Shown here: piece after piece, positions 1 through 26,102 of the stretch
Layout of the letters: each line of letters begins with the position of its first letter
Position numbering within the stretch: the stretch's first letter is position 1
Source of the DNA: a virus
Length of the DNA stretch: 26,102 nucleotides
IMG/VR virus record: IMGVR_UViG_3300034403_000255
Coordinates: 1-26,102 of that record
Strand: one strand, 5' to 3'
Translations under genes and position numbers: made by a program
Notes under the pieces: model-generated
The model's input: the letters and a program-made list of their open reading frames with translations, nothing else
Databases searched by the model: none
What the model was told of the DNA's origin: nothing

Positions 1-897
1 AACTACTATGACATTGACATAGGTCTTGTAGGAGTACCGTATGATGGTGCTGTAACTAATCGTCCAGGAGCAAGACATGGACCGAGAGCAGTTCGAGATG
101 CATCTTCGTTGATGAGAATGGTCAATATGACTACTGGAGTTAACCCATTTGAAGGATTAAATATTTACGACATTGGAGACGTATACCCAGACAGACCTTT
201 CAACATAGAGGAAGCATTAGACTCCATGACAGATCAGTTCAAGGAGATTTTTGCTGCTGGTATCATCCCACTTGCCTGTGGGGGAGATCACAGTATATCC
301 TTACCGATACTCCGAGCAATAGCTTCACACAGACCTGTTGGTATGGTTCATATTGACGCACATTGCGATACCAGTGAAGGGCATTTAGGTAGCAAGTTCC
401 ACCATGGTGCTCCTTTTAAGCATGCTGTAGAGGAAGGTCTCATAGACCCTGCTCGTTGTATTCAAATAGGCATCCGTGGTCCATTAAATAATCCAGGATT
501 ATGGAAGTTTAGCTACGAGTCGGGCATGAGGGTTATCACCATGGAAGAGTTCGAGGACATGGGTATAGAATACGTCAAGAAAGAAATAGATGCAGTTATA
601 GGAGATGATCCTACATATGTCACTTTTGATGTAGATGGATTAGATCCAGTATACGCTCCAGGGACTGGCACTCCAGAGGTAGGAGGATTGACTACGAGAG
701 AGGCATTGAGTTTGATAAGACATCTTGGAGATAAGACGATTATAGGTGGAGACGTTGTTGAAGTTTCTCCCCCATGGGATCAGACAGGAAATACCGCCAT
801 GGTTGGTGCCACTTTCATGTATGAGATACTTTGTATCATCGCACACAGTTTAAAAGTCAGGGGAGGGTCATATGGAATATCAAAAAGAACTTCGTAG
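1..897 (+). CDS. Arginase-family ureohydrolase (agmatinase/guanidinobutyrase type), 5' partial
   Basis: The reading frame is open from base 1, so the true start is off the left edge; the internal ATG at 109 would remove conserved sequence. The family uses two Mn ions to hydrolyse a guanidino compound to an amine plus urea, in the cytoplasm. All metal motifs are visible: GGDHS (about 283-297), HIDAHCD (about 349-369) and DVDGLDP (about 628-648), plus GGDVVEVSPP near 748-777. The N-terminal stretch with NRPGARHGPRAVRDAS resembles agmatinases and especially guanidinobutyrase or guanidinopropionase enzymes, so the substrate is not settled. If agmatine, the product is putrescine, a polyamine that can neutralise packaged DNA. 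The stop lies 26 bases inside the next gene. Family call is firm, substrate is inferred. Confidence 0.9.
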   Translation, partial: NYYDIDIGLVGVPYDGAVTNRPGARHGPRAVRDASSLMRMVNMTTGVNPFEGLNIYDIGDVYPDRPFNIEEALDSMTDQFKEIFAAGIIPLACGGDHSISLPILRAIASHRPVGMVHIDAHCDTSEGHLGSKFHHGAPFKHAVEEGLIDPARCIQIGIRGPLNNPGLWKFSYESGMRVITMEEFEDMGIEYVKKEIDAVIGDDPTYVTFDVDGLDPVYAPGTGTPEVGGLTTREALSLIRHLGDKTIIGGDVVEVSPPWDQTGNTAMVGATFMYEILCIIAHSLKVRGGSYGISKRTS

Positions 898-1093
898 TAA
901 GAGAGATAACCTATTAAAGGAATCAGATTGGGTTTCTGTAGCATTAACGGAAGGGAGTTGTGGGAACATTGAAGAGTGGTTAGAGTATCGTCAAGCACTT
1001 AGGGATTTTCCAGAAGTAATATACCAAGAGGAATTGGGTACAGGGCAACCTGTTGAAGACCCAGTCTTCCCTTATCCACCAAAAACTAGATAG
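872..1093 (+). CDS. Tail assembly chaperone-like small protein (Phage_tail_APC-like)
   Basis: A 73-residue protein. The pattern R-x-x-L-L-x-x-S-D-W near residues 11-19, followed by W-L-E-Y-R-Q-A-L-R-D-F-P around residues 36-47, is the signature of short phage tail or tail-fibre assembly chaperones, normally a leucine-rich N-terminal half and a YRQALRD motif. Such proteins help fold or assemble tail fibre or tail proteins and are not part of the virion. An SD-like GGGGAGG sits just before the ATG, inside the end of the ureohydrolase gene, suggesting coupled translation. The C-terminus is proline-rich. Its presence suggests tail genes lie just upstream of the window. The call rests on a short motif and is therefore moderate. 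Confidence 0.65.
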   Translation: MEYQKELRSKRDNLLKESDWVSVALTEGSCGNIEEWLEYRQALRDFPEVIYQEELGTGQPVEDPVFPYPPKTR

Positions 1094-1105
1094 ATAGGAG
1101 GGATC

Positions 1106-1678
1106 ATGGAACAAGATTTTACAGGCTGGTTATCATTTGATTTAGAATGTAACATGGCAGCAGAAGGAAAGAAACGTGGTCCATTCTACAAGAGAGCCAC
1201 ACGATTACTATGTATCACAACTGAAGACGTAGTCACAGGTGAGCAAAGATTATTTGACATGAACCAGATCGACGAGGGGATAGCGCATTTGCTTTCCGCT
1301 AAGGGACTGATTGCACACAATGGTAGAGACTTTGATTTAAAGGTTATAACACACTTACTTCCAGAGCTTAAACCAGCATTTGAAGCTATGCCCTTAGCAG
1401 ATACACTAGGTATGTCAAGACAGTTATTCGGAAAGAGAGGGGATCAGCTCCTCAAGTACGATTTGGAAAAGTTTGGTGAGTCACATTATCAACCTCATGC
1501 TTTGAAGAGGTGGGGACATAGGTTGAAGTTTCCTAAAATGGAAGACTTTGAAGAAGTTGATTGGGAGACTGTAGATTGCTCTCCTAAGCTCCTAGAGTAC
1601 TGCCTACAGGACGTGATCATCACAACTAAACTTTTCCATTACTTAATGAAAAAGAGAGCTACAAACGTCTCTACTTAA
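1106..1678 (+). CDS. Stand-alone DnaQ-like 3'-5' exonuclease, paralogous to the polymerase proofreading domain
   Basis: A 190-residue protein with the complete DEDDy exonuclease set: FDLE at residues 11-14 (D12, E14), HNGRDFDL at 71-78 (Exo II), and YCLQD at 165-169 (Exo III tyrosine and aspartate). The segment HALKRWGHRL (131-140) matches the HSLDAWGIRL stretch in the exonuclease domain of the family A polymerase encoded at 4059-6161, so this looks like a proofreading domain without a polymerase. It should remove 3' nucleotides from DNA using two metal ions. An AGGAGG-like SD precedes the ATG. It keeps the Exo III tyrosine that the polymerase's own exonuclease lacks (see findings), so it may help proofreading in trans. 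It could also act in host DNA degradation or recombination. Confidence 0.85.
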   Translation: MEQDFTGWLSFDLECNMAAEGKKRGPFYKRATRLLCITTEDVVTGEQRLFDMNQIDEGIAHLLSAKGLIAHNGRDFDLKVITHLLPELKPAFEAMPLADTLGMSRQLFGKRGDQLLKYDLEKFGESHYQPHALKRWGHRLKFPKMEDFEEVDWETVDCSPKLLEYCLQDVIITTKLFHYLMKKRATNVST

Positions 1679-1688
1679 CGGAGGAAAC

Positions 1689-2843
1689 GTGATAGACATG
1701 AACAATTTAACAGAAGTAAGCTATGGAGAGCATCCTAGTCAAAATTATATATACCAGCTTCCTGCAGAGATTACTGCGGAGACTCGTATATTATTTTATT
1801 TCCACGGTGGTGGTTGGAGAATAGGGCACAATACCTCTGTACCAAAGTACATAAGAGATCAAGTTGACTCTGATACCATATTTATTTCTGTAGAGTATAG
1901 GAGGACAGGTGAACCTAACCCCAGCTATCCTGACAACTCTCCAGATGTATCACAGCAAGATATTTTAGATGATGCCATCAGCGCTATTAACCATGCAACG
2001 TCTTTAGCAGCTTCAGTGGGTATCCCAACAGGAGATATCACCATCTCAGGTGCTTCTGCTGGTGCTTGGATCTCTTCTAACGTTTTGACTAATCCAGAGC
2101 GGATAAACGAGTACGATTCCATTAATAAAGCTATCTTACTTAGTGGCGTCTACGATAGTGACCCTTACTTTGAGATTACTGAAGGTAATTACGATTGGAT
2201 TAAAGATCCTGGTTTATTTGATTGGTATAATAATTGGGTTGGTGGTATCGATGGGACTATCAACGCTATAGATAATATTTGTTCTATTTCTCCAGATATT
2301 GTGATTGACATACAACACGGGGCAATAGATACGATTACTCCTATAGGACAAGCAGATGATTTTGTTGAAGCCTTGATTAATAATGGCAACACTGTAGATT
2401 ACACAGTTTACGAGGAGTCTGGCCATGGTCTTAGTGAGTTCTACATAAACGGAGAGACTAGATCTGCTTTTGAAGCTCTTATCACTATTGTAGGGAGAGA
2501 TATTGATCAGATTGCAGAATACTTTGACAAAGTTATCATTATCCAGAGAGATTATGAGGCAGTTGGCAAGGACATTTTTGATTTTGTTGACGAGATTAAC
2601 TGGACGGATTACTATTACGGAGATTCCTCCCAAGAGTCATTTGTCAATAATGTGTGGTACAACTTTTCAGGATATGAAGCCAACCAAGATATAAGGGATT
2701 ATTATATTGGTTTACTTAATGACGGCATAAGCCGATCGGAACTCATGAGACCTGCTTCGAGAGCAACTGAAGTAAATACCTTCCTCAATAGTAACACTGC
2801 AACATTAGTTGGTATTTATGAATCTAATATAGATTTATTTTAA
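1689..2843 (+). CDS. Alpha/beta-hydrolase esterase with C-terminal DUF4214-like module
   Basis: A 384-residue protein. Residues about 30-255 form an alpha/beta-hydrolase-3 esterase: HGGGW at 39-43 (oxyanion hole), GASAG at 121-125 with nucleophile S123, a likely acid at D214 and ESGHG with H246. From about 318 to 354 the pattern F-V-N-N-x-W-Y-N ... Y-I-G-L-L-N-D-G-I-S-R-S-E-L matches DUF4214, a module common in phage structural and bacterial surface proteins. There is no signal peptide. The GTG at 1689 follows GGAGGA very closely; an in-frame ATG at 1698 is 13 bases past that SD, so the start is uncertain by three codons. The domain pairing suggests a virion-associated esterase, for example one deacetylating surface polysaccharide, but a cytoplasmic esterase is also possible. 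Confidence 0.8.
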   Translation: MIDMNNLTEVSYGEHPSQNYIYQLPAEITAETRILFYFHGGGWRIGHNTSVPKYIRDQVDSDTIFISVEYRRTGEPNPSYPDNSPDVSQQDILDDAISAINHATSLAASVGIPTGDITISGASAGAWISSNVLTNPERINEYDSINKAILLSGVYDSDPYFEITEGNYDWIKDPGLFDWYNNWVGGIDGTINAIDNICSISPDIVIDIQHGAIDTITPIGQADDFVEALINNGNTVDYTVYEESGHGLSEFYINGETRSAFEALITIVGRDIDQIAEYFDKVIIIQRDYEAVGKDIFDFVDEINWTDYYYGDSSQESFVNNVWYNFSGYEANQDIRDYYIGLLNDGISRSELMRPASRATEVNTFLNSNTATLVGIYESNIDLF

Positions 2844-2863
2844 TTTACACATAGGAGATTATA

Positions 2864-3064
2864 TTGAATAAAGAAACAAATAAAGGTCGTTCAGAATCAA
2901 ATAAAGTAGTTACTTCAGATGCACGCAGATTACTTGCTGAGTATTATAAGATGGCTGATGATATGCTGGCCAATTCTGCACCCACTTGTACAGATTTCAG
3001 CCCTCGAATGGCTGCATTTGGAGTAATCTGTATGATTGCATTAATTGGGACATTTTTTCTATAG
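2864..3064 (+). CDS. Small single-pass membrane protein, function unknown
   Basis: A 66-residue protein with a polar, charged N-terminal half and one hydrophobic segment at about 49-66 running to the C-terminus, so it would be tail-anchored with the N-terminus in the cytoplasm. The start is TTG: an AGGAGA SD lies about 5 bases upstream and no in-frame ATG is well placed (the next Met is residue 30). It sits 20 bases after the esterase gene and 9 bases before the endonuclease I gene. No family was recognised. Confidence 0.6.
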   Translation: MNKETNKGRSESNKVVTSDARRLLAEYYKMADDMLANSAPTCTDFSPRMAAFGVICMIALIGTFFL

Positions 3065-3073
3065 GAGAATAAG

Positions 3074-3502
3074 ATGGCACGCACAAGGAATAGTATGAAG
3101 CGTTACGGGAATTACCGTAAGTCTTTACAGAAGTATGACAGTAAGTTTGAGTTAAAGCTACACGAAGAGGTATTATCTGTCTGTGAGTTTCACCCAGAGG
3201 AGAAGATAGATTATACGATTTCTCATAAGTACAGTCCTGATTTCCGATATGAGAAAGACGGAGTAATCTATTTGATTGAGAGTAAGGGGCGTTTTGCTGA
3301 ATCGAATGAAGCGACTAAGTACATTCACATCAGAGATAACTTACCAGAGAACGTTGAATTAGTGTTTCTATTTCAGAGACCCGATTTGCCTATGCCAAGA
3401 GCTAGGAAGAGAAAAGACGGAAGTATTGCCACACACGAGAGCTGGGCTATCAAGAACGGTTTTCGAGCATTTGACGAAGAGACTATTAAAGAGATCTTAT
3501 AG
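3074..3502 (+). CDS. Endonuclease I, Holliday-junction resolvase (T7 gp3-like)
   Basis: A 142-residue protein, close in size to T7 endonuclease I (149). The catalytic pattern of that PD-(D/E)XK enzyme is present: E26 in the N-terminal helix, E42/E43, YSPDF with D56, and IESKG with E69 and K71, followed by the basic RARKRK stretch. The family resolves branched DNA and, in T7, helps degrade host DNA. It precedes the polymerase, single-strand binding protein and 5'-3' exonuclease genes, so this is the recombination arm of a T7-type replication set. An AGGAGA SD precedes the ATG. Confidence 0.88.
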   Translation: MARTRNSMKRYGNYRKSLQKYDSKFELKLHEEVLSVCEFHPEEKIDYTISHKYSPDFRYEKDGVIYLIESKGRFAESNEATKYIHIRDNLPENVELVFLFQRPDLPMPRARKRKDGSIATHESWAIKNGFRAFDEETIKEIL

Positions 3503-3546
3503 AGTCAAGATGGTACTATTTTAGAGAAGAAGATTACAACAATGAT

Positions 3547-3573
3547 AGGAGGTTATATGTTTGGACCAGATGA
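3547..3573 (+). repeat. Direct repeat copy 1: SD plus first codons of duplicated gene
   Basis: A 27-base stretch beginning AGGAGGTTATATG is repeated exactly at 3796-3822. It covers the ribosome binding site, the start codon and the codons for MFGPD of two tandem paralogous genes. Conservation of the SD-to-ATG spacing in both copies fixes the start of the first gene at 3557 rather than 3542. Confidence 0.95.
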
Positions 3574-3796
3574 GATTATATTAATATCCGTTTTAATCGC
3601 AGGAACGGCTGCAGGGACTTATATAATGTGTAGTAGAAAATATCATCAACTCGGATATCAGTTTGGTGTAAAATCTACATTACAATCTCTAGCAGAAGAA
3701 GGTTTTCTGGAGATAGAAAAGGATGAAGATGGAGAAGACTCCATAGTGAGTATCCGAGAAGTTAAATCAAGGGCTATAACACGGACTAGATCTTAA
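3557..3796 (+). CDS. Small membrane-anchored protein, tandem paralogue A
   Basis: A 79-residue protein: MFGPDE, one hydrophobic segment (about residues 7-25), then a charged cytoplasmic tail with K-Y-x-x-x-G and an L-A-E-E-G-F-L-E-I-E stretch ending in an R-E-V-K-S-like motif. An ATG at 3542 is in frame, but the AGGAGG at 3547-3552 would then lie inside the gene. The duplicate gene at 3806 starts at the equivalent ATG after the same SD, so 3557 is preferred. The stop TAA overlaps the SD of the second copy by one base. No known family was recognised. The N-in single-pass topology and acidic tail are all that can be said. Confidence 0.75.
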   Translation: MFGPDEIILISVLIAGTAAGTYIMCSRKYHQLGYQFGVKSTLQSLAEEGFLEIEKDEDGEDSIVSIREVKSRAITRTRS

Positions 3797-3822
3797 GGAG
3801 GTTATATGTTTGGACCAGATGA
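3796..3822 (+). repeat. Direct repeat copy 2: SD plus first codons of duplicated gene
   Basis: The second exact copy of the 27-base repeat at 3547-3573. It begins at the last base of the stop codon of the first gene and runs through AGGAGG, the ATG at 3806 and the MFGPD codons. Beyond it the two genes are only similar at protein level, so the duplication is old but its leader is nearly frozen. Confidence 0.95.
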
Positions 3823-4033
3823 AATGCTATTCACAATGGTGCTTATCATCATAACTGCGATAGGGACTTATGCTATCGCTAAAGAGAAATATTTAAAAGT
3901 TGGTATGGAGATCGGTGCAGAACTCGTAGTAGACTCTCTAATTGCGGATGGATATTTAGAAACAAAGATAGATTCAAACGGAGAAGAATTTATATTATCA
4001 GTAAAAGAGATCAAAGACAGCGTAATACGATAG
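3806..4033 (+). CDS. Small membrane-anchored protein, tandem paralogue B
   Basis: A 75-residue paralogue of the preceding gene with the same plan: MFGPDE, a hydrophobic segment at about residues 7-24, then K-E-K-Y-x-K-V-G-M and a tail matching copy A (L-I-A-D-G-Y-L-E against L-A-E-E-G-F-L-E; S-V-K-E-I-K against S-I-R-E-V-K). Both copies keep an acidic D-x-x-G-E/D segment before the last motif. It lies 25 bases before the DNA polymerase gene. Function is unknown. Retention of two diverged copies suggests a pair acting together or on different partners. Confidence 0.75.
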   Translation: MFGPDEMLFTMVLIIITAIGTYAIAKEKYLKVGMEIGAELVVDSLIADGYLETKIDSNGEEFILSVKEIKDSVIR

Positions 4034-4058
4034 CTCACATAACCGCATAGGAGGAAAA

Positions 4059-6161
4059 ATGGTCATATTTGACATAGAAGCAAATGGTCTTTTAGATACT
4101 TTAACCCACATGTGGTGTGCAGTGACTCACGATTTAGAGTCAGGAGAGACGAAGATTTTCTCTGATTATTCTGAGGAGATACTCGACGGAGACATTAACG
4201 AGTTTGTTGATTATTTATATTCACAACCAGAGATTTGTGGACATAACATAATCGCTTATGATTTACCAGCTATTGAGCAAGTGACTGGTCGTGAGTATGA
4301 AGGAGAAGTTGTGGACACATTATTGCTTTCAAAGCTCTTACATTTCACACGCATACAACCTAAAGGTGCTTCCAGTCGTCATTCACTTGATGCTTGGGGT
4401 ATTCGATTAGGTGTTTCTAAGCCTAAGCAAGAGCAATGGTTGGTCTGGGAAGAAGCTATGCTTAATCGATGTAAAGAAGATGTACGAATTAATGTATTAA
4501 CTTACGAGAAATTAATGAAAGAGAAATCTTTCCAACCAGGAATTGACAAATGTATCAAACTGGAGCACAAAGTTGCTCAGATATCACGTGAACAAGTTGT
4601 GAATGGTTGGTTGCTCGATAAGGATAAGCTTCAAGAAAATCTTGATTATTTAGATGAAGAGATTGAGAGATTGCGTTCACACATCGAGCCACAGATACCT
4701 TCGGTAGTTAAACAAAAAGATCCTAAAATGACTTGGACGGATATGAATAAGGTCATGAAGGAATATGACATGGGTTGGAAAAAAGTACCTATCACTCGAA
4801 TGGATCATTTAGGTAAGCCTATTAAAAAGACATTTAAGCCAATTAAAGCTAGGATACTTAAATCAGGTTATTATGATAGATGGACTTCTTTGTGGTTCGG
4901 CATCACTCCAGAGAGTGCTATAGGAGATCGTTTAGTCATCGGTCCATATACTCGTATCGAGTTTGTCAAAGTCAAGTTATCTCAACATGCTCTAGTAAAA
5001 GAGTTCTTATTAAAGCAAGGATGGAAGCCTACACAATGGACATTTAAAAAGGATAGAGATGGTAAAGTCTTGAGAGACGATAAGAACAAACCCATAAATA
5101 ATAGCCCTAAGCTAACTGAAGACAGCTACGACAGTATTAAGGGAGAGATTGGCAATAAGATCTCCCGTTGGGCTACACTTACGCACAGAAGAAATACCTT
5201 ATCTAATCCAAAAGATGATACAAAGGGTTGGCAGAATGTTGTCAGACCTGATGGTCGCTTAGTTTGTGTACCTGATACATTGGGTGCAGCGACTGGTCGG
5301 ATGACGCATAAGAACTTAGTTAATGTTCCTGGAGTTAAGTCTTTATTTGGCAAAGAGATGAGAGAAGTTTTTATTGCTGATAAAGGAAACATACTTGTAG
5401 GAGCTGATGCTGCTGGTGCGCAATTGCGGTTACTCGCAGCTGCTATGGAAGATGAAGAATACGTAGAGTTAGTAGTTGATGGTTCGGAGGAGGACGAAGA
5501 TGGAAAATTTATTGGAACAGACGTGCACACTCAAAATGGTCTGGCTGCTGGTCTCATTGATCCTGCTGATGTCGATTGGCTACGTAATAATAGCAGTGAG
5601 CATCCTAAATATCATATTTACCATGATAGGTTCGTTGGTCGTAGAGGTGCTAGTAAAAATTTTATCTATGGACTCCTCTTTGGTGCAGGAGACGCTAAGA
5701 TGGGTATTTTGGTAAATGGTGGGGCAGCAGAAGGGAAGAGATTAAAAGAATCATTCTTAGCTGGTTTTCCCAAATTGCAGTTACTAGTAGACAAATTAAC
5801 AGAGCAATATAATAGTAGTAAAAAGAAATACAAGGAAGGATTTATACACGGAGCAGACGGAAGAAGGATATACGTAGATTCACCCCATAAAGTACTTAAT
5901 TATCTGCTTCAAGGGAATGAAGCCATATACATGAAGTATGTAATGTGCATGTCAGATCAGCTATTACGGAAGAATAAAATCAGAGCTAAGTTGCTTTGTT
6001 TTTACCATGATGAGTTGAACATGGAAGTACATCCTGAAGACGTAGAGAAAACAGTAAAGATTTTAGCTCATTCTTTCGGAAGAGCTGGAGAAAAACTTGA
6101 TTTCACTTGCCCAATGGCATCTGACCCAAAGGTTGGAAAGAATTGGTATGAAATCCATTAG
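4059..6161 (+). CDS. Family A DNA polymerase with 3'-5' exonuclease domain (T7 gp5-like)
   Basis: A 700-residue replicative polymerase, close to T7 gp5 (704). Exonuclease domain, residues 1-150: FDIE (D5, E7), GHNIIAYD (D68) and R-C-K-E-D at 137-141. The usual Exo III tyrosine is an arginine here. Polymerase domain: TGRMTHKNLVNVPG at 412-425, motif A D450-A-A-G-A-Q455-L-R, O-helix R529, K533, Y537 and F541, and motif C H650-D-E. Two normally invariant partners, the motif A glutamate and the second O-helix tyrosine, are Gln and Phe. Y537 corresponds to T7 Y526. The gene follows an AGGAGGA SD and is flanked by endonuclease I and the ssDNA-binding protein. No helicase/primase is seen in the window. 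Confidence 0.95.
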   Translation: MVIFDIEANGLLDTLTHMWCAVTHDLESGETKIFSDYSEEILDGDINEFVDYLYSQPEICGHNIIAYDLPAIEQVTGREYEGEVVDTLLLSKLLHFTRIQPKGASSRHSLDAWGIRLGVSKPKQEQWLVWEEAMLNRCKEDVRINVLTYEKLMKEKSFQPGIDKCIKLEHKVAQISREQVVNGWLLDKDKLQENLDYLDEEIERLRSHIEPQIPSVVKQKDPKMTWTDMNKVMKEYDMGWKKVPITRMDHLGKPIKKTFKPIKARILKSGYYDRWTSLWFGITPESAIGDRLVIGPYTRIEFVKVKLSQHALVKEFLLKQGWKPTQWTFKKDRDGKVLRDDKNKPINNSPKLTEDSYDSIKGEIGNKISRWATLTHRRNTLSNPKDDTKGWQNVVRPDGRLVCVPDTLGAATGRMTHKNLVNVPGVKSLFGKEMREVFIADKGNILVGADAAGAQLRLLAAAMEDEEYVELVVDGSEEDEDGKFIGTDVHTQNGLAAGLIDPADVDWLRNNSSEHPKYHIYHDRFVGRRGASKNFIYGLLFGAGDAKMGILVNGGAAEGKRLKESFLAGFPKLQLLVDKLTEQYNSSKKKYKEGFIHGADGRRIYVDSPHKVLNYLLQGNEAIYMKYVMCMSDQLLRKNKIRAKLLCFYHDELNMEVHPEDVEKTVKILAHSFGRAGEKLDFTCPMASDPKVGKNWYEIH

Positions 6162-6188
6162 AAATTTATTAATATAGGAGATAACATA

Positions 6189-6707
6189 ATGGCACTATTA
6201 AAGAACGTAAAATTACACTGGGCACGCTTAGGTACACCAGAGAAGAAATACATGTCTGAGGAAACTCAGTGGTCAGTTAACGCACAAGTAGATGATGCGA
6301 CTTCACGCAAGTTCGTAAAAAGTAAGCTCATCACTAAAGAGCGTTGGATGGAAATTAACGGCAACGAAGTTCCTGTAATTGCATTCCGTCGTGATACACA
6401 TTACCGTAAGACTGGAGACGATCGCACACCAGTACGTGTTGTGGACGTTTACGGTCAAGAGGTTGACGCTTCTAAGATCGGCAATGGTACTGTAGCTAAC
6501 ATTCAATATTCTATACGTGACTGGGAGTATCAAGGACGTAAGGGTAAATCTATGGAGTTATTAGCTGTACAGGTCATTGATTTGGTTGAATATGCTGGTG
6601 GTTCTGTGGCTGGAGACGAATTTGAGTTTACCGCACGTAAGGAAGTATCTTTAGAGCCTAAAGTTGCAGCTGCAGGCATCGACCTTTCTGACGACGAATT
6701 CGAATAA
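6189..6707 (+). CDS. ssDNA-binding protein (T7 gp2.5-like)
   Basis: A 172-residue protein with an N-terminal beta-rich region as in phage OB-fold single-strand binding proteins and a strongly acidic C-terminal tail ending D-L-S-D-D-E-F-E. Such acidic tails with an aromatic residue contact the polymerase and helicase in T7 gp2.5. The gene lies directly between the polymerase and the 5'-3' exonuclease, fitting the role. Codon use differs from most neighbours: all 11 arginines use CGT or CGC and none use AGA/AGG, consistent with very high expression of a stoichiometric DNA-coating protein. An AGGAGA SD precedes the ATG. The exact fold family was not verified. Confidence 0.8.
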   Translation: MALLKNVKLHWARLGTPEKKYMSEETQWSVNAQVDDATSRKFVKSKLITKERWMEINGNEVPVIAFRRDTHYRKTGDDRTPVRVVDVYGQEVDASKIGNGTVANIQYSIRDWEYQGRKGKSMELLAVQVIDLVEYAGGSVAGDEFEFTARKEVSLEPKVAAAGIDLSDDEFE

Positions 6708-6729
6708 AACTAACTTAAAGGAGATTGCG

Positions 6730-6951
6730 ATGAGAATCCATAATGTAAATGGAAAGAAAACTGCTACATTATCTTCCTTAGAGACTGTCCGTATCCGATC
6801 CATTGGTGTAGCATCTATTAAGGTTCAGACATTGAAACTTGATGGTGCTTCAGCAGAAGAGATTCAGGCTGCAGAAGATTATTTAAAAGATACTCGTGAT
6901 CATTTTGACAGATTGGTTAAGAGTAGTAATAGAAAACCTAGAAATCGTTAA
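6730..6951 (+). CDS. Small hypothetical protein
   Basis: A 73-residue protein starting at the ATG that follows AAAGGAGA with 5-6 bases of spacing. A longer frame back to 6664 would overlap the ssDNA-binding protein gene and put the SD inside the coding region, so it is rejected. The middle contains a short acidic helix (S-A-E-E-I-Q-A-A-E-D-Y) and the C-terminus is basic (N-R-K-P-R-N-R). No family recognised. It is probably co-transcribed with the replication genes. Confidence 0.6.
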   Translation: MRIHNVNGKKTATLSSLETVRIRSIGVASIKVQTLKLDGASAEEIQAAEDYLKDTRDHFDRLVKSSNRKPRNR

Positions 6952-6969
6952 ACTTATTGGGGGGACATA

Positions 6970-7884
6970 GTGAGTAAGAATAGAAGAGTAGCACTAATAG
7001 ATGGAGATGTTATAGTGTATCGTGCTGGCTATGCCTCTCAGAATAGTAAGCATTCCGTGATAGATAAGGAAGGAGATACTTTGGGGACATTTGATAAGAA
7101 ACGTGACGCAAATGACTACTGTGAGCTTTTAGCTATCAGTGGGACAGTTGTTCCTCGTATTGAAACGGAAATATTACCGATGGGACATGATGAAGTAGAG
7201 ATGATCGTTGACACTATGATATCAAATATCGTAAGTGGATCAGAATCCACTGAGTATCATATTTTCCTATCTGGTACTGAGAACTTCAGAAATGAAGTAG
7301 CAACAATTAAAGGTTATAAAGAGACGAGGAAGGGTAACGTAAAGCCTATCCATTACGCTCACATTAGAGAGTACATTGAGCAAGAGCATCCAACGACTAT
7401 GTCTGACGGTGCTGAAGCTGATGACTATTTAGCTTTCACACAGTATCCCCAGTATTTAAAAGCTAGGGAATCTAAGAAAAAAGTAGATTGTGAGTCCGTA
7501 ATATGTACCATTGATAAGGATTTGCGAACAGTTCCTGGACATCATTATAACATTGTGAAGCAGAAGTTAGATTGGGTATCCCCAAAGGATGCTAATCGAT
7601 TTTTCGCTACACAGATGCTGACAGGGGACAATGCCGATAACATTCCAGGCATTAGTTATTTGTCAGAGGGGAAGAAGCGTATTGGTCCAAAGACTGCGTT
7701 GAAGATCATTGAGGGTTGTAATACCATCACTGATTTAGACAGAGCAGTTAGAGGAGCATACGCTGAGTACGTTGTAGGAGACTGGAAAGCAGCACTACAA
7801 GAAGTTGGCACTCTGTTATGGATGCAGAGAAAATTTAAACAAGAATTCAATCTTGAAATCTGGTCTAGTGGAGGTTATGAATGA
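6970..7884 (+). CDS. 5'-3' exonuclease / flap nuclease (T7 gp6-like)
   Basis: A 304-residue protein, essentially the length of T7 gp6 (300). The metal-binding acidic residues of the FEN/5'-3' exonuclease family are present: I-D-G-D at 10-13, G-A-E-A-D-D at 147-152, T-I-D-K-D at 180-184 and T-G-D-N-A-D-N-I-P-G at 218-227, followed by the helix-three-turn-helix DNA contact K-R-I-G-P-K-T-A (236-243). In T7 this enzyme removes RNA primers and degrades host DNA. The start is GTG after GGGGGG; no better in-frame ATG exists nearby. The stop overlaps the next small gene as ATGA. Confidence 0.9.
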   Translation: MSKNRRVALIDGDVIVYRAGYASQNSKHSVIDKEGDTLGTFDKKRDANDYCELLAISGTVVPRIETEILPMGHDEVEMIVDTMISNIVSGSESTEYHIFLSGTENFRNEVATIKGYKETRKGNVKPIHYAHIREYIEQEHPTTMSDGAEADDYLAFTQYPQYLKARESKKKVDCESVICTIDKDLRTVPGHHYNIVKQKLDWVSPKDANRFFATQMLTGDNADNIPGISYLSEGKKRIGPKTALKIIEGCNTITDLDRAVRGAYAEYVVGDWKAALQEVGTLLWMQRKFKQEFNLEIWSSGGYE

Positions 7885-7994
7885 AGAAGAACCTAGAAAT
7901 AGAAACGAGAACTGCGATTTACATACTAGTCGCGATTTCCCTAGTTTACGGAGTTTACGGATTCCTTACATTCTGGGGGTTGATGCCTTGGTAG
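7881..7994 (+). CDS. Very small membrane protein, 37 aa
   Basis: The ATG overlaps the exonuclease stop as ATGA and stands 6 bases after GGAGG. The peptide begins MKKNLEIETRTA and then forms one hydrophobic segment (about residues 13-34) ending in W-G-L-M-P-W. A competing longer frame across the same bases (7805-8086) reads as a polar, low-quality protein here, so this 37-residue frame is preferred. Function unknown; size and single transmembrane span are like those of many phage accessory membrane peptides. Confidence 0.6.
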   Translation: MKKNLEIETRTAIYILVAISLVYGVYGFLTFWGLMPW

Positions 7995-8086
7995 TGCCAA
8001 TTGCATTCGGTATAATGTATGTTATACTGGTAGTGGCACTAACTAAAGAGTTACATGATGATGACGACCATAGAAACGGAGATTAA
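7994..8086 (+). CDS. Very small membrane protein, about 30 aa, overlapping the previous stop
   Basis: This frame reads on from the stop of the previous peptide through a TAGTG overlap, using GTG at 7994. A TTG at 7988, after the GGGGG at 7975-7979, would add two residues. The peptide has a hydrophobic segment (P-I-A-F-G-I-M-Y-V-I-L-V-V-A-L) followed by a very acidic tail H-D-D-D-D-H-R-N-G-D. The hydrophobic/acidic design looks protein-like, but the start is not certain. It may instead be the end of a longer frame beginning upstream. No family recognised. Confidence 0.4.
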   Translation: MPIAFGIMYVILVVALTKELHDDDDHRNGD

Positions 8087-8087
8087 T

Positions 8088-8504
8088 ATGATAGAAGGTG
8101 GATGTTTATGCGGAGAAGTACGATATAAGATACACGTACCAGCTCCATTAGCGGTAGGCAACTGCCATTGTGAAACTTGTCAGAAGCAGTCAGGAGCACC
8201 ATATGTGACTGTCATGTTTGTACCTAAACAAGCAATGGTAGTAGAGGGGAATATTTCTTCTTATCAGACTGACGCTGAGTCAGGGAATAAGATGCACAGA
8301 TTCTTTTGTACTAAGTGTAGTGCACCAGTGTTTGGACAAAGTACAGGAACTGACAAGATAAGACCTGTTTTGGTTTCGTCTGTAGATGATAATCGAGATA
8401 TAGTACCGAAAATGAACTTTTGGTTATCTAAGGCTAAGAACTACACACCTATCGATGACAGATTGTTGTCATTTGATGGACAATTTACACACTTCCCAAA
8501 ATAG
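8088..8504 (+). CDS. GFA/CENP-V-fold zinc protein
   Basis: A 138-residue protein of the glutathione-dependent formaldehyde-activating enzyme-like family. The cysteine pattern is complete: G-C-L-C-G-E-V-R at 5-12, C-H-C-E-T-C-Q-K at 26-33 and F-C-T-K-C-S at 73-78, so zinc binding is expected. The family is broad and its enzymatic role is proven for few members. Candidates are glutathione or small-thiol adduct chemistry. The ATG at 8088 follows GGAGA at good spacing; an upstream in-frame ATG at 8055 lies inside the preceding small gene. It is followed 15 bases later by the MazG gene. Confidence 0.85.
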   Translation: MIEGGCLCGEVRYKIHVPAPLAVGNCHCETCQKQSGAPYVTVMFVPKQAMVVEGNISSYQTDAESGNKMHRFFCTKCSAPVFGQSTGTDKIRPVLVSSVDDNRDIVPKMNFWLSKAKNYTPIDDRLLSFDGQFTHFPK

Positions 8505-8519
8505 AAGAAGGAGAAAGAT

Positions 8520-8870
8520 ATGCCAGTAAAATTTAAAGATGGTCGTTATTTGTACGAGGTTGGACCATTCACGTTCAACCAATATCAAGATAAAGCGAGA
8601 TTAACTGCGACTTATAAGGACGTGGGATATCTTCCTCTAGGTCTTACAGAAGAAGTAGGAGAGCTGGTCCATGAGTTCGCTAAAGCAAAGCGTACGGGAG
8701 TTGAGATAGATCGGGATGCAGTCAAGGATGAGTTAGGAGATGTACTTTGGGTACTCTCCCAAATAGCAAGAGAAAATGGATTCACTTTAGAAGAAGCTGC
8801 TCGGTTTAATATCGAGAAACTTACCAAGAGATCGTTCTCTGGTAGTATTCACAATAAGAAGTCCAGATAA
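8520..8870 (+). CDS. MazG-like nucleotide pyrophosphohydrolase
   Basis: A 116-residue all-alpha protein with the MazG motif: E-E-V-G-E at 44-48 and K-D-E-L-G-D-V-L-W at 69-77, the EExxE...ExxD set that binds Mg. The family cleaves NTPs or dNTPs to monophosphates plus pyrophosphate, or acts on ppGpp-type signals, and is common in marine phages. The single short domain is typical of phage copies; the two-domain E. coli protein is about twice as long. It belongs to the nucleotide block with the DUF3310 and thymidylate synthase-family genes. Confidence 0.88.
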   Translation: MPVKFKDGRYLYEVGPFTFNQYQDKARLTATYKDVGYLPLGLTEEVGELVHEFAKAKRTGVEIDRDAVKDELGDVLWVLSQIARENGFTLEEAARFNIEKLTKRSFSGSIHNKKSR

Positions 8871-8886
8871 CAGAGAGGAGGGTGAG

Positions 8887-9090
8887 ATGAGCTCAAAGGT
8901 TAAACTCGGGTTAGTCGAACCCTCCAAACTGAAGAATATATTAGTCATGATATCAGTATTCGCTTTGGTAATACCAAGCTCATTATTATTGGTCGTGACA
9001 AGGTTTATAACATGGATCGCTCTGTTAACTTGCAGACCTATTCATGAGCACATAATGAAATTAATATGGAGGAGAATCAATGAAAGATGA
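8887..9090 (+). CDS. Small membrane protein
   Basis: A 67-residue protein with a long hydrophobic stretch from about residue 18 to 48, probably one or two membrane spans, and a basic end (L-I-W-R-R-I-N-E-R). The ATG follows GAGGAGGG. The 3' end overlaps the DUF3310 gene by 11 bases and carries that gene's SD (GGAGG at about 9068-9072). No family recognised. Confidence 0.6.
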   Translation: MSSKVKLGLVEPSKLKNILVMISVFALVIPSSLLLVVTRFITWIALLTCRPIHEHIMKLIWRRINER

Positions 9091-9508
9091 ATTTATTAGT
9101 TTGAACAGCGCTACAACTGAAGAATGGGACAAGTCTTCAGCCTTAGCAATGAAGAATCGATCATTGACAAGGAAGTTAAGTGAAGAAGAACAGAAGGCTT
9201 GGGAGTTAGAAACTCGAAGAATAGCTTATGGTCGATCAGAAGATGAGGATAAAGTCAATGCACCAACGCATTATTTAGACGTACCTCAAGAATATGAACA
9301 TCACCGAGTTATGGACGCAATCGGTGTCAACTACCATTTCAGTAATGCCATGAAATACCTCTGGCGTGCTGGCAAGAAATCCTCAAAAGGTATGTCTATC
9401 GAAGACAAAGAGATTCAAGACGTAAGAAAGTCTATCCGATACTTAGAGATGTGGATTGAATTGCGACAAGAAGAAGAGACAAAGGGGAACTTGGATGTTG
9501 TTAAATAG
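9080..9508 (+). CDS. DUF3310 protein
   Basis: A 142-residue protein. The C-terminal part, about residues 58-125, shows the DUF3310 pattern: V-N-A-P-T-H-Y, then N-Y-H-F-S-N-A-M-K-Y-L-W-R-A-G-K-K (84-100) and a D-V-R-K-S-I-R-Y-L-E helix. The domain is widespread in phages, often near nucleotide metabolism or replication genes, and has no established biochemical role. The N-terminal 57 residues are charged and probably helical, and are not part of the domain. The gene's end overlaps the start of the thymidylate synthase-family gene by 14 bases. Confidence 0.8.
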   Translation: MKDEFISLNSATTEEWDKSSALAMKNRSLTRKLSEEEQKAWELETRRIAYGRSEDEDKVNAPTHYLDVPQEYEHHRVMDAIGVNYHFSNAMKYLWRAGKKSSKGMSIEDKEIQDVRKSIRYLEMWIELRQEEETKGNLDVVK

Positions 9509-10517
9509 TATCATCAAAGGGGATAGCCTCAGTGAGATCACAGATCTCGCTATAAAGAGAGTAATAGAAGAGGGTGAAAAAAGTTCTTCAAGGAATGGAG
9601 ACGTTACTTATCTAAATAACGTAATCGTAGAGCTAACAAACCCCATGAGTAGGCACTTGAATCTAGAAGGTCGCAATAATAACATATATGCAACGATAGG
9701 TGAACTCTTCTGGATCATGTCAGGGACTGATGTTATTGATCCATTTTTATCATTCTTTTTACCGAGAGCTAAAGATTATTCTGATGACGGAGTAACTTGG
9801 AGAGGAGGTTATGGTCCACGTATCTATATGGACAATCAACTCCAGAACGCTATCGATGTATTCAAGACAGATGGCTTAGACACTCGAAGATCAATCATCA
9901 GTATTTATGATTCTGGAATTGACAGTGGTGTAGAGACTAAAGATTTACCTTGTAACAACCTGATTCACTTCTTAGTGAGTGACGGCAAACTCAACATGAA
10001 CGTTGTATCTCGTAGCTCAGATGTAATCTGGGGTTTATTCGGTATCAACATTGCTGAGTGGACATTCTTACAAGAGTACGTGGCACAAATGGTGGGAGTA
10101 CCTGTAGGAACTTACACACATTTCACTTCTAATTTGCACATTTATGATGCAACTGGGAAGCAAGCTAATGACGTTTACAAGAATTTCCCACAAGCTTTGA
10201 ATTACCATGCAGCGAACAGACCTTGTATCTTTCCTGAGGAGAACGTAAGAGGTTTCTTTACTAGTCTTGTAGATTTATACAGCAGAGAGATCAAAAATTA
10301 CAGTTGTGCTTATTACACTGAGTGTTCTATTGACAAAATCTTTGCAGATTACCATGTACCCACTTCCGGAAATACATTATACAACTATGCCCAACTACTT
10401 TCTTATTATATTTCAGGGAAGATGGGAGACCGATCAACTGGCTTTAATGTCAATGAATACCACCAAGAGCTTGTCTCTTGTATAAGGGATTCGAAGTTTA
10501 CGAACTTCATTACATAA
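9495..10517 (+). CDS. Thymidylate synthase-family enzyme (TS or dUMP/dCMP hydroxymethylase)
   Basis: A 340-residue protein. Seen motifs: T-R-R-S-I-I-S-I-Y-D at 130-139 (dimer arginines), L-P-C-N-N-L at 151-156 with nucleophile C153, S-R-S-S-D-V-I-W-G at 172-180, N-I-A-E-W with N185, and N-L-H-I-Y at 213-217. The fold and catalysis are those of folate-dependent pyrimidine C5 methylases and hydroxymethylases. The Cys-His pair of classical ThyA is Cys-Asn here, and the SSDVIWG region resembles phage variants. dTMP synthesis and 5-hydroxymethyl-pyrimidine synthesis are therefore both possible. The ATG at 9495 follows AAAGGGGA; a longer frame from 9456 adds an unlikely N-terminus inside the DUF3310 gene. 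Confidence 0.85.
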   Translation: MLLNSIIKGDSLSEITDLAIKRVIEEGEKSSSRNGDVTYLNNVIVELTNPMSRHLNLEGRNNNIYATIGELFWIMSGTDVIDPFLSFFLPRAKDYSDDGVTWRGGYGPRIYMDNQLQNAIDVFKTDGLDTRRSIISIYDSGIDSGVETKDLPCNNLIHFLVSDGKLNMNVVSRSSDVIWGLFGINIAEWTFLQEYVAQMVGVPVGTYTHFTSNLHIYDATGKQANDVYKNFPQALNYHAANRPCIFPEENVRGFFTSLVDLYSREIKNYSCAYYTECSIDKIFADYHVPTSGNTLYNYAQLLSYYISGKMGDRSTGFNVNEYHQELVSCIRDSKFTNFIT

Positions 10518-10526
10518 CAATAACAA

Positions 10527-10790
10527 ATGAAACAATTATACACGTACGTATATCGGTCGGAGTTCCTTGAGATAATAAAATTCAATGATGAAGAATACCG
10601 ATTACTCTGTTATGATATCACTCGTTCTAGAGAGATATATATAATGGATTTATTTAAAACATTTATGACCCAGACTAATTCAGTCGAGGTCTCAGACGAA
10701 GACCCACTAATGGGGATGTCATGGTTCTCTGGGGACTTCTCTGGAGAGAATCACCTCGATACCGTCATCAGTTGGGCAGAAAGGAGATAA
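10527..10790 (+). CDS. Hypothetical protein, 87 aa
   Basis: An 87-residue soluble acidic protein with no recognised family. It lies 9 bases after the thymidylate synthase-family gene and, unlike its neighbours, has no clear SD before the ATG (AACAATAACAA). It may therefore be weakly translated or depend on coupling. A cluster S-D-E-D-P-L-M-G-M-S-W-F-S-G-D at about 56-70 is its most distinctive segment. Confidence 0.5.
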   Translation: MKQLYTYVYRSEFLEIIKFNDEEYRLLCYDITRSREIYIMDLFKTFMTQTNSVEVSDEDPLMGMSWFSGDFSGENHLDTVISWAERR

Positions 10791-10794
10791 ACTA

Positions 10795-11004
10795 ATGGAT
10801 ATAGAAGACCTTAGAACTACATTTATAATCACACAAGTTGCTGGAGAGAGACTTGCTTATAAGACTTTAAATTTATCAGGAAAAACTAAGTTAAGATTAC
10901 CAAGTGTTGTAGACATGACACGCAGGTACGCAAAGTTATATGACAATGCCATACTTGCATTAAAAGAGGTAGACGCAGAGGGGGAAGAAGATGTCTCCGT
11001 TTAA
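10795..11004 (+). CDS. Hypothetical protein, 69 aa
   Basis: A 69-residue protein beginning four bases after the previous stop, preceded by AAGGAGA. It is mixed-charge and probably mainly helical in the second half (V-V-D-M-T-R-R-Y-A-K-L-Y), with an acidic end. Its last 14 bases overlap the start of the DoxX-like membrane protein. No family recognised. Confidence 0.55.
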   Translation: MDIEDLRTTFIITQVAGERLAYKTLNLSGKTKLRLPSVVDMTRRYAKLYDNAILALKEVDAEGEEDVSV

Positions 11005-11377
11005 AGATTTATTATTATTAACCATAAGGTTCTATTTAACATACGCACTTGCCATTATCCTATTCCCACATATCGGGGTAGACCTTTCAACGATAATCCC
11101 TGAATCGGGAGTATTTCAACCATTGACATTTTTAGAACAATTAGCACCTGCTGTTGTTCTTCTCATGATGTCTCTCGGTATAATGACAAGGGCTGCTGCT
11201 TTGGCTGTAATAGGGTTAGTAGGTTACAGCTTATTTTATACTAAGTTTGGTGTTAATATTTCGGATTTAGAGAGTCCTTTAATATTATCTCTTCTATCAG
11301 GTCTAATTTTAACAGATGGTGCTGGAAGGGTCAGTATTGACGGTAGGCTTAATTCACTTTTTAGTAGGAGTAAATAA
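10991..11377 (+). CDS. DoxX-like four-helix membrane protein
   Basis: A 128-residue inner-membrane protein with hydrophobic segments at about 5-26, 48-64, 66-84 and 95-108. The segment S-L-G-I-M-T-R-A-A-A-L after helix 2 and the C-terminal G-A-G-R-V-S-I-D follow the DoxX pattern (GllTR...GpGrxSLD). DoxX-family proteins are linked to quinone-dependent oxidoreductases or redox stress, but most have no proven role. Its stop TAA overlaps the ATG of the acyl-CoA dehydrogenase by one base, so the two should be translated together. A membrane redox partner for the dehydrogenase is an attractive but unproven idea. Confidence 0.6.
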   Translation: MSPFKDLLLLTIRFYLTYALAIILFPHIGVDLSTIIPESGVFQPLTFLEQLAPAVVLLMMSLGIMTRAAALAVIGLVGYSLFYTKFGVNISDLESPLILSLLSGLILTDGAGRVSIDGRLNSLFSRSK

Positions 11378-13389
11378 TGATTAGAAGTTTTATGAAGATA
11401 ATGAAAAAGATGCTTCCACCTATATCAAAGACAGAGTCTGAAGCATTAGACGCTGGTGACTCATTCATTGAAGCCGAGTTATTCCAAGGAAGACTTGACG
11501 TTAAGGCGTTGATCGACTATCCGATAACTCAGTTGACAGAACGTGAACAGTCTTTTCTTGATAATGAAGTAGAAGAGTTATGTGCGATGGTTGACGATTA
11601 CCAAGTTAACCAAGATAAAGATTTATCTCCAAAGACTTGGGATTATTTAAGAGACAACGGATTTTTCGGATTAGAGATACCTATTGAATATGGAGGAAAG
11701 GGATTTTCCACCAAAGCTCACAGCGACATAATCCAAAAGATTGCCTCTAGATCAGTTACCCTTGGTGTTACCACTATGGTACCGAATAGTATTGGTCCAG
11801 GGAAACTAATTAAAAGATACGGTACACAAGAACAAAAGGATACTTATCTAGAGCCATTAGCTACAGGTAAAGAGTTTCCTTGTTTCGCATTGACAGCGCC
11901 ACACGCTGGTTCCGACGCTGGAGCTATTACCGACACAGGCGTAGTCTTTGAACAGGACGGTGAGTTATTCTTGCGTCTTAACTGGGAGAAGCGTTACATC
12001 ACATTATGTCCAGTAGCTACATTACTTGGTATGGCTTTCAAACTGACTGATCCAGATGGATTAATCGGTGATGAAGTAAACCGTGGAATAACCGTAGCAT
12101 TGGTCTCCTCGGCTCTGGAGGGCGTGACTACAGGACAAAGACATGACCCCTTAGGGTGTGCCTTTATGAACGGTCCAACGTTCGGTAGAGACGTTGTAGT
12201 TCCTCTGTCTAATGTTATCGGTGGCGTAGATTATGTTGGCAAGGGCTGGAAGATGCTCATGGAGAGTTTATCTGAAGGTCGTGGCATTTCTTTGCCTGCC
12301 CTTAGTGTAGCCAACATGAAGCGTAGTTCACGTATCGTTGGAGCATACGCTCGAGTACGTAAACAGTTCAACATTTCAATCGGCAAGTTTGAAGGTATTC
12401 AAGATGGATTAGCTCGTATGGCTGGTAATGCTTACATGTGTGAAGCAGCTAGAGAGTTAGTAGCATCTTCTTTGGATCAAGGCGTTAAGCCTGCTGTGGC
12501 TTCTGCCATCTTAAAGTTTGAAACAACTGAAAGAGGAAGAGATGCTGTAGTAGATTCAATGGATATTATTGGTGGTATTGGTATTATGGAAGGTCCAAAT
12601 AATTTTATGGCTAATTTCTATAAAGCATTACCTATCGGAATCACAGTGGAAGGAGCCAATATTCTGACTCGGAGCTTAATCATGTTCGGTCAAGGTAGTG
12701 TTAGATGTCATCCGCATTTACAAAATGAAATTAGGAGTCTACAAAATGATGATGCAAAACTTTTCACACGTTCTTTATTGGGTCATGGGTCTTATCTTAT
12801 CGGCAATATTGTTCGGGCAGTATTTCACAATCTTACTTTTGGGTATTTTATCCGTACTGCAGGTGATAAGCATTCACGACGATTCTTCAGACGACTGGGA
12901 TTAATCTCAGTAAATTATGCTGTAATGTCTGACTTGGCTTTACTCATTCTGGGTGGTAAGCTGAAACGTAAAGAGCGTATGTCTGGACAGTTTGCTGATG
13001 TTTTAAGTAATATGTTCTTAGCTTCTTGTGCCCTAAAGAGATATGTAAATGAAGGTTGTCGTAAAGATGATTTACCACTACTAAGATGGGCGATGGATGA
13101 TACTCTTCCTACTGCTAATCAAGCAATGTGGGATATTATAACTAAGAAAGACGATATCATAGCAGATGTTGCTAATATCGTAATCAATGATAGTGAGACT
13201 CGAGACAACTTAACTCGGGGAATATATTTAAACCTAGACCCAAATGACTGCACTGGTCGGGTCGAGTATGCCTTTGCAAAGGAGACAGACATATGGAAAG
13301 AACATCATAAAACTTTAATTAGTAAGGAAGATTACACGACACTCACAGAAGAGTCTGTTAAAAATGCTATTAAAGTAGACTATAAGTAG
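11377..13389 (+). CDS. fadE: FadE-type acyl-CoA dehydrogenase
   Basis: A 670-residue protein for the first step of beta-oxidation, acyl-CoA to trans-2-enoyl-CoA with FAD. The FadE-specific core is clear: E-Y-G-G-K-G-F at 104-110, V-P-N-S-I-G-P-G at 135-142, R-Y-G-T-Q-E-Q-K-D at 147-155 and C-F-A-L-T-A-P-H-A-G-S-D-A-G-A-I at 169-184. The long C-terminal region is typical of FadE rather than of small 380-residue acyl-CoA dehydrogenases. E. coli FadE is 814 residues with an N-terminal membrane region; here the N-terminus is much shorter and has no strong transmembrane span. The gene heads the lipid operon, coupled to the DoxX-like gene (TAATG), with AGGAG 6 bases before the ATG. A hairpin follows its stop. 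Confidence 0.93.
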   Translation: MIRSFMKIMKKMLPPISKTESEALDAGDSFIEAELFQGRLDVKALIDYPITQLTEREQSFLDNEVEELCAMVDDYQVNQDKDLSPKTWDYLRDNGFFGLEIPIEYGGKGFSTKAHSDIIQKIASRSVTLGVTTMVPNSIGPGKLIKRYGTQEQKDTYLEPLATGKEFPCFALTAPHAGSDAGAITDTGVVFEQDGELFLRLNWEKRYITLCPVATLLGMAFKLTDPDGLIGDEVNRGITVALVSSALEGVTTGQRHDPLGCAFMNGPTFGRDVVVPLSNVIGGVDYVGKGWKMLMESLSEGRGISLPALSVANMKRSSRIVGAYARVRKQFNISIGKFEGIQDGLARMAGNAYMCEAARELVASSLDQGVKPAVASAILKFETTERGRDAVVDSMDIIGGIGIMEGPNNFMANFYKALPIGITVEGANILTRSLIMFGQGSVRCHPHLQNEIRSLQNDDAKLFTRSLLGHGSYLIGNIVRAVFHNLTFGYFIRTAGDKHSRRFFRRLGLISVNYAVMSDLALLILGGKLKRKERMSGQFADVLSNMFLASCALKRYVNEGCRKDDLPLLRWAMDDTLPTANQAMWDIITKKDDIIADVANIVINDSETRDNLTRGIYLNLDPNDCTGRVEYAFAKETDIWKEHHKTLISKEDYTTLTEESVKNAIKVDYK

Positions 13390-13396
13390 GTACAGA

Positions 13397-13420
13397 GCTG
13401 GGGGAGCATTGTCCCTCAGC
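13397..13420 (+). other. Intercistronic hairpin between fadE-type and acyltransferase/lipase genes
   Basis: A 9-bp stem GCTGGGGGA/TCCCTCAGC (one G-U pair) with loop GCATTG lies 7 bases past the dehydrogenase stop. No T-run follows; the next bases lead into AAAGGAGG for the next gene. It is therefore more likely an mRNA-stabilising or partial-attenuation element than a full terminator. Confidence 0.6.
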
Positions 13421-13441
13421 AACCCTAAAAGGAGGTAGATT

Positions 13442-15283
13442 ATGTATCGTATAAGTAGGATAGGTTTCAGAGTAATGTTTTTCTTTATATCTTTAATGTT
13501 GAGAGTATTTAATTTACATATTAACCTGAAGAATTACAATGATACATTGAAAAGTGGAGACATCTTTTTGTTTAACCATTTCATCAGAGCAGAGACAGCT
13601 CTCCCCCAGTACATTTTATATTGTGCTGATCCAAACATTAAGTGTTACGCTGTAGCCCATGCTTCATTTTTTAAGATATGGTGGCTTGGACCGATTGTGC
13701 GTAAGCTAGGGGCAATCCCCCACAATCACCCTCGATTGATGCATCTCTTGACAGAGAAGTTGTCTGAGGGTTACAAGGTAGTCATATTCCCACAAGGGAG
13801 GATGGTTAAAGATCATGAAGACGTTGATATGAAGACAGGTAGTGCCGTTCTTGCATTAGGTACAGACCTTTACAAGAGACACATACTCCTCAATAAAAAG
13901 GATTATTCTGAAGAGCTTGTAGAGTTTGCCACAAAGCCGACCATAATTGTACCTTGTAACATCTCTTATTACCCTTTAAGAATTACACAAAACCGAGTAT
14001 CTATCTTTGGTAAAAAGGTAGGACTACCATCCACAGCTTTAGAGGAGCTCATCGTAGAAGGGAATATCATATTGAGGGACACAGAAATGAATCTTAACTT
14101 TGGTGTACCTATCACGATTGACAGTCGTCATATCGATGTTAAGAATGTGAAAGATATTCCTTCAGCATTTGAAGTACTCAAACCCCACAGAGAAGAGAGA
14201 TTCAAACTAAAGGATAACTACGAGGAGACTATCTATACTAACTTAACTATTAATCATGGTCATGTATTCAGTGAGATTCTCTTTAATTTCCTTGAGATAG
14301 AAGTCCCTAAAGTTTCCAGATATCAACTTGGGAGTGCCATGGAGATAGCTTGTGAAGACTTGGGAGTAGATTTTTCAGAGAGCCAACTAATAAAATTAAT
14401 TAAGTTAGCTATAGAATGTAATCTAATCTCTGAAGAGGATTACTTTTATATTATTTCGGAGAATCTTATAAAGGAGCAACCTTTTAAATTTGTAAGGATG
14501 AATAACCCATTGAAGGTTTATCGAAATGAATTATCCCCAATGTCTCGTGAGAGAGGTATAATCAAAGAAGCCATACGTGGTTCTCGCAGAGTAAGTAAGA
14601 GAGGTTTCATACTACATCCAGATAATGATAATGGAAGAGCCATAGTGCTCCTTCACGGTCTATTTGCGACAGCTGACCAGTGTAGACCTTTCGCAGAGAG
14701 ATTGAGAGATAAGGGTTATTCTGTTTACGTACCACTTGTTGCTGGTCACGGCACATCTGTCGATGATCTCTCGAAGAAGACTAAAGAAGACTGGTATAAG
14801 TCTGTAGTAGATTGTTTACCGAGGAACACCAAGTTTCACATTATAGGATTTTCCACAGGAGGTCTCATTGCTGCCAAGGTGGCTAAAGAGATGTCTGAGA
14901 AAGTTCTTTCTTTATCTTGTATATGTACCCCACACGAATTTGTCAGTAAGGGTATGGGTTTCATTAAGTTACTAAAGGCTATCCGTTTTCCTAAGTTTTG
15001 GTTTAACGGAGAGAATCCTGACACATACTCTCTGATACCTATTAATACCCTTTGCGAGTTACAGGATTTCGTTTCAGAGTCTAAAGAGACATTTAAAGAC
15101 ATTAATATAAACACACTCATCACGCAAACCACTGGAGACCCTATAGTAGCACCTTCTAGTGGAGAAGCACTTTTAGGTCTTATAGGAGACAATGCCAAGT
15201 TGGTTCCAATAGAAGCAGATGCACATAACATAGAGAGTTCAGAGGACATCATCCTCGATTTCATAGGAGAAACAAATGAGTAA
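13442..15283 (+). CDS. PlsC-like acyltransferase fused to alpha/beta-hydrolase lipase
   Basis: A 613-residue two-enzyme fusion. Residues 1 to about 250 form a lysophospholipid acyltransferase-like domain: a hydrophobic N-terminus (about 8-24), N-H-F-I-R-A-E at 45-51 (the HX4D motif with Glu for Asp) and F-P-Q-G-R-M at 116-121 in place of FPEGTR. A helical linker covers about 250-385. Residues about 395-610 form a monoacylglycerol-lipase/esterase-like hydrolase: L-L-H-G at 403-406, G-F-S-T-G at 469-473 with S471, D566 in T-G-D-P, and H595. It may move acyl groups between glycerolipids and release free fatty acids at the inner membrane. It overlaps the thiolase gene by 8 bases, tying it to beta-oxidation. 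Individual activities are inferred from motifs. Confidence 0.85.
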   Translation: MYRISRIGFRVMFFFISLMLRVFNLHINLKNYNDTLKSGDIFLFNHFIRAETALPQYILYCADPNIKCYAVAHASFFKIWWLGPIVRKLGAIPHNHPRLMHLLTEKLSEGYKVVIFPQGRMVKDHEDVDMKTGSAVLALGTDLYKRHILLNKKDYSEELVEFATKPTIIVPCNISYYPLRITQNRVSIFGKKVGLPSTALEELIVEGNIILRDTEMNLNFGVPITIDSRHIDVKNVKDIPSAFEVLKPHREERFKLKDNYEETIYTNLTINHGHVFSEILFNFLEIEVPKVSRYQLGSAMEIACEDLGVDFSESQLIKLIKLAIECNLISEEDYFYIISENLIKEQPFKFVRMNNPLKVYRNELSPMSRERGIIKEAIRGSRRVSKRGFILHPDNDNGRAIVLLHGLFATADQCRPFAERLRDKGYSVYVPLVAGHGTSVDDLSKKTKEDWYKSVVDCLPRNTKFHIIGFSTGGLIAAKVAKEMSEKVLSLSCICTPHEFVSKGMGFIKLLKAIRFPKFWFNGENPDTYSLIPINTLCELQDFVSESKETFKDININTLITQTTGDPIVAPSSGEALLGLIGDNAKLVPIEADAHNIESSEDIILDFIGETNE

Positions 15284-16487
15284 GAAAGTATATATAGTAG
15301 ACGGAGCCAGAACACCTTTTTTAAGAAATGAAGGAAGACGTGGACCATTTAGTGGTGTAGATCTTGCAGTTCACGCTTCCAAAGCAGTGTTGCAGAAGAG
15401 TGGCATCAGTGTCGATTCCATCGACGAAGTCATTCTTGGATCAGTAATGATTGAGCCTGAAGAAGTTAACCCTGCGAGAGTACTTGGTGTACGTTTAGGA
15501 GTACCTATTACTTCCCCTGCATACACGATACAACGCAACTGCACATCTGGTTTAGACGCCATTGACGCTGCACGTAAAGACATCATGCTTGGCATCCACG
15601 ACATAGTTCTTTGTGGTGGAACTGAAGCGATGTCCAGAGCAGCATTACAGTACCGTCCTGCAGCATCTGATTGGTTTTCGAAGATGCCTAAGATGAAGAC
15701 TTTACCATCGAAGATTAAACATTTGTTAAAAGTCCCTTTTAGTACATTTTTCAATCCCACTATAGCATTATTGGAGGGATTAAAAGATCCATTCCATAAA
15801 GTACTCATGGGTGTAACGGCAGAGAATGTTGCTAATAAAGCTGGTATTGACCGTAAAGATATGGACAAGTATTCAGTGCGCAGCCACGAGCGTTCATTAT
15901 CTGCAAATTTCGATGATGAGATTTACCCTTTATACGACAGTCGTGGGTTTCTTTATGACACAGACACTGGAGTTCGTAAAGGTCTTACTATTGAGAAGAT
16001 TGGTAAGATGAGATCAGCATTTGTACCTAACGGTAACGTAACTGCTGCAAACAGCTCACAGATCACAGACGGATCTGCTATGTTGATCTTGGCTAGCGAA
16101 GAGTATGTTAAGATGTATAACATAAAGCCTATAGCTGAGATTATCGACATACAATGGTCTGGTGTCGACCCAATGTCTATGGGTCTTGGTCCAGTCCCTG
16201 CTATTAAGCAGTTACTTGGCATGAATGAAGTTCAACATTCCGAGATTAAACATGTAGAGATTAACGAAGCATTTGCTGGTCAAGTATTAGCATGCAATGA
16301 TCAACTTGGATTCGATGAAACTATTCTTAACCCACATGGTGGAGCTGTAGCCGTAGGTCACCCTATTGGTGCTTCTCTCGCCCGATTAACATTACATGCA
16401 GCTTTAAACATTGACGGTTACGCTATCGCTTCTGGTTGCGTTGGTGGTGGACAAGGTGGAGCAGTTTTATTAAAGGAGGTTAAATGA
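15276..16487 (+). CDS. fadI: 3-ketoacyl-CoA thiolase (FadI type)
   Basis: A 403-residue thiolase that cleaves 3-ketoacyl-CoA with CoA to acetyl-CoA and a shortened acyl-CoA, the last beta-oxidation step. Visible catalytic parts: Q-R-N-C-T-S-G at 86-92 with nucleophile C89, N-E-A-F-A-G-Q, V-G-H-P-I-G-A-S with H362, and S-G-C-V-G-G-G-Q-G with C388. The long loop after A-E-A-M-S and the pairing with a FadJ-like partner fit FadI-type trifunctional-complex thiolases better than biosynthetic ones. The start overlaps the lipase fusion by 8 bases, and the stop overlaps the next ATG (ATGA), so it is made together with both neighbours. The full length of the family is kept. Confidence 0.93.
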   Translation: MSKKVYIVDGARTPFLRNEGRRGPFSGVDLAVHASKAVLQKSGISVDSIDEVILGSVMIEPEEVNPARVLGVRLGVPITSPAYTIQRNCTSGLDAIDAARKDIMLGIHDIVLCGGTEAMSRAALQYRPAASDWFSKMPKMKTLPSKIKHLLKVPFSTFFNPTIALLEGLKDPFHKVLMGVTAENVANKAGIDRKDMDKYSVRSHERSLSANFDDEIYPLYDSRGFLYDTDTGVRKGLTIEKIGKMRSAFVPNGNVTAANSSQITDGSAMLILASEEYVKMYNIKPIAEIIDIQWSGVDPMSMGLGPVPAIKQLLGMNEVQHSEIKHVEINEAFAGQVLACNDQLGFDETILNPHGGAVAVGHPIGASLARLTLHAALNIDGYAIASGCVGGGQGGAVLLKEVK

Positions 16488-18388
16488 CTAACTGGGTATT
16501 AGAAGAACATAAAGAAGATGATACTATCAAGATCCTAACTATGGACAAAGAGGATTCATCAGCGAATGTATTGAGTAAAGCTGTATTAACTGAGTTGAGA
16601 ATAATCTTAATGCAACTCAAGTTAAATAAGAGACTTACCAAGCTGATCATCCGTTCTGGGAAGAAGTCTGGATTTATTCTTGGTGCTGACGTCACCGAGT
16701 TTGATGAAGTTACAGGAACTGATGCGATCAACTTTGTATCTAAGAACCATGAGACTCTTCGGATGATTAAAGATCTACCGTTCACGACTATGTGTCTTAT
16801 CGAGGGTTTTGCTCTTGGTGGTGGTACTGAGTTAGCTTTAATGTGTGATTACATCATTGCTGCTGATACTAAGAATACTCGTATCGGATTGCCAGAGATT
16901 CAGTTAGGCATCTTTCCTGGATATGGTGGTTTGTACAATACGATAAAGCGTATGGGAGATTTCAATGCACTTAATTTTATTTTAAGTGGTAAGCCCATGC
17001 CTGCTAAGGTGGCGCTAAAGCAAGGTCTCGTTGATCAAGTGGTTATGCCTTCTGGGTTACTGCAAGCAGCTGTCAACTTTCAGGAGTTTGTAAAGAGACC
17101 TAAAGGTCGTATCCTCGGATCGAAAAGTAGAGCATTCTTAGCTACCGTTCTTCGTAAAGGGGTTGAGAAGAAAGCAGACCCACGCTTTTACCCTGCACCT
17201 TATGCACTCATCGACCATTGGAAAACCTTTGGTGCTGATGAGAACGTAGAGAAAGATTCAGTAGCTGTCCAGAAGTTGTTCGATTCTTCTGAAGCTAAAG
17301 GTCTTATGCGTTGTTTCCATTTACAAGACGGTTTGAAGAAGTTACCTTTGCATAACGATTACAACTCTAAGACTAAATTTAAAAGAGTACATGTAGTTGG
17401 AGCTGGCGTTATGGGAGCAGACATTGCTTCTTGGTGTGCCATCAAAGGATTTCAAGTTACATTACATGATATCAACAAAGAAACATTAGGAAGAGCTGTT
17501 AAGAGAACACACGAGACTATGAACAAGATCAAAGCCTTTGATGCTAAAGATCGATTTGTGGCAGATATCTCTGGAGATGGAGCACGTGATGCTGACATCA
17601 TCATTGAAGCAGTGTTGGAAGATGCAGGCATTAAGACTAAAGTTCTCAGACATTTAGAGAGCATTAAGAAGCCTTCAGCTATCTTAGCTACTAATACTTC
17701 TTCCATCATGATTGAGAAGCTACAGACTGGCATGAAACATCCCGAGCATTTGCTTGGTTTGCATTTCTTTAACCCAGTCGCGCAGATGCTTTTAGTTGAG
17801 ATAGTATTACCTGAGAAGTACAATACAAATACCCGAGATCGTCTTGTGGTTTTCACTAAGGCTATTGGCAAGTTGCCTTTACCTGTGAAGAGTCATCCAG
17901 GCTTTCTAGTGAACAGAGTTTTACTTCCATACCTATCTTTAGCCATGAAGTTCGTTGAAGAAGGGTACAGCCCCAAACTGATTGACCAAGCAGCATTAGA
18001 TTTTGGTATGCCTATGGGTCCATTGAAGCTATGTGATACGATAGGTTTAGATATTTGTCTACATGTAAGTGACGTTTTCGAAGAACAACTTGGAGAAGGG
18101 TATGCTGTACCTGAAATATTGAAAGATATGGTTGCAAAAGGTAATATCGGAGCAAAGTCTGGTAAAGGATTTTATCAGAAAGGAAAGCCTGTGAAGTTTC
18201 ATAATGGTACTATTTTAGAGAAAAGAGGTACCAGTGATATTTCAAAGGCATTACATAGTGTATTTATCGAGGAGTGTCGTAAAGTCCTAGATGAAGGGAT
18301 TATTGAAAGTCCTGAGCATTTAGACGCAGGCATCATCTTTGCAACAGGTTTCTGTCCAAGCTCGGGTGGACCAAGTTCTGCATTATGA
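16484..18388 (+). CDS. fadJ: Enoyl-CoA hydratase/3-hydroxyacyl-CoA dehydrogenase (FadJ/FadB type), C-terminally short
   Basis: A 634-residue bifunctional beta-oxidation enzyme. The hydratase half (about 1-200) has G-F-A-L-G-G-G-T-E at 108-116 and G-L-P-E-I-Q-L-G at 135-142, so both catalytic glutamates (E116, E138) are present. The dehydrogenase half (about 298-634) has the NAD motif V-V-G-A-G-V-M-G-A at 304-312, H427 in L-H-F-F-N-P, E439 and K-S-G-K-G-F-Y. E. coli FadB/FadJ are 714-729 residues. This copy stops just after A-T-G-F-C-P-S-S-G-G-P, where the family continues for roughly 50-60 more residues, and a hairpin follows the stop. It is coupled to the thiolase by ATGA. All catalytic residues remain, so activity is plausible. 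Confidence 0.92.
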   Translation: MTNWVLEEHKEDDTIKILTMDKEDSSANVLSKAVLTELRIILMQLKLNKRLTKLIIRSGKKSGFILGADVTEFDEVTGTDAINFVSKNHETLRMIKDLPFTTMCLIEGFALGGGTELALMCDYIIAADTKNTRIGLPEIQLGIFPGYGGLYNTIKRMGDFNALNFILSGKPMPAKVALKQGLVDQVVMPSGLLQAAVNFQEFVKRPKGRILGSKSRAFLATVLRKGVEKKADPRFYPAPYALIDHWKTFGADENVEKDSVAVQKLFDSSEAKGLMRCFHLQDGLKKLPLHNDYNSKTKFKRVHVVGAGVMGADIASWCAIKGFQVTLHDINKETLGRAVKRTHETMNKIKAFDAKDRFVADISGDGARDADIIIEAVLEDAGIKTKVLRHLESIKKPSAILATNTSSIMIEKLQTGMKHPEHLLGLHFFNPVAQMLLVEIVLPEKYNTNTRDRLVVFTKAIGKLPLPVKSHPGFLVNRVLLPYLSLAMKFVEEGYSPKLIDQAALDFGMPMGPLKLCDTIGLDICLHVSDVFEEQLGEGYAVPEILKDMVAKGNIGAKSGKGFYQKGKPVKFHNGTILEKRGTSDISKALHSVFIEECRKVLDEGIIESPEHLDAGIIFATGFCPSSGGPSSAL

Positions 18389-18398
18389 ACACGGAAGA

Positions 18399-18423
18399 GG
18401 GAGCAGTATTTAATACTGTTCCC
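18399..18423 (+). terminator. Hairpin after the beta-oxidation operon
   Basis: An 11-bp stem GGGAGCAGTAT/ATACTGTTCCC (one G-U pair) with a 3-base loop lies 10 bases after the fadJ-type stop. The following bases are CGAAAATAAATT rather than a clean T-run. It may act as a weak or processing-type terminator, or protect the 3' end of the lipid-operon mRNA before ftsH. Confidence 0.5.
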
Positions 18424-18455
18424 GAAAATAAATTAACTAATATAGGAGGATCTAT

Positions 18456-20231
18456 ATGAAGAAGTCTACAAAGGTTACACTTGTTGTGGTCGTTGTTGCA
18501 ATAATAGCAGCTTTTATTGTAACAAGATCAGCACCAGTCCCTGAGATTACATATGATAATTTCATTGAGATTGTTAAGGACAAGAAAGTAGCAGGAGTCA
18601 CTATTTCAGGGGCTACCATTTCAGGCATTGACGCAGAGAGTAACGAGTTTACTACTGTAAATCCTGGAGACAGTCATTTAATTGATGATCTGTTAGAGAA
18701 TCAAGTACAGATTACAGCAGTTCTTCCTGGGATGTTATCTACATTCTTATGGAGTTTTGGTCCTATTCTCTTATTAGTTGGTGTATGGATTTGGTTCATG
18801 CGCAAACGTGGTGGTGGAGCACCTGTAAAAAGTCTTGATGTAAAACCTAAGACATCTGACGTTAAGTTCGATGATGTTGCTGGCATTGACGACTGTTTAG
18901 CAGACGTACGAGAAGTAACAGACTACTTAAAGAATCCAGAAGCATTCGCTAAGATGGGTGGCATTATGCCTAAAGGCGTACTACTTGCTGGACCTCCAGG
19001 GACTGGTAAAACATTATTAGCACGTGCAATCGCTGGTGAAGCTGACGTACCTTTCTTCAGTTTGTCAGGTTCTGACTTCGTTGAGATGTTTGTTGGTGTT
19101 GGTGCATCACGTGTGAGAGGTTTATTCGAAGCTGCCAAAAAGGTTGAAGGTGGTAAATGTGTAATCTTCATTGATGAGATTGATGCTGTAGGTAAAGCAC
19201 GTAATAACAGTGGTACTGGTGGTAATGATGAAAGAGACCAAACTCTTAACTCTTTGTTAGTCCAAATGGATGGCTTTGAGAAGAACTCTGGTATCTTGAT
19301 TGTTGCAGCGACTAACCGTGTTGACATGCTTGATCAAGCTTTAACTCGTCCAGGTCGTTTTGACCGTCAGATTGATGTAACATTACCTGACTTGAATGGT
19401 CGTGAGAAGATCTTAGCAGTACACGTACGTAATCTTGTTACAGCTGATAGCTTAGTATTAAGAGACGTAGCACGTTCAACTGCTTCTTTCTCTGGTGCTG
19501 ATTTAGCTAACTTGTGTAACGAAGCAGCTTTATTAGCTACACGTGAAGGAAAGACTTCAGTTGACAATGACGCATTCGATCGTGCATTCGACAAGATCAT
19601 CATGGGTTCAGTCCGTGATGTGAATCCAATGAACAGAGCTGAGCAAGAAGCTACTGCTTACCATGAAGCTGGACATGCTATTGTGGGGATTAACTCTCAC
19701 AAACATGATCCTGTTCATAAAGTAAGTATCATGCCTCGTGGTCGTGCATTAGGTGTGACAGTATATTTACCTGAGCGTGATTCATTCGGTCAGAGTCGTG
19801 CACAGTTAGAGGGTCGTTTGGCTACATTGTACGGTGGTCGTTGTGCAGAAGAGTTGTTATACGGTGAAATGGGTACATCTACTGGTGCATCTAATGACAT
19901 GGAAAGAGCAACAGAAATCTGTACTCGTATGGTAACAGAATGGGGTTTTAATTCTTCTATTGGTAAGCTTGTAGTGAGCCAAAAGAGTGATTACGGTATG
20001 TCCCAGTCTGCTGGCAGTACGCAGTTAGAATCTGTAGATAAAGAGATTCGTGATTTGTCTGATCGGACTTACGCGAATGCTATGAAGATCTTAGTTGACA
20101 ACCGTGAAATCTTAGAGAACATGACTAAAGCACTTATTGAATTCGAGACTATCGATAAAGATCAAGTGGCTGAGTTAATGGCTGGTAAAGATTTAGAACC
20201 TCATGTAGTATTGAACCAAGAAGAAGCATAA
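18456..20231 (+). CDS. ftsH: FtsH, ATP-dependent membrane zinc metalloprotease
   Basis: A 591-residue, apparently complete FtsH (E. coli 644). Order: transmembrane helix about 7-22, periplasmic domain about 25-95, second helix about 97-115, then AAA+ module with Walker A G-P-P-G-T-G-K-T (179-186), pore motif F-V-G (212-214), Walker B V-I-F-I-D-E (236-241) and second region of homology with R-P-G-R-F-D-R (298-304). The protease has H-E-A-G-H (403-407) and a third zinc ligand near D481. FtsH forms inner-membrane hexamers that degrade membrane and regulatory proteins, in E. coli including LpxC and phage lambda CII. Arginine codons are mostly CGT, unlike the AGA/AGG-rich kinase and oxygenase genes downstream, suggesting strong expression. 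A hairpin follows. It sits directly after the lipid operon. Confidence 0.96.
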   Translation: MKKSTKVTLVVVVVAIIAAFIVTRSAPVPEITYDNFIEIVKDKKVAGVTISGATISGIDAESNEFTTVNPGDSHLIDDLLENQVQITAVLPGMLSTFLWSFGPILLLVGVWIWFMRKRGGGAPVKSLDVKPKTSDVKFDDVAGIDDCLADVREVTDYLKNPEAFAKMGGIMPKGVLLAGPPGTGKTLLARAIAGEADVPFFSLSGSDFVEMFVGVGASRVRGLFEAAKKVEGGKCVIFIDEIDAVGKARNNSGTGGNDERDQTLNSLLVQMDGFEKNSGILIVAATNRVDMLDQALTRPGRFDRQIDVTLPDLNGREKILAVHVRNLVTADSLVLRDVARSTASFSGADLANLCNEAALLATREGKTSVDNDAFDRAFDKIIMGSVRDVNPMNRAEQEATAYHEAGHAIVGINSHKHDPVHKVSIMPRGRALGVTVYLPERDSFGQSRAQLEGRLATLYGGRCAEELLYGEMGTSTGASNDMERATEICTRMVTEWGFNSSIGKLVVSQKSDYGMSQSAGSTQLESVDKEIRDLSDRTYANAMKILVDNREILENMTKALIEFETIDKDQVAELMAGKDLEPHVVLNQEEA

Positions 20232-20236
20232 TATCG

Positions 20237-20262
20237 AAACACCTCTCTCTGGAGGGGTGTTT
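20237..20262 (+). terminator. Hairpin terminator after ftsH
   Basis: An 11-bp stem AAACACCTCTC/GAGGGGTGTTT with loop TCTG begins 6 bases after the ftsH stop and ends in TTT. The A-rich start and T-rich end make it plausible in either direction. It is the best terminator-like structure in the window, though the T-tract is short. A TATAAT and new gene block follow, consistent with a transcript boundary. Confidence 0.65.
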
Positions 20263-20303
20263 ACAAGTCACCCAAGCTTGTACTGATGAGAATGGGAATG
20301 CAA

Positions 20304-20309
20304 TATAAT
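20304..20309 (+). promoter_or_regulatory. Possible sigma70-like -10 box after the ftsH terminator
   Basis: A perfect TATAAT lies in the 93-base gap between ftsH and the HNH gene, downstream of the hairpin and 16 bases before the HNH ATG. No convincing -35 is present: TTGTAC at 20278-20283 is 20 bases away, too far. In AT-rich DNA such a hexamer can occur by chance. Placement after a terminator is the main reason to list it. Confidence 0.3.
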
Positions 20310-20324
20310 AATCAGGAGATTAAT

Positions 20325-20624
20325 ATGATTACAGTGGAAGAGCAAAGGCGTAAGGACAACTTACGTAAGAAAGCCAGACGGAAGGCGATTAAAGATGGTC
20401 GAGTAACACTCGGTGATACAACAAAAGATGTAGATCATAAGAAACCTTTATCAAAGGGTGGAACTAACTCAAAAGGTAATACCAAAGTCATGTCGAGTGC
20501 TACCAACCGATCCAAAGGTGGAGCAGCTGGAGGAAAAATTGTTACAGGAAAAGCCAAGCGTGATGCTGGATCTAAAGGTGGTAAAACAAGTAGCCGTAAA
20601 GGTGTACCGAATAAAAAGTATTAG
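20325..20624 (+). CDS. HNH-type small nuclease-like protein
   Basis: A 99-residue, very basic protein. D-V-D-H-K-K-P-L-S-K-G-G at 35-46, then N-S-K-G-N-T at 48-53 and A-T-N-R-S-K-G-G at 59-66, follows the small phage HNH pattern (D-H ... G-N ... N-R-x-K-G). It lacks the Cys zinc pairs of larger HNH proteins. Known small phage HNH proteins nick DNA, act with terminase at packaging, or are homing nucleases. The Lys/Gly/Ser-rich C-terminus could bind DNA non-specifically. AGGAG precedes the ATG at 20325; the upstream in-frame ATGs at 20286 and 20292 lack an SD. Nuclease activity is inferred. Confidence 0.65.
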   Translation: MITVEEQRRKDNLRKKARRKAIKDGRVTLGDTTKDVDHKKPLSKGGTNSKGNTKVMSSATNRSKGGAAGGKIVTGKAKRDAGSKGGKTSSRKGVPNKKY

Positions 20625-20633
20625 GAGAGGTTA

Positions 20634-20750
20634 ATGGGAAAGGTAAACAGATTAGTGCCTAAAGGTGCTCAGAAAGCAAAACGAGGGGGTCATGGATCTT
20701 ATAAAGAGAAAAGGCATCCAGGATCAAAAGTGAATAAACAAAAGAAGTAA
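20634..20750 (+). CDS. Small basic protein, 38 aa
   Basis: A 38-residue frame starting 9 bases after the HNH gene, preceded by AGGAGAGG. About a third of its residues are Lys or Arg, with glycines and no hydrophobic core (MGKVNRLVPKGAQKAKRGG at the start, ending N-K-Q-K-K). Composition resembles the tail of the preceding HNH protein, suggesting a nucleic-acid-binding peptide. It is too short for family assignment; the SD and spacing are the main support. Confidence 0.5.
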   Translation: MGKVNRLVPKGAQKAKRGGHGSYKEKRHPGSKVNKQKK

Positions 20751-20777
20751 GTAGCAAGAACAGGGGGTACATGTACA

Positions 20778-21332
20778 ATGGGCAAACTTATAATGAATGT
20801 TGACGTGGATTTGGTAGTAGTTGATACCTTATCCATGTGGCTTCAATGGTTCAAAGAAAACAGTAGAGACAATGTAGATTTCCAGATGAGTTGGCACAAG
20901 GACTCGTATCACCTGAGTCAGACGATGAGAGAGCACATGGATATAGACCCAGAGGATTTCTGGAGACAAAATAAGTTATACGATAACACCTATCCTATGG
21001 AAGGTGCTGTCGATGTCCTTAAAAGATTATCAGAGAGGTATGAGATAAGATTCATATCGCACTCAATGCCAGAACACAGACATTCCAAGAACAATTTCCT
21101 TGCTCGATTCTTTGAGTTCCATAGTGGAGTATACCACGTAGAAGCAGAAGAGAAATGGGAGTTTGCAGCAGACGTATGGGTAGAAGACAGAGTGAGTACA
21201 TTAGATACTTTGGTTCAAACTCAACCAGATTGCACAGTATTCCAGATGGTTAATGACATGAACAGAGAGTTCATTGTTCAAGGTGCTAAGAGAGTAACCA
21301 ACTGGTATGACATAGCGAGGTATTTAAAATAG
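20778..21332 (+). CDS. HAD-fold 5'(3')-deoxyribonucleotidase-like protein
   Basis: A 184-residue protein with haloacid-dehalogenase features: D-V-D at 9-11 (nucleophile and general acid), Y-P-M-E-G-A-V-D-V-L-K-R-L-S at 72-85, I-S-H-S at 93-96 (motif II serine), K104 (motif III) and V-E-D-R at 135-138 (motif IV acid). This is the arrangement of NT5C-type deoxyribonucleotidases, which dephosphorylate dNMPs. It is followed 9 bases later by a deoxynucleoside kinase gene, so the two form a salvage pair. The SD is weak (GGGGG about 11 bases upstream). Another HAD phosphatase specificity is possible. Confidence 0.72.
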   Translation: MGKLIMNVDVDLVVVDTLSMWLQWFKENSRDNVDFQMSWHKDSYHLSQTMREHMDIDPEDFWRQNKLYDNTYPMEGAVDVLKRLSERYEIRFISHSMPEHRHSKNNFLARFFEFHSGVYHVEAEEKWEFAADVWVEDRVSTLDTLVQTQPDCTVFQMVNDMNREFIVQGAKRVTNWYDIARYLK

Positions 21333-21341
21333 GAGGTAGCC

Positions 21342-21938
21342 ATGATAGTATCGATTGAAGGCAGTATAGGTACAGGCAAGTCCACACTGTTGGCTCAACT
21401 GTCCCACATTTTAGATTGTAAGATTTATCCAGAGAGATTAGATGACACATTCTTAAAATGCTTAGGGGACTTTAACAGAGACCCACACCGTTATGCTACT
21501 GCTCTTCAGGAACACGTTATGCGCATGAGGATTGATCTTGCTAAAGAGATTCAAGACAAAGAGGGGTTGCACATCATTGAGAGGTCAGTCATATCAGACG
21601 TGGTATTCTCTTATGTGATGAAAGGTGATGGCTTTTTAGAACAGAGGTTTTACAACCAGTACATAGAGAAGGCTCGCAGAGAACTCGAGGAGCGTCCTCT
21701 AGACCTTGTTTTATACCTTCGGGCTGATGCTGAAGTATCGTTCCTTAGGCAGCTTGATAGAGGTCGAGAAGAGGAGTCTAACGTCTCTTTAGAATACTTG
21801 ACAAACCTTGAGAGAAGTCATGATATATGGATACCAATGCACACTGATTACCATAACATACCTTATGAAGAGATTGATTATAACACTTTTATAGATCCAC
21901 AGGAGATAGCAGATGTTATTCGGAAAAGAATTAGATAA
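21342..21938 (+). CDS. Deoxynucleoside kinase
   Basis: A 198-residue P-loop kinase. G-S-I-G-T-G-K-S-T at 7-15 is the ATP-binding loop, E-R-S at 80-82 is the dNK signature, and an arginine-rich lid R-Q-L-D-R-G-R lies at about 136-142. These match the deoxynucleoside kinase/thymidine kinase-2-like family that phosphorylates deoxynucleosides to dNMPs. Phages use such enzymes to salvage deoxynucleosides from degraded host DNA. AGGAGG precedes the ATG. The 3' end overlaps the 2OG oxygenase gene by 26 bases. Base specificity cannot be read from the sequence. Confidence 0.88.
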   Translation: MIVSIEGSIGTGKSTLLAQLSHILDCKIYPERLDDTFLKCLGDFNRDPHRYATALQEHVMRMRIDLAKEIQDKEGLHIIERSVISDVVFSYVMKGDGFLEQRFYNQYIEKARRELEERPLDLVLYLRADAEVSFLRQLDRGREEESNVSLEYLTNLERSHDIWIPMHTDYHNIPYEEIDYNTFIDPQEIADVIRKRIR

Positions 21939-22734
21939 GTTAGAGAGGAACGGATTTATAGTCCTTCCAGAGTACTTAACGAAGTCAGACAGAGAAATAC
22001 TTAGTGAGGACGTAGTAAAGTTCAGAGAAGAATATCACACAGACAAGAACATACGTAACCGTGTGTCTTATCCCAGTGATGTAACAGGTTCTAGAGTGAG
22101 TAACGCTTACATGGTTACAACTGAGAGACAGTTTCTTCCTTCAATTAGATTGAGTATGTTTAACGCACCATTGTTAACCAGTATCGTTGAAGATTTCCAG
22201 ATGATGCTTGCACAAGTTAATAGAGTGAGTTCTGACGAGGTACTACCGACACGTTGTATGTTGAACATGCAGACCTATGAAGAGAAGTCTAAGCCTGTCC
22301 CAACACACTTTGACGGTGAATACTTTGAGACAAGAGGAGATTCTTGCAGACTTATTCGAGGACTCATCCCACAGTATGTAGCAGTTTACACACTTTACAA
22401 TGAGACCAGTGGTGGAACAACCATTCACAATATTGCGAAGGGCATAGAGGAAGACATTGAGTCTACCCCAGGAGACATGTTAATCCTTGACAACACACGA
22501 TTCTTACATTCCGTTAAGGAGTTAGACGGTCGTAGAGGAGTCGTTGGATTACGTAACTTTGATTACAATCCTTTTTATTATAACCAAGAGTCTGGAGAGA
22601 AAATATTCCACGAATGTTTTGCAGGACTCAGAGAGCAAGTAACTACGGTTAAAGCCAGAGAGTTACACGAAGACTTCATCAAACAATGGAAACACAGATG
22701 TGACACACAGGGAGTTGATGAAGCCAAATTCTAA
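21913..22734 (+). CDS. 2-oxoglutarate/Fe(II)-dependent oxygenase
   Basis: A 273-residue protein with the facial triad of a double-stranded beta-helix oxygenase: H132 and D134 in T-H-F-D-G, and H199 in R-F-L-H-S, with R207/R208 about 8-9 residues later as the 2OG carboxylate contact. S-G-G-T-T (166-170) and T-P-G-D-M-L-I-L-D (185-193) are the usual strands before the distal histidine. The family hydroxylates or demethylates proteins, nucleic acids or small molecules. Nothing here identifies the substrate. It begins inside the kinase gene with AGGAGA 7 bases upstream. Closeness to nucleotide enzymes makes nucleotide or DNA modification worth considering, but protein hydroxylation is equally possible. 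Confidence 0.85.
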   Translation: MLFGKELDKLERNGFIVLPEYLTKSDREILSEDVVKFREEYHTDKNIRNRVSYPSDVTGSRVSNAYMVTTERQFLPSIRLSMFNAPLLTSIVEDFQMMLAQVNRVSSDEVLPTRCMLNMQTYEEKSKPVPTHFDGEYFETRGDSCRLIRGLIPQYVAVYTLYNETSGGTTIHNIAKGIEEDIESTPGDMLILDNTRFLHSVKELDGRRGVVGLRNFDYNPFYYNQESGEKIFHECFAGLREQVTTVKARELHEDFIKQWKHRCDTQGVDEAKF

Positions 22735-22742
22735 GGATCAGA

Positions 22743-23015
22743 ATGAGTAAAGACAACAGATATAACCAGAAAAACGTTGAGAAGATAGTAAGTGATGTAG
22801 TAGTAGAAGCGATTGAGACAGGTACACCAGAGGAATTTTGGCTTACTATCGACTCTCTCCTTTCTATTGCTGCTGCTTCAGTTGCTTATAGGTTCGGAGA
22901 AGATTCCCGAGGAGAGGTAGTAGAACATATGGTCAGCATTGTAATTGATACATATGACACACAGAAATATTTTCATGTAAAAGAGAACGATGGGAAAAAG
23001 CCCAAGTTCCACTAA
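22743..23015 (+). CDS. Hypothetical protein, 90 aa
   Basis: A 90-residue protein starting 9 bases after the oxygenase gene with a weak GGA SD. It is probably helical: an amphipathic N-terminal half (V-E-K-I-V-S-D-V-V-V-E-A-I-E), a small hydrophobic middle (L-L-S-I-A-A-A-S-V-A-Y) and a basic end. No family recognised. It sits between the oxygenase and the amidotransferase. Confidence 0.55.
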   Translation: MSKDNRYNQKNVEKIVSDVVVEAIETGTPEEFWLTIDSLLSIAAASVAYRFGEDSRGEVVEHMVSIVIDTYDTQKYFHVKENDGKKPKFH

Positions 23016-23026
23016 AGGAGGTTTAC

Positions 23027-23668
23027 ATGTGCGGAATAGTTGGAGTCAGTTTAGATTTTATTACAGTTAGTCAGCTCAATTTAGTTGAGAGAGTTTTAAG
23101 AGAATCAGAGATAAGAGGAATGCATGCTTCTGGTTTAGTTTGGCATAATGGGCAGGAGTTATCTCGGATATCAGAGCCTAAGCCCATTAATCAGTTACTA
23201 AATGAGAATCCTGCGTTGATTGATTACGCAGTGACTCACGATCAACACCTTAACCTTATCGGACATATACGTTATAGTACTTCTGATTTGGCTTTCAACC
23301 AACCTATCGCTGATGAAGATTTAGCTATCGCACATAATGGAGTTATATCTCAAGATTCTTCCTGCAACTGGGAGTCTGAGTTTGATTTAAAGGTTTCCAC
23401 TCGAAATGATTCAGAGTTAATATTGAGAGCATTACAGAGAGGTGAAGACCCTGTTGAGAAGTTTCCGGATGCAAGTATAGCTTATGTATCAATTAATAAG
23501 TGGGGAGATGTTGACTATGCACGTAATGGAAAGAGACCCTTATGGATTACTAACTTCCGAAATGGATTTATTATCACAAGCACTAAGGACATCATGTTAA
23601 GAGCATCGGGTGGGGCACATATCCCCATCATGGTATTCCCAGCAGGTAAAGGAGAAGAACTACAATGA
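23027..23668 (+). CDS. Stand-alone class II glutamine amidotransferase
   Basis: A 213-residue Ntn-hydrolase. C2 follows the initiator Met (M-C-G-I-V-G) and becomes the N-terminal nucleophile. G-H-I-R-Y-S-T at 79-85 provides the glutamine-binding Arg, A-H-N-G-V-I at 102-107 the oxyanion hole, and R-N-D-S-E at 126-130 the glutamine amine contact. Class II domains release ammonia from glutamine and pass it to a fused or partner synthetase (PurF, GlmS, AsnB, GltB). Here only the amidotransferase domain is present, so an unseen partner or the neighbouring GNAT-like protein is needed. The next gene begins at the ATGA overlap. Phage copies occur in operons that modify surface or small molecules. Confidence 0.88.
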   Translation: MCGIVGVSLDFITVSQLNLVERVLRESEIRGMHASGLVWHNGQELSRISEPKPINQLLNENPALIDYAVTHDQHLNLIGHIRYSTSDLAFNQPIADEDLAIAHNGVISQDSSCNWESEFDLKVSTRNDSELILRALQRGEDPVEKFPDASIAYVSINKWGDVDYARNGKRPLWITNFRNGFIITSTKDIMLRASGGAHIPIMVFPAGKGEELQ

Positions 23669-24267
23669 TCGAGAGAGTAACCCGAGAAGAGCTTGAAGTA
23701 TGGGTTCAGAGTATGGAGGATGGTCGCAATAAGACCTTCGCTAAAGGTGCAATGAACTTATGGATACGTTTTAAGAACTTTGAAAAGAATGCACCATTTG
23801 CTCTCAGAGTAGATGGAGACATCAAATGTGTTATCTTAATTACTAAATTATCGAGAGCACCTTATGTCAATCTCTATGAGATTGTCACAGCAACAGGAGA
23901 AGAAGGAAATGGTTATGCGAGAAGATTATATTGGGATGTGCTGTCACATTTTTATGATGATGGTGTATTAAGATTAAAGATGTCTTGTACTCCAACGAGT
24001 ATTGGATGGCATTACGGTAATGGTATTATCGGATGGGGAGTAGATGCAACAGGCAGTATCAGAGTTGATATCCCATTAAGGAAGACAAGAGAAGAACAGT
24101 TAGCACTTAGAGCTGATTATAAAAATAATATGGAAGAGATTACACCTCCAGAGAAAGCTATTAAGGCTCTTCTCAAAGAGAACCCTACGTTCGGTACAAA
24201 GAAGACTGCACAAGTTGAAGCATCTAAAGAACAGTTAGGTTCGTACTATTTAAGGGATATACTATGA
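23665..24267 (+). CDS. GNAT-like acyltransferase/amidoligase-like protein
   Basis: A 200-residue protein with a GNAT-like core: a strand V-N-L-Y-E-I-V-T-A near 68-76, then G-N-G-Y-A-R-R-L at about 81-88 resembling the acetyl-CoA pyrophosphate loop (Q/R-x-x-G-x-G/A), and a later S-I-G-W-H-Y-G-N-G segment at the usual Y-x-x-x-G-F position. The last 60 residues are charged and outside the core. The start overlaps the amidotransferase stop (ATGA) and the stop overlaps the next ATG, so the three are translationally coupled. GNAT-fold proteins paired with class II amidotransferases in phages have been proposed as amide-bond-forming enzymes, which is one possible reading. The fold call is moderate. 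Confidence 0.6.
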   Translation: MIERVTREELEVWVQSMEDGRNKTFAKGAMNLWIRFKNFEKNAPFALRVDGDIKCVILITKLSRAPYVNLYEIVTATGEEGNGYARRLYWDVLSHFYDDGVLRLKMSCTPTSIGWHYGNGIIGWGVDATGSIRVDIPLRKTREEQLALRADYKNNMEEITPPEKAIKALLKENPTFGTKKTAQVEASKEQLGSYYLRDIL

Positions 24268-24551
24268 AAAAGTTATTAGTACTAGCAATTGTGGCAATGA
24301 TGTCATTATCTGGTACAGTTATGGCAAAAGAAGATAAGATTTTAGATTTGAGATTGGTTGACATGGGATACCGTTGGGTTCAGAACATAGAGGACTCATC
24401 TGTGAATACCTCTAGGGTCTTCACTACTTTTGGTGTCACAAAGAAGGATTATATAAGGTTCGGTTGGAATAGACAGGGTATTAACCAACCGTTTTCTGCA
24501 AATGGAAACGATACTGTCATGTTTCAATGGACTCATAAATTTGGGATGTGA
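24264..24551 (+). CDS. Small secreted/outer-membrane-like protein with signal peptide
   Basis: A 95-residue protein with a clear Sec signal peptide: MKKLL, hydrophobic core, then S-G-T-V-M-A with predicted cleavage after A21. The mature 74 residues alternate polar and hydrophobic residues and end in a beta-strand-like V-M-F-Q-W-T-H-K-F-G-M, like outer-membrane beta-proteins but far too short for a barrel alone. There is no lipobox cysteine and no mature cysteine. It is coupled to the GNAT-like gene by ATGA. It could act in the periplasm or outer membrane of the infected cell, for example in receptor masking; that is speculation. Confidence 0.65.
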   Translation: MKKLLVLAIVAMMSLSGTVMAKEDKILDLRLVDMGYRWVQNIEDSSVNTSRVFTTFGVTKKDYIRFGWNRQGINQPFSANGNDTVMFQWTHKFGM

Positions 24552-24737
24552 GAACTCCTGTCGTCGTCGTTATGCCGACGTTCAGGTTGGAGCTGTCTTG
24601 GTGTTTAATCCAAGACTGGGCTGGTGTTTAATCCAGCTATTTCCCGACTATACCTAGTCAAGTAGACAAACTGACCACTCCTGGATACGAGTATAAACTG
24701 TCTTTTCTGTCAACATTAACCAAAGGAGGTAATTCTG
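24552..24737 (+). promoter_or_regulatory. 186-base structured leader before the PEP carboxykinase gene
   Basis: This is the longest gene-free stretch in the window and has no convincing ORF. It can form a series of stem-loops: CGTCG/CGACG at 24565-24580, possibly extended by CCTG/CAGG; the twin hairpins at 24595-24637; and GACTA/TAGTC at 24646-24659. It ends with AAAGGAGG 8 bases before the ATG. A weak promoter-like pair, CTGACC (24671-24676) and TATAAA (24692-24697) with 15-base spacing, lies near the 3' end. It does not match a riboswitch I can name. Regulation of the metabolic gene is inferred from position and structure. Confidence 0.5.
24595..24637 (+). repeat. Twin hairpins with identical loop and covarying stems
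   Basis: The 14-base core TGGTGTTTAATCCA occurs at 24599-24612 and 24622-24635, 23 bases apart. Each copy folds into a hairpin with loop TGTTTAAT closed by TGG/CCA. Outside the core the sequences differ yet still pair: GTCT/AGAC in the first, GGC/GCT (one G-U) in the second. Pairing kept despite sequence change points to selected RNA structure. It may be a two-site target for an RNA-binding protein or a repeated sensor element. Confidence 0.75.
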
Positions 24738-26102
24738 ATGACGACCCATGTTAACTTAAACGCTCCCGAACTGTACGAACATGCGTTAGCCAGAAGTGAA
24801 GGTGTCCTAGGGACTACTGGTGCTTTAGTGGTGAATACTGGCAAATACACTGGAAGGTCTCCAAACGACAAATTCACAGTGAATGAAGAATCAAGTGCTC
24901 ATAGTGTAGACTGGGGCAAGATAAATAGACCATTTGATAAAGATGCTTTCTATGATTTAGAGAAGAGAGTATTAGATTATTTAGACAGTAAGGGAAATAC
25001 TTACGAACAGAATGTAACAGCTGGCAGTGACATCACTGTCAGAGTAGTAACCGAGAGAGCTTGGCATAGCCTTTTCACACAGAACATGTTTAAGCCTTTA
25101 CAGATAACGGAAGACGAAGAGGAAGAGTTTTCCCCAGACCTCACCATTTTACACGCTCCAGGATTCAAAGCGATACCTGAGAGAGACGGCACAAACTCTG
25201 AAGCATTTGTGATAGTTAACTTTTACAGAAAGTTAGTGATCATTGGTGGAACCGAGTATGCTGGAGAGATTAAGAAAGCTGCGTTTTACTTTATGAACTA
25301 CATATACCCTTTGCAGGGTACGATGACTTTACACGCATCTGCTAATGTAGACCCTGAAGGTAATGGAGCAGTATTCTTTGGTTTATCAGGAACAGGAAAG
25401 ACAACCTTATCTGCTGACACCACAAGAGATTTAGTAGGAGACGATGAGCACGGATGGGACGACAACGGAATATTCAACCTCGAGGGAGGATGTTACGCTA
25501 AAGTAATCGACCTTGACCCTAACAAAGAACCGCTTATACACACTGCTATTAACACTTTCGGAGCAATCCAGGAGAATGTGTGGGTTGACCCTATAACACG
25601 CTCTAGCGACCTCTCCTGCGCTACAATCACTGAGAATACACGTTCTTCTTATCCTTTAGGGCACATACCAAATGCTGTTTCTTCAGGGACGATGGGACAC
25701 CCTAAAGATATTATTATGTTGACATGTGATTCCTTTGGAGTCCTTCCACCGATTTCCCGATTAACTCCTCGACAAGCGATGTTTCATTTCTTATCTGGTT
25801 ACACATCCAAGATAGCAGGAACGGAAGCAGGAGTAACAGAACCTGAAGCAGTCTTCAGTGCTTGTTTCGGTGAGCCTTTTATGGCACTAGATCCAAGAGT
25901 ATATGGAGAGCTACTTAGAAAGAAGATTGAAGAACACGACATTAGATGCTGGTTGCTTAATACTGGTTGGTCTGGTGGCGGATATGGGGTAGGAGCACGT
26001 ATGGATATTGATCATACAAGGACTCTTCTCAACGCAGCATTGGGTGGATACCTTGATGATGTGCCCATGGTTGAACATCCAGTCTTTAACGTGATGATAC
26101 CA
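24738..26102 (+). CDS. pckA: ATP-dependent phosphoenolpyruvate carboxykinase, 3' partial
   Basis: The frame is open for 455 codons to the window edge; the family is about 520-540 residues, so roughly 70-80 are missing off the right side. It converts oxaloacetate plus ATP to PEP, CO2 and ADP, the entry step of gluconeogenesis. Conserved parts seen: T-G-R-S-P-N-D-K near the N-terminus, G-G-T-E-Y-A-G-E-I-K-K, the kinase loop G-L-S-G-T-G-K-T-T-L-S (about 25380-25412), G-D-D-E-H-G-W with the metal Asp, N-L-E-G-G-C-Y-A-K, T-E-N-T-R, F-G-V-L-P-P, S-G-Y-T-S-K-I-A-G-T-E and N-T-G-W-S-G-G-G. No active-site loss is visible. A strong AAAGGAGG precedes the ATG. It follows phage-type genes and a structured leader. 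Confidence 0.95.
   Translation, partial: MTTHVNLNAPELYEHALARSEGVLGTTGALVVNTGKYTGRSPNDKFTVNEESSAHSVDWGKINRPFDKDAFYDLEKRVLDYLDSKGNTYEQNVTAGSDITVRVVTERAWHSLFTQNMFKPLQITEDEEEEFSPDLTILHAPGFKAIPERDGTNSEAFVIVNFYRKLVIIGGTEYAGEIKKAAFYFMNYIYPLQGTMTLHASANVDPEGNGAVFFGLSGTGKTTLSADTTRDLVGDDEHGWDDNGIFNLEGGCYAKVIDLDPNKEPLIHTAINTFGAIQENVWVDPITRSSDLSCATITENTRSSYPLGHIPNAVSSGTMGHPKDIIMLTCDSFGVLPPISRLTPRQAMFHFLSGYTSKIAGTEAGVTEPEAVFSACFGEPFMALDPRVYGELLRKKIEEHDIRCWLLNTGWSGGGYGVGARMDIDHTRTLLNAALGGYLDDVPMVEHPVFNVMIP

Follow-up and report, generated by a model that had tools for sequence, protein, structure and literature searches.

A phage contig encodes the complete fatty-acid beta-oxidation cycle in one compact gene block

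Viral metabolic genes mostly cover single steps of a pathway. Can a phage carry a whole degradative cycle, and what would it do with one? The question is raised by a linear virus sequence of 26,102 bases in IMG/VR (IMGVR_UViG_3300034403_000255), which we refer to as the window. A fatty-acid beta-oxidation operon had been predicted in it at 11377-18388. The four reading frames of this region are open and intact, exactly where they had been placed:

11377-13389, plus strand: FadE-type acyl-CoA dehydrogenase, 670 aa (NF007000, 868 bits against a cut-off of 600; ACDH_C and three acyl-CoA dehydrogenase domains)
13442-15283, plus strand: PlsC-type acyltransferase/alpha-beta hydrolase (lipase-like) fusion, 613 aa (PF01553, 42 bits; PF00561, 49 bits)
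15276-16487, plus strand: FadI/FadA-type 3-ketoacyl-CoA thiolase, 403 aa (TIGR01930, 357 bits against a cut-off of 240.55; Thiolase_N and Thiolase_C, 199 and 116 bits)
16484-18388, plus strand: FadJ/FadB-type enoyl-CoA hydratase/3-hydroxyacyl-CoA dehydrogenase, 634 aa (ECH_1, 103 bits; 3HCDH_N and 3HCDH, 153 and 97 bits)

By their domain matches these proteins cover all four beta-oxidation reactions, one by FadE, two by the FadJ-type protein and one by the thiolase, and alignment located the catalytic residues in every enzyme checked; on both points the original prediction was right. In FadE the catalytic glutamate is Glu425; it matches the EGxN motif of ACAD9 when the two are aligned, and it is invariant in the FadE alignment. 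The thiolase has Cys89, Asn330-Glu331, His362 and Cys388. In the FadJ-type protein, the hydratase residues Glu116 and Glu138 and the dehydrogenase residues His427 and Glu439 are all invariant in the FadJ alignment. We keep the names at the level of type. The phage FadE has a shortened C-terminal region and no N-terminal membrane anchor; since its match to the NF007000/PRK09463 profile ends at position 587 of 726, short of the full-length C terminus, and since its 670 aa fall below the bacterial minimum of 696, we call it FadE-type. Likewise, the hydratase/dehydrogenase is named FadJ-type and is not taken for a FadJ equivalog, because it scores below the curated cut-offs for FadJ (PRK11154, 417 versus 869 bits), FadB (395 versus 870 bits) and the TIGR02440 equivalog (364 versus 968 bits).

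The fusion protein has hydrolase residues Ser471, Asp566 and His595, which are also conserved in 760-aa homologues from T4-like phages, and it shares the motifs NHFxRxET and FPxGxMVKDH with them. Its acyltransferase half carries H-X4-E in place of the PlsC H-X4-D, in the window and in the T4-like phages alike; it is therefore possibly something other than a classical PlsC enzyme. The AlphaFold model of the fusion, with a mean pLDDT of 40, is too poor for judging the motif. None of the window proteins that were scanned with Pfam has the AMP-binding domain of an acyl-CoA ligase.

How tightly are the genes joined? The fusion and thiolase genes overlap by 8 bases (15276-15283), and the thiolase and FadJ genes meet in an ATGA (16484-16487), both as predicted. 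The TAATG that had been counted as a third coupling is not inside the block: it sits upstream of FadE and links it to the gene of a small membrane protein. Between FadE and the fusion there is a gap of 52 nt with its own AAAGGAGG and a hairpin, and another hairpin follows FadJ:

10991-11377, plus strand: small membrane protein, matching no family, translationally coupled to FadE by TAATG
13397-13420, plus strand: RNA hairpin in the FadE-fusion gap (fold -19.9 kcal/mol, z = -2.5; no T-run)
18399-18423, plus strand: RNA hairpin 3' of FadJ, before FtsH (fold -16.7 kcal/mol, z = -3.65; no T-run)

The first hairpin is a possible RNA processing or stability element. The second, which is not among the predicted terminators, is a candidate for the end or a processing site of the block. 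Promoter-like and terminator-like sites in the window show no excess over chance expectation.

The block is embedded in phage genes. To its left lie a T7-like polymerase, a polymerase-type exonuclease, endonuclease I, a gp2.5-like SSB, an exonuclease, MazG and thymidylate synthase, and to its right an FtsH protease, an NT5C-type nucleotidase and a deoxynucleoside kinase. This agrees with the replication genes and nucleotide genes described for the two sides, but the immediate neighbour of FadJ is a full FtsH. Three features of the flanks are needed below:

4059-6161, plus strand: phage family-A DNA polymerase, which marks phage identity (phrog_17, 394 bits)
18456-20231, plus strand: FtsH-type ATP-dependent membrane protease, 591 aa (TIGR01241, 666 bits against a cut-off of 600)
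24738-26102, plus strand: ATP-type phosphoenolpyruvate carboxykinase (PEPCK), truncated by the contig end (PF01293, 642 bits; NF006820, 675 bits against a cut-off of 636)

The closest named phages to the polymerase are 32-34% identical and, where looked up, belong to the Zobellviridae. Capsid and terminase genes are absent from the 26-kb fragment. GC content is homogeneous along the window, and its principal genes all lie on the same strand. Polymerase scans yielded a sole close relative, the sister contig L128, whose polymerase is 70% identical to that of the window. On the left side, L128 has the genes of the window in the same order, GFA included, with 53-70% identity in the core genes, and it stops before the fad region. 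The fad block thus consists of cellular metabolic genes flanked by phage genes on one contig, as auxiliary metabolic genes are defined.

The left part of the window holds further genes of note. A GFA-family (glutathione-dependent formaldehyde-activating-like) gene adjoins the phage exonuclease in both contigs (window 8055-8504; L128 7205-7567). A stand-alone 3'-5' exonuclease-like domain that resembles a DNA polymerase is encoded at 1106-1678 besides the full polymerase and is 65% identical in L128. An agmatinase/arginase-family gene at 1-897, truncated by the left end, is another metabolic gene of this phage.

Where could such a block have come from? The order FadE-thiolase-FadJ is a common proteobacterial arrangement, present in 40 of the loci L001-L088 (nearly all bacterial). 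The fusion belongs to a bacterial family that is nameless in the libraries used; about 20 of the 369 gammaproteobacterial genomes sampled have a member of nearly full length. At one gammaproteobacterial locus (G241/L344, 391-10388), the fusion, FadE, thiolase and FadJ are followed by an AMP-binding acyl-CoA ligase, and flagellar genes adjoin. Like the phage block, this operon holds the four protein families contiguously on one strand. The phage order is FadE-fusion-thiolase-FadJ, whereas L344 reads fusion-FadE-thiolase-FadJ-ligase, so the first two genes are swapped and the ligase is missing in the phage. The phage proteins are also shorter (FadE, 670 versus 807 aa; fusion, 613 versus 771; thiolase, 403 versus 430; FadJ, 634 versus 681) and, unlike those of L344, are surrounded by phage replication and nucleotide genes. 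Since a gammaproteobacterial genome has this operon, the block in the window resembles a catabolic operon that was captured minus its ligase, and L344 points to a beta-oxidation role for the fusion family. Finding the block together with its flanks in a bacterial chromosome had been named as evidence against the original prediction. The four-gene set does occur in a bacterial genome; the phage flanks do not occur there. L344 shows the source of such blocks and does not make the window block bacterial.

Does the block recur in other phages? Scanning viral contigs with the FadJ or FadE protein by itself gave no matches; IMG/VR profile scans returned 24 loci with the FadJ alignment and 15 with the FadE alignment. 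FadE, thiolase and FadJ of the window's type occur together in five records, which include G001 (IMGVR_UViG_3300009703_000019, 61 kb), G006 (IMGVR_UViG_3300013111_000141, 97 kb), G008 (IMGVR_UViG_3300028198_000256, 115 kb) and G011 (IMGVR_UViG_3300035234_000017, 55 kb). G006 has the T4 genes for major head protein, portal, terminase, tail sheath, DNA polymerase, gp46-type nuclease and helicase, and G011 is 94% identical to it across 53 kb. A T4-type polymerase is found in G001, G005, G006 and G008, and gp23 in G005 and G006. The acyltransferase/hydrolase fusion is full length in G006, G008 and G011, and an FtsH 49-52% identical to that of the window is encoded in four fad-bearing viral records (G001, G005, G008 and G009). 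G008 therefore holds FadE, fusion, thiolase, FadJ and FtsH, dispersed and in no single operon. The four named T4-like contigs differ from the window in phage class, in the dispersal of these genes (thiolase and FadJ are paired) and in that all four carry isocitrate lyase. The window's PEPCK has no match in these four contigs, and an acyl-CoA ligase was not found in 32 related viral records. What the search for the four-gene order brought to light is thus the same enzymes in T4-like phages, and not the same single operon. Trees place the T4-like phage proteins of this type in a single supported group and set those of the window apart, alone on long branches among proteobacterial sequences. A common origin of the window and T4-like sets is conceivable: p-AU is 0.088 for FadE and 0.986 for the thiolase, with long branches.

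A second version of the cycle is found in the gp23-bearing, T4-like contig G017 (IMGVR_UViG_3300022920_000504), where a thiolase, a FadB/J-type protein and a VLCAD/ACAD9-type dehydrogenase form a run with gaps of 1-2 nt. All four reactions are encoded in a single tight run, as in the window. Unlike the window, G017 is without the fusion, its dehydrogenase is of the VLCAD/ACAD9 type and its FadB/J-type protein is distant (33%); from these sequences it looks like a separate acquisition. Similar runs are present in four further records. The G017 run (L105, 8752-13929) adjoins malate/lactate dehydrogenase, serine dehydratase and ribonucleotide reductase.

Matches in an annotated phage collection (Acinetobacter phage MD-2021a, many OR84/OR85 records and two Salmonella assemblies) resemble bacterial chromosome and were excluded. 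The CAKLQF/CAKLQH, many OR84/OR85 and AFYI/AGRM "phage" records look bacterial-chromosomal, with fadE, fadB and pckA as housekeeping genes. Such records filed as phages are a trap for surveys of auxiliary metabolic genes.

The company kept by the fad genes bears on their function. Five FadE-bearing records (G001, G006, G008, G011 and G025) encode isocitrate lyase, which scores about 738-753 bits (cut-off 562); the available part of the window has none. Among the other genes of G008 are those for malate dehydrogenase, PEP synthase, ribose-phosphate pyrophosphokinase (PRPP synthetase), alanine dehydrogenase and ribonucleotide reductase; a CitE/malyl-CoA-lyase-like protein is encoded in G001. The window itself has PEPCK, probably as the downstream step from oxaloacetate to PEP. 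pckA genes are present in at least 60 IMG/VR contigs (L354-L413), and within the flanks fetched fad genes accompany none of 60 viral pckA loci. Since the window encodes PEPCK and G008 PEP synthase, two phage classes appear to pair acetyl-CoA production with PEP production through different enzymes. G008 carries an indolepyruvate-decarboxylase-like enzyme as well, and the central-carbon repertoire of the T4-like phages is large (L216-L232).

Our preferred reading, to which we give a probability of about two in three, is that the window carries a genuine phage operon, derived from a gammaproteobacterial-type operon, trimmed and adapted, which boosts the breakdown of host acyl chains to acetyl-CoA and feeds energy and PEP/nucleotides. 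From sequence we infer that the enzymes are active, that they work in the degradative direction, that host lipid supplies the substrate and that the phage benefits. Host phospholipid or storage lipid would be opened by the hydrolase half of the fusion together with host lipases, or fatty acids would come in from outside. With no acyl-CoA ligase found among the scanned window proteins or in the related viral records, free fatty acids would be activated by the host ligase, and the pathway would rely on the host for electron transfer as well. Phage FadE would then produce trans-2-enoyl-CoA and pass electrons to the host electron-transfer flavoprotein and the quinone pool, phage FadJ would hydrate the enoyl-CoA and oxidise the product, giving NADH, and phage thiolase would release acetyl-CoA, after which the next round begins. 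Respiration could take up the acetyl-CoA, NADH and reduced quinone. Acetyl-CoA could also pass through the glyoxylate shunt and oxaloacetate to PEP, by phage PEPCK, and on to sugar phosphates and nucleotides. FtsH may alter the host membrane proteome in parallel. Burning or recycling of host acyl chains, the purpose originally proposed, is a sound reading of the gene content; it is strengthened by the isocitrate lyase, malate dehydrogenase and PEP synthase of T4-like phages and the PEPCK of the window, with the isocitrate lyase/PEP synthase link coming from another phage lineage than the window's.

Could the block remodel lipid instead of burning it? The fusion would then deacylate and reacylate phospholipid or neutral lipid, and the fad enzymes would shorten chains or run partly in reverse, changing the membrane for virion assembly or lysis. 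An acyltransferase domain in mid-operon and a membrane protease directly after the block would suit this, and the thiolase and FadJ reactions are reversible. The FadE class, however, works oxidatively via electron-transfer flavoprotein, and a bacterial relative of the fusion shares its operon with an acyl-CoA ligase, a catabolic setting. Carriers of the gene set also encode glyoxylate-shunt and PEP enzymes, and the H-X4-E motif casts doubt on the acyltransferase half as a classical PlsC enzyme. We regard remodelling as unlikely. We consider it quite improbable that the genes serve chiefly to deplete acyl-CoA as a signal, with carbon gain secondary, whether in order to shift regulation of the FadR type, to halt host membrane growth or for a similar end. 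Long-chain acyl-CoA is indeed a regulatory ligand in Gammaproteobacteria, but one dehydrogenase or thioesterase would be enough for its removal, whereas a full cycle together with carbon-assimilation genes indicates flux.

Codon usage bears on whether the operon belongs to the phage. Synonymous codon use of the block correlates with that of the left phage genes at r = 0.967, closer than the left flank correlates with the right (0.926). For the seven bacterial fadJ genes included in the comparison, the correlation is 0.02-0.78. The fad enzymes are also shorter than the bacterial medians (FadE, 670 versus 804 aa; thiolase, 403 versus 435; FadJ, 634 versus 683). Phages pick up host DNA, and the IMG/VR scans found a single assembly of this phage's block, so the operon might be a recently captured passenger with no selected role; its codon adaptation, the frames and active sites kept intact despite long branches, and the recurrence in other phage lineages make this very improbable. 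Although the four-gene set exists in bacteria and neither single-protein nor profile scans of IMG/VR found a second assembly of the same phage with the fad block, an assembly join of phage and bacterial DNA is hardly credible given the codon use, the overlapping same-strand genes, the short enzymes on long viral branches, the left-flank synteny with L128 and the recurrence of the genes in unrelated phages. A beta-oxidation operon within a phage genome, as originally predicted, is thus backed by composition, codon usage, the left flank of the sister phage and recurrence in T4-like phages.

We return to the phage operon as a device for acyl-chain breakdown. Since the window carries a full, codon-adapted operon and unrelated large phages the same enzyme set, some phages probably exploit the fat of the host, while infecting it, for energy and as building material. 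More tentatively, and with the odds somewhat against it, several unrelated lineages may encode a fat-to-DNA programme, in which the lipase fusion, beta-oxidation and glyoxylate-shunt/PEP enzymes lead to sugar phosphates and the nucleotides of virion genomes. A complete cycle as an operon in a small phage with T7-like replication genes, the same set dispersed over large T4-like genomes and another version in a further contig suggest that host lipid can be worth up to 7 kb of genome. This makes testable a source of energy and nucleotide carbon for phages of poorly fed hosts, and it supplies a concrete gene set for experiments on phage-enhanced fatty-acid use in virocells. In phosphate-starved virocells, host fatty-acid degradation proteins increase (PMC11170926), which fits a demand for this pathway.

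How does the block compare with known viral lipid genes? The literature searched, which included few subscription papers or bioRxiv preprints, yielded no account of a phage with a complete beta-oxidation operon. Fatty-acid biosynthesis is among the targeted pathways listed in a global ocean survey of auxiliary metabolic genes (PMC11360552), in whose main text neither "acyl-CoA" nor "thiolase" occurs. Giant viruses resemble the window in encoding an acyl-CoA dehydrogenase and a lipase; unlike the window they are without hydratase and thiolase, neither of which was detected in any of them according to a review (PMC9270025). Single lipid-related viral genes were already known, as originally stated: fadB and fadL in the Pacific Ocean Virome (Hurwitz 2013, PMC4053976), where fadB is missing from the genes validated by contig linkage, and fadJ and fadD in phages of polyhydroxyalkanoate cultures (PMC12013262). 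These genes are single, forming neither a complete cycle nor a reported operon, in contrast to the window, whose block is a set of auxiliary metabolic genes unusual in its completeness.

Follow-up and report, generated by a model that had tools for sequence, protein, structure and literature searches.

Short, stable stem-loops on the coding strand of spacers within one apparent transcription unit are known from bacterial and phage mRNAs, in which they give segments of the message separate stabilities. Classic RNase III substrates are formed by a long double helix of about two helical turns. In the put RNAs of phage HK022, which are cis-acting antitermination RNAs, two stem-loops lie next to each other, and the Guanidine-II (mini-ykkC) riboswitch also consists of two small leader hairpins with matching loops, in this case ACGR. 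The T7 early precursor, roughly 7 kb in length, is cut by RNase III at five sites (PMC4858673), and the regulatory region of pckA is bound by lambda cI, so that phage control of a host pckA gene has a precedent at the DNA level (PMC6359870). Here we compare these systems with a pair of hairpins ahead of the pckA gene of a viral genome fragment.

The window, by which we mean the whole stretch of 26,102 bases analysed, is a complete IMG/VR record and represents a genome fragment that ends inside pckA. All genes lie on the + strand and overlap or abut. The T7-like replication genes comprise a family A DNA polymerase, a gp2.5-like single-stranded DNA-binding protein, an endonuclease and an exonuclease, and the metabolic cargo comprises an arginase family protein, a FadE-type acyl-CoA dehydrogenase, an acyltransferase-hydrolase, a thiolase, a FadJ/FadB-type protein and PEP carboxykinase; an FtsH gene is also present. 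The FadE-, acyltransferase/hydrolase-, thiolase- and FadJ-type genes form a cluster at 11377-18388 that approximates a full beta-oxidation set, with FtsH next and pckA 6 kb further on, and the FadJ-type protein has no near relative in annotated phage records (best match ∼35% identity). At 20634-20753, an open reading frame of ∼39 codons would encode a strongly basic product (MGKVNRLVPKGAQKAKRGGHG...) with no family match. The nearest annotated DNA polymerases are those of Vibrio Zobellviridae, at 32-38% identity. The DNA polymerase search returned one 70% relative, the metagenomic sequence L212, and otherwise more remote ones that are T7-like or from Zobellviridae. L212 (7.6 kb) has matching gene order and ∼53-70% identity for the main genes; it holds replication genes only, without the pckA region.

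The features at the pckA end of the window are as follows.

24264 to 24551, + strand: upstream 95-aa open reading frame with a signal-like N-terminal stretch and no family match

24552 to 24737, + strand: leader gap of 186 nt, from the stop of the 95-aa open reading frame to the pckA start, with the Shine-Dalgarno sequence AGGAGGT at 24724-24730

24595 to 24616, + strand: hairpin 1, 7-bp stem and loop TGTTTAAT, based on sequence, repeat, folding and pair probabilities of 0.99-1.0

24619 to 24638, + strand: hairpin 2, 6-bp stem with a terminal G-U pair and loop TGTTTAAT, based on sequence, repeat, folding and pair probabilities of 0.85-1.0

24738 to 26102, + strand: pckA, ATP-type PEP carboxykinase (Pfam PEPCK_ATP, E 9e-193), truncated by the contig end

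The twin hairpins begin 43 nt past the upstream stop codon and are built on the 14-mer TGGTGTTTAATCCA, which is present as exact copies at 24599-24612 and 24622-24635, a direct repeat with a start-to-start distance of 23 nt; no further exact repeat of at least 11 bases recurs inside 60 nt in the 26,102-nt window. The original prediction, made from the sequence alone, had placed two hairpins 23 bases apart around an exact 14-base core: the core is indeed exact, but the 23 bases are the repeat period, and the linker between the stems is 2 nt. In hairpin 1, 24595-24601 pairs with 24610-24616 in 7 bp that are Watson-Crick throughout (loop 24602-24609), and in hairpin 2, 24619-24624 pairs with 24633-24638 in 6 bp, with the G-U pair outermost (loop 24625-24632). 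The 8-nt loop is common to both. The outer stem bases had also been predicted to differ yet pair, and this is borne out at three pairs, one of them with a G-U: T24598-A24613 in hairpin 1 against C24621-G24636 in hairpin 2, C24597-G24614 against G24620-C24637, and T24596-A24615 against G24619-U24638. Hairpin 1 has a fourth outer pair, G24595-C24616, but the corresponding bases of copy 2 are an unpaired G-A, so that the compensated pairs number three and not four.

Folding of the full leader gave both stems pair probabilities of 0.85-1.0 and left both loops fully unpaired. The hairpin energies are -9.1 and -8.6 kcal/mol, and the 51 nt from 24590 to 24640 have a folding energy of -20.0 kcal/mol (z -3.9); taken as a whole, the 186-nt leader does not stand out in its folding (z -1.5). 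Given the leader base composition, copy 1 would gain its four additional Watson-Crick pairs by chance with a probability of ∼0.004, and copy 2 its two Watson-Crick pairs and one G-U pair with a probability of ∼0.024. Comparable twin hairpins (identical 7-9 nt loops, stems of at least 6 bp, within 60 nt) were found in 2 of 1000 random windows of equal length (first-order Markov, same composition). Overall, the twin structure is better than chance, though short of overwhelming, and its significance is tempered because the feature was chosen out of the whole window. It is unlikely that the twin arrangement is functionless and arose by chance or from a short hairpin core that was duplicated locally and neutrally: short tandem repeats do arise readily, the covariation comes from two copies only, and the element is a singleton across the collections described below, but the outer stems pair through different bases in each copy, and the position is intergenic.

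In the folded leader, neither the Shine-Dalgarno sequence nor the start codon is a pairing partner of the twin stems, which rules out sequestration of the Shine-Dalgarno sequence by the twin hairpins. One further helix would enclose both hairpins.

24585 to 24649, + strand: candidate outer helix GGUUGG/CCGACU of a three-way junction, seen only in an isolated 66-nt segment

Although the isolated segment is stable (z -3.5), the probability of this outer helix in the whole leader is 0, and, together with the lack of pairing between the twin stems and the ribosome-binding site, its loss leaves a simple translational switch unsupported. The leader contains CTCCT twice (24555-24559 and 24679-24683), and AGGAG in the ribosome-binding site of pckA could pair with either copy; it pairs with the first in the minimum free energy structure of the leader, but this copy is no longer its favoured partner after the coding sequence is added. 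A 19-codon open reading frame at 24572-24631 (MPTFRLELSWCLIQDWAGV) covers hairpin 1 and has its stop codon inside the loop of hairpin 2; as no Shine-Dalgarno sequence precedes it, it is probably a chance occurrence.

Searches for further examples were made in several collections. Rfam 15 gave no match to the leader at the gathering threshold, nor at E up to 10. The exact double core had 0 matches in viral contigs and 0 in bacterial and archaeal genomes (one each of ∼85,000 prokaryote species), the pckA leaders of 80 phage and 80 bacterial loci contained no twin hairpins sharing a loop, and none of the 80 phage pckA loci shared a gene with the window beyond pckA. Searched by itself, the leader matched no related DNA among phage or plasmid records. 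A covariance-model search, as the original prediction had proposed, was run with a model from both copies, and nothing except the two source copies rose above noise. At least 119 viral stretches contain the single 15-mer, a number that we estimate to be about the chance level for that amount of sequence, with no second such hairpin in those stretches that were inspected; bare-loop doublets of similar spacing included no twin hairpins among the matches listed. Two matches to a looser double pattern were rejected: in L124 the repeats lie within apparent coding sequence, and in L123 they would pair in another register and lie upstream of a promoter. The searched collections may omit records very near the window, and the absence of relatives is therefore not proof, but within these collections the twin element is a singleton. 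Since no known relative covers the leader, the evidence for covariation comes from two copies within a single molecule; selection on structure, as originally proposed, is plausible from the covarying stems, the exact loops and ensemble probabilities of ∼1, within the bounds of those two copies.

The L123 match, at 5581-5613 (- strand) of an 84-kb viral contig, is a 17-nt direct repeat (GTGTTTAATCCACTAAA, twice) that precedes a sigma-70-like promoter by ∼100 bp and has GTGTTTAATCCA in common with the twin hairpins; it probably represents DNA operators. Elsewhere, a terminator-like hairpin in L041 (∼10184; 9-bp stem, opposite-strand T tract) has the loop TGTTTAAT on one strand, which is likely a coincidence.

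The twins, too, could be read as tandem operators, with TGG-N8-CCA dyads at a distance of 23 bp, or about two turns of the helix, that would be bound by a transcription factor controlling a promoter that follows them in the gap. Consistent with this, they combine dyad symmetry and tandem spacing with a non-coding site that has a gene downstream, a TATAAA lies downstream of them at 24692-24697, lambda cI offers a precedent for control of a host pckA at the DNA level, and the direct repeat in L123 is similar. However, a usual operator pair has symmetric, conserved half-sites around a free centre, and here the opposite is seen: the 8-nt centre TGTTTAAT is asymmetric yet exact, and the arms change in matched pairs, which argues for RNA over DNA operators. 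One pair is moreover G-U, which with the other two properties points to single-stranded RNA, and a sigma-70 consensus promoter with 16-18 nt spacing, the promoter type scanned for, is absent from the leader gap. We consider a DNA operator pair quite unlikely.

At the RNA level, it is doubtful that the twins form a dedicated cis-regulatory RNA of pckA, in which an RNA-binding protein that is dimeric or has two domains, encoded by the phage or its host, would read the two UGUUUAAU loops and alter translation or mRNA stability. Exact loops on covarying stems are a classic signature of loop recognition, the loops are fully unpaired on stems with a probability of ∼1, and the element precedes a metabolic gene, in a gap larger than any other in the fragment. 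Nevertheless, no second instance was found in the viral and bacterial collections, at the 160 pckA loci or with the covariance model, the stems leave the Shine-Dalgarno sequence and start codon untouched, and gaps without pckA carry hairpins too. The proposal that a protein site or cis-regulatory RNA times or meters pckA thus received no positive support from a second example, an Rfam match or Shine-Dalgarno pairing, and the regulatory-RNA reading appears unsupported beyond the two copies. Similarly, the resemblance to the Guanidine-II riboswitch ends with the two small leader hairpins and their matching loops, as the twin loop is UGUUUAAU and not ACGR, and Rfam gave no match. An antitermination RNA of the HK022 put type is very improbable: the two hairpins with their 2-nt linker in a phage operon reproduce its layout, but the stems have no internal bulges, the loops are identical, no shared sequence is recognised by Rfam, and the + strand of 24552-24737 has no terminator-like site. 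For the same stretch, no intrinsic terminator (GC-rich hairpin with a U tract) was listed that could correspond to the twins themselves.

The comparison with the rest of the fragment bears directly on these alternatives. The original prediction described the pckA leader as the sole sizeable leader in a tightly packed genome; it is the largest gap, with 186 of only 649 intergenic nt, but four gaps measure at least 50 nt. Hairpins are present in all four, whatever gene follows.

13397 to 13420, + strand: hairpin in the FadE/PlsC gap, 9 bp, -15.9 kcal/mol, the most stable uninterrupted hairpin of the window

18399 to 18423, + strand: hairpin in the FadJ/FtsH gap, 11 bp, -15.0 kcal/mol, loop region UAUUUAAUA

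20237 to 20262, + strand: hairpin in the FtsH/HNH-like gap, 11 bp, -14.6 kcal/mol

These are the top three uninterrupted hairpins by stability in the 26 kb, and they begin 6-11 nt past stop codons. Intergenic DNA makes up 2.5% of the window, which gives a naive chance of 1.5e-5 that the top three would all be intergenic. None of the FadE, FadJ and FtsH gap hairpins has a U tract: the + strand has no terminator-like site at 18389-18455 or 20232-20285, and the hairpin at 13397-13420, which lies outside the terminator scan, is followed by AACCCTAAAA, without a T tract. Because each contains a G-U pair and the RNA of these three gaps folds better on the + than on the - strand, the three hairpins look like mRNA structures. 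Among phages with a T7-like DNA polymerase (DNA-polymerase relatives of at least 7 kb among L212-L291), 17 of 81 top hairpins were intergenic compared with 3.2 expected, an enrichment that will in part, and may largely, reflect ordinary terminators. The FadJ/FtsH hairpin is a near-perfect palindrome (GGGAGCAGTATTTAATACTGTTCCC), and the UUUAAU of its loop region is common to the twin loops; its score against the covariance model was not significant (E 3.6). It is a long shot that the twins are a phage-specific regulatory RNA whose two identical loops are read by a protein controlling the auxiliary pckA, perhaps with the UUUAAU loop as a further site in a small carbon-metabolism regulon.

We therefore favour, with a probability of roughly 0.4, the reading that the twins are an intercistronic stem-loop pair of a polycistronic phage mRNA that would act on the stability or segmentation of the transcript. 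A new regulatory switch is less likely than hairpins of the ordinary kind found in mRNA spacers, because the leader is one of four hairpin-bearing gaps and has no known relative. The twins are stable stem-loops in a spacer between co-oriented genes, as in the bacterial and phage systems, and three of the four sites of the fragment lie directly after a stop codon. Read-through transcription across the leader gap is likely, as the genes are co-oriented and overlap or abut and no sigma-70 site with 16-18 nt spacing was found. The twin segment folds better on the + than on the - strand, the twin stems do not engage the start region of pckA, and the intergenic enrichment in phages with T7-like polymerases agrees with this reading. 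Against it, the twins begin 43 nt and not 6-11 nt past the stop codon and are weaker than the other three hairpins, the whole leader folds better on the - strand, the enrichment in relatives carries the caveat given above, and a barrier to decay needs no exact identity of an 8-nt loop, a feature that also sets the twins apart from the known intercistronic stem-loops. As at T7 RNase III sites, the hairpins lie between genes of a fragment with T7-like replication functions, but the twin stems (7 and 6 bp) and those of the other gaps (9-11 bp) are far shorter than the long helix of classic substrates, and we do not assign the twins to RNase III sites for this reason.

If the twins are such spacer stem-loops, a read-through mRNA would span the 95-aa open reading frame, the spacer and pckA, and the twins would hinder decay of the upstream message in the 3'-to-5' direction; alternatively, they may mark a processing or pausing point. 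A predicted outcome would be separate half-lives for the messages on either side of the spacer. The identical loops may reflect a protein contact, or may remain from a local duplication that copied the core, after which the outer stem drifted but had to keep pairing. In conclusion, the twin hairpins are real and modestly unusual, and most likely represent a variation on the usual intercistronic stem-loop. If the loops were a protein site, they would represent RNA-level control of a phage auxiliary metabolic gene, on a fragment that also carries beta-oxidation genes. More generally, the fragment suggests that phages rich in metabolic cargo put stem-loops between their cargo genes, which may be a simple route to gene-specific mRNA levels.
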